Part shown: positions 1 to 50,089 of the stretch, in pieces
How positions within the stretch are numbered: position 1 is the stretch's first letter
Layout: each line of letters begins with the position of its first letter
Assembly (NCBI GenBank): GCA_005889405.1
Contig: VBFY01000008.1
Span: 1-50,089, forward strand
Reading direction: 5' to 3'
Source of the DNA: Chloroflexota bacterium
Lineage (GTDB): Bacteria > Chloroflexota > Limnocylindria > P2-11E
Length of the DNA: 50,089 bases
Position numbers and translations under genes: made by a program
Notes under the pieces: generated by a model
The model's database searches: none
Told to the model about the DNA's origin: nothing
The model's input: only the letters and a program-made list of their open reading frames with translations

Positions 1-870
<870 letters not shown>

Positions 871-872
871 CC

Positions 873-1286
873 GTGCCGATCCGGCTCGAGATCGTCACGC
901 CGGAGAAAGCCGTGTATGCGGACGACGTGGACATGGTCATCGCCCCGGCGACCGAAGGCTACGTCGGGATCTTGCCGCATCACGCTCCACTCCTCACGAC
1001 CCTTGGACCTGGCGAGTTCCGAGTAAAGAAGGGTGGGGTCGAGGAGGTACTCGCCGTTTTCGGCGGCTTCATGGACGTCCGCGGCGACCGGGTCATCGTC
1101 CTCACCGAGGCCGCTGAGCCGGCCGAGGAGATCGACACGCAGCGAGCGCAGGAGGCGCGGGACCGGGCTCAGCAGGTCCTGCAGGCAGGACCGATGTCCG
1201 CGGCCGAGGAGGCTCGGGCGCGTGCGAGCCTGCAGCGCGCACTCGTCCGGATTCGGGTCAGCGAGCGGAGGCGTCGTCGCGTATAG
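873..1286 (+). CDS. atpC: ATP synthase F1 subunit epsilon
   Basis: Epsilon subunit of the F1 central stalk, which couples rotation to catalysis and inhibits ATP hydrolysis. The 137 residues match the usual length. The N-terminal beta-sandwich begins PIRLEIVTPEKAVYADDVD and contains the typical EGYVGILPHHAPLLTTL segment; the C-terminal part (from about residue 90) is the charged helical hairpin. The GTG at 873 is chosen because it lies two bases after the atpD stop and gives the standard N-terminus. It is the last gene of the atp operon; no T-tailed terminator is visible after it. Confidence 0.97.
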   Translation: MPIRLEIVTPEKAVYADDVDMVIAPATEGYVGILPHHAPLLTTLGPGEFRVKKGGVEEVLAVFGGFMDVRGDRVIVLTEAAEPAEEIDTQRAQEARDRAQQVLQAGPMSAAEEARARASLQRALVRIRVSERRRRRV

Positions 1287-1297
1287 CGCTTAGTACT

Positions 1298-1316
1298 ACT
1301 GAACGGTCCGTTCGGT
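1298..1316. promoter_or_regulatory. 19-bp near-perfect palindrome, candidate operator
   Basis: ACtGAACGGtCCGTTCgGT is an inverted repeat with one mismatched pair, lying between atpC and the lipoprotein gene. A 13-bp core (1301-1313) is perfect around a central T. The size and symmetry suit a TetR-type dimer site, but no TetR gene is in the window. It has no T-run, so it is unlikely to be an intrinsic terminator for the atp operon. The function is inferred from symmetry only. Confidence 0.35.
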
Positions 1317-1405
1317 GACAGTACAGGTTTGGCCCTGTGGCGTTCGCTTACCGCTGCGAATACGCTGACGCCGACACGGTCGGGGCCGTGCAGCGGAGTG
1401 GTTGA

Positions 1406-2533
1406 GTGAGGGGTCTGGCGTTTCTCGCGATCGGCGTGGTGCTCCTCGCCTCGTGCGCGGGCGCATCCATCGCACCAACGTCGTCTGAAGCCGATACGAC
1501 CGCGGAAATTGCCACGCCCACCGCCGCTCCCCTGTCGACGCCGTCGCCGACCGCGCAGCCGACCGTCGATCCGCGCCTCTACGCGAAGCTCCGCGTGTTC
1601 GTCGCGTCGGAGACCACCGACCAGGTGTGGGTCTTCGACGGCGCCCCCGACGCGCCGTACGCGCTCGTGACGAAGATCCCGGTGGGACGTATGCCTCATC
1701 AGATGTCCGTCTCACCCGACGGGAAGTTCGTCGCCGTCAACAACCGGATGGGGAACACGACATCGATCATCGATCCGATCGCGATGAAGGAGATCGTCCG
1801 TCTTCCCGTCGGCAAACAGCCGCACGGCATCATCTGGTCGCCGGACGCGAAAACGCTGTTCGTCGCCCACGAGAAGGACGCGTACATCGCGCGCTTCGAG
1901 GAAGGGACGTGGAAGTCGCTTCCGCCGCTCATGGTGGGCGTTCCGCAGCACGTCCTCACGATGAGCGCTGCGAGGCCGAACGAGCTGTGGTTCACGGTCA
2001 CGAACTCGAACGAGAACGATCACCTCCGTGTCTTTGACCTGGATACCAAGGTGATCACGAAAGTGAAAGTGAACGACGTCCACGACGTGTACTTCACACC
2101 GGATGGCAGCGAGATGTGGTCGAGCTCCTCTGGCTTCCTCGACAAGCCATCCGACCGCATGGTCATCTACGATCCGATCGCGAAGACGGTGAAGGAAGAG
2201 ATCCACTTCAAGGGTCGCTATCCCTTCCACACGCTGAAGGCGTTCCAGGACGGCGTGTACTACCCGAGCAACACGAGCGTGATGGTCCTCTCGGATCACA
2301 TCGGACCGTCGCTCCTGTGGGTCGATTGGCGCGAGCGGAACATCATCGGCGAGACCAAGCTGGGTCAACAGCCGTTCCATTCGACGTACGACCCCGAGGG
2401 CAATCGGATGCTCGTGACGACGAACGTCGACGGCATGGTGAACGTGATCGACATGAAGACGCGGCAGGTCGTGCAGAAGCTTCCGGTGACCAAGGCGCAC
2501 GGCATCGCGTCGGTGGGGATCGCCGCGCCCTAG
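1406..2533 (+). CDS. Lipoprotein with YVTN-type beta-propeller
   Basis: A 375-residue exported protein. The N-terminus has a lipoprotein signal peptide with lipobox LLASC (Cys at about residue 17), followed by a Ser/Thr/Pro-rich linker to about residue 55. The rest is a series of beta-propeller blades with repeats such as MSVSPDGKFVAVNNR, GIIWSPDAKTLFVAH and VYFTPDGSEMWSS, the pattern of YVTN/cytochrome-d1-like seven-bladed propellers. Such proteins are surface or periplasmic binding platforms or metal-associated proteins; the substrate cannot be read from the sequence. GTG 1406 is chosen because GGAG lies seven bases upstream (1395-1398) and the signal peptide begins there. A -10-like TACGCT at 1361-1366 gives a leader of about 30 bases. 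Confidence 0.8.
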   Translation: MRGLAFLAIGVVLLASCAGASIAPTSSEADTTAEIATPTAAPLSTPSPTAQPTVDPRLYAKLRVFVASETTDQVWVFDGAPDAPYALVTKIPVGRMPHQMSVSPDGKFVAVNNRMGNTTSIIDPIAMKEIVRLPVGKQPHGIIWSPDAKTLFVAHEKDAYIARFEEGTWKSLPPLMVGVPQHVLTMSAARPNELWFTVTNSNENDHLRVFDLDTKVITKVKVNDVHDVYFTPDGSEMWSSSSGFLDKPSDRMVIYDPIAKTVKEEIHFKGRYPFHTLKAFQDGVYYPSNTSVMVLSDHIGPSLLWVDWRERNIIGETKLGQQPFHSTYDPEGNRMLVTTNVDGMVNVIDMKTRQVVQKLPVTKAHGIASVGIAAP

Positions 2534-2545
2534 TCTTGCCGGGCG

Positions 2546-3019
2546 ATGCTCATGCGACTCCTGGCCGCGTTGTTCAACGCGTTCCCGGTGCGCTGGCAAC
2601 GGCGCTTCATGACCGCGGCGCACGACCGTTTCCTCGTCGGCGTCACCGGCCTCGGGGTGGACGAGAACGGCCGGGTACTCCTCGCGCGCCACCGCTTCGG
2701 CGCGCCACAGTGGCGATTCCTCGGCGGCTTCCTAGAACCCCGCGAGCGAGTCGAGGACGCACTTGCGCGCGAGATACGCGAGGAGACCGGCCTCGTCATC
2801 GAGGTGGGGCCGGTCCTCGAGGTCGTGACCGGATACCGCTGGGAGCGTGTCGAGATCGTGTTCGCGTACCGCGTGACCGGCGGCACGGCCGTCCTCACGA
2901 GCGAGATCGAGGAGCTCCGTAGCTTCCCGCCCGACGAGCTGCCCGAGGTGCGTGCCGATCAACGCGGGCTCATCGAGCGTCATGCGGCCACCGCGATCGC
3001 GTGGTCAAAGGCGCACTGA
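2546..3019 (+). CDS. Nudix hydrolase
   Basis: A 157-residue Nudix-fold pyrophosphohydrolase that would cleave a nucleoside diphosphate linked to another group. The Nudix box (G-x5-E-x7-REUxEExGU) is complete: it starts at GGFLEPRERVEDALA and continues REIREETGLV, around residues 63-86, so Mg2+ binding and catalysis should be intact. The first about 30 residues (LMRLLAALFNAFPVRWQRRFM) form an amphipathic or hydrophobic helix that many cytosolic Nudix enzymes lack; membrane association is possible. TAGTCT at 2531-2536, overlapping the stop of the preceding gene, resembles a -10 element nine bases before the ATG. Substrate unknown. Confidence 0.9.
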   Translation: MLMRLLAALFNAFPVRWQRRFMTAAHDRFLVGVTGLGVDENGRVLLARHRFGAPQWRFLGGFLEPRERVEDALAREIREETGLVIEVGPVLEVVTGYRWERVEIVFAYRVTGGTAVLTSEIEELRSFPPDELPEVRADQRGLIERHAATAIAWSKAH

Positions 3020-3125
3020 GGCAGTGGGGCACGTCGCTCTCTCGAAACGGGCCCGCTCCGTTGACTTGGTCACGATTCGGCTTTCCCGCGGTCTCGACTC
3101 TCGTTCGCGACGTGCCCACTGCCTC
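3018..3125. repeat. Inverted repeat, 20/19-base arms, about 69-base spacer
   Basis: The left arm (3018-3037, starting inside the Nudix stop codon) and the right arm (3107-3125) are reverse complements except for one extra G in the left arm. The spacer 3038-3106 shows no coding potential. The RNA could form a long stem just after the Nudix gene. The rest of the gap up to the VOC gene (3126-3251) is pyrimidine-rich with no recognisable gene, and repeats the 11-mer ACTCTCGTTCG (3097-3107 and 3240-3250). The region was examined for a tRNA and none could be folded. Confidence 0.6.
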
Positions 3126-3251
3126 CCTTCCTCTTCAACGGTTCGCGATGCACCCCCTGACTCGCCTCGTTCCGCCTCCGATGCGCCCGCTGTCTCCTCC
3201 GCGCACGCGTCGCGCCCGCTGTCGTGCGCCCGGGCGTGGCACTCTCGTTCG

Positions 3252-3638
3252 ATGAGAGTCCAGCGCATCGACCACGTCGTCCTCACCGTCGCCGATCTCG
3301 ATAAGACGATCGCGTTCTATGAGCGGGTGCTTGGCATGACGGCGGTCTCGTTCGGCGAGGGACGGCGAGCGCTCGCGTTCGGCGATCAGAAGCTGAACCT
3401 GCACCAGGCCGGTCGTGAGTTCGAGCCAAAGGCGCGCAGGCCGGCACCTGGCGCGATCGACCTCTGCTTCACGACCGACGTTCCGCTCGAAGATGTCGCG
3501 GCGCACCTCCGGAGATGCGCGGTCGAGATCGAGCTCGGTCCCGTTGACAAAATCGGCGCTCGCGCGGCGCTGCGCTCCCTCTACTTCCGGGATCCCGACG
3601 GCAACCTCATCGAGTTGTCGAACGAGGTGAGGGCCTAA
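3252..3638 (+). CDS. VOC (glyoxalase/bleomycin resistance-fold) protein
   Basis: A 128-residue vicinal-oxygen-chelate protein, a metal-dependent fold used by glyoxalases, dioxygenases and antibiotic-binding proteins. The paired beta-alpha-beta-beta-beta modules are visible: IDHVVLTVADLDKTIAFYER at residues 5-24, with the first metal-ligand His in IDHV, then LNLHQAG, and a C-terminal FRDPDGNLIELS motif carrying the usual Glu ligand. ATG 3252 is chosen because it begins immediately before the first strand; the frame is open further upstream but that part has no domain character. It stands alone between the Nudix gene and the convergent HicB-DinB gene. The substrate is not predictable. Confidence 0.88.
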   Translation: MRVQRIDHVVLTVADLDKTIAFYERVLGMTAVSFGEGRRALAFGDQKLNLHQAGREFEPKARRPAPGAIDLCFTTDVPLEDVAAHLRRCAVEIELGPVDKIGARAALRSLYFRDPDGNLIELSNEVRA

Positions 3639-3676
3639 CTCTGTCTTTCGTCTGACCGCCGAGCGCGGCGACGCGA

Positions 3677-4342
3677 TCAGCGGTCCTGCCCGGCTTTGCC
3701 GAGAGCGGCAACGATCTCAGTTATGTGCTGGTAATGCTCGAATTGATGCTCGAGCAAGCGTCGCATGACGCGCTTCGTGGTCCAGCGTCGCCCCATGATC
3801 GTGTGGTCGCGCCAGTCATCGGGCTCCATCACGCTGAAGCGCTGGACGATGATGCGATGCACGGCCTGATATGAGCTCAGCGGATCGGCCGGCCACTTCT
3901 CCAGACGAGAGAGAAGCGCGATGTCCGTCGTCATCATGTGCTCGAGCGCCTGTCGGACGCTCCACGTCCCCTCGGTGGGGACTTTTTCCATCTGGTCGGG
4001 CGAGAGCTTGCTCACGAGCGCAATGACCGCGGCGCGCGACGCCTCGTACTGATGGAGGAAGTCGCGTACCTGGTGCTCCTCGAATGGCTGATCCTCTCCG
4101 GGCACCAGCGGCGGCGTCTCCAGCTCGCCGACGGAAAGCTTGTCGGGGTCGATGTCCTTCCAGTGATCGATCGCGACGCCGTGCGCCTCGAGCAGCGCGC
4201 GGTAATCGGAGAACACACGCCGCGCTTTTGCGATCGCTTCGTCGCGCGTCTTTCCGGACGCCACGCATCCGGGGAGGATGGGGATGATGGCGAGGAAATA
4301 GCCAGGCTGCGCTTCTGCCGCATAGATCATCGCTTCAGTCAT
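3677..4342 (-). CDS. HicB-like N-terminus fused to DinB-like domain
   Basis: A 221-residue two-domain protein. Residues 1-50 resemble the HicB partial RNase-H fold (AEAQPGYFLAIIPILPGCV, then the TRDEAIAKA helix). Residues about 85-220 form a DinB/YfiT-like four-helix bundle with the spaced histidines of the putative metal site (LEHMM; HQFEHYQH). No HicA toxin gene is adjacent, so the HicB part is more likely a ligand or protein-binding module than an antitoxin. The ATG at 4342 overlaps the stop of the DtxR-type gene by four bases (ATGA), so the two are probably translationally coupled and iron-controlled together. The frame is open upstream, but that part is the antisense of coding DNA. Confidence 0.82.
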   Translation of the reverse strand: MTEAMIYAAEAQPGYFLAIIPILPGCVASGKTRDEAIAKARRVFSDYRALLEAHGVAIDHWKDIDPDKLSVGELETPPLVPGEDQPFEEHQVRDFLHQYEASRAAVIALVSKLSPDQMEKVPTEGTWSVRQALEHMMTTDIALLSRLEKWPADPLSSYQAVHRIIVQRFSVMEPDDWRDHTIMGRRWTTKRVMRRLLEHQFEHYQHITEIVAALGKAGQDR

Positions 4343-4989
4343 ACCGCCATCCACACCTTCTGCCCGCAGTCGGGGCGGAGCGAACGCACGTTGCCGTCCA
4401 CCGCGACGCGCAGCGTCCCCGGGCGCTGCTCGATCACCTCGAGCGTGACCCCCGGACGCACGCCCTGCGTGTCGAGGTATTCGAGGAAACCAGGCTCGTG
4501 TTCGAACTGGTCGGGGATACGTTCGACGGTGGCGCGCTCTCCGATAGCGAGGCGCTCGAGCGGTCGCGTTGGACGCGGCGTCGTGCCAGGCATGGGGTTG
4601 CCGTGCGGGCACGTCTGGGGATCGCCGAGGACGCGTACGAGGCGCTCCTCCATCTCCGGCGACATCGCGTGCTCGATGCGCTCGGCCTCCTCGTGCGTCT
4701 TCCACCACTCGTAACCGAGAAGGTCGACCAGCATCCGTTCCGCGAGTCGGTGCCGGCGGACGATCGAGCTCGCGGCCTCCAGCCCGCGCTCGGTAAGACG
4801 GACCTCTCTCCGCTCGTCCAGCTGCAGCAGTCCGTCCCGCGCCATGCGATGGACCATCTCCGACACCGACGCCGGCGATATGCGCAGGAACTCCGCGAGG
4901 CGCGCGCCGATGACCTGGCCGCCCTCGTCGGCCAGCGTGTAGACGGCCTGGAGGTACTCCTCGGTCGCTGGGGAGGCCTGCGTCGTCAT
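4339..4989 (-). CDS. DtxR/IdeR/MntR-family metal-dependent repressor
   Basis: A 216-residue transcriptional repressor that binds DNA when loaded with Fe2+ or Mn2+. Residues 7-70 form the winged helix (EEYLQAVYTLADEG; recognition helix in ISPASVSEMVHRMARDGLL). Residues about 70-135 are the metal-binding dimerisation domain (RRHRLAERMLVDLLGY; HEEAERIEHAMSPEMEERL), with the typical His/Glu/Cys ligand region reaching DPQTCPHGNPMP. Residues about 145-216 match a FeoA/SH3-like C-terminal domain. It is divergent from the FTR1 iron permease, with two DtxR-box-like sites between them, which favours iron over manganese as co-repressor. Start ATG 4989. It is translationally coupled to the HicB-DinB gene. 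Confidence 0.93.
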   Translation of the reverse strand: MTTQASPATEEYLQAVYTLADEGGQVIGARLAEFLRISPASVSEMVHRMARDGLLQLDERREVRLTERGLEAASSIVRRHRLAERMLVDLLGYEWWKTHEEAERIEHAMSPEMEERLVRVLGDPQTCPHGNPMPGTTPRPTRPLERLAIGERATVERIPDQFEHEPGFLEYLDTQGVRPGVTLEVIEQRPGTLRVAVDGNVRSLRPDCGQKVWMAV

Positions 4990-5014
4990 TCTTGACCTGC
5001 CAGGTCGGAAATTG

Positions 5015-5050
5015 TTAGGCTGGCCTCGGGGGTCTGTTAGGCGTCCCTAA
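5015..5050. promoter_or_regulatory. Two DtxR/IdeR-box-like operators in divergent promoter
   Basis: TTAGG-cgtc-CCTAA at 5037-5050 is a perfect inverted repeat with the half-sites and four-base spacing found inside the known IdeR/DtxR consensus. A weaker copy, TTAGG-ctgg-CCTcg, lies at 5015-5028, 22 bases upstream. On the plus strand TTGACC (4993-4998) and TAGGCT (5016-5021), 17 bases apart, can serve as -35 and -10, with the first box over the -10. A further palindrome GACCTgccAGGTC is at 4994-5006. Binding would control both the repressor and the permease. Confidence 0.65.
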
Positions 5051-5092
5051 GACCGAAGACAGCCGCTACCGAGTATCGCACCGGGAGATGAA

Positions 5093-5938
5093 GTGAGCGC
5101 GGGCGACATCAGTGCGCTGGTCCTCAGTCTTCGCGAGGGCATCGAGATGGCTCTCGTTGTCGGCATCGTTGTCGCCTACCTCGGTCAGATCGGCGCAAAA
5201 GGCGCCCGCAAGTGGGTCTGGGCCGGTGCTGTCGCCGCGGCTGGTGTGAGCCTGCTGGCCCTTGGGATCCTCAATGCGCTGAACGCGGAGTTCGAAGGCA
5301 CCACCGAGCAGATCTTCGAGGGGACGACGATGCTGCTCGCGACGTTCTTCCTGACCTGGATGGTCTTCTGGATGCTCCGCAACGCACGCTATCTGAAGTC
5401 CGAGCTGCAACGCGGCGTCGAGGATGTGCTCGCGCGGGGCGGCGTGGCCTGGGGTCTTTTCCTGCTCGTCTTCTTTGCGGTGGTGCGCGAAGGAGTGGAG
5501 CTTGCGCTCCTGCTTTTCGCGGCTCCGGGTGAGGGAAAGCTCGTCGGATCGGTGATCGGTCTCGCGCTCGCGATCGGTGTGGGGGTCTTGATCTACGCGT
5601 TCGGGCGGCGGGTCGACCTGCGGACGTTCTTCAGGGTCACGACCGTGATCCTCATCCTGTTCGCCGCTGGACTGTTCTCGCATGCCGCTCACGAGTTCGC
5701 CGAGGCGGGTCTGCTCGCGCCGATCGAGGGCCCGCTGCTTTGGACGACGCGGGAGTGGCTGCCTGAGGATTCCGGTCTGGGTTCGATCCTCCGGGCGCTG
5801 CTCGGGTACGCCGAGTCGCCGCACGCGATCGAGGTCGTCGCGTACGTCTCCTACTTCGTCGGCGTGTGGCTGCTTTCGAAGACCAACTTCATCCGTCCCG
5901 CGGTCCGCGCGACAGCGGACGCGACGCGCACCGTCTGA
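5093..5938 (+). CDS. FTR1-family high-affinity iron permease
   Basis: A 281-residue integral membrane iron permease of the FTR1/EfeU family. Both signature REGxE motifs are present (R14-E-G-I-E18 in helix 1 and R132-E-G-V-E136 in helix 4); these carry the iron-coordinating glutamates. About seven hydrophobic segments are visible, including [15 protein letters not shown] and [18 protein letters not shown], and the length is normal. GTG 5093 has GGGAG about six bases upstream; the nearby ATG at 5088 runs into a stop after one codon. No EfeO or EfeB partner or ferroxidase lies next to it, so the electron or ligand partner, if needed, is elsewhere. The DtxR-type boxes upstream imply repression by iron. 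Confidence 0.94.
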
Positions 5939-5993
5939 TCACCGCGCGCGACCACAACGCGCGCTGTCTGGCGACGTTCTAGATTTGGTCCAG

Positions 5994-7013
5994 ATGTTCA
6001 CCAAACAGATCGGCATCGACCTCGGCACGGCCAACATCATCGTCTACGTCCGCGGCAAGGGCATCGTCCTCACCGAACCATCGGTGGTCGCCCTCGCGCA
6101 CGACGATGGGTCGCCGCGACCGCGCATCGTCGCGGTCGGTGAGGAGGCCCGTCTGATGCTTGGCCGGACGCCGGGGAACATCACCGCCATGAAGCCGATG
6201 CGCGACGGCGTCATCGCCGACTACGTCATCACCGAACACATGCTCAAGCACTTCATCGACAAGGTCTGCGGTCGGATACGCATCTTCCGTCCCGAGCTCA
6301 TGATCTGCGTACCGTCAGGCGTGACGAGCGTCGAGCGGCGCGCGGTGAAGGACGCCGCGATCCGCGCGGGTGCGCGCGCGGCGCATCTGATCGAAGAGCC
6401 CCTTGCCGCCGCGATCGGCGCGAACATCCCGATCTCGGGTCCGAGCGGGAACCTCATCATCGACATCGGCGGCGGCACAGCGGAGATCGCGGTCATCTCA
6501 CTCGGCGGCATCGTCGTGTCGCGGAGCGTGCGCGCGGCGGGCAACAAGCTCGACGAGGCGATCGCGAACTTCGTGCGCAAGCGGTACAACCTCATGATCG
6601 GCGAGCGCACCGCGGAGGATGTGAAGATCCAGATCGGGTCCGCGCTCGCGATGGACCAAGAGCTCACGATGGAGGTACGCGGCCGCGATCTCATCGCGGG
6701 TCTCCCGCGGACCATCACCATCGGGAGCAACGAGATCACCGAGGCGATGGACCCGGTGCTGCAGCAGATCATCACCTCGGTGAAGGCCGTGCTCGAAGAG
6801 ACGCCGCCCGAGCTGGCGTCGGACGTCATCGATAAGGGCATGGTCCTCTCCGGCGGCGGCGCGCTCCTTCGCAACATGGACAAGCTCCTCACGCAGGTCA
6901 CCGGGGTCGCCTGCTACGTCGCCGAGAATCCCCTCTACTGCGTGGCCAAAGGCACCGGTCTCGCGCTCGAGCACATCGAATTCTTCCGCAGAAGCCTCGT
7001 CGCCGTCCATTAG
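5994..7013 (+). CDS. mreB: MreB/Mbl-type rod-shape actin homologue
   Basis: A 339-residue bacterial actin that polymerises under the membrane and organises wall-synthesis complexes. Actin-fold nucleotide motifs are in order: phosphate-1 [14 protein letters not shown] (residues 5-18), [13 protein letters not shown] (about 155-167), and the adenosine motif [15 protein letters not shown] (about 280). MreB hallmarks such as [20 protein letters not shown] and [16 protein letters not shown] are present. ATG 5994 is the natural start; the longer open frame upstream lies inside the FTR1 gene. A TAGATT at 5980-5985 is a possible -10, eight bases before the ATG. mreC and mreD do not follow; the next genes are glycan-assembly genes, so the gene may be a stand-alone paralogue. 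Confidence 0.95.
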
Positions 7014-7022
7014 GTAGGGGTC

Positions 7023-7757
7023 GTGTCGGCGCGGGTCGACGTGCTCGGCGTGGGCTTCGACCGCGTCCATCTCGCCGCTGCGACCGAGCAGGTGCTGCGC
7101 CGTCTCGATGCCGACGAGCGCACCTTCGTGATCACCGCGAACCCCGAATTCGTGATGCTCGCGCGGCGGGACGAATCGGTCGCCCAGATCGCGCGGGAGG
7201 CGCAGCTCGTCGTCGCCGACGGCAGCGGAGTCGTCGCCGCATCGCGTCTCCTGGGCGACCCGCTGCCTCGCGTTCCCGGTCGCCTTCTCGTCGACGCGCT
7301 CGTGCCGCATCTCGCCCAGCGGCGCTCGCCGATCTTCTTCCTCGGTGCGGCACCCGGCGTGGCGGAACGGGCCGCAGCCGAGCTGCGCCGCCGCGCACGC
7401 GGTCTCGTCGTCGCCGGCGTCCACGCCGGATCGGCCGAGCCCGACGACGACGCGGTGTCCGTCGCGCGGATCCGCGACAGTGGCGCGCGGGTGCTGTTCG
7501 TCGCGTACGGCATGCCGAAGCAGGAGCGCTGGATCGCGCGCAACCTCGCCGCGTTGCCCGCGGTGCGTCTCGCGGTCGGTGTCGGTGGCGTATTCGATCA
7601 GCTCGCCGGCGTTCAGAAGGTTCCGCCCGCCATTTTTCACGCGATTGGTCTCGAATGGCTGTGGCGACTCGTGCGCGAGCCGCGACGGTGGCGGCGGCAG
7701 CGGGTCCTGCCGGTGTTCGCGCTGCTGGTGCTGCGGAGGCGCCTCCTGGGCCGATGA
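7023..7757 (+). CDS. WecG/TagA/CpsF-family glycosyltransferase
   Basis: A 244-residue GT26-family enzyme that adds a sugar (ManNAc-type in TagA, ManNAcA in WecG) to a lipid-linked GlcNAc acceptor at the membrane. The family signature is clear: T38-A-N-P-E near the N-terminus, D66 in VVADGSGVV (equivalent to the Thr and Asp known to matter in TagA), the YGMPKQERWIARN block, and GVGGVFDQLAG. The C-terminus is arginine-rich with hydrophobic stretches, as expected for membrane attachment. GTG 7023 follows the mreB stop by nine bases with an AGGGG ribosome-binding site. It is first of a coupled run; its stop overlaps the GT4 gene start. Confidence 0.92.
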   Translation: MSARVDVLGVGFDRVHLAAATEQVLRRLDADERTFVITANPEFVMLARRDESVAQIAREAQLVVADGSGVVAASRLLGDPLPRVPGRLLVDALVPHLAQRRSPIFFLGAAPGVAERAAAELRRRARGLVVAGVHAGSAEPDDDAVSVARIRDSGARVLFVAYGMPKQERWIARNLAALPAVRLAVGVGGVFDQLAGVQKVPPAIFHAIGLEWLWRLVREPRRWRRQRVLPVFALLVLRRRLLGR

Positions 7758-8884
7758 AGCTCGCGCTCGCGCACGAGTACTTCGCCGCCCGCGGTGGCGC
7801 GGAGCGCGTCGTCGACGTGCTGCACGCGATGTGGCCCGGGGCGCCGGTCTACACGTTCTTTCACGACCGCGCTCGCTACGGTGATCTCGCGCGCTGGGAG
7901 CTGCGCACCAGCTATCTGCAGCAGTTCCCGATCGGCGGCGGCATGCATCGCGTGCTGTTGCCGCTGTATCCGAGCGCCGCGCGGCGGCTCCGCGTCGCCG
8001 ACGACACCGATGTCGTCCTCGTGTCGACCAGCGCGTTCATCAAAGGACTACGGCTTGCCGACCGCACGGTCGAGGTCGCGTACTGCCACTCGCCGACGAG
8101 GTATCTGTGGGACTCGAGCGAGGAATATCTGCAGGATGAGGTCCCCGCGCCCCTTCGCGGAGTCGTGAGCGAGCTGCTTGCCGGTCTTCGTGATACCGAC
8201 CTGGCCTTCGCCTCGCGCGTCGACCGGTGGATCGCGAACTCGGCCGTCGTCGCCGAACGGATCCGCCGGTACTACGACCGCGAGAGCGAGGTCGTGCATC
8301 CGCCGGTCGACGTCGACACGTTCACGGCGCAGCGCGAACGCGGAGATTTCTGGGTCTACGTCGGACGGCTGTCCGCGTACAAGCGCGCCGACATCGCCGT
8401 TCGCGCGTTCGCTCGGCTTGGCATGCGTCTGGTCGTCGTGGGCGAGGGACGCGAGCGCGCCGCGCTCGAGGCGGTCGCGCGCGACAGCTCGCAGCGGCCG
8501 CTGGGGAACATCGCGTTCGCGGGGCGCCTCGATGACGCCACGCTGCGGCAGCTGCTCGGCGCCGCGCGCGGTGTCATTTTCCCAGCGGAGGACGACTTCG
8601 GGATCGTGTGCGTCGAAGCGCTCGCGTCAGGTGCGCCCGTCGTCGCGCTCGCAGCCGGCGGCGCGCCCGAGATCGTGCGCGATGGGATCGACGGTGCGCT
8701 CGTCGCCAACGCGGATCCCGACGCATTCGCCGATGCAGTGCTGCGCGTCGAGCAGCGCGCGTGGGATGTGGACGAGTTGCGGCGCTCCGCGCGGCGTTTC
8801 GATGTGTCACGATTCCGAGACCGCATCCGCCGCGTCGTCGACGATGCGCTCGCGCGCGGGCGGAGCACGCGGGGGATCGCATGA
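7754..8884 (+). CDS. Glycosyltransferase family 4 (GT-B fold)
   Basis: A 376-residue retaining glycosyltransferase. The N-terminal Rossmann-like half starts MKLALAHEYFAARGGAERVV, the glycine-rich acceptor-side loop. The C-terminal half holds WVYVGRLSAYKRADIAVRAF, the nucleotide-sugar-binding beginning, and the E-x7-E type motif EDDFGIVCVEALASG. It would transfer a hexose in the cytosol to a lipid-linked glycan begun by the upstream WecG-type enzyme. The ATG at 7754 overlaps the previous stop by four bases, and its own stop overlaps the PHP gene start, so the genes are translationally coupled. Donor and acceptor sugars cannot be read from the sequence. Confidence 0.93.
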   Translation: MKLALAHEYFAARGGAERVVDVLHAMWPGAPVYTFFHDRARYGDLARWELRTSYLQQFPIGGGMHRVLLPLYPSAARRLRVADDTDVVLVSTSAFIKGLRLADRTVEVAYCHSPTRYLWDSSEEYLQDEVPAPLRGVVSELLAGLRDTDLAFASRVDRWIANSAVVAERIRRYYDRESEVVHPPVDVDTFTAQRERGDFWVYVGRLSAYKRADIAVRAFARLGMRLVVVGEGRERAALEAVARDSSQRPLGNIAFAGRLDDATLRQLLGAARGVIFPAEDDFGIVCVEALASGAPVVALAAGGAPEIVRDGIDGALVANADPDAFADAVLRVEQRAWDVDELRRSARRFDVSRFRDRIRRVVDDALARGRSTRGIA

Positions 8885-9561
8885 GCAAGCTCAAGGTGGA
8901 CATGCACACACACAGCGAGTACTCGCCGGACAGCCGCACGCCGCTCCGCGTGCAGGCGGCGGCGATCAAGGCGGCCGGGCTGCACGTCGTCTGCGCGACC
9001 GACCACAACACGATCGAGGGCGCCCTGCGGCTGCGCGAGCTCGCGGACGGTTTCCGCGTGATCGTTGGCGAGGAGGTCAGCAGTCGCGACGGCGAGATCA
9101 TCGGTCTGTTCTTGGAGAGCGCGATCCCGCGCGACCTGAGCGCGGAAGAGACGATCGCGCGGATCCACGATCAGGGCGGGCTGGTCTCGGTGCCGCACCC
9201 GTTCAGCCGCAACCGCAGGTTCCATCTGCGGCGCTCTGTGCTCGACCGCGTGTACAAGGACATCGACTGCATCGAGGTCTTCAACGCACGCGAGGCGTTC
9301 ACGCAGGACAACCTACGGGCGGCGGCGTTCGCCAAGGAGAAAGAGATACCCGGCGCGGTCGGCAGCGACGCGCATCGCGCGGCGGAGATCGGGCGCGCCT
9401 GGGTCGAGGTGGAGGACTTCGTGGGTCGTGAGGACTTCATCGCCACGCTGCGTGAGGGCAGCGTAATCGGAAGGCTCACGGGCAACTACATCCACGTGCT
9501 GACGCGGCTCGACGTGGTTCGCAAGTGGTGGAACCGCCGGCGCACCAAGAGCCTCATGTGA
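8881..9561 (+). CDS. PHP-domain metal-dependent phosphoesterase
   Basis: A 226-residue PHP-fold hydrolase with a trinuclear-type metal site. The ligands are visible in order: H9-x-H11 in DMHTHSEYSPD, ATDHNTIEG, the Glu of VGEEV, VPHPF, and D-x-H in GSDAH. It would hydrolyse a phosphate ester. In this context it may be a phosphatase acting on a glycan precursor, much as PHP-type phosphatases occur in capsule loci; that role is inference. The ATG at 8881 overlaps the GT4 stop, and the last codons overlap the next gene by GTGA. The C-terminus is basic (KWWNRRRTKS). Confidence 0.9.
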   Translation: MSKLKVDMHTHSEYSPDSRTPLRVQAAAIKAAGLHVVCATDHNTIEGALRLRELADGFRVIVGEEVSSRDGEIIGLFLESAIPRDLSAEETIARIHDQGGLVSVPHPFSRNRRFHLRRSVLDRVYKDIDCIEVFNAREAFTQDNLRAAAFAKEKEIPGAVGSDAHRAAEIGRAWVEVEDFVGREDFIATLREGSVIGRLTGNYIHVLTRLDVVRKWWNRRRTKSLM

Positions 9562-10610
9562 GCCGCGCACACCCGCCGCACCGTCAAGATCCGCCGCACG
9601 TCGAAGACGCGACGATCGAGCAGCTCGCCGAGGTCGCGGGCCACACCGACGACCTTGCCGTACGGCGTCAGCTCTTCGGCATGCGCGAGCTCATCTCCAC
9701 GATCATCCCCCTCGCTCTCATCGCCGTGTTCGCCCGCAACGTCGACTGGTCCGAGGCCGCGCGGACGATCGGCAGATCCAGCCCGCTGCTCGTCGCCTGC
9801 GCGCTCGTGGTCTATTACGCGACGTTCCCGCTGCGCGCGGCGCGCTGGGCGCGGCTTCTGCGCGAAGGCGGCGCGGACATCGAGTGGCGCGATCTCGTGC
9901 GGATCCTATTGCTGGGCTGGTTCGTCAACAGCCTCGTCCCGGCGAAGCTCGGCGATCTCTACCGCTCCTACCTGGTGAAGCGCCGCTTCGGCATATCGCT
10001 GTCGCGCACGGTCGGTGTCGTCGTCGCGGAGCGCCTGCTCGACCTCATCGTCGTCTTCGGCCTTCTCGTGGTCGGCGGTTACGTCGCGTTCGGTCGAACC
10101 GTCCTCCCGGATCTCTGGATCGTCTACGTGACCGGCGCGGTCCTCGGGCTGCTCATTGCGATCGGCCTCGTCGCCATCTACGCCCTCGGACCCAAGATCG
10201 CTCGCTTCTTCCCGAGCGAGGTGCGGCGCATCGGGCGCCTGTTCCGCGAAGGCGTACTGCACAGCTTCCGCGCGCTGCCGTTCGCCGGCGCACTGACGCT
10301 CATCATCTGGGGCGCAGAGGCGATGCGCCTCATGTTCGTGCTCTGGGCCCTTGGTCTAGAGCTACCGGCCTCGGGCATCGTCTTTGTCGCGGTGGCGACC
10401 TCACTGCTCACGACGGTGCCGCTCACACCGGCCGGTTTCGGCTTCGTTGAGATCGCGATGGTCTACGTGCTCACGGAGGGGTTCGGTCTATCGCAGTCGA
10501 ACGCCGTCGCTGTCGCCGTGCTCGACCGCGCGGTGAGCGTCTTCTCCGTCATCGTCGTCGGCGCAATTGTCTATGCCCGCTCCGACAGATCAGAGAGGGT
10601 CGGCGGCTAG
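9558..10610 (+). CDS. Flippase-like membrane protein (LPG_synthase_TM/UPF0104)
   Basis: A 350-residue polytopic membrane protein of the family that includes the membrane part of MprF and archaeal AglD C-terminal regions. It begins with a soluble segment of about 40 residues, followed by about eight hydrophobic helices. The family patterns YYATFPLRAARWARLLR, LVPAKLGDLYRSYLVKRRFG and VPLTPAGFGFVEIAMV are present. GTG 9558 is preferred because it overlaps the PHP stop in a GTGA arrangement. In this operon it could move or modify a lipid-linked glycan; it has no soluble lysyl-transferase domain, so lysyl-phosphatidylglycerol synthesis is not expected. Confidence 0.88.
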   Translation: MSRAHPPHRQDPPHVEDATIEQLAEVAGHTDDLAVRRQLFGMRELISTIIPLALIAVFARNVDWSEAARTIGRSSPLLVACALVVYYATFPLRAARWARLLREGGADIEWRDLVRILLLGWFVNSLVPAKLGDLYRSYLVKRRFGISLSRTVGVVVAERLLDLIVVFGLLVVGGYVAFGRTVLPDLWIVYVTGAVLGLLIAIGLVAIYALGPKIARFFPSEVRRIGRLFREGVLHSFRALPFAGALTLIIWGAEAMRLMFVLWALGLELPASGIVFVAVATSLLTTVPLTPAGFGFVEIAMVYVLTEGFGLSQSNAVAVAVLDRAVSVFSVIVVGAIVYARSDRSERVGG

Positions 10611-10669
10611 TGGTGAGACGCGAAGCCGGCGGCGCGACACCCGCCGCTGGCTGACGGGGCTCGCGCCAC

Positions 10670-10675
10670 TAGACT
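10670..10675 (+). promoter_or_regulatory. -10-like TAGACT before GT-C gene
   Basis: TAGACT in the short gap after the flippase-like gene. The same hexamer occurs before the permease gene at 25560-25565 and before the universal-stress gene at 29720-29725. Seven bases downstream is ATC (10683), in frame with the next gene. No strong -35 is visible. The remainder of 10611-10700 shows nothing else. Confidence 0.4.
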
Positions 10676-10700
10676 CGCCGCCATCCGACCCCTCCTGATC

Positions 10701-12227
10701 GTGTCGGTCGCGGCACTCATCGTTCGCATCGCGAGCGCCGTCGTCGTCGCGCAGCCCGGCTACACCGACGCCTATTACTACTCAGCGGTCGCGTCCCGAC
10801 TCGCGCACGGCGATGGCCTGACCGCGGACTTCATCTGGAACTTCCTCGAGGCCCCGAGCTTCGCGCACCTCCCGGTGGCGAGCCATCGCTTCTGGGTGCC
10901 GCTCGCGACGACGCTGCAGGCAGGTGGCATCACGCTGCTGGGCGGATTGCTCGGCGAGTTCCGCGCGGCGCAGGCAGCCGTGATCGCCGTCGCGGCGTTC
11001 CTGCCGGCCGCGACGTACGCCGCGGCGCGTTCGCTCGACGTCTCTTCGCGCTATGCCCTCGCCGCCGCCGCCGCGGTCGGACTCGGCGGCATCTTCGCTC
11101 CGGGCTTGGTCGCGACGGACGCATTCGCACCTGCCGCCCTGATCGGAACGCTCTTCTTCATCGCGTTCGCTCGGGCGGCACGCGGCTCGGTCGTCGGCGG
11201 CGCGCTCGCGGGTCTGCTTGTCGGAATCCTGTATCTGGCGCGCAGCGAGGGCGCGTTGTTCGGTGTGCCGCTGGTCGCGCTGGCGATTCGACGCGAAACT
11301 CGCTTCGCTGGAGCGATCGGCAGTTTGGCGGCGCTCGTCATCGGCGGCGCATGGTTCGCGCGCGACTTGAGCTTGGGCACCGGTGATCTCCTATTCCGAA
11401 CGGTGCTGCTGGTCCGTTACGAGGACTTCTTCGCCGTCGGAGGCAGCACCGGACTCGGCGGGGTGATTGGTCCAACTGATCGGCTGTCAGCGTTCTTGTC
11501 GGCTTGGCCCGCCGTCCTCGCCGCGAAGGGAAGCGCGCTCGCCACGAATCTGATCACGGCCGTCTTCGCGTTCGTCGTCCTTATCGGCCCATTGACCGCA
11601 GCGGCGGCGTGGTGGCTGCGCGCTCGACCTCACGTGCGCGCGTGGGCGCAACTGCTCGTCTTCGTATTTCTCGTCGAGTCGCTCGTGTTCACGCTGCATT
11701 CGACGCGCGGTTCCTATTTCCATTCTCTCGCCGCGTTCTTTCCGTTCGGCATTGCGCTCGCGGCCGCTGGCGCCGAGCGGCTTGCGTTCACGCGGGGGCA
11801 AGGCGTGGCCGCGTGGATTGCTGGTGCGCTTGTTCTGACTGCGGCCATGTCCATCGGTGCGATCGTCCAATGGGACGCGACGTTCAATGCTGCCGCTGGC
11901 CTGCGCGCCGCTGCCCTCGACGCCATACCCGCGGGTCCCTTCATGGCGATCGACGCCGCGGCATGGCGGTCCCTCAGCGGGCGACCGGTGATCGTGACGC
12001 CCGCAGAACCCGCCTCTTCCGTCGTCAGAAATTCGGTGGTCTGCGAGATCGCGCACCGTTACGGTGCACGGGCGTTGGTGCTCGAAGCGGCGCACTTCAG
12101 CGGCTACGACTCGATCTACAACGACGACGTGCGACCATCCTGGCTCGGACCGCCGACGGTTCGGGACACGATCAAGGTCTTCCCGATCTACGCGGACAAC
12201 GGCTGCCCGTCCGAGATCATCCGGTGA
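10701..12227 (+). CDS. GT-C-type membrane glycosyltransferase-like protein
   Basis: A 508-residue protein with about ten or more hydrophobic segments. The first extracytoplasmic loop carries PGYTDAYYYSAVASRLAHGDG; an acidic residue here (D23) followed by a YY-x-A pattern is typical of GT-C enzymes, which use polyprenyl-phosphate sugars on the outer membrane face. The C-terminal about 100 residues are soluble (FMAIDAAAWRSLSGRPVIV). GTG 10701 is the only canonical start, but the frame is open to ATC 10683, which would give a better charged N-terminus (RPLLIVS...) seven bases after a -10-like TAGACT. The stop overlaps the next ATG by one base (TGATG). The substrate is unknown. Confidence 0.75.
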   Translation: MSVAALIVRIASAVVVAQPGYTDAYYYSAVASRLAHGDGLTADFIWNFLEAPSFAHLPVASHRFWVPLATTLQAGGITLLGGLLGEFRAAQAAVIAVAAFLPAATYAAARSLDVSSRYALAAAAAVGLGGIFAPGLVATDAFAPAALIGTLFFIAFARAARGSVVGGALAGLLVGILYLARSEGALFGVPLVALAIRRETRFAGAIGSLAALVIGGAWFARDLSLGTGDLLFRTVLLVRYEDFFAVGGSTGLGGVIGPTDRLSAFLSAWPAVLAAKGSALATNLITAVFAFVVLIGPLTAAAAWWLRARPHVRAWAQLLVFVFLVESLVFTLHSTRGSYFHSLAAFFPFGIALAAAGAERLAFTRGQGVAAWIAGALVLTAAMSIGAIVQWDATFNAAAGLRAAALDAIPAGPFMAIDAAAWRSLSGRPVIVTPAEPASSVVRNSVVCEIAHRYGARALVLEAAHFSGYDSIYNDDVRPSWLGPPTVRDTIKVFPIYADNGCPSEIIR

Positions 12228-13609
12228 TGCGGCTCGATGGCCGCGCGCTCGCGCCGCTGTATGTCGCGCTCGCGGCGTTCGCGCTCGCGCTCGCGACGCC
12301 GCCCGGCGATCCGGACACGTACTGGCATCTGGCGTCGGGCAAATGGATGCTCGACCACGGCGCGCTGCTGCGCGCGGATGTGTTCTCGAGCACGGTGAAC
12401 GGACAGCCGTACAGCGTCGGCGAGTGGTTCGGTGAGATCGTCCTTTACGTCGCGTATCTCGCCGGCGGCTGGACCGGCCTTGTCGTCCTCCGCGGGCTGC
12501 TCGTCGCCGTGGCCGCGTTCTTCCTCACACGTGTCGCGCTGCGCGGCGGGACGCCGGTCATCATCGCCGTGCCCGTGAGCTGCGCCGCGCTGCTTCTCTC
12601 CGAGATCGTATGGACTGACCGCCCGCACCTGTTCACGCTCGCGTTGTTCCCGCTGTTGCTCGATCTGCTCCTCACCGCACGCGGCGGCCGTCTCGGTGTG
12701 CTGCTCGGCGTGCCGCCGCTCCTCCTCGTGTGGACGAATCTCCACGGCGGCTACGCGCTCGGCCTCGCGCTCGTTGGCATCTTCACGCTCGACGCGCTCC
12801 TCGAGCGCCGGAATTGGGCATCGAGCGCTTTCGCGATCACCGCGATCACTGCGTTCGCCGCGTCCTTAGTGGATCCGGGCTCGCTCGGTCTCGGCGCCGC
12901 CGCGGCCCATGCGACCGCTCCGCCGCGCTTCATCGTCGAGGAGTCGCCGCCGGATGTGACGCGACCCGCCGGTTTCGTCTTCGCGGCGTTCATCATCGGC
13001 ACCCTTGCGCTCGCGCTGCGCGCCGGTGGCACCCTGCTTGATCTGATGTTGCTCGCGCCGCTGCTATGGCTCGGGCTGTCGGCGCAGCGGCAGATGCCGT
13101 ACTTCGCGTTCGCGGCGGTGCCGTACATCACCACCGCCCTGCCGCGCGCGTGGTCTCCGCTCGAGGCATGGCTCGCGCGGCGTCGCCCGTACCCGCGGGC
13201 CGCCGTCGTCGGGTTCGGCGCGGGCGTCGTGGCGATGGCCCTCGTCGGCCTCGCCTTGGTGCCAAGCGCGCCGAACGAGCGCGCGTATCCGACCGCCGCG
13301 CTCGCCGCGGTGCGGTCCAGCTCCGGCGTCCTGTTGAACGAGTACGACTGGGGCGGCTATCTGATCTGGCGTGCCCCCGAGCGGCCGGTGTTCGTCGACG
13401 GTCGGCTCTTCCCGTTCCTGCCGGACGTCTTCGCGGACTGGCGCGAGGCAGTCGAGCTGGGGCCGCATTGGAAGGACGTGCTCGACCGATACAAGGTCGC
13501 CCAGGTGCTCCTCAGGCCCGATCGCGCGCTCGTCTCGGCGCTGCGGGACCAGGGCTGGCGGGTCGTGAGCGAGGATGCGGTCGCGGTGTTGCTCGAACGA
13601 CCACGCTGA
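12227..13609 (+). CDS. Polytopic membrane protein, GT-C-like
   Basis: A 460-residue membrane protein with about ten hydrophobic helices. The first loop has GDPDTYWHLASGKWMLDHG (acidic residues 28 and 30), the GT-C-like arrangement. The soluble C-terminal part contains LLNEYDWGGYLIWRAPERPV and FVDGRLFPF, a motif recurrent in bacterial membrane proteins of this architecture whose function is not established. ATG 12227 overlaps the previous gene by one base, so the two are co-translated. It is probably part of the surface-glycan assembly run started at wecG, either as a transferase or as an accessory protein. Confidence 0.75.
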   Translation: MRLDGRALAPLYVALAAFALALATPPGDPDTYWHLASGKWMLDHGALLRADVFSSTVNGQPYSVGEWFGEIVLYVAYLAGGWTGLVVLRGLLVAVAAFFLTRVALRGGTPVIIAVPVSCAALLLSEIVWTDRPHLFTLALFPLLLDLLLTARGGRLGVLLGVPPLLLVWTNLHGGYALGLALVGIFTLDALLERRNWASSAFAITAITAFAASLVDPGSLGLGAAAAHATAPPRFIVEESPPDVTRPAGFVFAAFIIGTLALALRAGGTLLDLMLLAPLLWLGLSAQRQMPYFAFAAVPYITTALPRAWSPLEAWLARRRPYPRAAVVGFGAGVVAMALVGLALVPSAPNERAYPTAALAAVRSSSGVLLNEYDWGGYLIWRAPERPVFVDGRLFPFLPDVFADWREAVELGPHWKDVLDRYKVAQVLLRPDRALVSALRDQGWRVVSEDAVAVLLERPR

Positions 13610-13615
13610 GACGCG

Positions 13616-14674
13616 ATGGTCGCCGGTTTTGGCGCTTCGCGTCCATATACTCCGCGCACGACACCACAGCCGACGCGACTCATCAAAGAACCGGACGACC
13701 TCGAAGCGCAATTCGACGCCCTGGTCGACGCGCTGCGGCGCGATGTCCGGCGCACGCGCCAGCAGGTCGAGAAGTTCTCGCGCGCGTATCAGCGAATGGC
13801 GGAGGCGCAGTCGGGCGGAACGGTCGAAAGCGATCTCGACGAAAAGACGCAGCGCGCCTATCGCCGCCTGAAGCAGCTGCAGCTCGTCGCGCAGCACATC
13901 GAATCGAGCGTTTCGTATCTCCTCGGGTCCGGCATCGAACCCGAGCCACATGGTGACCGACAGACGCTCGATGTCGCGCAGCGCGTCCTCGAGAGTCTCG
14001 AGGCGGAGCGCGAGCGGTTGTACCGCGACGTGCACGACGGCCCCGCGCAGGTCCTCGCCAACGCGATCTTCGAGGTCGACTATCTCGAGCGCATCGCCGA
14101 GCGCGCACCCGCCGAGCTCCGACAAACACTTCGCAGCGAGCTCGGCACTCTGCGGGGACAGTTCCGCGCATCGCTCGACTCGGTCCGCGCGATGATCTAC
14201 GACCTGCGTCCGCCGGAGCTCACCGATCTCGGGCTGGCCGATGCGATACGCAACTACGCGAGCGAGTGGGAGACGCGCTGCGGCATCAAGGTCTCAACCA
14301 AGCTCGACACCGCGGAGACGACGATGTCGCCGCAGCAGGAGCTCGCGACCTACCGCGTGCTGCAGGAGGCGCTGCAGAACGTGCACAAGCACGCGCAGGC
14401 AGCGGCTGTCGGCATCGTGTGGCAGCGGTCGGCGGGTAACTGGGTACTGCATGTCACCGACGACGGGATCGGCTTCGACCTCGTGAAGGCGGCGCGCCGC
14501 GCGAAGTCGGTCGGACTCCTGTCGATGCGCGAACGAGCCGAGCTCATCGGTGGGAGCCTGCAGATCCAATCGAGCCCCGGCAAGGGATCCGCCGTTACAC
14601 TGCAACTTCCGATCGAGGGCTCCGCGAGCGCGACGCACGGTGAAAGAGGAAGGTCCCTTGGCCGACAAGATTGA
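13616..14674 (+). CDS. Sensor histidine kinase, NarL/DegS type (HisKA_3)
   Basis: A 352-residue soluble kinase. Residues about 25-135 are mostly helical and charged, probably a coiled-coil sensor or signalling helix; no membrane segment or PAS domain is seen. The HisKA_3 dimerisation domain has the phospho-acceptor H140 in YRDVHDGPAQVLANA. The ATPase domain is intact: N-box QEALQNVHKHA (N255), D-box VTDDGIGF (D282/D283), G-box SVGLLSMRERAELIGG. This resembles DegS-like cytosolic sensors. ATG 13616 lies six bases after the previous stop. A TATACT inside the first codons (13646-13651), six bases before an in-frame ACG (13658), could mean a shorter product. The next gene is its response regulator. 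Confidence 0.9.
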   Translation: MVAGFGASRPYTPRTTPQPTRLIKEPDDLEAQFDALVDALRRDVRRTRQQVEKFSRAYQRMAEAQSGGTVESDLDEKTQRAYRRLKQLQLVAQHIESSVSYLLGSGIEPEPHGDRQTLDVAQRVLESLEAERERLYRDVHDGPAQVLANAIFEVDYLERIAERAPAELRQTLRSELGTLRGQFRASLDSVRAMIYDLRPPELTDLGLADAIRNYASEWETRCGIKVSTKLDTAETTMSPQQELATYRVLQEALQNVHKHAQAAAVGIVWQRSAGNWVLHVTDDGIGFDLVKAARRAKSVGLLSMRERAELIGGSLQIQSSPGKGSAVTLQLPIEGSASATHGERGRSLGRQD

Positions 14675-15380
14675 CCGCACGAAGGACGCGGATCGCAACA
14701 TCCGCGTCGTTCTCGCAGACTCCAGCCGACTCACGACCATGGGCATCAGCCAGGTGCTGCAGAAGGAAGCTGACCTCGAGCTCGTAGGCACGGCGGCCGA
14801 TGGCGAGGAAGCGATCGCGAAGACGCTCGAGCTCGAGCCGGACGTGCTCGTCATCGAGGCCGATCTGCCCCGCACCTCCGGCATCAAGGTCACGCAGCGC
14901 GTGCGCCGCGAGCTGCCGCACGTCGGCGTCGTCGTCCTCACAGCGAAGGACGAGGAGCAGACCCTCTTCGAGGCGATCCGCGCCGGCGCCGCGGCGTATC
15001 TGAACAAGGACTGCGACCCGGTGGAGCTCGTTGACGCGATCCGGAAGGCTCGCGCGGGCCAGTTCATCATCAACGAGAAGGTCTTCAACCGGCCCGCGGT
15101 CGCGTCAAAAGTGCTGGCCGAGTTCCGCGAGCTGTCCGTCTACGGTCCGGGGTCGTCGCATGTGTTCGCGCCCCTGTCGCCGCGGGAGGTCCAGATCCTC
15201 GACAACATCGCCCAGGGGATGACGAACAAAGAGGTCGCCTACGCTCTGGCTATCTCGGAGCAGACGGTGAAGAATCACATGTCGAGCATCCTGCGCAAGC
15301 TCTCCGTGAACGACCGCACGCAGGCCGTCGTGTATGCGATCCGGCAGGGATGGATCAAGGGACCGGAGATGGGTAGTTGA
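14658..15380 (+). CDS. LuxR/NarL-type response regulator with Glu at phospho-site
   Basis: A 240-residue protein: receiver domain (about 13-130) and LuxR-type DNA-binding domain (about 170-235, LSPREVQILDNIAQGMTNKE and SEQTVKNHMSSILRKL). The receiver is atypical. The strand that normally ends in the phosphorylated Asp (PDVVLLDxxLP) reads PDVLVIEADLP, giving Glu67 at that place, and the paired acidic residues near the N-terminus are reduced to ADSS. The conserved Lys of the KD motif (AYLNKD) remains. TTG 14658 is chosen for its AGAGGAAGG ribosome-binding site; GTG 14640 is an alternative. It overlaps the kinase stop and the following kinase start. It probably acts independently of phosphate or in a constitutively active-like state. 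Confidence 0.88.
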   Translation: MADKIDRTKDADRNIRVVLADSSRLTTMGISQVLQKEADLELVGTAADGEEAIAKTLELEPDVLVIEADLPRTSGIKVTQRVRRELPHVGVVVLTAKDEEQTLFEAIRAGAAAYLNKDCDPVELVDAIRKARAGQFIINEKVFNRPAVASKVLAEFRELSVYGPGSSHVFAPLSPREVQILDNIAQGMTNKEVAYALAISEQTVKNHMSSILRKLSVNDRTQAVVYAIRQGWIKGPEMGS

Positions 15381-16411
15381 GCGCGGTGGCCCCTGACCTC
15401 GCGACCGAGCTCGTCACCGAACAGAAGAAGATCACCGCGGAGGTCCGCGAGCTCGACCTCCTGGTCGAGTCGACGCTCACCGAAGTGAGCCGGCTGAAGG
15501 CGCGCGAGGATCAGACGCGGGCTCGCGTCGAGGAAGTCCGCGCCAATCCGGGCAACTTCCAGCGCGAGGAGATCTTCACCGCCACCGACGATCACAATGC
15601 CGCGCTCTCGCGGCGCATGACGATGGAGGCCCAGCTCGCCGGGCTGCAGGCCAAGAAGAAGCTCCTCGATCGCGCTCGCGCGCTCGTGACCGCCGCGCAG
15701 AACCACGTCCAGACGAGCGATCAGGCGCCGCTTCCTGCTGACACCGCGCCGGTCATCGACGAGAGCCGTCTCCTGCAGGCTGTCGTCGACACGCAGGAGG
15801 AAGAGCGCAAGCGCATCGCGCGCCAGGTGCACGACGGACCGGCGCAGGCCATGGCGAACGTGGTGCTCCAGTCGGAGATCAGCGAGCGCCTCTTCGAAGT
15901 CGACCCGCAGCGCTCGCGCACCGAGCTCGCCGCGCTGCGGCAGATGGTGAACAAGACCTTGCAGGAGCTGCGCGGCTTCATCTTCGAGCTGCGGCCGATG
16001 ATCCTCGACGACCTCGGTCTCGTGCCTACGATGCGCCGGTACGTTCAGACCCTCATCGACAAGCACGGGATCCGCATCGACTTCTCCAGCACCGGACGAG
16101 ACCGGCGGCTGCCGTCCGATGATGAGGTCGCGATCTTCCGGCTCATCCAGGATTCGCTCGTCGAGCGCATCGAGAAAGCGACGGCCAAGGACCTCGTCCT
16201 CGGTATGAACTGGAAGGACGACAAGCTCGAGATCCTGCTGCAGAGCGACGGCAAGGAGCTGCCACCCGACGGCGAGCTGCAGTCCGGCCTGCGCCGCAGC
16301 GAGCGCCTCGACCTGCTGCACGGTGAGTCGCAGCACGAGACCCGCCCCGACGGCACCGTCGTGCTCAACGTCCACGTCCCGATCCGGAGCGCACCACAGC
16401 TCATCTCATGA
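15377..16411 (+). CDS. Degenerate HisKA_3 histidine kinase (probable pseudokinase)
   Basis: A 344-residue protein. Residues 10-110 are a long coiled coil. The dimerisation domain keeps H152 in ARQVHDGPAQAMANV, nearly identical to the kinase two genes upstream. The C-terminal ATPase-like domain (about 225-340) has lost its signatures: the N-box position reads QDSLVERIEKA (no Asn), the D-box reads LQSDGKELP (no GxG), and no G-box follows. It may therefore accept phosphate or heterodimerise but not bind ATP by itself. TTG 15377 overlaps the regulator stop (TTGA); GTG 15386 is an in-frame alternative. It is coupled to the DinB gene by ATGA. Confidence 0.82.
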   Translation: MSAVAPDLATELVTEQKKITAEVRELDLLVESTLTEVSRLKAREDQTRARVEEVRANPGNFQREEIFTATDDHNAALSRRMTMEAQLAGLQAKKKLLDRARALVTAAQNHVQTSDQAPLPADTAPVIDESRLLQAVVDTQEEERKRIARQVHDGPAQAMANVVLQSEISERLFEVDPQRSRTELAALRQMVNKTLQELRGFIFELRPMILDDLGLVPTMRRYVQTLIDKHGIRIDFSSTGRDRRLPSDDEVAIFRLIQDSLVERIEKATAKDLVLGMNWKDDKLEILLQSDGKELPPDGELQSGLRRSERLDLLHGESQHETRPDGTVVLNVHVPIRSAPQLIS

Positions 16412-16920
16412 GCGCTGCGCTGACGCAGTCGCAGATCGCCGCGTTGCTCGAGTCCACCTGCGCGCTCGTCGAAGGCGAGATCAACGCGCTCGGCGATGAG
16501 GGCTCGCAGTGGCATCTCGCTCCCGGTGAGTGGTGCGTGAACGAGTGCGTCGGGCACCTCATCGAGGCCGAGCGGCGCGGTTTCGCGGGCCGGATCCGCG
16601 ACATGATCGCAGCCAGACCGCTGGTCGCGTGGGATCAGGAGGCGGTCGCGCGCGAGCGCAACGACTGCGCGCGCATAAGCCTGAGCCTGTGGATGGAGTT
16701 CATGGGGCTCAGGCACGACAGCATCGCGCTCGTGCGGTCGCTCACCGCGGCGGACCTGGAGCGGAGCGGCGAGCATCCGAAGGTCGGCACGCTGCGCGTG
16801 AAGGATCTGCTGCAGGAGTGGGTCCATCACGATCGCAATCACACCAAACAGATCCTGTCCGTCGTGCAGGCGCGGGTGTACCCGCACATGGGGAACTCTC
16901 AGAAGTTCGTCGGTGAGTAG
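16408..16920 (+). CDS. DinB/YfiT-family protein
   Basis: A 170-residue four-helix-bundle protein of the DinB superfamily. The spaced histidines of the presumed metal site are visible: VNECVGHLIEAERR in the second helix and LLQEWVHHDRNHTKQI near the C-terminus. Some members are thiol-dependent transferases (bacillithiol or mycothiol); others have no known activity, and nothing here decides. ATG 16408 overlaps the kinase stop by four bases, tying it to the signalling operon. It converges on the minus-strand glycosyltransferase gene with a three-base gap. Confidence 0.88.
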   Translation: MSAALTQSQIAALLESTCALVEGEINALGDEGSQWHLAPGEWCVNECVGHLIEAERRGFAGRIRDMIAARPLVAWDQEAVARERNDCARISLSLWMEFMGLRHDSIALVRSLTAADLERSGEHPKVGTLRVKDLLQEWVHHDRNHTKQILSVVQARVYPHMGNSQKFVGE

Positions 16921-16923
16921 TAC

Positions 16924-18513
16924 CTAGCGCAGCGCCGACGCGACGCGCTCGCGCCGCTCGTAGATCGGCCAGCGAAGCGAGCCGACCTCAGCCACGCGAA
17001 CGTAGTGCTCCTCGACCCAGCGGAAGATGAGCTCCATCTCCGGCAGCACTGCGTACTTCGGCTCCCCGAGCGTCCAGCTCGCCCGTTCGCCGCGGTCCAA
17101 GGGCGGGACGTCGATGGTGGCGGGCGATGCGTCGACGATCAGGGCAGGCGGCTCGCGCTCGAGCGCGAGGAGCAGCTCGCCGATCCGGTCCGCGCTCTGA
17201 TAGCCGCGCATGTACAGCGCGTACTGATAGGCGTAGCGGGTGGGCGAGCGCCGGCCCGTCGTGTAGTTCAGCCCACCCTCGCCACCCCAGAACAGGACGA
17301 GGTCCGTGCTGGCGGTGTGATCCACGACGTATGCCGTTGCGATTGGCCGCGTCCGTTCCTGATCGTTGGGTCCAACCTCGTGGCGATAGCTGGCGACGGC
17401 CGGTATCGCGCTCGCGAAGAACATCACGAAGGCGCCGAGAATGCTGAAGACGACGAGGCGAGGGGAAAGTGCCAGGCGCGCGGCGATGCCTTCGAGCGCC
17501 GGTCGTGCCCAGCTCGCGGCGACCGCGGAAAGGATCCCCTGCGTCGCGAGGCAGCCGAGGAAGTACTCGCGGTACGGCCGACCGGTGGCGCTGGCGAGGG
17601 CGAAGTCGAGCGGCAGCGCGAGAATCGCTACGAGCAGCAACGGCCGTGTGGCCACCCCGGCGGTCCCACGCGCGAGCTGGACGATCGCCGCCACCCATCC
17701 GATAACCGCGATAGGAAGGAGTCCCGAGAAGAGCGTGAGCTTCACGCCCGCGGCCAGTGCGTCGAGGCGATCGAATAGTGACGATCGCGAGTACTCGAGG
17801 TTGAAGCGGATCACCTGATCCATGAAGTCGCTCGCGGCGCCGGTCGCGGCGAGGTACACACCGACCGGGAGGGTCACCGCGAGAAAACCGACCGCGCCGA
17901 GAAGCACCGCTGGCGCGAGCGCGCCGAGCGATCGAAGGTGCCACGCGCGCGCCGCCTCGGCGAGATAGATCGCGGCCCACATGCCCAGTAACGTCGGCTT
18001 CAGCATCAGCGCGAAGGCAGCCGTGATCCCGACGAGCGTCCAGCGCCAGCGGGCCGGACCCGAACGACGTTCCGCGAGATAGAGCGCGATCGCCCCGAAC
18101 TGCAGCGGTATCGCGTATTCCTCGGGTCGGTTGCCTCCGTCGAGCATGACGGCGATCGCCGTCGTCCACGCCACGACACCGAAGAGCGCGGGCACGAGGC
18201 CGAGCGTCCGGTGCAGCGCCCAAAAGCCCACCACAGCGGCTACGAACATCGACGCGAACTCGACCACGGCGACTCCGGGGATGCCACGGTCGGCGAGCGT
18301 GACGCCGATCACGTCGAGGTAGTAGATGAGCGGCGGTTTGTGGTCCCACACGTCCCGATACGGAACGCCGCCCTCCTGTACGCGCCGTGCGACGTAGAGG
18401 AACAGGCTCGAGTCACGCCCGATGAAGAACTGAAGGCTCCGATCGACGAGCAGCGCGCCCGCGCAGAGAGCGGCGAGCGCGGCGCCGACGAACGCGCGAA
18501 CTCGTGCGCTCAT
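16924..18513 (-). CDS. Dolichyl-phosphate-mannose-type (GT39/PMT_2-like) glycosyltransferase
   Basis: A 529-residue multi-spanning GT-C enzyme. The catalytic loop after helix 1 reads FIGRDSSLFLYVARR with D34, followed by GVPYRDVWDHKPPLIYYLD, the strongly conserved PY-x-D-x-x-x-x-KPP pattern of ArnT/PMT-like transferases. About eleven hydrophobic helices follow, then a soluble C-terminal domain of about 120 residues. It would use a polyprenyl-phosphate sugar on the outer face to glycosylate protein or lipid. ATG 18513 is chosen because it overlaps the upstream stop (ATGA). It forms a minus-strand operon with the GT87-like gene. Confidence 0.88.
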   Translation of the reverse strand: MSARVRAFVGAALAALCAGALLVDRSLQFFIGRDSSLFLYVARRVQEGGVPYRDVWDHKPPLIYYLDVIGVTLADRGIPGVAVVEFASMFVAAVVGFWALHRTLGLVPALFGVVAWTTAIAVMLDGGNRPEEYAIPLQFGAIALYLAERRSGPARWRWTLVGITAAFALMLKPTLLGMWAAIYLAEAARAWHLRSLGALAPAVLLGAVGFLAVTLPVGVYLAATGAASDFMDQVIRFNLEYSRSSLFDRLDALAAGVKLTLFSGLLPIAVIGWVAAIVQLARGTAGVATRPLLLVAILALPLDFALASATGRPYREYFLGCLATQGILSAVAASWARPALEGIAARLALSPRLVVFSILGAFVMFFASAIPAVASYRHEVGPNDQERTRPIATAYVVDHTASTDLVLFWGGEGGLNYTTGRRSPTRYAYQYALYMRGYQSADRIGELLLALEREPPALIVDASPATIDVPPLDRGERASWTLGEPKYAVLPEMELIFRWVEEHYVRVAEVGSLRWPIYERRERVASALR

Positions 18514-19550
18514 CGCCGCATCAAGAGGAGCGCGAGAAGCCACAGCGGCGCGACCGGCACGCCGGCTTCGTGGATCAGGACCGCGACGAGCCCGGTGATG
18601 ATCCACGCCAGCGTTGCTCGGGTCGTGAGCGCGCGCGCCGCGACCGACGGATAAACGAGCACGGCGTCGTGCAGCAGCACGTGCGGCACCGACAGCAGCG
18701 TCGCGGGGGAAGCGACCTCCGTGCGGCGCTCTGAACGCGTCCGCAGCACGAGGAGCGCCGCGACGCCCGTCGCCACGGCCGAGAGCGCGAGGCTGGCGAA
18801 GGCGGGATCGAAGGACCCGACGCCGAGCCGCCGCGCGAGCGACGCGAGGCCAAGCTCACCCGGGCGAAGCTCCGCCGCCGCCGGCGCGAGAAGGTCGAGG
18901 TAGCGAGCGGCGCCGTCGAATCCGACCATGAGCAGCGAGACGAGCGCGATCGCAGCGACGATGAGCAGGAATGGAACGCGCCGCTGCCGATCCACGAGCG
19001 CGATCAACGCGAACAGCGGCAGTAGCTGCGGGCGCAGCGCCAGCAGACCGAGCAGCGCGCCACTCGCCGCCGGTGGCGCGCGAAGCGATGCGGCCAGGGC
19101 GAGCAGCATCAGCGGCGTCGTCTGACCCTGCGCGAGCGCGATCGTCGATGGTGGCGCGAGCAGGGCGAATGGAAAGAGGCGCAGACGCTGGTCCGGGGCG
19201 GCGAGCGGCGCCATCAGGAGCGCGGAGGCGGCAAGCGCGGCCACGCCGAGCGTGAGCATCACCGCATACGCGACGTCGAACGGAAGCGCGCCGATGGGCG
19301 CGAGGATGAGCGACAGCGCGGGTGGATTCGGATTGTTGAGGAACACGGTCCGCTCGGGGAGGGTGGCGTGTTCCATGGCGAAGATCGCGTCGCGGTCGGT
19401 CACCGCGCCGCCGTTCCCAGTGGCGACCAGGCGCGCCGAGGCGTAGATCGCGATGAAGTCGAACCCCGCCGGCTCCGAGCGCTGCGTCACCCATCCGATG
19501 AGCCACGCCGCCGCGCATATGAGCAGAACCGCCGGCGCGCGTCGGAGCAC
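18510..19550 (-). CDS. GT87-family (DUF2029) mannosyltransferase-like membrane protein
   Basis: A 346-residue membrane protein with about nine hydrophobic helices. It shows the GT87 hallmarks: D31 in GFDFIAIYASARLVATGN, the NNPNPPALSLILAPIGALP segment after the first loop, and LLALRPQLLPLFALIALV. Relatives include the actinobacterial polyprenyl-phosphate-mannose transferases of PIM and arabinomannan synthesis. GTG 19550 is used; the ATG eight bases upstream is out of frame. The stop overlaps the GT39-like gene start, so both enzymes probably act on the same glycan. Acceptor unknown. Confidence 0.85.
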   Translation of the reverse strand: MLRRAPAVLLICAAAWLIGWVTQRSEPAGFDFIAIYASARLVATGNGGAVTDRDAIFAMEHATLPERTVFLNNPNPPALSLILAPIGALPFDVAYAVMLTLGVAALAASALLMAPLAAPDQRLRLFPFALLAPPSTIALAQGQTTPLMLLALAASLRAPPAASGALLGLLALRPQLLPLFALIALVDRQRRVPFLLIVAAIALVSLLMVGFDGAARYLDLLAPAAAELRPGELGLASLARRLGVGSFDPAFASLALSAVATGVAALLVLRTRSERRTEVASPATLLSVPHVLLHDAVLVYPSVAARALTTRATLAWIITGLVAVLIHEAGVPVAPLWLLALLLMRR

Positions 19551-19570
19551 GCGCGCATGCTAGGTGAGGC

Positions 19571-21079
19571 TCAGGCGCCGCCGATGCTCGTGAGCGCGAT
19601 GCCCTGGTAGTAGTGCTTCAGGATCTGCTCGTAGTTCGCGCCGTTCAGGGCCATCCCCTGCGCGCCCCACTGCGACATGCCGACGCCATGGCCGAACCCA
19701 CGGCCGTAGAAGATCACGCGCGGCGGCAGCTTGTAGACGGCCCCGGTGATCCGGATCGCCGTGAGCTCGCGGTCCTCGTTGAGGATCCGCTCGTAGGTCG
19801 TGCCGAGGAGCTCCGCCCCGAGGATGCCCATGTCGACCAGACGGGCGGTATCCCGCCACGAGACCCACTCCGCCTCACCGCCCTCGGTGAACTGGACCGT
19901 GAAGAGGCTGCTCTTGAGCCCGAAGTAATAACGCGTGAGGTCCTTGCCGATGTCGCGCGATCCCGCGGTGCCGACGACCCGTGCCAGCGTGACGCGGCCC
20001 GCGCTCGTGACGCGGACCAGTTCGATGCGCTGCGGCACGCCGACGTTGATGCCACGCGAACGCAGGTAGTCGCCGAGCTGCGGCGCGGTGAACTCGCGAT
20101 TCCACTCCCAGCTCGTCTTGCCCCACCCGCTGTCCTTCGCCAGCTCGTCGCCCGGTGATGGGACGCTGCGCAGATAGGGGAGCGCGTTCGCGTACACGTT
20201 CTCCGAGTCCTCGGTGACGCCGCCGGCGTTCGCGGAGTAGAGCGCCTCGATCGGCGAGCCGCGGTACGTCGCGACGATGCCGGCCGTGCGTTCGACGGCG
20301 CGGACGGTTGAGTCCGCCTCGGTCCCAATGCCGCCGTATTCCTGATCGCGCGTGTCACCCTCGAGGTCGTACGTCCCATGTTTGTGCAGATGCGTCACGA
20401 GATATGTGCGCGCCGCGATCGCCTGCGCCGCGAGCGCTTCACCGTTCCAGCTTGACGGTGACTCTGCGCCCGTGACCGATGCGAGGTAGCGGGACGTCTC
20501 GACCTGGTTGACGACGATCATGTCGCCCGAGTCGTCCGTCGTGACCTCGAGCACGCCGCGGAACAGCCGGCCCGCGAAGTTGAGATAGCCGAAGTCGGCG
20601 ACGAAACGGATCACGCCGACGCGCGAGGCCGACAGCACCGGTGTCCCTAGGGCATCGTCGGACCCGGCGAGCAGCGAGACCTCGAACGGGATCGTGACCA
20701 GCTTTCCGCTCACCTGCGCTTCGCGCGCCGCCCGCCGTGCATCGCGCAGAAGCTCGAGGCGGCTGGCTCGCTCCTCGCTCGTCATACCTTCGTGAGGCGG
20801 CGGCAGCGTCACCGGCTCGCCCTCGACCCGCTGCACGTTGGTGCGCGCGACGATGCGCTGTCCGCCTTTGTAGAGGACCGTGCCGTCTTCGGTGGTCGCG
20901 ATCATCGCGCCGGTGGAGCCGATGAGCGCGTATGAGGTGCCGTAGAGGGAGACGTTCACGCGCACCGTCGCGGGCACCGCGGCGAGCGTGACCGCGCGGG
21001 CGGGCTCGGACAGTGAGAGCGTCGATGCGGCGATGACGACGCACGTCGCGAGGTGGCCGAGAATCGTTCGCCGTTTCAC
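19571..21079 (-). CDS. SpoIID/LytB-domain exported protein
   Basis: A 502-residue secreted protein. A signal peptide (RRTILGHLATCVVIAASTLS, cleavage near ARA-VT) is followed by an N-terminal region of about 180 residues and then a SpoIID domain. Its marks are VVNQVETSRYLASVTGAESP, GEALAAQAIAARTYL, LYSANAGGVTED and the C-terminal FYGRGFGHGVGMSQWGAQGM. SpoIID is a lytic transglycosylase cutting denuded glycan strands during engulfment; many non-sporulating bacteria have homologues with unknown wall roles. No other spo genes are here, so a vegetative cell-wall function is more likely. ATG 21079 overlaps the hpt stop by four bases. Confidence 0.92.
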   Translation of the reverse strand: MKRRTILGHLATCVVIAASTLSLSEPARAVTLAAVPATVRVNVSLYGTSYALIGSTGAMIATTEDGTVLYKGGQRIVARTNVQRVEGEPVTLPPPHEGMTSEERASRLELLRDARRAAREAQVSGKLVTIPFEVSLLAGSDDALGTPVLSASRVGVIRFVADFGYLNFAGRLFRGVLEVTTDDSGDMIVVNQVETSRYLASVTGAESPSSWNGEALAAQAIAARTYLVTHLHKHGTYDLEGDTRDQEYGGIGTEADSTVRAVERTAGIVATYRGSPIEALYSANAGGVTEDSENVYANALPYLRSVPSPGDELAKDSGWGKTSWEWNREFTAPQLGDYLRSRGINVGVPQRIELVRVTSAGRVTLARVVGTAGSRDIGKDLTRYYFGLKSSLFTVQFTEGGEAEWVSWRDTARLVDMGILGAELLGTTYERILNEDRELTAIRITGAVYKLPPRVIFYGRGFGHGVGMSQWGAQGMALNGANYEQILKHYYQGIALTSIGGA

Positions 21080-21645
21080 GGCTCCCCTCGGTACACCTCC
21101 GGCTTGAGCACGCCGATGAACGGCAGGTTGCGGTACCGCTCGGCGTAGTCAAGCCCGTATCCCACGACGAACTTATCGGGGATCTCGAACCCGCGATAGT
21201 CGATCCGGATCGGCACGATGCGGCGCGCGGGCTTGTCCAGCAAGGTGCACAGGCGAACGGACGCGGGCTGTTTCGAACGCAGGTGCTCGATCACATAGGA
21301 AAGCGTTTGACCGGTGTCGAGGATGTCCTCGACGACGACGACGTCACGGCCCTCGATCGATTTCGCGAGGTCCTTGAGGATGCGCACGTTGCCGCTCGAC
21401 TCGGTCGCCTCGCCATATGACGAGACCTCGAGGAAGTCGAGCGCGAGCGGGATCGGCATCTGGCGCATCAGATCCGCGAGGAACGGCAGCGCGCCCTTGA
21501 GGATGCTCACGAGGACGAGATCCTTGCCGCGGTAGTCGTCGGAGATCGCGGCGCCCAGTCCGCGCACCTTCGCCGCGATCGCCTGCTCGTCGATGAGCAC
21601 TTCGGCGATGTCGTCGGCAGGTGTGGCAGCGCGGAGGACCGTCAT
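21076..21645 (-). CDS. hpt: Hypoxanthine-guanine phosphoribosyltransferase
   Basis: A 189-residue purine salvage enzyme that converts hypoxanthine or guanine and PRPP into IMP or GMP in the cytosol. The PRPP-binding loop VVVVEDILDTGQTL is complete; the flexible loop and first strand are in LVSILKGALPFLADL and LEVSSYG; the base-binding region reads PDKFVVGYGLDYAERYRNLP. ATG 21645 gives the usual N-terminus; an in-frame GTG at 21672 would add nine residues. Upstream, on the minus strand, GACAAT ten bases before the ATG is a weak -10. It is paired with the SpoIID gene, an arrangement with no obvious functional link. Confidence 0.94.
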   Translation of the reverse strand: MTVLRAATPADDIAEVLIDEQAIAAKVRGLGAAISDDYRGKDLVLVSILKGALPFLADLMRQMPIPLALDFLEVSSYGEATESSGNVRILKDLAKSIEGRDVVVVEDILDTGQTLSYVIEHLRSKQPASVRLCTLLDKPARRIVPIRIDYRGFEIPDKFVVGYGLDYAERYRNLPFIGVLKPEVYRGEP

Positions 21646-21699
21646 CGGTCGTCCGATTGTCTCACTCGGCACCGCTGTCTCAGCTGCACGGCGCGCGCC

Positions 21700-22332
21700 C
21701 TAGCGGCGGACGCGTGTCAATACGCCGGCAATGACGGCAATCGCCAGGATGGCGGCGCCCGCGATGATCAGCGACGACGAGCCGCCGCCGTCGCTCGACG
21801 CTGCTGGAGCGGCCGCCGTCTCGCTTGGCACCACGACCGCGACGGTCGGCGCGGCCGATGTCGCGATCGCGGTCGCCGTCGGCGTGGGACTCGTGGTCGG
21901 TGTCGGCGGGATCGTCGGCTCAACGGTCGGCACGGCTGTTGGCTGAGCGGTCGGCGCCACGGTACGCGCGACCGTCGGTGCGACTGTGGGCACGGGCGTG
22001 GCGACCGCTCGCACGATGACCGTCCCCATCATCGCCGCGCCGTGGATGCCACAGACGTAGGGAAACGTTCCGGCTGCGTTGAACGTCAGTGATCCGCTTT
22101 GGTTCTGCGATAACACCGGGGTCTGGCCCACGCCGTTCACCACCGCGCTATGTGCCGCCGCGTCTTTGTTGGTCCACGTCACCGTGTCGCCGACGCTGAT
22201 CGTCAGGCTGGCAGGCACGAAGGCGAATCCGGAGATGTTGACGCTCGCCGTCGCTCCAGCCGCGGTGGACGCGAGCGCGATGAACAGGAGAAGGGCCGCC
22301 AGGGCCGCAAGCCGCGCGGCCCGCGGTCTCAT
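21700..22332 (-). CDS. Anchored cupredoxin (blue copper) protein with PT-rich stalk
   Basis: A 210-residue exported protein. Residues 1-27 are a signal peptide. Residues about 28-108 form a plastocyanin/amicyanin-like cupredoxin domain: VGDTVTWTNKDAAAH61 supplies the first His, and the C-terminal loop FPYVC94GIH97GAAMM has Cys, His and Met101 or Met102 as the other type-1 copper ligands. Residues 111-158 are a proline/threonine stalk, and residues 187-207 are a hydrophobic helix ending in RVRR, so the domain is displayed outside the membrane. It would carry single electrons. The start overlaps the stop of the neighbouring paralogue (ATGA), indicating co-translation. Confidence 0.9.
   Translation of the reverse strand: MRPRAARLAALAALLLFIALASTAAGATASVNISGFAFVPASLTISVGDTVTWTNKDAAAHSAVVNGVGQTPVLSQNQSGSLTFNAAGTFPYVCGIHGAAMMGTVIVRAVATPVPTVAPTVARTVAPTAQPTAVPTVEPTIPPTPTTSPTPTATAIATSAAPTVAVVVPSETAAAPAASSDGGGSSSLIIAGAAILAIAVIAGVLTRVRR
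21859..22002 (-). repeat. Low-complexity Pro/Thr-repeat coding segment
   Basis: This encodes residues 111-158 of the first cupredoxin, a run of xPT triplets (VPT, APT, EPT, PPT). The DNA is correspondingly repetitive. Such stalks hold a domain away from the membrane and are frequently length-variable between strains. Confidence 0.8.
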
Positions 22333-22892
22333 CGGCGGCGGAGCAGCATGCCGGCGCGCGCGAGCAGGTACAGGACGAGCGCGCCGATGCCGGCGTAGAC
22401 GGCGGCGCGGCCTGTGTCGAGGCTCGGGTCTGTCGCTCCTGCCGGCAGCACCGGACCTTCGTCCGCGCCGCGGACGACGACACCGGCGCTCGGGATCGGG
22501 GTCGGGGTCGGGGGCACGAACGTCGGCGCGCCACCAGCCACCGCGGCGATCGCGCCCTCGGCGGGATTCACGACCACCACGCCCGACATGCTCTGACCGT
22601 GCAGGCCGCAGATGTACTTGTACGTGCCGGGTGCGATGAACCGCAGCGACGCGCTCTGGCCCAGTCCGAAGCTCTCCGTCTGCCCGAGCCCGGTGAGGAA
22701 GACGATGCTGTGCTGGGCGCTGTCGCGGTTCGTCCAGGTCACGGTGTCGCCGGCAGTGATGAACAGCACGTCAGGCCGGAACGCGAAGCCCGAGATCTCG
22801 ACGCTCTGCGTCGCCGCGGACGCGCTCGTCGCGAGCGCGAAGAACAAGAGGGCGCACGCGAACACACCGAAGCGAGCCGCTCTCATCCGCAC
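22329..22892 (-). CDS. Anchored cupredoxin (blue copper) protein, paralogue
   Basis: A 187-residue paralogue of the following cupredoxin. It has a signal peptide (to about residue 27), a cupredoxin domain with H61 in DSAQHSIVF and the copper loop YKYIC95GLH98GQSM102, a shorter proline-rich linker (about 120-135), and a C-terminal membrane helix (about 165-183) with a basic end. It is probably an extracytoplasmic electron carrier. GTG 22892 is chosen because it lies exactly six bases after a TATCGT -10 on this strand; ATG 22886 is an alternative. Both cupredoxin genes arose by tandem duplication and are co-transcribed. No copper oxidase or nitrite reductase is adjacent. Confidence 0.9.
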   Translation of the reverse strand: MRMRAARFGVFACALLFFALATSASAATQSVEISGFAFRPDVLFITAGDTVTWTNRDSAQHSIVFLTGLGQTESFGLGQSASLRFIAPGTYKYICGLHGQSMSGVVVVNPAEGAIAAVAGGAPTFVPPTPTPIPSAGVVVRGADEGPVLPAGATDPSLDTGRAAVYAGIGALVLYLLARAGMLLRRR

Positions 22893-22909
22893 GCACGTAC
22901 GATACCGGC
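22893..22909. promoter_or_regulatory. Overlapping divergent -10 elements for two leaderless genes
   Basis: The 17-base gap between the divergent cupredoxin and rsmG genes holds TACGAT on the plus strand (22898-22903), followed by six bases and GTG 22910. On the minus strand it holds TATCGT (22904-22899), followed by six bases and GTG 22892. The two hexamers overlap, so the polymerases must compete. With a transcription start about seven bases after the -10, both messages would begin at their start codon. Confidence 0.65.
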
Positions 22910-23638
22910 GTGCCCGTCGCCTCGCCGCCGTTCGCCGCGCTCGCGGGCGAGGCGGCGCGACTCGGCGTAACGCTCACATCCGAGCAGACGGCGGTCTGCG
23001 AGCGGCTTGCCAACGAGCTCATCGAACGCAATACGTACGTGAACCTCACCGCGATCACCGAGCCGCAGGACATCGCCCGCAAGCACTTCCTCGACTCGTT
23101 CACCGCGCTCGCCGTTCGGCGCTGGACCGGCCGCGAACGCGTGATCGACGTGGGCAGCGGCGCGGGTTTTCCGGGCCTCGCGCTGCGCATCGCGTTACCC
23201 ACCATCCGATTGACGCTGGTCGAGTCGGTGGGGAAGAAGGTCCGTTTTCTCGAGGACGTGTGCGCGCTTCTCGGACTGACTGACGTCGAGATCCGCAACG
23301 AGCGTGCGGAGACGCTCGGTCGCGAGCGTCGCGATCGATACGAAGTCGGCACGGCGCGCGCGGTTGGCACGCTCGGTCAGGTCAGCGAGTACATCCTTCC
23401 TTTTCTGCGCCTCGGCGGCGACGCGATCGTGTGGAAGGGACGGGTCGACGCGGAGCTGCCGGGCGCGCAGAGGGCGTGCGCGGCTCTCGGCGGCGAGATC
23501 GCTTCCATCGTGCCGACCGCCTCGCTCGGGGTCGGCGACTTCCTGCCCGGTCGCAATCTCGTCGTGGTGCGGAAGACCCGCGCGACTCCGATGCGCTACC
23601 CGCGCACGTCGGCCGAGGCGCGGCGCCGCCCATGGTGA
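22910..23638 (+). CDS. rsmG: 16S rRNA (guanine527-N7)-methyltransferase
   Basis: A 242-residue SAM-dependent methyltransferase (RsmG/GidB) that methylates G527 (E. coli numbering) of 16S rRNA in the 530 loop. The family pattern is clear: NTYVNLTAITEPQDIARKHFLDS near residues 41-63, the SAM motif VIDVGSGAGFPGLALRIA, LVESVGKKVRFLE, and the ARAVGTLGQVSEYILPFLRLGG region. GTG 22910 gives the right N-terminus and probably a leaderless message. The C-terminus extends slightly and overlaps the following hisA-like gene by seven bases. In many bacteria rsmG lies by parAB or mnmG; neither is here. Confidence 0.95.
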   Translation: MPVASPPFAALAGEAARLGVTLTSEQTAVCERLANELIERNTYVNLTAITEPQDIARKHFLDSFTALAVRRWTGRERVIDVGSGAGFPGLALRIALPTIRLTLVESVGKKVRFLEDVCALLGLTDVEIRNERAETLGRERRDRYEVGTARAVGTLGQVSEYILPFLRLGGDAIVWKGRVDAELPGAQRACAALGGEIASIVPTASLGVGDFLPGRNLVVVRKTRATPMRYPRTSAEARRRPW

Positions 23639-24345
23639 TCGTCCCATCGGTCGACGTGCGCGGTGGTCGAGTCGCGTATCGCGGCGCCGTCGGCTCGGAC
23701 ATCGCGCCGAGCGGTCTCGCGACACGCTACGTCCGCGAGGGCGCGGAGGAACTGCATCTCGTCGACCTCGACGGCGCCGAGCGCGGCGACTACGCGAACG
23801 CGGACCTGCTCGCGGACATCGCACGCGCGGCTCGCGTCCCGTGCCGCCTCGCGGGCGGCATCTCTTCGCTCGCGAAAGCGGAGGACGCCATCGCGGCGGG
23901 CTTCGCGGGCGTGCTGTTCTCGAGCGCCGTGTTCGGCGACGACACGCTGCTGCGACGCATCGCGCGTCTGGGCGATCGCGCGATCGTGGAGATCGAGGCG
24001 GATCACGGGGCGCTCGCGCCGCGCGGCGGTGACGCCGACCTGATTCGGCGGGCGTCAGGTCGCGACGCGGCGGAGGCAGCGGAGATCGCCGCGCTCCGCG
24101 GGATCCGCGCACTGTACGTCGTCGACACCAGCGCGGACGGCCGCCTTGGTGGGCCACCGCTCGTCCTCATGGAGCGTCTTCGCGCGAAGATCGGAGCCGA
24201 GACCGCCATCCACACCGGCGGAGGCGTGCGCGACGTGGACGACGTGCGCGCGCTCGCGCGCTGGGGCGCCGCATCCGTCGTGATCGGGCGCGCGTTCCTC
24301 GAGGGCCGCTTCACGCTCGCCGAAGCCAAGGCCGCGTGCGGGTAG
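23632..24345 (+). CDS. HisA-like phosphoribosyl isomerase, divergent
   Basis: A 237-residue (beta/alpha)8-barrel of the HisA/HisF family. The first catalytic Asp is kept (VPSVDVRGGRVAY), as are both phosphate-binding ends (LAGGISSLAKAEDAI and HTGGGVRDVDDV followed by VVIGRAFLEGRFT). The second acid-base position, normally LDxR followed by GW, reads IEADHG, so the second Asp is apparently Glu and the Trp-containing loop is missing. It is either a specialised HisA or a related isomerase. ATG 23632 is the first plausible start and overlaps rsmG. No other his genes are present. The last ten bases overlap the phosphoesterase. Confidence 0.8.
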   Translation: MVIVPSVDVRGGRVAYRGAVGSDIAPSGLATRYVREGAEELHLVDLDGAERGDYANADLLADIARAARVPCRLAGGISSLAKAEDAIAAGFAGVLFSSAVFGDDTLLRRIARLGDRAIVEIEADHGALAPRGGDADLIRRASGRDAAEAAEIAALRGIRALYVVDTSADGRLGGPPLVLMERLRAKIGAETAIHTGGGVRDVDDVRALARWGAASVVIGRAFLEGRFTLAEAKAACG

Positions 24346-25055
24346 GGCTCCTTTCCGACATCCATGCGAACCTCGTCGCGCTCGAGGCGGTCCTCGCTTC
24401 GCTCGGGAAGGTCGAGGCGCTGTGGGTGACCGGTGACACCGTCGGATACGGACCGGACCCAGGCGACACGCTTGCGCTCCTGCGGGAGCGAGGCGCGCTG
24501 CTCGTTCAGGGCAACCACGACCGCGCCGTCGCGACCGGCGAGGGCCTCGAGTTCTTCCACGATCGCGCGGCCGAGGCGGCGCTCCTGCATCAACGGTGGC
24601 TCTCGTCCGAGGAGCGCGACGCGCTCGGCGCGCTGCCGACCGTCGTGACGGCCGACCGCTTCACGCTGTGCCACGGCAGTCTCCGCGATCCGCTCTGGGA
24701 ATACGTGACGACGACGCGCGCGGCAAGGGCCACGCTTGAGCTCGCCGAGACCGATCACTGCTGCAACGGGCACACGCACGTCCCGGCCTTTTTTCATCTC
24801 ACCGCGAACGGCGCGAAAGCGTCGCGCATCGCGGCGGGAAAGGCGTACCGCCTCGAAGAGCGGACGCTCGTCAACGCCGGTAGTGTCGGGCAGCCACGCG
24901 ACGGCGATCCGCGAGCGGCGTACGCCGTGCTCGACACCGACGCCTGGACCGTCGCCTTCTATCGTTCGTCGTATGACGTGGCCGAGGTGCAACGACGTAT
25001 CCACGCGCGCGGACTTCCGGAGATGTTCGCCGATCGCTTGGCGTTCGGCGTCTAG
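24336..25055 (+). CDS. Calcineurin-like metallophosphoesterase (YfcE/MJ0936-type)
   Basis: A 239-residue dinuclear-metal phosphoesterase. All motifs are intact and in order: LLSDIHANL (D, H), VTGDTVGYGPDP, VQGNHDRAV, LCHGSLRD and CNGHTHVPAF. These proteins hydrolyse phosphodiesters such as cyclic nucleotides or 5'-phosphates in vitro; physiological substrates are usually unknown. GTG 24336 lies inside the end of the hisA-like gene and starts directly at the first beta-strand. The C-terminal about 40 residues (DVAEVQRRIHARGLPEMF) match the usual family end. It overlaps the start of the following lipoprotein in the best canonical gene model. Confidence 0.92.
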   Translation: MRVGLLSDIHANLVALEAVLASLGKVEALWVTGDTVGYGPDPGDTLALLRERGALLVQGNHDRAVATGEGLEFFHDRAAEAALLHQRWLSSEERDALGALPTVVTADRFTLCHGSLRDPLWEYVTTTRAARATLELAETDHCCNGHTHVPAFFHLTANGAKASRIAAGKAYRLEERTLVNAGSVGQPRDGDPRAAYAVLDTDAWTVAFYRSSYDVAEVQRRIHARGLPEMFADRLAFGV

Positions 25056-25533
25056 TGCCGCACTCGCGCTCGTTCTGCTCGCGGCGTGCGGCGGCACGGC
25101 GGGCAGCGGCGGTGCCGTGAGTCCGTCGCCGTCGTCACGTTCGGTCGCGTTCACCGAAGTGGCGACGACCGCGCAGGCGCGGAACGACTCCGGCCCGACG
25201 CTCATCGTCGGAACGAGCGACGCGTCGCAGGCGACCATCCTCCGCCTCGTTCCGGGCGCGACCGCGTCGGGCGGCCGCGTGATGGTCGCCGTGTTCCAGG
25301 GTCAGAAGCACACCGGAGGCTATTCCGTCCACATCAACGCGATCGAGCGACGCGGCGATCAGCTCGTCGTGCGTGCGACCTTCGCGAGTCCCTCTCCCGG
25401 CGGGATCGTGACGCAAGTGCTCACGGCGCCCGCGCACGTCGTGTCGATCGCCGTTGCCGACGCGGTCGGCATCCGCGAAGCGATCCTGTTCGACGACCGC
25501 GGCTACGAGATCGCGCGCATGACGACCACCTAA
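24973..25533 (+). CDS. Lipoprotein with PrcB-C-like domain
   Basis: The mature part is clear. A lipobox (ALVLLAAC, Cys codon near 25087) is followed by a Ser/Pro linker and a domain of about 110 residues with TGGYSVHINAIERRGDQLVV, ATFASPSPGGIV and a TAPAHVVSI end. That is the pattern of the PrcB C-terminal family, linked to a secreted protease complex in Treponema. The start is unclear. The only canonical start near enough is ATG 24973, which gives an n-region of about 26 residues overlapping the phosphoesterase. ATC 25033 would give a normal signal peptide (AWRSASSAALALVLLAAC). No protease gene is adjacent. Function unknown. Confidence 0.6.
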   Translation: MTWPRCNDVSTRADFRRCSPIAWRSASSAALALVLLAACGGTAGSGGAVSPSPSSRSVAFTEVATTAQARNDSGPTLIVGTSDASQATILRLVPGATASGGRVMVAVFQGQKHTGGYSVHINAIERRGDQLVVRATFASPSPGGIVTQVLTAPAHVVSIAVADAVGIREAILFDDRGYEIARMTTT

Positions 25534-25559
25534 ACAACTTCTCAAAATGCTCGCGTCCC

Positions 25560-25565
25560 TAGACT
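25560..25565 (+). promoter_or_regulatory. -10-like TAGACT before first permease gene
   Basis: TAGACT lies 19 bases before GTG 25585, with a GAGGGG ribosome-binding site between them, so this message would have a short leader. The -35 is not convincing. An identical hexamer at 29720-29725 precedes the universal-stress gene. Confidence 0.4.
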
Positions 25566-25584
25566 CGGCGAGGTTGAGGGGCCC

Positions 25585-27660
25585 GTGAGCGACGAGCGCG
25601 ATCCGACATCCGCGGCAGACTCCGGACGGACGAGCCTCGAGCGTCGGGAAGAGCGGCGAGGACAGCGGCCCGGGGATCGCGTCGTGCGGATCGTGCGCCC
25701 GCCGGAGTTCAAGCGCACCACCGGTGGGTTCGTCGCCACCGACGCCGCGCTCGAGTCCGAGACCGGCGTCGGCCGCGCGTGGACGAACATCCGCCGCGCG
25801 TTGATCGGCCGGCGATTGGCCACGGCCGAGGAGCACAGCGAGCGCGTCTCGAAGAAGATCGGTCTCGCGATCTTCGCGTCGGACAACATCTCGTCCTCGG
25901 CCTACGCGACCGAGGAGGCGATGCGGATCCTCGCGCTCGCCGGTGTCGGCGCTGTCGCCGCCCTCACGCTGCCTCTGACGGTCGCGATCGTCGTCGTCCT
26001 GGCCATCGTGGTCGTGTCGTACGTGCAGGTCATCAAGGCCTATCCGAGTGGCGGTGGCAGCTATGTCGTCGCGAAGGAGAACCTCGGCGTGGTACCCGGC
26101 CTTGTCGCGGGGAGCGCGTTGCTCGTCGACTACTTCCTCACCGTCTCCGTGTCCGTCGCCGCGGGTGTGGCCGCGATCACGAGCGCCTTCCCCGATCTCC
26201 ATCCGGGGCGTGTCGGCATCGCGGTCGGCCTCGTCGTGCTCCTGACGATCGGAAATCTGCGCGGCATCCGCGAGGCCGGGAACATCTTCGCCGCGCCCAC
26301 GTACCTCTACGTCCTTGCGATCTTCGGACTCATCGCGATGGGTTTGTGGCGAGCCGTTTCCGGCGACCTCCCCAGCGCACCTGTGCCCATCCAGTCTTTC
26401 CTGCCGGCAGGCACGCAGCCGCTCACGTTGTTGCTGCTGTTGCGGGCATTCGCCTCTGGCTCGGTCGCGCTGACGGGCACCGAGGCCGTCGCCAACGGCG
26501 TACAGGCGTTCAAGAAGCCCGAGGCTCGCAATGCTCAGATCGTCCTCGTTGTGATGGGCTCGCTCTTCGGCACGATCTTTCTTTCGATCAGCTTCCTTGC
26601 AACATCGATCGGTATTCAGCCGGATCTGAGCGAGACCGAAACCGTCCTCAGTCTCCTGGCGCGCTCGCTCGTCGGCACGAGCTGGTATTTCTACCTCGTC
26701 CAGTTCTCGACGGCTCTGCTGCTGATCCTCGCCGCGAACACCGCGTTCAATGGGTTCCCACGCCTCGCCTCGATCATGGCGGTCGACCGCTTCATGCCCA
26801 GGCAGTTCGCGCAGCGCGGCGATCGGCTCGCGTTCAGCACGGGCATCGTGGCGCTCGCGCTCGTGTCTTCGTTCCTCATCGTCGCGTACGACGCGAGCGT
26901 CACCGGCCTCATTCCGCTCTACACCGTGGGCGTCTTCATCGCGTTCACGTTGTCCCAGGGGGGCATGGTCCGGAAGTGGCTGCGCGACCGAAGCCGCGGC
27001 TGGCAGCTCGGCACGGTGATCAATGGCGCCGGCGCGATCGCGACCGGTGTCGTCGCGATCGTCGTTGGGATCAGCAAGTTCCAAGTGGGCGCCTGGATGG
27101 TCATCGCGATCCTGCCGGTGCTCGTCGCCATGCTGTATGGGATCAACCGCCACTACCGTTCGATCGAGGACATCCTGCTCATCGCCACGACCGTCCCGGT
27201 GCGCGTGCGACCGACCGTGCCCAGGATCGTCGTACCCATCAGCCGAATCGACCGTGCTTCGCTGCGAGCGCTGAGCATCGCAGGCGGCCTCGGCGGTGAG
27301 GTCCACGCCGTGCACATCTCGTACGACGCCGATGGCGCGAAGGCGTTCAAGCGGCGGTGGCAAAGCGTCGTGGGCGAGACGATCGCGCTCGATACCATAA
27401 TCTCGCCATATCGTGCGCTCATGCCACCGCTGCTCAAGTATCTCGACGCGATCGACCGGGATGGCCCCGGACGGCCCGTCATCGTCGTCCTCGCGGAGTT
27501 CGTGCCGCGGCACTGGTGGGAAGCCCTGCTCCACAACCAGACCGCGCTGCTGTTGAAGCTACGGCTATTCGTACGGCGCAACACGGCCGTGCTCGACGTC
27601 CCGTATCACCTCGACGACCCCGAGCCGCTGGACGCGGAGGGTGAGCGACCGGGGCGATAA
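25585..27660 (+). CDS. KimA/YdaO-like APC-superfamily permease (probable K+ importer) 1
   Basis: A 691-residue protein. It has a charged cytosolic N-terminus (1-85) and about twelve membrane helices (about 90-520). The conserved APC/KUP-like motifs are IFASDNISSSAYATEEAMRI in helix 1, AYPSGGGSYVVAKENLG in helix 3, and TIGNLRGIREAGNIFAAPTY. A cytosolic C-terminal alpha/beta domain (about 545-680, from RIVVPISRIDRASLRALS) resembles a universal-stress fold. This is the architecture of KimA, a proton-coupled K+ importer controlled by c-di-AMP through its C-terminus. The trkA-type genes downstream support potassium transport, as with the permease beside ceoBC in mycobacteria. GTG 25585 follows GAGGGG. 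It overlaps the second copy by 20 bases. Confidence 0.85.
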   Translation: MSDERDPTSAADSGRTSLERREERRGQRPGDRVVRIVRPPEFKRTTGGFVATDAALESETGVGRAWTNIRRALIGRRLATAEEHSERVSKKIGLAIFASDNISSSAYATEEAMRILALAGVGAVAALTLPLTVAIVVVLAIVVVSYVQVIKAYPSGGGSYVVAKENLGVVPGLVAGSALLVDYFLTVSVSVAAGVAAITSAFPDLHPGRVGIAVGLVVLLTIGNLRGIREAGNIFAAPTYLYVLAIFGLIAMGLWRAVSGDLPSAPVPIQSFLPAGTQPLTLLLLLRAFASGSVALTGTEAVANGVQAFKKPEARNAQIVLVVMGSLFGTIFLSISFLATSIGIQPDLSETETVLSLLARSLVGTSWYFYLVQFSTALLLILAANTAFNGFPRLASIMAVDRFMPRQFAQRGDRLAFSTGIVALALVSSFLIVAYDASVTGLIPLYTVGVFIAFTLSQGGMVRKWLRDRSRGWQLGTVINGAGAIATGVVAIVVGISKFQVGAWMVIAILPVLVAMLYGINRHYRSIEDILLIATTVPVRVRPTVPRIVVPISRIDRASLRALSIAGGLGGEVHAVHISYDADGAKAFKRRWQSVVGETIALDTIISPYRALMPPLLKYLDAIDRDGPGRPVIVVLAEFVPRHWWEALLHNQTALLLKLRLFVRRNTAVLDVPYHLDDPEPLDAEGERPGR

Positions 27661-29722
27661 GGGGCCCAAGGAAGGCGCCGACGCGCCTTCACTCGAGGAG
27701 CGCGCCACCCACTCCGGATCGAAGATCGGCGACCGCCGCGTCCGGATCATCCGCCCCGCGGCCAGCGAGTTCCGTCGACGCGGCGGCCACTACGTCGCGA
27801 CGCCGCGCGTCGACGCGGCGCAGGGCCGGCTCGGACGTGTCTACGCGCGGGCGCGCCACATCCTGTTCGGCGCTCGTCTCACCTCCGAGGAGGAGGCCGG
27901 CGAGCGGCTCTCGAAGAAGACCGGTCTCGCGATCATGGCCTCGGACAACATCTCGTCCTCCGCCTACGCGACCGAGGAGGCGATGCGCGTCCTCGCGTTC
28001 GCCGGCGGGGCGGCGCTCGCGCTCACCATGCCGATCGCGATCGCGGTGTGCGTGGTGCTCGCCGTGGTCGTCCTCTCCGAGTCGCGCGTCATACGCGCCT
28101 ATCCGAACGGGGGCGGCAGTTACATCGTCGCCAAGGACAACCACGGCGTGCTCCCGGGGCTCGTCGCCGCGTCGGCCCTTCTCATCGACTACGTCCTGAC
28201 GGTCGCGGTGTCGTCGGCCGCGGGCGTGGCCGCGATCTCGAGCTTCGTTCCGGCGGTGCACGACCACCGCGTGCTGTGGTCGCTCGGCCTCATCGCGCTG
28301 CTCACGGTCGGCAACCTGCGCGGCATCCGCGAGGCCGGCGTGATCTTCGCCGCGCCGACCTACGTCTACGTCCTCTCGCTCCTGGGGCTCATCGGCTACG
28401 GTCTGTTCCGCGTCGCGTCCGGCGACATGCCCGTCGCCGTCTTACCGCGCGACGCCTTCGAGCCTGAGGGCATCGAGCCGCTGACGGCGCTCCTCGTCCT
28501 GCGCGCGTTCGCGTCCGGCTCCGTCGGTCTTACCGGAAGCGAGGCGATCGCCAACGGCGTTCCCAACTTCAAGCCACCAGAGTCGCGCAACGCCGTCATC
28601 ACGCTCGTCTGGATGGGGACTATTTTCGCCACGCTTTTCCTTGGGCTCACGTATCTCGCGACGCGTATCGGCATCGCGCCCGATCAATTCGAGTTCGAAA
28701 CGGTCAACAGCATGCTCACGCGATCGCTCGTGGGCGACGGCACGTTCTTCTATTACCTGGTGCAGATATCGACGGCGATCATCCTGCTGCTCGCCGCGAA
28801 CACCGGCTTCAGCGGCTTCCCGCGACTGGCGTCGGTGCTCGCCGACGACCGATTCATGCCGCGACAGTTCGCCTTCCGTGGCGAGCGCCTCGCCTTCTCG
28901 TTCGGGATCATCGCGCTGGCGCTCATGTCCGCGGCTGTCCTCGCCGCCTTCCACGGGAGCGTCACGGAGCTCGTTCCCCTGTACACGATCGGCGTTTTCG
29001 TGGCATTCACGTTGTCGCAGAGCGGCCTGGTGCGGCGCTGGTGGCGTCTCCGCAATCCCGGGTGGCGTCTGAGCATGGCCATCAACACCTTCGGCGCCAT
29101 CGTCACCGGCACCGTGCTCGTCGTCGTCGCTTTCACGAAATTCCTGTACGGCGCCTGGATGGTGCTGCTCGTGATGCCGATCCTCGTCGGACTGCTCTTT
29201 GCGATCAATCGTCATTACCGGACCGTGCACGACGCGCTTCTCTTGGACCGGCCGGACGAGCCCATTCCGGTGCTGAAGCCACCGGTCGTCCTGATCCCCG
29301 TCGCGCGGCTCGACCGCGCGACGTTGCAGGCGGTCGCTTTCGCGCGCTCGATCTCACCCAGCGTGCGCGCCGTGCACATCGCCAGCACGGCCGAGAGCGC
29401 CGAGGAGTTCGCGCGCCGCTGGCGGCGGTGGACGTCGGAGGTGCCGCTGGATGTCATCGAGTCGCCGTACCGTTCGCTCCTGCAGCCACTTCTGAAATAC
29501 ATCGAGCGCATCGACGAGCGCGACGATCGTCCGATCACCGTCGTGCTCGCGGAATTCGTGCCGCGCAACTGGTGGGAATGGATCCTTCACAGCCAAACGG
29601 CCCTGCGCCTCAAACTGTCGCTGCTCTTCCGTCCGAACACGATCGTGATCGACGTTCCCTATCACACAGAGGACCCGGGTCACGGCGTCACACCGCGCAA
29701 GCCCGAGGATTCATCGCAGTAG
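27641..29722 (+). CDS. KimA/YdaO-like APC-superfamily permease (probable K+ importer) 2
   Basis: A 693-residue tandem paralogue of the preceding permease with the same layout: basic N-terminus (about 1-90), helix 1 motif IMASDNISSSAYATEEAM, helix 3 motif AYPNGGGSYIVAKDNHG, about twelve helices in all, and the C-terminal universal-stress-like domain from about residue 546 (VVLIPVARLDRATLQAVAFA). The copies align along their whole length, so this is a true gene duplication with both retained. GTG 27641 follows GGAGG and lies inside the end of the first gene, giving translational coupling. The pair may form a heterodimer or have different K+ affinities; that is inference. Confidence 0.85.
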   Translation: MSDRGDKGPKEGADAPSLEERATHSGSKIGDRRVRIIRPAASEFRRRGGHYVATPRVDAAQGRLGRVYARARHILFGARLTSEEEAGERLSKKTGLAIMASDNISSSAYATEEAMRVLAFAGGAALALTMPIAIAVCVVLAVVVLSESRVIRAYPNGGGSYIVAKDNHGVLPGLVAASALLIDYVLTVAVSSAAGVAAISSFVPAVHDHRVLWSLGLIALLTVGNLRGIREAGVIFAAPTYVYVLSLLGLIGYGLFRVASGDMPVAVLPRDAFEPEGIEPLTALLVLRAFASGSVGLTGSEAIANGVPNFKPPESRNAVITLVWMGTIFATLFLGLTYLATRIGIAPDQFEFETVNSMLTRSLVGDGTFFYYLVQISTAIILLLAANTGFSGFPRLASVLADDRFMPRQFAFRGERLAFSFGIIALALMSAAVLAAFHGSVTELVPLYTIGVFVAFTLSQSGLVRRWWRLRNPGWRLSMAINTFGAIVTGTVLVVVAFTKFLYGAWMVLLVMPILVGLLFAINRHYRTVHDALLLDRPDEPIPVLKPPVVLIPVARLDRATLQAVAFARSISPSVRAVHIASTAESAEEFARRWRRWTSEVPLDVIESPYRSLLQPLLKYIERIDERDDRPITVVLAEFVPRNWWEWILHSQTALRLKLSLLFRPNTIVIDVPYHTEDPGHGVTPRKPEDSSQ

Positions 29723-29735
29723 ACTCCCGCGAGCC

Positions 29736-30164
29736 ATGCAGTTGAAACGCATTCTCGTGCCGCTCGCGGGCACGAGCGTTGACGTGGAGGTCCTCCGTGT
29801 AGCGATCGCCCTGGGGAAGCCCGCGAAGGCGGAGATCGTGGCCATCCACGTCATCGAGGTCCGGTGGAATCTGCCCCTTGACGCGGTCCTCGAGCCGGAA
29901 AGCGAGCGCGGCGAGGGCGTCCTCGACGACGCGGTGAAGGTCGCGGAGCAAGCGGGAGCACACATCGAGACGGAGCTCGTGCAAGCGCGTGAGGCCGCTG
30001 CCGCGATCATCGACACCGCGCGCGATCGAAAGTCCGACCTCATCGTTCTTGGGATGCCGTTCCGCAAGCGTTTAGGCAGGGTGTACGTTGGCAAGACAGT
30101 CCAGGGCGTCTACGTCGGAGCGCATTGTGCGGTGCTCGCGTATCGTCAGGAAGAGACACGGTGA
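29736..30164 (+). CDS. Universal stress protein (UspA family)
   Basis: A 142-residue single-domain Usp. It opens with KRILVPLAGTSVDVEVLRVA and keeps the nucleotide-binding pattern in part (SDLIVLGMPFRKRLGRVYVGK, then AHCAVLAYR). The usual G-2x-G-9x-G(S/T) ATP motif is altered, so ATP binding is uncertain. Its position between the permeases, whose C-termini have a similar fold, and the TrkA genes suggests that it senses nucleotide or stress for the potassium system. ATG 29736 lies ten bases after a TAGACT -10-like hexamer, giving a leader of only a few bases. Its stop overlaps the next gene in GTGA. Confidence 0.87.
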   Translation: MQLKRILVPLAGTSVDVEVLRVAIALGKPAKAEIVAIHVIEVRWNLPLDAVLEPESERGEGVLDDAVKVAEQAGAHIETELVQAREAAAAIIDTARDRKSDLIVLGMPFRKRLGRVYVGKTVQGVYVGAHCAVLAYRQEETR

Positions 30165-30631
30165 ACATCGTCATAGTCGGATGCGGGCGGGTCGGCGCGT
30201 TCCTCGCGGGCCAGCTCGACAAGGCTGGTCACGCGGTCACGATCGTCGACCTCGACCGCGGTTCGTTCGTCCACCTACCAGCGGATTTCGGCGGCACGAC
30301 GCTGCTCGGCAACGGCACCGACCTCGACGTGCTGCGGACCGCGGGCATCGACAAGGCCGATGCTATCTTCGCGCTCACGCAGGGTGACAACCGGAACCTC
30401 ATGGCCGCGCAGATCGCGCGCCAGATCTTCGGCGTCAAGCGCGTGATCGCGAAGGTCAACGATCCGATCCGCGCGGCGCTCTACCGTGCGCACGAGATCA
30501 GCACGGTCTCGCGGACCACGATCCTCGGCACGCTGCTCGAGGCGATGCTCATGGGCGACGCGGAGGTGGGAAAGGTGCTGATCGAGAAGTCGAAGGCGGC
30601 GGAGGCCGCGATGGCCGGGGAGCTGGGCTAG
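30161..30631 (+). CDS. TrkA/RCK N-domain protein without C-domain
   Basis: A 156-residue potassium-channel regulatory protein with only the Rossmann-fold RCK_N domain. The NAD-binding motif VGCGRVGAFLAGQL is at residues 6-19, the acidic end of strand 2 is in IVDLDRG, and the nucleotide-loop segment is LTQGDNRNLMAAQIA. The second RCK domain (TrkA_C) of about 80 residues is missing; the remaining 30 residues are helical. GTG 30161 overlaps the Usp stop (GTGA) with a purine-rich AGGAAGAGA ahead. It directly precedes a full-length partner, like ceoB-ceoC of mycobacteria, and probably forms mixed octameric rings with it. Confidence 0.88.
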   Translation: MNIVIVGCGRVGAFLAGQLDKAGHAVTIVDLDRGSFVHLPADFGGTTLLGNGTDLDVLRTAGIDKADAIFALTQGDNRNLMAAQIARQIFGVKRVIAKVNDPIRAALYRAHEISTVSRTTILGTLLEAMLMGDAEVGKVLIEKSKAAEAAMAGELG

Positions 30632-31288
30632 GTGTATTTCGTCATCGCCGGCGGCGGCGAGGTCGGCTTCCATCTCGCCAAGGCGCTCCTCGAGTCATCG
30701 CACGAGGTGATGCTCCTCGAGAGCGACCGCCGCCGTGCGCAGGTCATCGAGGAGAAGCTCGGCTCGGTGGTCCTCAACGCACCGGCCGACGAGGGACGCT
30801 ATCAGCTGGAGGCTGGGTGCCAGCGAGCCGATGCGGTCATCGCGGTGACCGGCGAGGATCCCGCGAACCTGATCATCTGTCAGCTCGCGAAGTGGAAATG
30901 CAACGTGCCGCGTGTGATCGCGCGCGTCAACGATCCGAAGAACGAGATCGTGTTCAAGGCGCTGGGCATCGACGAGACGATCTCGTCGACGCGCGTGATC
31001 ATGAACGTGATCGAGCAGGAGCTGCCGTCAGGGGGATTCCTTCCGCTCATGCCGCTGACCGGCTCCCACCTCGAGCTCATCGAGGCGGAGATCGCAGCGG
31101 GAACGCCCTCGGCGGGCAAATCGATCGGCTCACTGGGTTTGCCGGACGGCGCGGCGATCGGCGGCATCGTGCGCAAAGGCGCCGTCGTGCACGCCGACGA
31201 CACGACGAAGCTGCAAGTCGGCGATCGGATCGTCGTGCTCTCGCCCACGAAGGTCGAGGCCGACGTTCGGAAGGCGCTTTTCGGCTAA
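30632..31288 (+). CDS. TrkA-type potassium uptake regulator (RCK_N + RCK_C)
   Basis: A 218-residue cytosolic regulator. Residues 1-130 are RCK_N with the dinucleotide motif IAGGGEVGFHLAKAL and LLESDRRRAQVI. Residues about 140-218 are the TrkA_C ligand-binding domain (GSHLELIEAEIAAGTPSAG; KGAVVHADDTTKLQVGDRIVVL), the domain that binds c-di-AMP in several KtrA/TrkA proteins. GTG 30632 follows the preceding stop directly, so the two regulators are co-translated. It would gate the KimA-like permeases or a Trk/Ktr channel elsewhere; no TrkH/KtrB gene is in the window. It converges with the minus-strand C-domain gene with a four-base overlap. Confidence 0.92.
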   Translation: MYFVIAGGGEVGFHLAKALLESSHEVMLLESDRRRAQVIEEKLGSVVLNAPADEGRYQLEAGCQRADAVIAVTGEDPANLIICQLAKWKCNVPRVIARVNDPKNEIVFKALGIDETISSTRVIMNVIEQELPSGGFLPLMPLTGSHLELIEAEIAAGTPSAGKSIGSLGLPDGAAIGGIVRKGAVVHADDTTKLQVGDRIVVLSPTKVEADVRKALFG

Positions 31289-31728
31289 GCCCCGGCGCGG
31301 TCGCCCTGGCCGTCGCTGGCCAGGTGGTACGGCACGTCGACGACAACCGTGTTCGGCCTGAAGAACAGGCGGACCTTCAGCCGCAGAGCGGTCTGGTCGT
31401 GGAGCACGTATTCCCAGAAGTGATGCGGGACGAACTCCCCGAGCACGATCGTGATCGGCCGTTCGTCATCCTGGCGCGCTCGTGCATCGAAGTACGCGAG
31501 CAGCCGCGGGATGAGCGCGCGATACGGCGATTCGATCACGACCAGCGCGATGCCATCGTCGCGTGCGCGCCAGCCTGCGCGCATCCGCTCGGCAGCGGCC
31601 ACGCTATCCGCGATATGGACGGCCGTGACGTCCGATGAGATCGCGCGGGCGAACCCCAGCGCGCGCAGCGCCGCTCGATCGAGGCGCGCGACCGGCACGA
31701 TCACCTGCGGCACCGCCATGCGCTGCAC
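31285..31728 (-). CDS. Stand-alone homologue of the permease C-terminal domain
   Basis: A 147-residue soluble protein that matches the cytosolic C-terminal domains of both KimA-like permeases upstream. Matching blocks include VIVPVARLDRAALRALGFAR, TAVHIADS, VVIESPYRALIPRLLAYFDA, ITIVLGEFVPHHFWEYVLH and LFFRPNTVVVDVPYHLA. No membrane helix is present. It could act as a free regulator, competing for ligand or for the transporter interface. GTG 31728 and ATG 31719 are both possible starts; the frame is open to a stop near 31791. It lies 153 bases after kdpE on the same strand; that gap shows no other gene. Confidence 0.75.
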   Translation of the reverse strand: MQRMAVPQVIVPVARLDRAALRALGFARAISSDVTAVHIADSVAAAERMRAGWRARDDGIALVVIESPYRALIPRLLAYFDARARQDDERPITIVLGEFVPHHFWEYVLHDQTALRLKVRLFFRPNTVVVDVPYHLASDGQGDRAGA

Positions 31729-31881
31729 GAGATCGGGCGACGGCAGTACGGCCGAGTCGTCGGCGACCTCTGCATCCTCCTGCGTAGCCAGGTCTCAAGC
31801 GTGCGGCGCGACTGCTCAACGCCGGGTCATCGGAATGGGCCGCGCGCTCAAAGTTCGCTCAACACGGGCGGCCTCGCGGAG

Positions 31882-32580
31882 TCAGGCCTCCTCGGTGAGC
31901 AGGCGGTACCCGATCCCGGGCTCAGTGGCGATGTATCGGGGCTTCTGCGGATCCTGTTCGAGCTTCTTGCGAAGGCGTGCCACGTAGACGTGCAGGTAGT
32001 GGTCTTCGTCACCGTATTCCGGTCCCCAGACCTCCTGGAGCAACATCGCGTCGGTCACGACCCGGTCCGCATGGCGCACCAGCGCCGTAAGGAGCGCGTA
32101 CTCCGTCGGCGTCAGATGCAGCTCTTCGCCATCGACCGTTACGCGCCGGTGTTCGACGTCGACGGTGAGGCCGCGCGAGCGGAACACGGGCTCGTCGGTC
32201 CCCGACCGGAGCGTGTGCCGCAGCGCGACGCGGATCCGCGCCAGGAGCTCCTGGACGCCGAACGGTTTCGTCAGGTAATCGTCGGCGCCGAGGTCGAGCG
32301 CGCGCACCTTGTCGCGTTCCGCGCCGCGCGCCGATAACACGATGATCGGTGCGCGCCCTCGTCCGCGGAGAGCGCGGATGAGATCGAGACCATCCAGGTC
32401 GGGAAGGCCGAGGTCGAGCAGGATGAGGTCCGGATGCGATTCCGCGCGTTCGAGCGCTTCGCTCCCCGAAACCGCGACCTCGACGCGAAAGCCCCGGCTC
32501 CCCAGATTCGCGCGTACGGCACGGACGATCGCGGGCTCGTCATCGACGAGCAGGATGCGCGCGCCGGTGGCCGGACTCAT
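31882..32580 (-). CDS. kdpE: KdpE-type OmpR-family response regulator
   Basis: A 232-residue response regulator. The receiver has the acidic pair in LLVDDEPAIV, phospho-acceptor D56 (DLILLDLGLPDLDG) and the Lys of YLTKPFG. The C-terminal winged helix shows the KdpE-specific end VWGPEYGDEDHYLHVYVARL followed by RKKLEQDP. KdpE activates the KdpFABC potassium pump in known systems, but no kdpFABC is in the window, so its target may be the permease/TrkA genes on the opposite strand or a distant locus. ATG 32580 overlaps the kdpD stop by four bases. Confidence 0.92.
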   Translation of the reverse strand: MSPATGARILLVDDEPAIVRAVRANLGSRGFRVEVAVSGSEALERAESHPDLILLDLGLPDLDGLDLIRALRGRGRAPIIVLSARGAERDKVRALDLGADDYLTKPFGVQELLARIRVALRHTLRSGTDEPVFRSRGLTVDVEHRRVTVDGEELHLTPTEYALLTALVRHADRVVTDAMLLQEVWGPEYGDEDHYLHVYVARLRKKLEQDPQKPRYIATEPGIGYRLLTEEA

Positions 32581-34139
32581 GTCTTCGCGGCGGTCGTGTG
32601 CGTTCTCACGGGTTGTTCGATCGGCAAGGTGAAGCGGAATACCGCACCGCCCTCCGCGCTGTTGCGTACGGAGATGCGGCCGCCGTGCGCCTCGACGAGA
32701 CCGCGCGCGACGGCGAGTCCGAGACCCGTGCCGCGAGGCGTTCCGCCGGAGGGACCGCGGAAGAACGGCTCGAAGACCCGATCGAGCGCGTCGTTCGGCA
32801 CGCCCGGCCCATCGTCCGAGACTTCGACGATCGCCTCCGCACCCGTGACCTGCGCGCTGATCACGATGGCCGTTCCCGGACGCGTGTGGCGCGCGGCATT
32901 CTCGATGAGGTTCGAAAGGACCTGGTCGATCTCGACGTAGTCGAGCGAGATCGGCGGAAGGTCTTCGGGCACATGCACTTCGACCGGGTGGTCCTGTGTG
33001 AGCGGTCGCAGGCGTCCGACCACGTCGTCGATGAGGGCGGCGAGGTCGTACCAGCTCCGCTCGGGGTGCAGCGTTCCGGACTCCATCCGGGAGAGATCCA
33101 GCAGATTGCTGACGATCCGGCTGAGCCGACGCGCCTCGGTCTCGATGTCCGAGAGGAAGCTCTCGCGCTCAGCCTCCGTCCAACGTACGTCGGTCTGCCG
33201 CAGGCTGCCCGCGGACGCGACGATCGAGGCGAGCGGCGTGCGCAGGTCGTGCGACACGGCACCGAGCAGAGCGTTCTTGAGCTCGTCCGTGCGCCGCAGG
33301 ATCTCCGCCTCCGTCGCGCGCCGACGCAGTCGTGAGCGCTCGATCGCGCCAGCGAGCTGTGTGGCGACCGAGCTAAGGATGCGATCGTCCGCAGGGTGGG
33401 GCCGAGGCGATGCGCGCACGATCGCGAGCGTGCCGGTCCGCCGCCCGCCTGCCTTAAGCGGCACGGCGTGCACCCGCTCATCGCGTGGGGCGCTGCCTGG
33501 GCCGTGAGGGTTCATCACGCGGATCCAACGCGCCCCGGATCCAGTCGCGGAACGAGGGGAGGGGATCCAGGCGGCGAGCGAGCCGATGTTGGCAGCAGCG
33601 AGCGCCGAAGCGTCACCCGCGATCGTCCGCTGCGGGAGACCATCGTCTTCGAGCTCGACCATCACGCCTGTGACGCCAAGGCCTTCGCGCAGGCGTTCCG
33701 TCACCGACGCCAATGCGGTTTCGAGATCGGGCTCGCCGAGCACGCGAGCGACCTCGAACATGAGCGTGGCGTCACGTGCGCGATCCGCGGCTTCATGCGC
33801 ACGGTCGCGCTGGTCCGCGGCGAGCTGACTGGTGATCACCGCGGTGACGAGGAACAGCACGAGTGCGAACCACTCTTTGGGGTCGCCGACGCTGAGGGTG
33901 TGCGTCGGCTCGACGAAGAACCAGTTGAACGCGAGGAACGACGCGATCGACGCTGTGATCGCCGGGCCGCGGCCGAGTCGGGTAGCGGCGCCCAGCACCG
34001 CCATGAGATAGAGCATCGAGATATTCGCCACCTGCGCGCGGGCCTCGATAACGCCGATGACGACACTGACCAGCACGACTGCCGCGAGCGCGGCCGCATA
34101 TCCACGAAGAGGAGCGATGCGCCCCATCGGAGCGAGCAT
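32577..34139 (-). CDS. KdpD-like histidine kinase lacking the N-terminal sensor domains
   Basis: A 520-residue membrane kinase. Residues 1-110 are the four-helix KdpD membrane domain (DUF4118; FNWFFVEPTHTLSVGDPKEW is characteristic). Residues about 125-265 form a GAF-like domain. HisKA has H297 (LLGAVSHDLRTPLASI) and the ATPase domain has N414 (LIENAARH), D442/D443-G-P-G and TGLGLAVARGL. The about 370-residue N-terminal KdpD sensor plus Usp domain of E. coli KdpD is absent. ATG 34139 is used; ATG 34127 is possible. It follows the Hsp70-like gene by eight bases and couples to kdpE. Sensor input may come from separate Usp or C-domain proteins nearby; this is inference. Confidence 0.9.
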   Translation of the reverse strand: MLAPMGRIAPLRGYAAALAAVVLVSVVIGVIEARAQVANISMLYLMAVLGAATRLGRGPAITASIASFLAFNWFFVEPTHTLSVGDPKEWFALVLFLVTAVITSQLAADQRDRAHEAADRARDATLMFEVARVLGEPDLETALASVTERLREGLGVTGVMVELEDDGLPQRTIAGDASALAAANIGSLAAWIPSPRSATGSGARWIRVMNPHGPGSAPRDERVHAVPLKAGGRRTGTLAIVRASPRPHPADDRILSSVATQLAGAIERSRLRRRATEAEILRRTDELKNALLGAVSHDLRTPLASIVASAGSLRQTDVRWTEAERESFLSDIETEARRLSRIVSNLLDLSRMESGTLHPERSWYDLAALIDDVVGRLRPLTQDHPVEVHVPEDLPPISLDYVEIDQVLSNLIENAARHTRPGTAIVISAQVTGAEAIVEVSDDGPGVPNDALDRVFEPFFRGPSGGTPRGTGLGLAVARGLVEAHGGRISVRNSAEGGAVFRFTLPIEQPVRTHTTAAKT

Positions 34140-34147
34140 ACGCGGCG

Positions 34148-35524
34148 CTAACGCGCGAGCGCGGCTTCTTCGACGCCCGGCATCGCGAGGCCAGACGCGA
34201 CGCTGGTGAACGTCGCCGCGTCGCGGACGCGCGCGTTCGGGAAGCGACGCGCGAGGAGCGCGCGGAAGGCTGGGATCGCGCTCGAGCCACCCGTGGTGAC
34301 GACTTCCGCGATGTCCGTCGAGCTCACCGTCGCTCGCACCAGGACGTCGGTGAGCAGCGCGTCCGTCTCGGTGAGCAGGGTCTCGATGAGGCGCTCGAAG
34401 CGACCGCGCGTCAGGCGCGCGTCGACGTCGACGGCGGCGTGGTGATACGAGAGGATCGCGGCGGGCGCGCTCGAGAGCGCGCACTTGGTGGCGTCCGCGG
34501 TCATGAAGATCTCGTACCCGAGCTGCAGCTCGATCGCGCTCCGTAGCGCGGCGAGCTCCCGCTTGGGCGCGCCCTGGCGGACGAGATCGTCGAGCGCCTC
34601 GAGCAGCGGCTTCTCGTTGAGCGCCGAAAGCGCGTGCCAGTCATGGAGCGCGTTCACGATGAACGCGGGAAGCCGGAGACGCTTCGGGCCCCACGTCGCG
34701 CGCGAGCCGAGCTGTGGCGCGACGACGTCATCGATGAGCCGTTCGGTGCAGCGGTCGCCGCCGATGTTGCGGCCGGCCGTCGCGAGCACCTCGAGCGCGC
34801 CGACGCTCTCGCGGCGCACGACCGCGAGGTCGAGCGTGCCTCCGCCGAAATCGAAGACGAGCGTCAGTCCCGGCGCGACCTCGGCCGCGTGAGCTGCTCC
34901 GACCGGCTCGAAGGCGAAGCGCACCTCACCGAAGCCGGCGAGCTCGGCCGCTCGACGCATACGCGTCACGGCGCGAGCCTCGGCAGCGGCGCCCCCGACG
35001 TATTCGACGGGACGGCCGATCGTGATCTCCGCGGGCATCTCTCCGACGAGCTCGTGCACCCGCTCGCGGACGTGGGCAAGGACTACCGCGATGAGATCCT
35101 CGAGCCCACGTGCTTCGCCGAACACGTTCGTGCTCACGTCGAGCGGGTCCCCGAGGAACGTCTTCAGCGCTTGGAACAGGCGGCCTGGCGACGACGTGTC
35201 GGTGTAGATCATCGCCTCGACCGTCTTCTGACGCGGATTCGACGACTCGAGGCGGATGCCGAGTGGCTTGAACTCCCGCGTGACCGGCCCGCGCTGCCGG
35301 TTGTCCGAAAGATAGGCCTCGATCGCGGGCCGCCCGACGAGGCTCGAGCCGTCGCGACGGACGTAGAGCACCGTCGGCATCGCCGCGCCCGCGAGCGGGT
35401 CGATGGGCAGCACCGTCGAGTGCTCGCCGTCCCAGACGGCGACCGAGGTGTTGGAGGTGCCGAAGTCGAGGCCGAAGCGCACGGGCCGCGATTGTCGCAT
35501 CAGCATGCGTCGCCTGCGGCTCAT
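34148..35524 (-). CDS. Hsp70-like ATPase without substrate-binding domain (YegD-like)
   Basis: A 458-residue actin/Hsp70-fold ATPase. Phosphate-1 is RFGLDFGTSNTSVAVW, phosphate-2 is LVFDFGGGTLDLAVV, and the adenosine motif is VVTTGGSSAIPAFRALLARR. The C-terminal substrate-binding domain of DnaK is absent, as in YegD-type proteins whose function is not settled. Start choice is unsure: ATG 35524, 35506 and 35500 are all in frame; the domain begins only after the last. It is first in a minus-strand operon with kdpD, kdpE and probably the stand-alone permease C-domain, which hints at a role in the same stress response. Confidence 0.87.
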   Translation of the reverse strand: MSRRRRMLMRQSRPVRFGLDFGTSNTSVAVWDGEHSTVLPIDPLAGAAMPTVLYVRRDGSSLVGRPAIEAYLSDNRQRGPVTREFKPLGIRLESSNPRQKTVEAMIYTDTSSPGRLFQALKTFLGDPLDVSTNVFGEARGLEDLIAVVLAHVRERVHELVGEMPAEITIGRPVEYVGGAAAEARAVTRMRRAAELAGFGEVRFAFEPVGAAHAAEVAPGLTLVFDFGGGTLDLAVVRRESVGALEVLATAGRNIGGDRCTERLIDDVVAPQLGSRATWGPKRLRLPAFIVNALHDWHALSALNEKPLLEALDDLVRQGAPKRELAALRSAIELQLGYEIFMTADATKCALSSAPAAILSYHHAAVDVDARLTRGRFERLIETLLTETDALLTDVLVRATVSSTDIAEVVTTGGSSAIPAFRALLARRFPNARVRDAATFTSVASGLAMPGVEEAALAR

Positions 35525-35582
35525 CGCAGGGTCGAGGCCGCCGGGCGTGTCACCGCCGGCGACCTCGCTGCGACGTGTTGGC

Positions 35583-36683
35583 CTAGCGCGCGGCCAAACC
35601 CGCCGCGCCCGCGGGAATGGTCGCGCCGTCGATCCGCATGAGGTGTCCATCCGCCGTGACGCGGAATGCGCTGATGGTCCTCGTGCCGCCGTCGACGGTG
35701 TACAGGAACTGGCTGTTGCGGCTGAGAGCCATGTCTGTGGTATGCGCGGCCGTGCTGTGCGCGGCCTGCGCGGCCACGAGCGTCAGGCTCCCGTCCTGAT
35801 CGATCGCGAAGCTGGAGATCGAGTCGCTCGCGGCGTTGGCCGTGAACGCGTAGCGGCCATTGCCGGTCACGACGAGCCAGCACGCAGCTGCCTGTGTCGT
35901 TGGTGCCGACGCGGTCACCGTGGTGAGCGTGCCGTTCGCCGCGAGCTGATACGACGACGCGGCGCTGAGGCCCGCCGGAGCGCCCGCGGCCTCCGAGACG
36001 AAGAGTTCATCGCGCAGGCCGAAGGCGAAACCGAAAGGCGTTGAGCCTGCTGACGGGTAGCTCGTCGGCGCGCCGGCGACGCCGCCTGCTCCGACGATGA
36101 AGGTCTCGAGCGTGCTCGTCCCCTTGTCGGTCACAACGAGCGCGTTGCCTGACGGCGCGAACTGGATCTGCGCCGGGGCGCTGCCGAGCAGGGTGTGCGT
36201 CGATCCCGTGACCGGTATGAGCGCGCCGTTCACCGACGAAAAACCCGAGATGGTCCGCGTGCCGGCGTTGAGCACGTACACGAGGCCACCGTTCGCGGTG
36301 ACGCTGATCGGCTGCGTGCCGCCCGAGGCGACGCGGTCGGTCAGAGTCAGAGCATCACCGTCGATCGCGAAGGCCGAGACGTCATTGCTGCCGGCATTGA
36401 CGGCGTAGAGCCAGGCGCCGTTGTCGTTGACGGTCACAGCGCCCTGCGAGCCGAGGCCGGACCCGCTGCCGAGGCCGCCTGTCGGATACGTCCCGCTCCA
36501 AGAGAGTGCGCCGGATGCCGAGCGCGCGTAGGCAAGGATCGCGTTCCCGGACGCGGCATTCGTTTCGGTGTAGACGTTGCCCGCGCTACCGCTTGCCGCG
36601 GCTGCGGGTCCGGTCGCAATGCCGCCGAAGATCAGCGTGGCAAGCGTCGCGTACGCGAGGATGCGTGTGAGGATGCGCGCCAT
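35583..36683 (-). CDS. Exported lactonase-like seven-bladed beta-propeller
   Basis: A 366-residue secreted protein. A signal peptide (residues 1 to about 31, ILTRILAYATLATLIFGGIA, ending AAA-ASG) precedes propeller blades of the 6-phosphogluconolactonase/YbhE family: WLYAVNAGSNDVSAFAIDGD, GLVYVLNAGTRTISGFSS, RYAFTANAASDSISSFAIDQ and FLYTVDGGTRTISAFRV. A cytosolic lactonase role is unlikely because it is exported; it may bind or hydrolyse an extracellular lactone or serve as a surface protein. ATG 36683 has an ideal GGGAGG site six bases upstream. Its promoter region carries a Pho-box-like repeat shared with the divergent two-component genes, so phosphate control is possible. Confidence 0.83.
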   Translation of the reverse strand: MARILTRILAYATLATLIFGGIATGPAAAASGSAGNVYTETNAASGNAILAYARSASGALSWSGTYPTGGLGSGSGLGSQGAVTVNDNGAWLYAVNAGSNDVSAFAIDGDALTLTDRVASGGTQPISVTANGGLVYVLNAGTRTISGFSSVNGALIPVTGSTHTLLGSAPAQIQFAPSGNALVVTDKGTSTLETFIVGAGGVAGAPTSYPSAGSTPFGFAFGLRDELFVSEAAGAPAGLSAASSYQLAANGTLTTVTASAPTTQAAACWLVVTGNGRYAFTANAASDSISSFAIDQDGSLTLVAAQAAHSTAAHTTDMALSRNSQFLYTVDGGTRTISAFRVTADGHLMRIDGATIPAGAAGLAAR

Positions 36684-36746
36684 GATGGTCCTCCCATTTT
36701 CGGTTCGCCTTCGTTGAGGGCGTGCAACGCATCCTCCGGGGCGACC

Positions 36747-36817
36747 GTGACAGTGCGATGACGCTCGCCGCGGTCGCACGCCCGTCGTGTCACGCGAATG
36801 TCATCGAACGCTGTCAC
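36747..36817. promoter_or_regulatory. Pho-box-like direct repeats in a divergent promoter
   Basis: On the minus strand GCGTCAT-cgca-CTGTCAC (36764-36747) has the 7+4+7 layout of a PHO box, with its GTCA elements 11 bases apart. On the plus strand TGTCAC (36788), TGTCAT (36799) and TGTCAC (36812) recur at 11- and 13-base steps just before the response-regulator start. OmpR/PhoB regulators bind such 11-base direct repeats. The elements face both divergent genes. The rest of 36684-36826 shows nothing else. Confidence 0.5.
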
Positions 36818-36826
36818 CGTGCGAAC

Positions 36827-37540
36827 ATGCTGGACGTGGCGACTGCGGCGGAGCACGCGCCGATCCTCGTGGTCGACGATGACCCCAAGATCCTCGAGCT
36901 CGTCCGCGTCTACCTCGAGCGCGAGGGCTTGGCTGTCATCACGGCGCCTGACGGGATCGCGGCCCTTGCCGCGATCCGACAGCGCGCGCCTCGCGCCGTC
37001 GTCCTGGATCGGATGCTGCCCGGTCTCGACGGTCTCGCGGTGATACGCGCGGCCCGCGCCGATTCGAGCGTGCCGATCCTCATGCTCTCCGCCCGCGGCG
37101 CAACGGCGGACCGCATCTCCGGCATCGCGACCGGTGCGGACGATTACCTGCCCAAACCGTTCTCACCCGCGGAGCTCGTCGTCCGCCTCAAGGCCCTCCT
37201 GCGACGGTCGACGCCGACCGACGGTCCGACCGGCCGGCTCGCCCTCGCCGACCTGGTCATCGACCCGGACCGGCATCAGGTCGTCCGCGGAGAGGAGCGC
37301 ATGACCCTCACCCATTCAGAGCTCGCCTTGTTGCTCGCGCTCGTCAACGCGCGCGGACGGATCGTGACCCGCGAAGCCCTGCTCGATTCGCTGTATGGCA
37401 AGAGCGAGGCGGAGGTCATGGACCGCACGGTCGACGTTTACATCCGAAGGCTGCGCGAGAAGCTGGGGGACGATCCCGACAAACCTCGATACATCGCCAC
37501 GGCGCGACGTGCCGGGTACCGCGCGCTCATCGACGAATGA
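36827..37540 (+). CDS. OmpR/PhoB-family response regulator
   Basis: A 237-residue regulator. The receiver has DDD at residues 17-19 (ILVVDDDPKI), phospho-acceptor D61 (AVVLDRMLPGLDG) and Lys in YLPKPFSPAEL. The winged helix (about 140-235) ends with MDRTVDVYIRRLREKLGDD and ARRAGYRAL, as in PhoB/PhoP/MprA types. ATG 36827 is chosen because the receiver begins ten residues later; the open frame further upstream covers the regulatory repeats. The stop overlaps the kinase start (ATGA). It probably autoregulates through the Pho-box-like repeats ending ten bases before its start. The phosphate assignment rests on those repeats only. Confidence 0.93.
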   Translation: MLDVATAAEHAPILVVDDDPKILELVRVYLEREGLAVITAPDGIAALAAIRQRAPRAVVLDRMLPGLDGLAVIRAARADSSVPILMLSARGATADRISGIATGADDYLPKPFSPAELVVRLKALLRRSTPTDGPTGRLALADLVIDPDRHQVVRGEERMTLTHSELALLLALVNARGRIVTREALLDSLYGKSEAEVMDRTVDVYIRRLREKLGDDPDKPRYIATARRAGYRALIDE

Positions 37541-38601
37541 GAGGCATGGCCGCGCAGATCGCGCTCGCGGTGCTCGTCGTTGCCGCGACGGTCGCCGTCG
37601 TGCTCGCCGTCGGCACGCTGGGCTTCGCCAGTCGCTCTTTCGCGCAGCTGATGGTCGACCACGGCGAGACTTTGGCCAGCGCGCAGGCGATGTTCGCCGA
37701 CGGGGTCGTGCGGTTCTTCGTCGGGGCGCTCGTGGTGGCTGCGATCGGAAGCGTCGTTCTCGCTGCCGCTCTTGGACGTCGCGTCGCCGCCCCGCTCCGA
37801 GAGATGAGCGGCGCCGCGCGGCTCGTGGCGGAGGGTGACTACGCCGTGCGCGTCGAGCGGCGCGGCCCGGAGGAGATCCGTTCGCTCGCTGACTCTTTCA
37901 ACCAGATGGCGGCGCAGATCGGCGAGCAGGAGCGCATGCGTCGCGAGTTCGTTTCCAACGCGGCCCACGAGCTGCGCACACCACTCACGAACCTTCAAGG
38001 GTATCTCGAGGCGCTGCGCGACGGCGTTCTCACCGCTGACCACGCGACCTTCGTGTCGCTGCACGAAGAAGTGGACCGCCTGGTAAGACTGTCGCGCGCA
38101 CTCGATGCTCTGGCAGAGGGCGACACCGCCCCGCGCGGGAGCGAGGCGATGCGCGAGATCGACATCCGCGAGGCGATCGCATCGGCCGTCGAGCTGCACT
38201 CGGCCGCGCTCGAACGAAGCGGTCTCCGTCTCGATCTGGAGCTGCCGCCGACACTCCGCGGTCGGGCGGACCCCGACCGTCTCGACCAGGTCCTCGCCAA
38301 CCTCCTCCAGAACGCGCTGCGCTACACACCCAACGGAGGACGGGTCAGCGTCGAGGCCGAGCAGCGCGCATCCGACATCCTCGTGACGGTCTCGAACACC
38401 GGAGGTGGCATCCCGCCCGAGGACCTTCCGCACGTGTTCGAGCGCTTCTACCGCGTCGACAAATCCCGTGACCGATCCAGCGGTGGAGCCGGCATCGGCC
38501 TCGCGATCGTGAAATCTTTGGTGGAGCTTGGCGGCGGCCGCGTCGGCGCGGAGTCCGGCGGTGGCCGGACGCGGTTCTGGTTCAGCCTGCCAGGCGACTG
38601 A
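37537..38601 (+). CDS. Membrane sensor histidine kinase (BaeS/PhoR-like)
   Basis: A 354-residue kinase. Two membrane helices (about 7-29 and 58-80) enclose an extracytoplasmic loop of only about 28 residues. A HAMP domain (about 81-133), HisKA with H144 (FVSNAAHELRTPLTNL) and an ATPase domain with N259 (NLLQNALRYTPNGG) and the G-box GAGIGLAIVKSL follow. The D-box reads VSNTGGGIPPEDL, with Asn287 where Asp is usual, a variant seen in some kinases. The short loop makes direct ligand sensing unlikely; input through a partner is more plausible. It pairs with the preceding regulator by ATGA overlap. Its last codons form the first copy of a 32-base tandem repeat. Confidence 0.93.
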   Translation: MRGMAAQIALAVLVVAATVAVVLAVGTLGFASRSFAQLMVDHGETLASAQAMFADGVVRFFVGALVVAAIGSVVLAAALGRRVAAPLREMSGAARLVAEGDYAVRVERRGPEEIRSLADSFNQMAAQIGEQERMRREFVSNAAHELRTPLTNLQGYLEALRDGVLTADHATFVSLHEEVDRLVRLSRALDALAEGDTAPRGSEAMREIDIREAIASAVELHSAALERSGLRLDLELPPTLRGRADPDRLDQVLANLLQNALRYTPNGGRVSVEAEQRASDILVTVSNTGGGIPPEDLPHVFERFYRVDKSRDRSSGGAGIGLAIVKSLVELGGGRVGAESGGGRTRFWFSLPGD

Positions 38602-38681
38602 GCGCGGGGCCCGACTGCCGTCCAGCCGACTGCGCCCAGGGCCGATTTGGCCATCCAGCCGACCGAGCGCAGGGCCGACTG
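38585..38681 (+). repeat. Three imperfect 32-base tandem repeats
   Basis: Copies begin at 38585, 38617 and 38650 (steps of 32 and 33), with a core like GCCATCCAGCCGACTGAGCG and then CAGGGCCGACT. The first copy lies in the final codons and stop of the kinase gene, so the array probably spread from coding DNA. A partial fourth match (TATCCAGTCG) lies near 38731. No flanking cas genes and no spacers occur. The rest of 38602-38757 contains nothing else recognisable. Confidence 0.65.
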
Positions 38682-38757
38682 TCAACGAATCGCGCTAGCC
38701 CGTATCCAGGACCTGTTCTTTTAGGACGGCTATCCAGTCGCGGACGTGGTAAGAACC

Positions 38758-38792
38758 TTGACAGCAATGTTGGTAGGTTTTATACAAGTCAC
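38758..38792 (+). promoter_or_regulatory. Near-consensus sigma-70 promoter of the heat-shock run
   Basis: TTGACA (38758-38763), a 17-base spacer, TATACA (38781-38786), then six bases and ATG 38793. It is the best promoter in the window and predicts a leaderless hspR message. An AACCT/AGGTT inverted repeat (38754-38758 and 38775-38779) flanks the -35 and spacer. A CTTGA half-site resembles half of the HspR HAIR operator, but the second half is not evident. Confidence 0.75.
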
Positions 38793-39158
38793 ATGGCAGG
38801 TGGTCACCGACCGGTGTACGTCATCTCCATCGCGGCCGGTCTCGCGGGCTGCCATCCGCGGACGCTGCGGATTTACGAGGAGGAAGGCCTGCTCGAACCG
38901 GTGAGGACCGAGACGAACATCCGCCTCTACTCCGACGACGATCTGCAGCGCGTGCGCGTCATCCGCTACCTCACACAGGTGCGTGGCGTGAACCTCGCGG
39001 GCGTCAAGCTCCTCCTTCATATGCGCGACGCCACGGATCTCATGGAGGACCTGATGAGGGAGCTCGCGGAGCTCGGGGCAGAGGATGACTCGATCGGCGC
39101 GGCGAACACTGCCGAAGACACACCAAAGCGCAGCCGGAACGAAGGCGCGCGATTCTAA
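38793..39158 (+). CDS. hspR: HspR-like MerR-family heat-shock repressor
   Basis: A 121-residue MerR-type regulator. Residues 9-80 hold the winged helix: YVISIAAGLAGCHPRTLRIY, EEEGLLEPVRTETNIRLYSD and DDLQRVRVIRYLTQVRGVNL. Residues 81-121 form a dimerisation helix and a charged tail. HspR represses heat-shock genes, with DnaK as co-repressor, in actinobacteria and Deinococcus-like lineages. Its place in front of hsp20, lon, dnaJ and clpB supports that role, with autoregulation at its own promoter. ATG 38793 is six bases after the -10. dnaK/grpE are not next to it. Confidence 0.88.
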   Translation: MAGGHRPVYVISIAAGLAGCHPRTLRIYEEEGLLEPVRTETNIRLYSDDDLQRVRVIRYLTQVRGVNLAGVKLLLHMRDATDLMEDLMRELAELGAEDDSIGAANTAEDTPKRSRNEGARF

Positions 39159-39172
39159 GGAGGAGAACGAAC

Positions 39173-39634
39173 ATGACCATCGCTCGATTCACCCCGATGA
39201 CTGACATCGTTTCCCTTCGCGACGCCATGGATCGTCTCTTCGAGGAGAGCTACATCCGTCCGACGATGTGGACGGGGCTCGCCGCGGGCCAGATGGCGGT
39301 CCCGGTGGACCTCTGGGAGACGAAAGATGCCTACCATCTTCGCGCTGACCTTCCGGGCGTGAGGCCGGACGAGCTGGACATCAACGCGACGAGCGACTCC
39401 ATCTCGATCAGCGGCGAGGTGAAGGGCAGGACCGACGTCAGCGAGGACGGCTGGCTCCGTCAGGAGAGGCGTGCTGGCAAGTTCCAGCGCGCGTTCACGC
39501 TCCCCGTCGCGATCGACCCGGCCAAGGTCGACGCGACATTCGACAACGGCGTCCTGCAGCTCGTGCTGCCGAAGGCCGAGAACGTGAAGCCGCGCACGAT
39601 CAAGATCAACGCAACGAACGCGAACTCGAAGTAG
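39173..39634 (+). CDS. Small heat-shock protein (Hsp20/alpha-crystallin)
   Basis: A 153-residue ATP-independent holdase that binds unfolding proteins in the cytosol. The N-terminal arm (1-40) is hydrophobic. The alpha-crystallin domain spans about 43-140: VDLWETKDAYHLRADLPGV, INATSDSISISGEVKG, GKFQRAFTLPVAIDPAKVDA and the closing FDNGVLQLVLPKAE. The oligomerisation I-x-I-type tail reads PRTIKINA. ATG 39173 has a strong AAGGAGGAG ribosome-binding site, the best in the region, fitting high expression in heat shock. It follows hspR by 14 bases. Confidence 0.95.
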   Translation: MTIARFTPMTDIVSLRDAMDRLFEESYIRPTMWTGLAAGQMAVPVDLWETKDAYHLRADLPGVRPDELDINATSDSISISGEVKGRTDVSEDGWLRQERRAGKFQRAFTLPVAIDPAKVDATFDNGVLQLVLPKAENVKPRTIKINATNANSK

Positions 39635-39654
39635 TACCAATACGAAAGCGGAAC

Positions 39655-39688
39655 GCGTGGCCGGGCGGAATGACAAGCCCGGCCACGC
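39655..39688 (+). terminator. 12-bp perfect hairpin between hsp20 and lon
   Basis: GCGTGGCCGGGC (39655-39666), a ten-base loop, and its exact reverse complement (39677-39688). GAAC/GTTC outside the stem extends the pairing after a one-base bulge. No T-run follows, so it is more likely an attenuator or mRNA stabiliser that limits read-through from hsp20 into lon than a full intrinsic terminator. The rest of 39635-39754 shows only an AGAGGA ribosome-binding site before lon. Confidence 0.7.
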
Positions 39689-39754
39689 CGTTCTCATAGC
39701 GAACACAGATCCGGCGCGCGATACCCGAACCCGCGAAAGAAACAGAGGACCAAA

Positions 39755-42172
39755 ATGACGGACGAAACGAAGACGACCACACCGGAGGGCGCGTACCCGC
39801 ACGATCTACCAGTGGTACCGCTGCGCGAGGCGGTCGTTTTCCCGAAGCTGGTCGTACCGCTCGGCGTCGGCCGCGAGAAGTCCGTCGCCGCGATCAATGC
39901 CGCGATGGCGGAGGAGCGGCACCTCATCGTGCTCGTCGCGCAGCGCGACGCCGAGATCGACGACGTGCAGCCCGAGCAGATCTACAGCGTCGGCACCGTT
40001 GCCGAGATCGTGCGCCTGCTCCGGATCCCGGACGGCAGCGCGCAGATCATCGTGCAGGGCGCGCAGCGCGTGAAGATCACCGGCTATCAGCCCGAGTCCC
40101 GCTTCTTCCGCGTCACGTTCGAGCCGATCGCCGAGGAGCTCGGTGACCCGGTAGAGCGCGAGGCGCAGCTCCGCAATGTGAAGGCGCTCTTCGAGCGCTA
40201 CGTCGACAACGGCGGATCCATCCTGCCGGAGCTCGCGATGACCGCGAAGAACACCGATGACCCGGCGCATTTCGCGGATCTCGTCGCGTCCAGCCCCGAC
40301 CTCACGCTGGAGCAGCGCCAGCACCTGCTCGAGACGCGCAACGTCATCGAGCGGCTGCGGTTCCTCGGCGTTTTCCTCGCGAAGCAGAACGAGATCCTCG
40401 AGCTGAAGCAGAAGATCCAGAGCGAGGTCCAGCAGACGCTCGACAAGACGCAGCGCGAATACATCCTGCGCGAGCAGATGAAGGCCATCCAGAAGGAGCT
40501 CGGCGACGACGACCAGGGCTCCGAGGTGCGCGAGCTCCGCGAGAAGATCGAAGCGGCCGGCATGCCTGACCCCGTGAAGGAGAAGGCGCTCAAGGAGCTT
40601 GGCCGTCTCGAGAAGATCCCGCAGGCGTCGCCTGAGACAGGTGTCATCCGCACCTACGTCGACTGGCTCGTGTCGCTTCCGTGGAAGGTGGCCGCGAACG
40701 ACGACTGGGACATCGCCCAGGCTGCGAAGATCCTCGACGAGGACCACTACGGCCTGCCGAAGGTGAAGGACCGGATCATCGAATACATGGCGGTGCGCAA
40801 GCTCTCGCAGAACCTGCGCGCCCCGATCCTGTGCTTCGTCGGCCCGCCCGGCGTGGGCAAGACCTCGCTCGGCAAATCCATCGCGCGCGCGATGGGCCGC
40901 AAGTTCATCCGCATGTCGCTTGGCGGCATCCGCGACGAGGCGGAGATCCGCGGGCACCGGCGCACCTACGTGGGCGCGCTCCCCGGCCGGATCCTGCAGA
41001 ACATGAAGACGGCCGGCGAGGTGAACCCCGTGTTCATGCTCGACGAGATCGACAAGGTCGGCGCGGACTTCCGCGGCGATCCGAGCTCGGCGCTGCTCGA
41101 GGTGCTCGACCCGGAGCAGAACAACACCTTCTCCGACCACTACCTCGAGGTGCCGTACGACCTGTCGAAGGTCATCTTCATCACGACGGCCAACATCGAG
41201 GACACGATCATCGCGCCGCTTCGCGACCGCATGGAGATCATCCGCCTCCCTGGTTACACCGAGGAGGAAAAGCTCCACATCGCGACGGGCTATCTCGTGC
41301 CGCGCCAGCTGAAGCAGCACGGTCTCGAGGACGGGCGACTCGTGATCAACGACGAGGTGCTCCGCGAGCTCGTCCGCCGGTACACGCGCGAGGCCGGGGT
41401 CCGCAACCTCGAGCGGGAGATCGGGACGATCTGCCGCAAGGTCGCGCGCGCGATCGCCGAGGGCAAGACCGACAAGGTCGAGATCACGCTCGAGCTCGTC
41501 GCCGAATACCTCGGTCCGCAGCGCTTCGACTACGGTCTGGCCGAAGAAGAAGATCAGATCGGAGCCGCCACCGGCGTCTCGGTGTCCGAGGCGGGCGGCG
41601 ACGTGCTCACCGTCGAGGCGACGGTCATCGATGGCAAAGACGAGGACTTCACGCTCACCGGCCAGATCGGCAAGGTGATGGAGGAGTCAGCGCGCGCTGC
41701 GCTGTCGTACGTGCGAGCGCACGAGCGTGACTTCGGTATCCCGAAGGGATTCTTCGAGGACCACGCGATGCACATCCACGTTCCGGCGGGCGCCATCCCG
41801 AAGGACGGCCCCTCCGCCGGTGTGACGATGGCGACAGCCATCGTGTCGGCCCTCTCGGGTCGTCGCGTGCGACGCGACGTCGCGATGACCGGCGAGATCA
41901 CGCTCCGTGGCCGGGTGCTGCCGATCGGTGGAGTGAAGGAGAAGCTGCTCGCGGCGCACCGCGCCGGGATCAAGGTCTTCATCCTTCCCGAGAAGAACAA
42001 GAGGGACCTGATCGACATCCCGAAGGAAGTTCTCGACACGGTCGAGATCAAGACGGTCGACAACGTCGACCAGGTCCTGAAGATCGCGCTCCAACCGGGG
42101 CAACCAACGGTGACGCCGGCGCAGCTCGAGGCGGCCACGCACGCGACGGTCGTCCCACCGCCGGCGCACTAG
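39755..42172 (+). CDS. lon: ATP-dependent Lon protease
   Basis: An 805-residue AAA+ serine protease of the LonA type, which degrades misfolded and some regulatory proteins. It has the N-terminal substrate domain (about 15-205, [19 protein letters not shown]), a coiled-coil region ([36 protein letters not shown]), the Walker [20 protein letters not shown] (about 362-380), Walker [12 protein letters not shown], and a peptidase domain with the catalytic dyad S687 ([12 protein letters not shown]) and K730 ([14 protein letters not shown]). All parts are intact. Start ATG 39755. The hairpin upstream suggests expression separate from or reduced relative to hsp20. Confidence 0.98.
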
Positions 42173-42184
42173 CGGAGGACCGGT

Positions 42185-43147
42185 ATGCCGGTCGAATACA
42201 AGGACTACTACAAGACGCTCGGCGTCTCGAAGAATGCGAGCGCCGAGGAGATCAAGAAGGCATACCGGAAGCTCGCGCGCCAGCATCACCCTGACGTCAA
42301 CAGGAAGCCCGAGGCGGAGAAGCGCTTCAAGGAGATCAACGAGGCCAACGAGGTCCTCTCCGACCCCGAGAAGCGCAAGCGCTACGACGCCGTCGGTCCG
42401 GAGTGGGAGCGGTTCCAGCAGGGTGGTCAGCAGCCGGGTGGATTCCAGTGGGTCTACACCGGACCGCCCGGCCAAGATCCGTTCAACGGCGAAGCAGGTG
42501 GGTTCTCCGACTTCTTCCGCACGCTGTTCGGTGAGGGCGCCGCGGACTTCGATACCGGACCCCTGTTCGGGCGTCCGAGCACCCGACGCCGACGCGCGGT
42601 CGCCGGCGCGGACGTCGAGCACGAGGTCGAGATCACGCTGGCCGAGGCGTACAAGGGAACAGAACGGTCGGTCGAGCTCCGGCTCCCCGATGGGACGACG
42701 CGCCGTCTCAGCGTGAAGGTCCCCGCGGGCGTGCGCGACGGCCAGCGCATCCGGCTCGCTGGTCAGGGTGCGCCGGGGGGCGGCGGCGGACCGGCCGGCG
42801 ACCTGTTCCTGCGCGTGCGCGTGCGACCACATCCGGTGTTCGAGCGCGACGGAGAGGATCTGAGGCTGGTGCTTCCGGTGGCCCTGCACGAGGCGCTGCT
42901 GGGCGCGGACGTGACGGTGCCGACCCTCAAAGGTCGCGTGTCGCTTCGCATTCCGCCGGAGACGCAGAACGGCCGGACCATCCGACTCGCGGGGCAGGGC
43001 ATGCCGCGCGCGACAGGCGGCCACGGCGATCTCTACGTGACCCTCAAGGTCGTGCTGCCGACGAAGCTGACCGACAAGGAACGCGAGCTCGTGAGGGAGC
43101 TCGCGGCATCGCGCGCAGACGAGGATCCTCGCAAGAGCCTGCTGTAG
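42185..43147 (+). CDS. DnaJ-family co-chaperone, CbpA type (no zinc finger)
   Basis: A 320-residue J-protein that stimulates DnaK ATPase. The J domain occupies residues 6-70 with the essential HPD at 35-37 ([14 protein letters not shown]). A Gly/Phe-like linker (about 75-135) is followed by the two-part C-terminal substrate-binding domain ([28 protein letters not shown]-like [16 protein letters not shown]). The four CxxCxGxG zinc repeats of DnaJ are absent, so CbpA is the nearest match. ATG 42185 has GGAGG seven bases upstream. It sits between lon and clpB in the heat-shock run. Confidence 0.95.
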
Positions 43148-43185
43148 CGTGACCAACACAGCCCATGTTTTAGGCAGGTAATGAA

Positions 43186-45828
<2,643 letters not shown>

Positions 45829-45851
45829 CGCGGTTCGCGGCGGCGGCCGTT

Positions 45852-45863
45852 TAGCCTAGGACG
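45852..45863 (+). promoter_or_regulatory. -10 TAGCCT six bases before the M28 gene ATG
   Basis: TAGCCT (45852-45857), six bases (45858-45863), ATG 45864. The spacing equals that at hspR, rsmG and the cupredoxin gene, so a leaderless message is expected. No good -35 is seen. There is no Shine-Dalgarno sequence in usable position. Confidence 0.55.
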
Positions 45864-46928
45864 ATGAGGGCCTGCGCCGCGCTCCTGCTCATCCTGGTCG
45901 TCGCGTGCGATGCGGCGCCGGGCGGCTCGTCCAGCCGCTCGTCGCCTGCGGCCGCGTCACCGACACCAAGCTCGTCGATCGCCGCGACCGCGACGTCTCG
46001 CCCAGCGACGACACCCAGCCCGACACCGAGACCGATCGCCGACGTCCTCGCGCAGATCGATCCGGCGAAGCTCGACGACCACATGCGCGCGCTCGCGTCC
46101 TTCCAATCACGCCATCCGCTGCATCCGGGGCACGCGAAGGCGGTCGCCTATCTCATGGAGCAGCTCTCCGCGATCCCGGGCGTGGTCGTGCAGGACGTCC
46201 CGACCGCGTACAACGGCGTCCGGCTCGACAACATCCTCGCCACCATCGCTCCACCGGGTCCGCGCCCAGAAGGCTTCGTCGACGTCGCCGGGATGATCTG
46301 CGCGCACTACGACTCGACCGCCAATCGCACGCCCGGCTGGCGCCCCGCCATCGATCCCGCTCCGGGCGCCGACGACAACGCGACCGGCGCGGCCGCGTTG
46401 CTCGAGTACGCGCGCGTCCTCGCTGCGGACCGCGCCTCGCTGCGCATGCCGATCGTGCTCGCCTTCTTCGACGGCGAGGAGTACTTCTTCAAAGGCAGCC
46501 TCGCGTATCTCCAGTCGCTCCCGCCGAATCCGTTTCGCTGGGTCATCAACATCGACATGGTCGGATTCAATCCGCTCGCCGACCGGCTCGACCTCGTCTA
46601 CTACACGACCAAGTCCGCCTCGCTCCGCGACCGCGTCAGAGAGGCGAATCAGCGCTACGGCATCGGAGTGTCGCCGCTGGTCGAGCAGCTCGCGACGACC
46701 GACGCGTTCATCCTCGACGCCGCGCCCTTCGGTCTCGTCGGCGGCATCCCATCGGTCGCGCTCGTTCAGCGGTATGGTGAGAACGATGCGACCTTTCCCG
46801 GCAACTACACATTCCATACGGTGAACGACACGCCCGACAAGATCACCAACAAACGTCTCTGGCTGAAGGCCGCGAAGCTCACGCTCGCGACAGCGCTCGA
46901 CTTGGCACGCGGTGGGGCGCAGCTCTGA
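45864..46928 (+). CDS. M28-family metallopeptidase lipoprotein
   Basis: A 354-residue exported zinc aminopeptidase. The lipoprotein signal ends at C15 (LLILVVAC), followed by a Ser/Thr/Pro linker to about residue 57. The dizinc site of the M28 fold is complete: H148 and D150 (ICAHYDST), D170 (GADDNATG), E205/E206 (FFDGEEYFF), D231 (INIDMVG) and H318 (NYTFHTVNDT). It would trim amino-terminal residues of peptides outside the cell. It probably forms an operon with the next small membrane protein, whose best reading frame overlaps the stop. Confidence 0.92.
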   Translation: MRACAALLLILVVACDAAPGGSSSRSSPAAASPTPSSSIAATATSRPATTPSPTPRPIADVLAQIDPAKLDDHMRALASFQSRHPLHPGHAKAVAYLMEQLSAIPGVVVQDVPTAYNGVRLDNILATIAPPGPRPEGFVDVAGMICAHYDSTANRTPGWRPAIDPAPGADDNATGAAALLEYARVLAADRASLRMPIVLAFFDGEEYFFKGSLAYLQSLPPNPFRWVINIDMVGFNPLADRLDLVYYTTKSASLRDRVREANQRYGIGVSPLVEQLATTDAFILDAAPFGLVGGIPSVALVQRYGENDATFPGNYTFHTVNDTPDKITNKRLWLKAAKLTLATALDLARGGAQL

Positions 46929-46960
46929 CCCGACGGATCAGCGTCCGGGCGCAGCTCGCG

Positions 46961-47248
46961 ATGTTCGCCGGCCTGTTGGCGATCTTCGTGATCGCGTTCC
47001 TGTACCTCCGCCCTCCGGAGGGAGCGCTCAGCGACGCGGAGTACGTCGCGATCGCGAAGGCCACGCCCCAGGGCCAGCTGTTCTTCGACGCGTACGACGC
47101 GCCGTGCGAGGTCACGCGGGTGTGGACCGTGCAGGTGAACTGCGACTATCTCCCGACGGGCGCCACCGCGACGGAGAAGTTCCGCGTGCACATCGACCCG
47201 CGCACGAACACGATCATCGAGGTCGAGGCACAGTTCACGCCGCGATGA
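46961..47248 (+). CDS. Small membrane-anchored protein, unknown function
   Basis: A 95-residue protein with one N-terminal membrane helix (FAGLLAIFVIAFLYL) and a small extracytoplasmic domain with two Cys (APCEV and VNCDY) that may form a disulfide. I do not recognise the family. ATG 46961 is the canonical start, but the frame is open upstream to CTG 46925. That CTG overlaps the M28 stop in the same four-base pattern (CTGA) used at other junctions, and would add a basic n-region (TRRISVRAQLA). The short gap 47249-47269 to the convergent DUF1059 gene shows no terminator. Confidence 0.65.
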   Translation: MFAGLLAIFVIAFLYLRPPEGALSDAEYVAIAKATPQGQLFFDAYDAPCEVTRVWTVQVNCDYLPTGATATEKFRVHIDPRTNTIIEVEAQFTPR

Positions 47249-47269
47249 TCCGGCTCTCGCGGGCTGCGG

Positions 47270-47428
47270 TCAGGCGACGGCCTGGATCAGGGCTTTGGCC
47301 TGCTCGGTCGTGATCTCCTGACCGTGGCTCGACTTCGCGTGTAGTTGGGTCATCCGCACGAGCTCGTCCTCGTCGCGGCTGCGGACCTCGAAGCCGCAGG
47401 GGCAGCGCAGGCTCTTCAGCTCGGTCAC
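47270..47428 (-). CDS. DUF1059-type small protein
   Basis: A 52-residue protein with LKSLRCPCGFEVRSRDEDEL and LHAKSSHGQEITTEQ, matching the small DUF1059 family: a CxC pair, a Phe-Glu-V/A segment, and a His-containing second half. The Cys and His residues may bind a metal. GTG 47428 is chosen because it starts the family-conserved part; a longer open frame upstream is antisense to nothing conserved and overlaps the neighbouring gene. It follows the ABM-like gene on the same strand by ten bases. Confidence 0.7.
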   Translation of the reverse strand: MTELKSLRCPCGFEVRSRDEDELVRMTQLHAKSSHGQEITTEQAKALIQAVA

Positions 47429-47438
47429 CAGCCCATCT

Positions 47439-47738
47439 CTACCACTGATTCCAGTCGGAATCCACCCACACGTGCACCTCGGGCTCGCCGTCGAAGAGCT
47501 TGCCGAAGAACTCGCGTATCTGCGGCGATCCCGCAAAGCCTTGGATGCCCTCGAGGCTCGACCACGTGTCGACGCCGAAGAATGCCCGTGGATCGTTCGG
47601 GTCGAGGTAGACGGCGTGAGTGAGGTCGCCTGCCTTCCTCGCGGCGTCCTTTGTCGCGCCGGTCACATCGTCGTGGTACTTCTTCGCCGCCGCCGGCTGG
47701 TCGCGTAGCTTTCCGCGAATGGTGACGGTGTACTTCAT
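47439..47738 (-). CDS. Dimeric alpha-beta-barrel (ABM/EthD-like) protein
   Basis: A 99-residue protein. The start MKYTVTIRGKLRD, a helix AAAKKYHDDVTGATKDAAR, then DLTHAVYLDPNDPRAFFGVD and a C-terminal strand VHVWVDSDW give the ferredoxin-like fold of antibiotic-biosynthesis-monooxygenase/EthD-type proteins. No catalytic residues can be assigned. ATG 47738 has GGAGG six bases upstream; the adjacent ATG 47741 is too close to it. It is divergent from the SARP-like regulator, with a 65-base gap (47739-47803) in which no clear promoter hexamers are seen. Confidence 0.72.
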   Translation of the reverse strand: MKYTVTIRGKLRDQPAAAKKYHDDVTGATKDAARKAGDLTHAVYLDPNDPRAFFGVDTWSSLEGIQGFAGSPQIREFFGKLFDGEPEVHVWVDSDWNQW

Positions 47739-47803
47739 CATGTCCTCCACCGTGTTGTGATCGGCCCCATCGTCGAACGACAACCTTGTGGTTTCCTTGT
47801 CGC

Positions 47804-48550
47804 GTGCGGGTATTCATCTGCGGGTCCCTGCGTATCGAATTCGAGCGGTCGAGCGTCAGCGAGGCGGCCCTTCCTGGTCGGCTCGGCCGCCGTCTGTGGG
47901 CCTACCTGGTGTTGAACCGGCGCCGACCCATCGGTCGCGGCGAGCTCGCGGAGGCGCTGTGGCAAGATGCGTCTCCCGACGCCGCCGACGCGAGCCTGAA
48001 CGCGCTCGTCAGCCGGCTGCGCGCGCTCCTCTTACGCGGGGCCGCCGACCATGCGGCGCTTCGCGCCTCGACCGGCACCTACGTGCTGGTGCTCCCCGAC
48101 GACGTCGTGGTCGACCGCGAGCGCGCCTGGGCGGCGATCAATCATGTTCGTGCCATCCGCCGGCAGGGCGACATCCGCGGGGCATGGGCGGAAGCGGTGA
48201 TCGCGAACGAGATCGCCGCACGCGGATTCCTTCCGGGCGAGGACGGCGAATGGATCGAAGCGGAACGAAGGACGCTCCGCGACATCGAGCTGCAGGCGCT
48301 GGAGGCGATCGGCGATGCCGAGATCGACCAGGCGCGCCCGGAGGAGGCCGAGCGCGTGGCGCGGCGCCTCATCGCCACTGACGCACTTCGCGAATCGGGA
48401 TACCGCCTTCTCATGCGTGCACTCGCCGCGGGCGGGAATCGGGCGCAGGCGATACGCGTGATGGCTGAGTGCCGCGCCGCGCTCGCGGCGGCCTCGGCGT
48501 CGCCGTCGGCCGAGACCGAGCGGGTCTTTCGTCAGGTGCTCACGCCCTGA
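47804..48550 (+). CDS. SARP/BTAD-type transcriptional regulator
   Basis: A 248-residue protein. The N-terminal winged-helix (about 1-95: RVFICGSLRIEFERSSVS; LGRRLWAYLVLNRRRPIGR; ALWQDASPDAADASLNALVSR) is followed by a bacterial transcriptional activation (BTAD) helical domain (about 100-245; AEAVIANEIAARGFLPGEDG and a TPR-like C-terminus). This matches SARP-type activators, although the protein lacks extra NTPase or TPR domains. GTG 47804 starts directly at the first strand; TTG 47786 is an alternative. Divergent position suggests control of the ABM-like and DUF1059 genes. The last 11 bases overlap the convergent methyltransferase gene. Confidence 0.82.
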   Translation: MRVFICGSLRIEFERSSVSEAALPGRLGRRLWAYLVLNRRRPIGRGELAEALWQDASPDAADASLNALVSRLRALLLRGAADHAALRASTGTYVLVLPDDVVVDRERAWAAINHVRAIRRQGDIRGAWAEAVIANEIAARGFLPGEDGEWIEAERRTLRDIELQALEAIGDAEIDQARPEEAERVARRLIATDALRESGYRLLMRALAAGGNRAQAIRVMAECRAALAAASASPSAETERVFRQVLTP

Positions 48551-49061
48551 CGCTTTCGGCCGAAAAGATCCGACCGAGGAATCGGCTCGGCACGATCCCC
48601 AGCTTTCGCGTACCGGTGAAGCCGCTCGCATCGGCGAGCGCGCGCCACGTCTCGAACGACAGCGGATGCGGCACGTAGGCATTCCCGCGGTCCGTGTCGT
48701 ACTCCACGAGCAGCAATCGTCCGGACGACTTCAGCATCCGGTGGACGAGAGCGAGCACCGGTGCCTTGTCGCGAACGAAATGGAGCGAGTTCGCCATGAC
48801 GACGCCGTCGAGCGTCTCCAGGTCGAGCGGCTTCGTGAAGTCCGCGCTCAGCGTCCGGACCGTCGCGCCGTCCCGCCGGACCGCGCGCTCGAGCTCCCGC
48901 AGGGCGCCACCGTCGCGGTCGACCGCGATGACCTCGCCCCCCGGCCCCACGAGCTCCGCCAGCGCGAGCGTGAAGGCGCCGGCGCCGGCGCCGAGATCGG
49001 CCCACGTTCCGCCGTGCGTCACGCCGTCCCGCAAAAGGCGAACGTGGTCCGCGTGATCCAC
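48540..49061 (-). CDS. Class I SAM-dependent methyltransferase
   Basis: A 173-residue methyltransferase. Motif I is WADLGAGAGAFTLALAELVG (about 20-39); the acidic end of strand 2 is in VIAVDRDGGAL; motif IV is LDGVVMANSLHFVRDK; then LKSSGRLLLVEYDTDRGN. The protein is short, with a minimal Rossmann fold and a short N-terminal cap, so the substrate cannot be predicted. GTG 49061 overlaps the dtd stop by one base (TAGTG), so the genes are coupled. The 3' end overlaps the convergent regulator. Confidence 0.88.
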   Translation of the reverse strand: MDHADHVRLLRDGVTHGGTWADLGAGAGAFTLALAELVGPGGEVIAVDRDGGALRELERAVRRDGATVRTLSADFTKPLDLETLDGVVMANSLHFVRDKAPVLALVHRMLKSSGRLLLVEYDTDRGNAYVPHPLSFETWRALADASGFTGTRKLGIVPSRFLGRIFSAESVRA

Positions 49062-49534
49062 TAGCCCCTGCGCCCGAGGTCGGCCTGCGCCCAGCCGTCG
49101 GTGGAGAGGACGATCGTCACCGGTCCGTCAGCCTCGAGGACGATGCGCATGTCGGCCCCGAACCGGCCCGGCGCGACGGTGGCATCGGCACCGCGCAGCA
49201 CGCCGCAGAACGCATCGAAGAGGCGCCTGCCCACCTCAGGTGGCGCGGCCGCGGTGAAGTCCGGCCGTCGCCCATGCCGTACGTCGCCGTACAGGGTGAA
49301 CTGAGGGATGACGAGGACGCTTCCGCCGATGTCCTTCAGCGTGCGGTCGAGGCGGCCGCGGCCGTCGTCGAAGATGCGCAGCGCGAGGAGCTTCGCGGCG
49401 AGGCGCTCACCGTCCTCGGGTCGATCGTCGGCCGCGACACCGAGCAGCACCGCGAGGCCGGGGCCGATGGTCGTGATCGTCTCGTCCGCGACGTGGACGG
49501 ACGCGGAGCGGACGCGTTGGACGACCGCGCGCAC
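49061..49534 (-). CDS. dtd: D-aminoacyl-tRNA deacylase
   Basis: A 157-residue proofreading enzyme that removes D-amino acids from mischarged tRNA. The start MRAVVQRVRSASVHV is characteristic. The first active-site motif reads VLVIPQFTLYGDVRHGRRPD (SQFTL normally, here PQFTL). The second motif is ADGPVTIVLSTDGW (NxxGPVT-type cross-subunit loop). GTG 49534 gives the exact family N-terminus. Translation is coupled to the methyltransferase. The Ser-to-Pro change before QFTL is worth noting but lies just outside the core motif. Confidence 0.93.
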   Translation of the reverse strand: MRAVVQRVRSASVHVADETITTIGPGLAVLLGVAADDRPEDGERLAAKLLALRIFDDGRGRLDRTLKDIGGSVLVIPQFTLYGDVRHGRRPDFTAAAPPEVGRRLFDAFCGVLRGADATVAPGRFGADMRIVLEADGPVTIVLSTDGWAQADLGRRG

Positions 49535-49549
49535 CGCCGCTTGGTCCTG

Positions 49550-49756
49550 TTAGTCCAGCATCCAGGGATTGTCGCCGCGAACGACGGATTCGACCTCGCT
49601 CGCAGACAGATGCCCGGGTGCGAACACCGTCATGCTCTTGTCGAGCGGCAGCCGGGTCACGTAGGTGACCTTCCCGAAGCGATAGCCGTGTTGGAACAGG
49701 AAGTGTTTGCCATCGATCTCGAGGCGCTGGCGGCGATCGGTGGATGTGGCGGGCAC
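49550..49756 (-). CDS. Small conserved-looking protein, unknown function
   Basis: A 68-residue protein (RRQRLEIDGKHFLFQHGYRF; KVTYVTRLPLDKSMTVFAPG; LSASEVESVVRGDNPWMLD). No domain was recognised, although it reads as a compact alpha/beta fold. The GTG at 49756 is chosen because a CATACT -10-like hexamer stands exactly six bases upstream on this strand, the same arrangement as other leaderless genes here. The frame is open further upstream without protein-like character. It precedes dtd by 15 bases and may be co-transcribed with it. Confidence 0.6.
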   Translation of the reverse strand: MPATSTDRRQRLEIDGKHFLFQHGYRFGKVTYVTRLPLDKSMTVFAPGHLSASEVESVVRGDNPWMLD

Positions 49757-49768
49757 GCGGCCAGTATG
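49757..49768 (-). promoter_or_regulatory. -10-like CATACT six bases before GTG 49756
   Basis: Read on the minus strand, CATACT (49768-49763) is followed by six bases and GTG. The spacing equals that at the leaderless genes at 22892, 22910, 38793 and 45864. No -35 is clear. Confidence 0.4.
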
Positions 49769-49808
49769 GAGAAGGGGCCGCGTGCCCGCCCTCAGCGCAG
49801 CTTCGGGA

Positions 49809-49994
49809 CTATTCGGAGAGCGGCCAGGGCGCGGGTGGTGGCGGCGGAGCGTCATCGCCCGGCAGACCTGGGTCGTACGGCACCACGTCGAGGTTGGAAC
49901 CGCCGTCGTCCGCGGCAGCCACGTTCGCCGTGAGCGCGAAGACCATGAGGGCCAACACGATCACGCGAATGAGTAGCGAGCGAACTGGTGTCAC
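49809..49994 (-). CDS. Small secreted proline-rich protein
   Basis: A 61-residue protein with a signal peptide (SLLIRVIVLALMVFALTANV, cleavage near AAA-DDG) and a mature part of about 33 residues rich in Asp, Gly and Pro (DDAPPPPPAPWPLSE). GTG 49994 has AGGGGAG about seven bases upstream. No family recognised. It could be a surface or secreted peptide; coding is supported mainly by the clean signal peptide and ribosome-binding site. Confidence 0.5.
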   Translation of the reverse strand: MTPVRSLLIRVIVLALMVFALTANVAAADDGGSNLDVVPYDPGLPGDDAPPPPPAPWPLSE

Positions 49995-50030
49995 CTCTGT
50001 CTCCCCTCGTTCCCTCCCCCGTTCGGCGGA

Positions 50031-50060
50031 TTGTGCCCGCTGAGTGGGGTTGGCTATCCT
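50031..50060 (+). promoter_or_regulatory. Candidate forward promoter at the window end
   Basis: TTGTGC (50031-50036), 18 bases, TATCCT (50055-50060). The gene it would serve lies beyond the window; no start codon is recognised in 50061-50089. The strand 49995-50030 is pyrimidine-rich and contains the ribosome-binding site of the minus-strand secreted protein. Confidence 0.45.
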
Positions 50061-50089
50061 CCGGCGAGTCTACGAACGCTGAACAGTGC

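Follow-up and report, generated by a model that had tools for sequence, protein, structure and literature searches.

KdpDE is generally treated as a dedicated switch of the Kdp ATPase. The KdpE site of Escherichia coli is TTTATA-N5-TTTACA, with an invariant leading TT (PMC3264566), and the minimal site of Mycobacterium smegmatis KdpE is CCGTAAAGAAACCATCAAGGCC (PMC5401905). For KimA, described in Bacillus subtilis (YdaO; 6s3k/8b70), the residues for K+ coordination, gating, trans-inhibition, and proton coupling have been named (PMC6994465), as have those of the c-di-AMP pocket (R337, P479, H579, N580, Q581, and S582; PMC10284832). RCK proteins gate TrkH/KtrB channels and exporters, and split RCK pairs are represented by CeoBC (two TrkA proteins of Mycobacterium) and TM1088A/B of Thermotoga (3l4b). 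A c-di-AMP-binding RCK_C signature, [IL][IL]xxDxRx5N[IL][IL], has been defined in a study in which a KimA-like protein and an RCK_C protein of Streptomyces venezuelae have adjacent locus tags (Vnz_27465 and Vnz_27460) (PMC10117811). KimA is not known to contact any RCK protein.

We analyzed a potassium island within a 50,089-nucleotide stretch of DNA (referred to here as the window), which is part of a 3.05-Mb genome assembly (96% complete) whose nearest named relatives are Chloroflexi metagenome-assembled genomes (MAGs; e.g., JACQAT010000001.1 and the CF_143 and UBA4730 assemblies). The genome belongs to an order of uncultured Chloroflexota, probably in the class Limnocylindria, as inferred from members with small genomes and from hits to Aquidulcis and Limnocylindrales. 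The plus strand holds a compact operon, KimA1-KimA2-Usp-TrkA1-TrkA2; KimA1 and KimA2 overlap by 20 bases, Usp and TrkA1 also overlap, and TrkA1 and TrkA2 abut. Convergent with this operon, the minus strand carries an Hsp70-like gene followed by a kinase, KdpE, and a stand-alone KimA domain. The features are as follows.

25530..25546, minus strand: KdpE-type box TTTGAG-AAGTT-GTTTAG, 38 bp before the KimA1 start
25585..27660, plus strand: KimA1, K+/H+ symporter by homology, 691 aa (PDB match to B. subtilis KimA; conserved residues)
27641..29722, plus strand: KimA2, second KimA copy (domain search; residue alignment; tree)
29736..30164, plus strand: Usp, universal stress protein (PF00582, E=1e-15)
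30161..30631, plus strand: TrkA1, RCK_N domain only (PF02254)
30632..31288, plus strand: TrkA2, RCK_N and RCK_C (PF02254 and PF02080)
31285..31728, minus strand: stand-alone KimA cytosolic domain, 147 aa (third-KimA remnant; purifying selection)
about 31814-31819: extra half-site TTGAGC in the intergenic region between KdpE and the C-domain
31847..31863, minus strand: KdpE-type box GTTGAG-CGAAC-TTTGAG, between KdpE and the stand-alone C-domain
31882..32580, minus strand: KdpE-like response regulator (top NCBIfam model, KdpE)
32577..34139, minus strand: KdpD-like histidine kinase, DUF4118-GAF-HisKA-HATPase (domain search; ATG at 34139 the likeliest start)
34148..35650, minus strand: Hsp70-like gene, ending 8 bases before the kinase start

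The Hsp70-like gene and the kinase likely share one transcript. This neighbor of the kinase is also conserved among relatives.

Permeases, RCK pair, and Kdp-type regulators

An initial annotation, made from the sequence alone, had listed two KimA-like permeases, a Usp, a TrkA pair, a stand-alone permease C-domain, KdpE, and a truncated KdpD. Every gene on this list is present, and the identities are established by computation. The sole PDB match of KimA1 was B. subtilis KimA (E=3e-143), at nearly full length (residues 67 to 676). D36, Y43, D117, T121, E233, and Y377 were invariant in every full-length KimA copy of the order, and position 230 was Thr or Ser. The c-di-AMP pocket is kept in both island copies (R, P, H, N, Q, and T in KimA1; R, P, H, S, Q, and T in KimA2). 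By sequence, KimA1 and KimA2 are full-length KimA-type K+/H+ symporters; K+ transport itself is inferred. The island KimAs share the fold and the K+ and proton residues with the B. subtilis protein, and KimA1 and KimA2 share its c-di-AMP pocket. Unlike B. subtilis KimA, they have an N-terminal extension of 60 to 70 residues, occur in tandem, and lie next to an RCK pair, and a KdpE-type box stands in place of the c-di-AMP riboswitch.

TrkA2 matches TrkA (4j9u) and TM1088B (3l4b), and the pair resembles the split TM1088A/B of Thermotoga, TrkA1 being like its short partner. A split RCK pair is likewise shared with CeoBC, and actinobacterial contigs show such a pair beside KimA. In contrast to both systems, the first protein of the island is short and lacks RCK_C, and the order has no TrkH, which Thermotoga has. 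Among 80 named KimA loci, the order KimA-Usp-RCK-RCK was found in 16, and an RCK pair without Usp was found near KimA in four more, among them Actinomycetota, Acidimicrobiia, and Armatimonadota contigs. In the open-access literature searched, CeoB and TrkH appeared together only in a drinking-water biofilm study. Usp weakly resembles the Usp portion of NF038185, a KdpD-like sensor that is not a kinase. The initial annotation had regarded both KimA and TrkA_C as c-di-AMP targets; the pocket is kept in KimA1 and KimA2, but the RCK part is not supported, in that none of 55 RCK proteins of the order carried the c-di-AMP RCK_C signature, and on this ground we reject RCK_C as a c-di-AMP sensor here.

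The regulator had KdpE as its top NCBIfam model (245 bits, with the next model about 50 bits lower), a score below the KdpE equivalog cutoff (325 bits). Its top PDB match was E. coli KdpE (4kny; E=3e-63), and of the DNA-contact positions, R200 and T215 are kept and R193 is His. The kinase scores far below the KdpD model cutoff. It is KdpD-like but lacks the KdpD (PF02702) and Usp sensor domains and retains DUF4118-GAF-HisKA-HATPase. The island thus has in common with the KdpDE-kdpFABC systems of E. coli and mycobacteria a KdpE-like regulator, the C-terminal half of the kinase, and an 11-bp direct-repeat operator (putative here); it differs in that the order has no pump, the kinase has no KdpD or Usp domains, and the linked, boxed genes are KimA permeases.

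Linkage of KdpDE to KimA and the KdpE-type boxes

The absence of kdpFABC, which the initial annotation had noted for the window, holds for the whole assembly and all 29 genomes of the order examined: KdpA was found in none of the 29, and in the window genome kdpFABC was not found, the sole KdpB model match (199 bits) fell far below the 528-bit cutoff, and PF02702 was absent. A TrkH/KtrB membrane subunit was likewise found in none of the 29 genomes by a search that, as a control, scored Thermotoga as having TrkH. Within a 400-genome sample of the phylum, KimA was present in 53 of the 55 genomes of the class and TrkH in 3 (counted from listings). The initial annotation had also proposed searches for diadenylate cyclase and c-di-AMP riboswitches: the former was detected in 29/29 genomes, and the latter in 9/29, with no riboswitch in the window genome and none upstream of the island.

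The gene-neighborhood survey that it had proposed was run on the same 29 genomes and revealed strong co-occurrence of KdpDE with KimA or its C-domain in relatives. The kinase was matched in 20 genomes (21 matches); the nine genomes without a match were all <90% complete, and one of these (G012) has the kinase in fragments. In 20 of the 21 matches, kinase-KdpE lay beside KimA or the stand-alone KimA domain. In the exception (G003), kinase and KdpE are on different contigs, the second holding the end of KdpE with the domain after it. Several arrangements occur: kinase-KdpE is convergent with and downstream of the KimA operon in genera g1 and g2, directly upstream of KimA and codirectional in G020 and G023, divergent from KimA in G022 and G015 (contig C26), and present at another locus in G001 (C74), G005 (C213), and G019 (C7). 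In the tree, the KdpDE-linked KimA copies mostly form one clade (support, 99/99) even when relocated; the adjacent KimA belongs to another clade in G007, G008, and G020. Given these varied loci and orientations and the clade exceptions, the association persists without being a frozen block. The core KimA-Usp-TrkA1-TrkA2 is conserved throughout the order. Both the pump and channel absence and the conserved linkage are computational results.

Half-sites TTGAG[C] occur in the intergenic regions that separate KdpE from KimA or from the domain; all of them point to KimA, with none reversed. Their spacings (11, 21/22, 32/33, and 43/44 bp) correspond to two boxes three helical turns apart, and the direct-repeat arrays read TTGAGC-N5-TTGAGC, an arrangement shared with footprinted KdpE sites. 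The strict pattern gave 21 sites in 15 of the 20 intergenic regions (2.9 kb; shuffled-sequence mean, 0.007), being missing from five, and a single site in the remaining 555 kb, immediately downstream of a KdpE gene. The motif was first recognized in the regions that were later counted, and most weight therefore rests on the independent tests, for which only the held-out modules, the whole-genome scan, and the lineages outside the order qualify. Two held-out modules not used in the motif definition (G005:C213 and G019:C7) both have the box. Of 62 sites in a scan of all 29 genomes, 25 were inside KdpDE-KimA modules. Outside the order, an 11-bp pair occurred within 400 bp upstream of 6 of 10 KdpDE-linked KimA genes versus 5 of 69 unlinked ones (p=3e-4), and strict half-site spacings in the linked intergenic regions (5- to 45-bp range) were only 11, 20/21, 32, and 43. 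The boxes lie downstream of KdpE, directly before KimA, and none precedes the kinase.

In the window, a relaxed pattern (KTTKASN5KTTKAS) matched twice, against an expectation of 0.04: once ahead of KimA1 and once ahead of the stand-alone domain. The KimA1 box position is also boxed in G014 and G015. The KimA1 box is weaker than the others and is present in three genomes only. A sigma-70 promoter scan of the GC-rich region gave nothing useful. The boxes meet the operator criterion of two 6-bp half-sites starting with TT at a 5-bp spacing, for which there are no binding data. In our own reading, the opposite strand of CCGTAAAGAAACCATCAAGGCC, TTGATG-GTTTC-TTTACG, fits the same rule; the authors of PMC5401905 saw no similarity.

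The stand-alone KimA domain

The stand-alone permease C-domain of the initial annotation is present, with the correction that it is the C terminus of a third KimA, full length in relatives. The 147-aa domain is 81% identical to the C terminus of the full-length third KimA at the same position in a genome of the same genus (G016), and a DNA alignment shows that the boxed promoter and the C-terminal part remain, with about 1.65 kb between them deleted. The domain is therefore a remnant of a third KimA that has no membrane part and has kept its boxed promoter. Across two genera, 10 of 16 genomes have the stand-alone form with an intact frame; the other six have KimA at or beside that place. The copy of G010 has its closest matches (71%) among third KimAs from the same genus, and from these best hits we infer that the membrane part was lost at least twice.

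The domain is under purifying selection (dN/dS of 0.21 for G000-G013, p=1e-5; 0.14 for G003-G006, p=3e-11; both members of each pair have the stand-alone form). The top match of its AlphaFold model (pLDDT, 79) was c-di-AMP-bound KimA (8b70). The pocket of the window copy is P, I, H, D, Q, and T, with N580D, and it is eroded in several relatives. Several KdpDE-linked third KimA copies carry R337H and S582A, from which we infer that c-di-AMP would control the KdpE-driven copy less strongly.

Proposed circuit, rival explanations, and meaning

Given KdpDE beside KimA, matching boxes, and no pump or channel, we propose that KdpDE was retained to control KimA importers instead of the Kdp pump. We consider this likely (probability, roughly 0.78), with no binding, expression, or transport data; the suggestion of the initial annotation that KdpDE may control the permeases is supported by linkage, box location, and recurrence in other lineages. 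In the proposed circuit, K+ would enter through KimA-type K+/H+ symporters, namely the two island copies and, in relatives, also a third. The KdpD-like kinase, from which the usual sensor half in the cytoplasm is missing, would phosphorylate the KdpE-like regulator, which is inferred to bind pairs of TTGAGC-like half-sites 11 bp apart. Throughout the order, KdpE would thereby control the third KimA or the stand-alone C-domain left of it, and in the genus of the window also the KimA1-KimA2-Usp-TrkA1-TrkA2 operon, presumably activating transcription at low K+. c-di-AMP would shut KimA1 and KimA2, the RCK pair may, hypothetically, gate KimA, and the stand-alone domain, whose function is unproven, may be a soluble regulator of KimA or of the kinase. 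The weak point is the kinase, which lacks the classical KdpD cytoplasmic domains and whose signal is unknown. In the open-access literature searched, we found no description of KdpE control of KimA in passages bearing on both.

The initial annotation had named two results that would refute it: amino acid specificity of the permeases, and kdpFABC elsewhere under clear KdpE control with no co-occurrence of these genes in relatives. Neither was met. An amino acid transporter reading rests on the Pfam label, which is AA_permease_2 only; it can be practically dismissed and is rejected on the full-length KimA match (E=3e-143) and on the invariant K+ and proton residues of all full-length copies, which are those of KimA rather than of amino acid permeases. 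The kinase and regulator might instead be a general OmpR-type system placed here by chance, with repeats serving autoregulation or another regulator. The subthreshold scores (245 versus 325 bits for the regulator; the kinase far below the KdpD cutoff) favor this, as does the fact that OmpR-family proteins generally bind direct repeats (PMC3264566). It is nevertheless unlikely, since the pair accompanies KimA to other loci and orientations, the boxes lie after KdpE and directly before KimA rather than before the kinase, the next regulator model is about 50 bits under KdpE, and the KdpDE-KimA linkage recurs in other lineages.

The stand-alone domain could be a functionless, decaying leftover of the deleted third KimA. 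It did arise via internal deletion, several genomes show drift in its c-di-AMP residues, and the constraint on it is weaker than that on neighboring genes. Against this stand the dN/dS values of 0.21 and 0.14 in two stand-alone genome pairs, the intact frames in 10/16 genomes, and the retained boxed promoter; we regard decay as improbable, and purifying selection disfavors a pseudogene. Harder to set aside is the possibility that the RCK pair and Usp regulate another K+ channel or an efflux antiporter, not KimA. The known RCK partners are TrkH/KtrB channels and exporters, no KimA-RCK contact is known, and other channel families were outside our searches. However, TrkH is absent from 29/29 genomes of the order and 52/55 of the class sample, and KimA-Usp-RCK-RCK recurs in 16 of 80 loci, with RCK pairs in four more, so that we lean slightly away from this alternative. 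A bolder reading remains possible, though less likely, its two parts taken jointly. In it, the RCK pair of Chloroflexota and Actinomycetota would have KimA as its ion-conducting partner, making up a "Trk system without TrkH," and the stand-alone domain, retained behind a KdpE promoter when the membrane part was repeatedly lost, would act as a soluble regulator responsive to c-di-AMP, either by pairing with KimA or through feedback on the sensorless kinase.

Genomes outside the order bear on the history of the circuit. Of 10 such genomes with KdpDE beside KimA, three have kdpA, in two of them in the same cluster. One locus (L138) reads kinase-KdpE-KimA-kinase-KdpE-RR-KdpA-B-C-KdpD sensor protein, and in another (L093) kdpA is on the other side of the kinase. 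The split KdpD of L138 (a non-kinase sensor plus a separate DUF4118 kinase) has the same kinase half beside KimA and KdpE as the island, but the search of the window genome gave no separate KdpD sensor protein (PF02702). A simple reading, which is an inference, is that KimA joined a Kdp regulon, with later loss of the pump and of the sensor half of KdpD in the order.

We conclude that a conserved pumpless KdpDE-KimA circuit is likely real, with KdpE control inferred in the absence of bench data, and that its newest part is the stand-alone KimA domain, which is under selection and unexplained. If this is true, a regulon that served an ATP-driven pump now serves a proton-driven importer, with an operator that can be tested. 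The lack of both textbook membrane subunits in this order also prompts one to ask what the targets of TrkA/CeoBC-type RCK proteins are in bacteria without TrkH. Finally, if a transporter has indeed been turned more than once into a free regulatory domain that keeps the same promoter, this would represent an unusual route to a new regulator.

c-di-AMP pocket of KimA copies linked to KdpDE

Some of the KimA copies that accompany a KdpD-like kinase and a KdpE-like regulator (KdpDE) carry R337H in the c-di-AMP pocket (loci L078, L079, L045, L046, and L069), mostly together with S582A; the pocket is retained in other KdpDE-linked copies (L073 and L066). Compared with the core copies, KdpE-driven KimA may therefore respond less strongly to c-di-AMP as a result of these substitutions.

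KimA was also found inside a kdp cluster in a Limnocylindrales MAG (contig L138):

7512-20870, two DUF4118 kinases, two KdpE-like regulators, a lone receiver, KdpABC, KimA, and a KdpD sensor encoded as a separate, non-kinase protein

A contig labelled Steroidobacteraceae (L086) encodes a KimA 52% identical to that of the window. It also carries KdpDE and an exact match to TTGAGC-N5-TTGAGC (the proposed KdpE site), and might be misbinned Chloroflexota.

Other genes

The window also contains the following genes:

21700-22892, tandem pair of genes encoding secreted, cupredoxin-like proteins that carry a membrane anchor at the C-terminus (identified by eye)
34148-35650, Hsp70-like chaperone gene, ending 8 bases ahead of the kinase start
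36722-38601, second pair of an OmpR-type regulator and a histidine kinase

The position of the Hsp70-like gene beside the kinase is retained in relatives from two genera. The second regulator-kinase pair lies near the island but seems unrelated to it.

The kinase gene of one relative (G012; L076:5777-7113) is split into several frames, with KdpE and the stand-alone KimA C-domain intact.

c-di-AMP riboswitch and osmolytes

No c-di-AMP riboswitch was detected in the window genome. A relative in the same genus (G015) has one at C32:14508-14644 (L060), followed by an open reading frame (ORF) that, judged by eye, resembles a trehalose-phosphatase. This arrangement suggests that c-di-AMP governs osmolytes in the group comprising G015 and the window genome.
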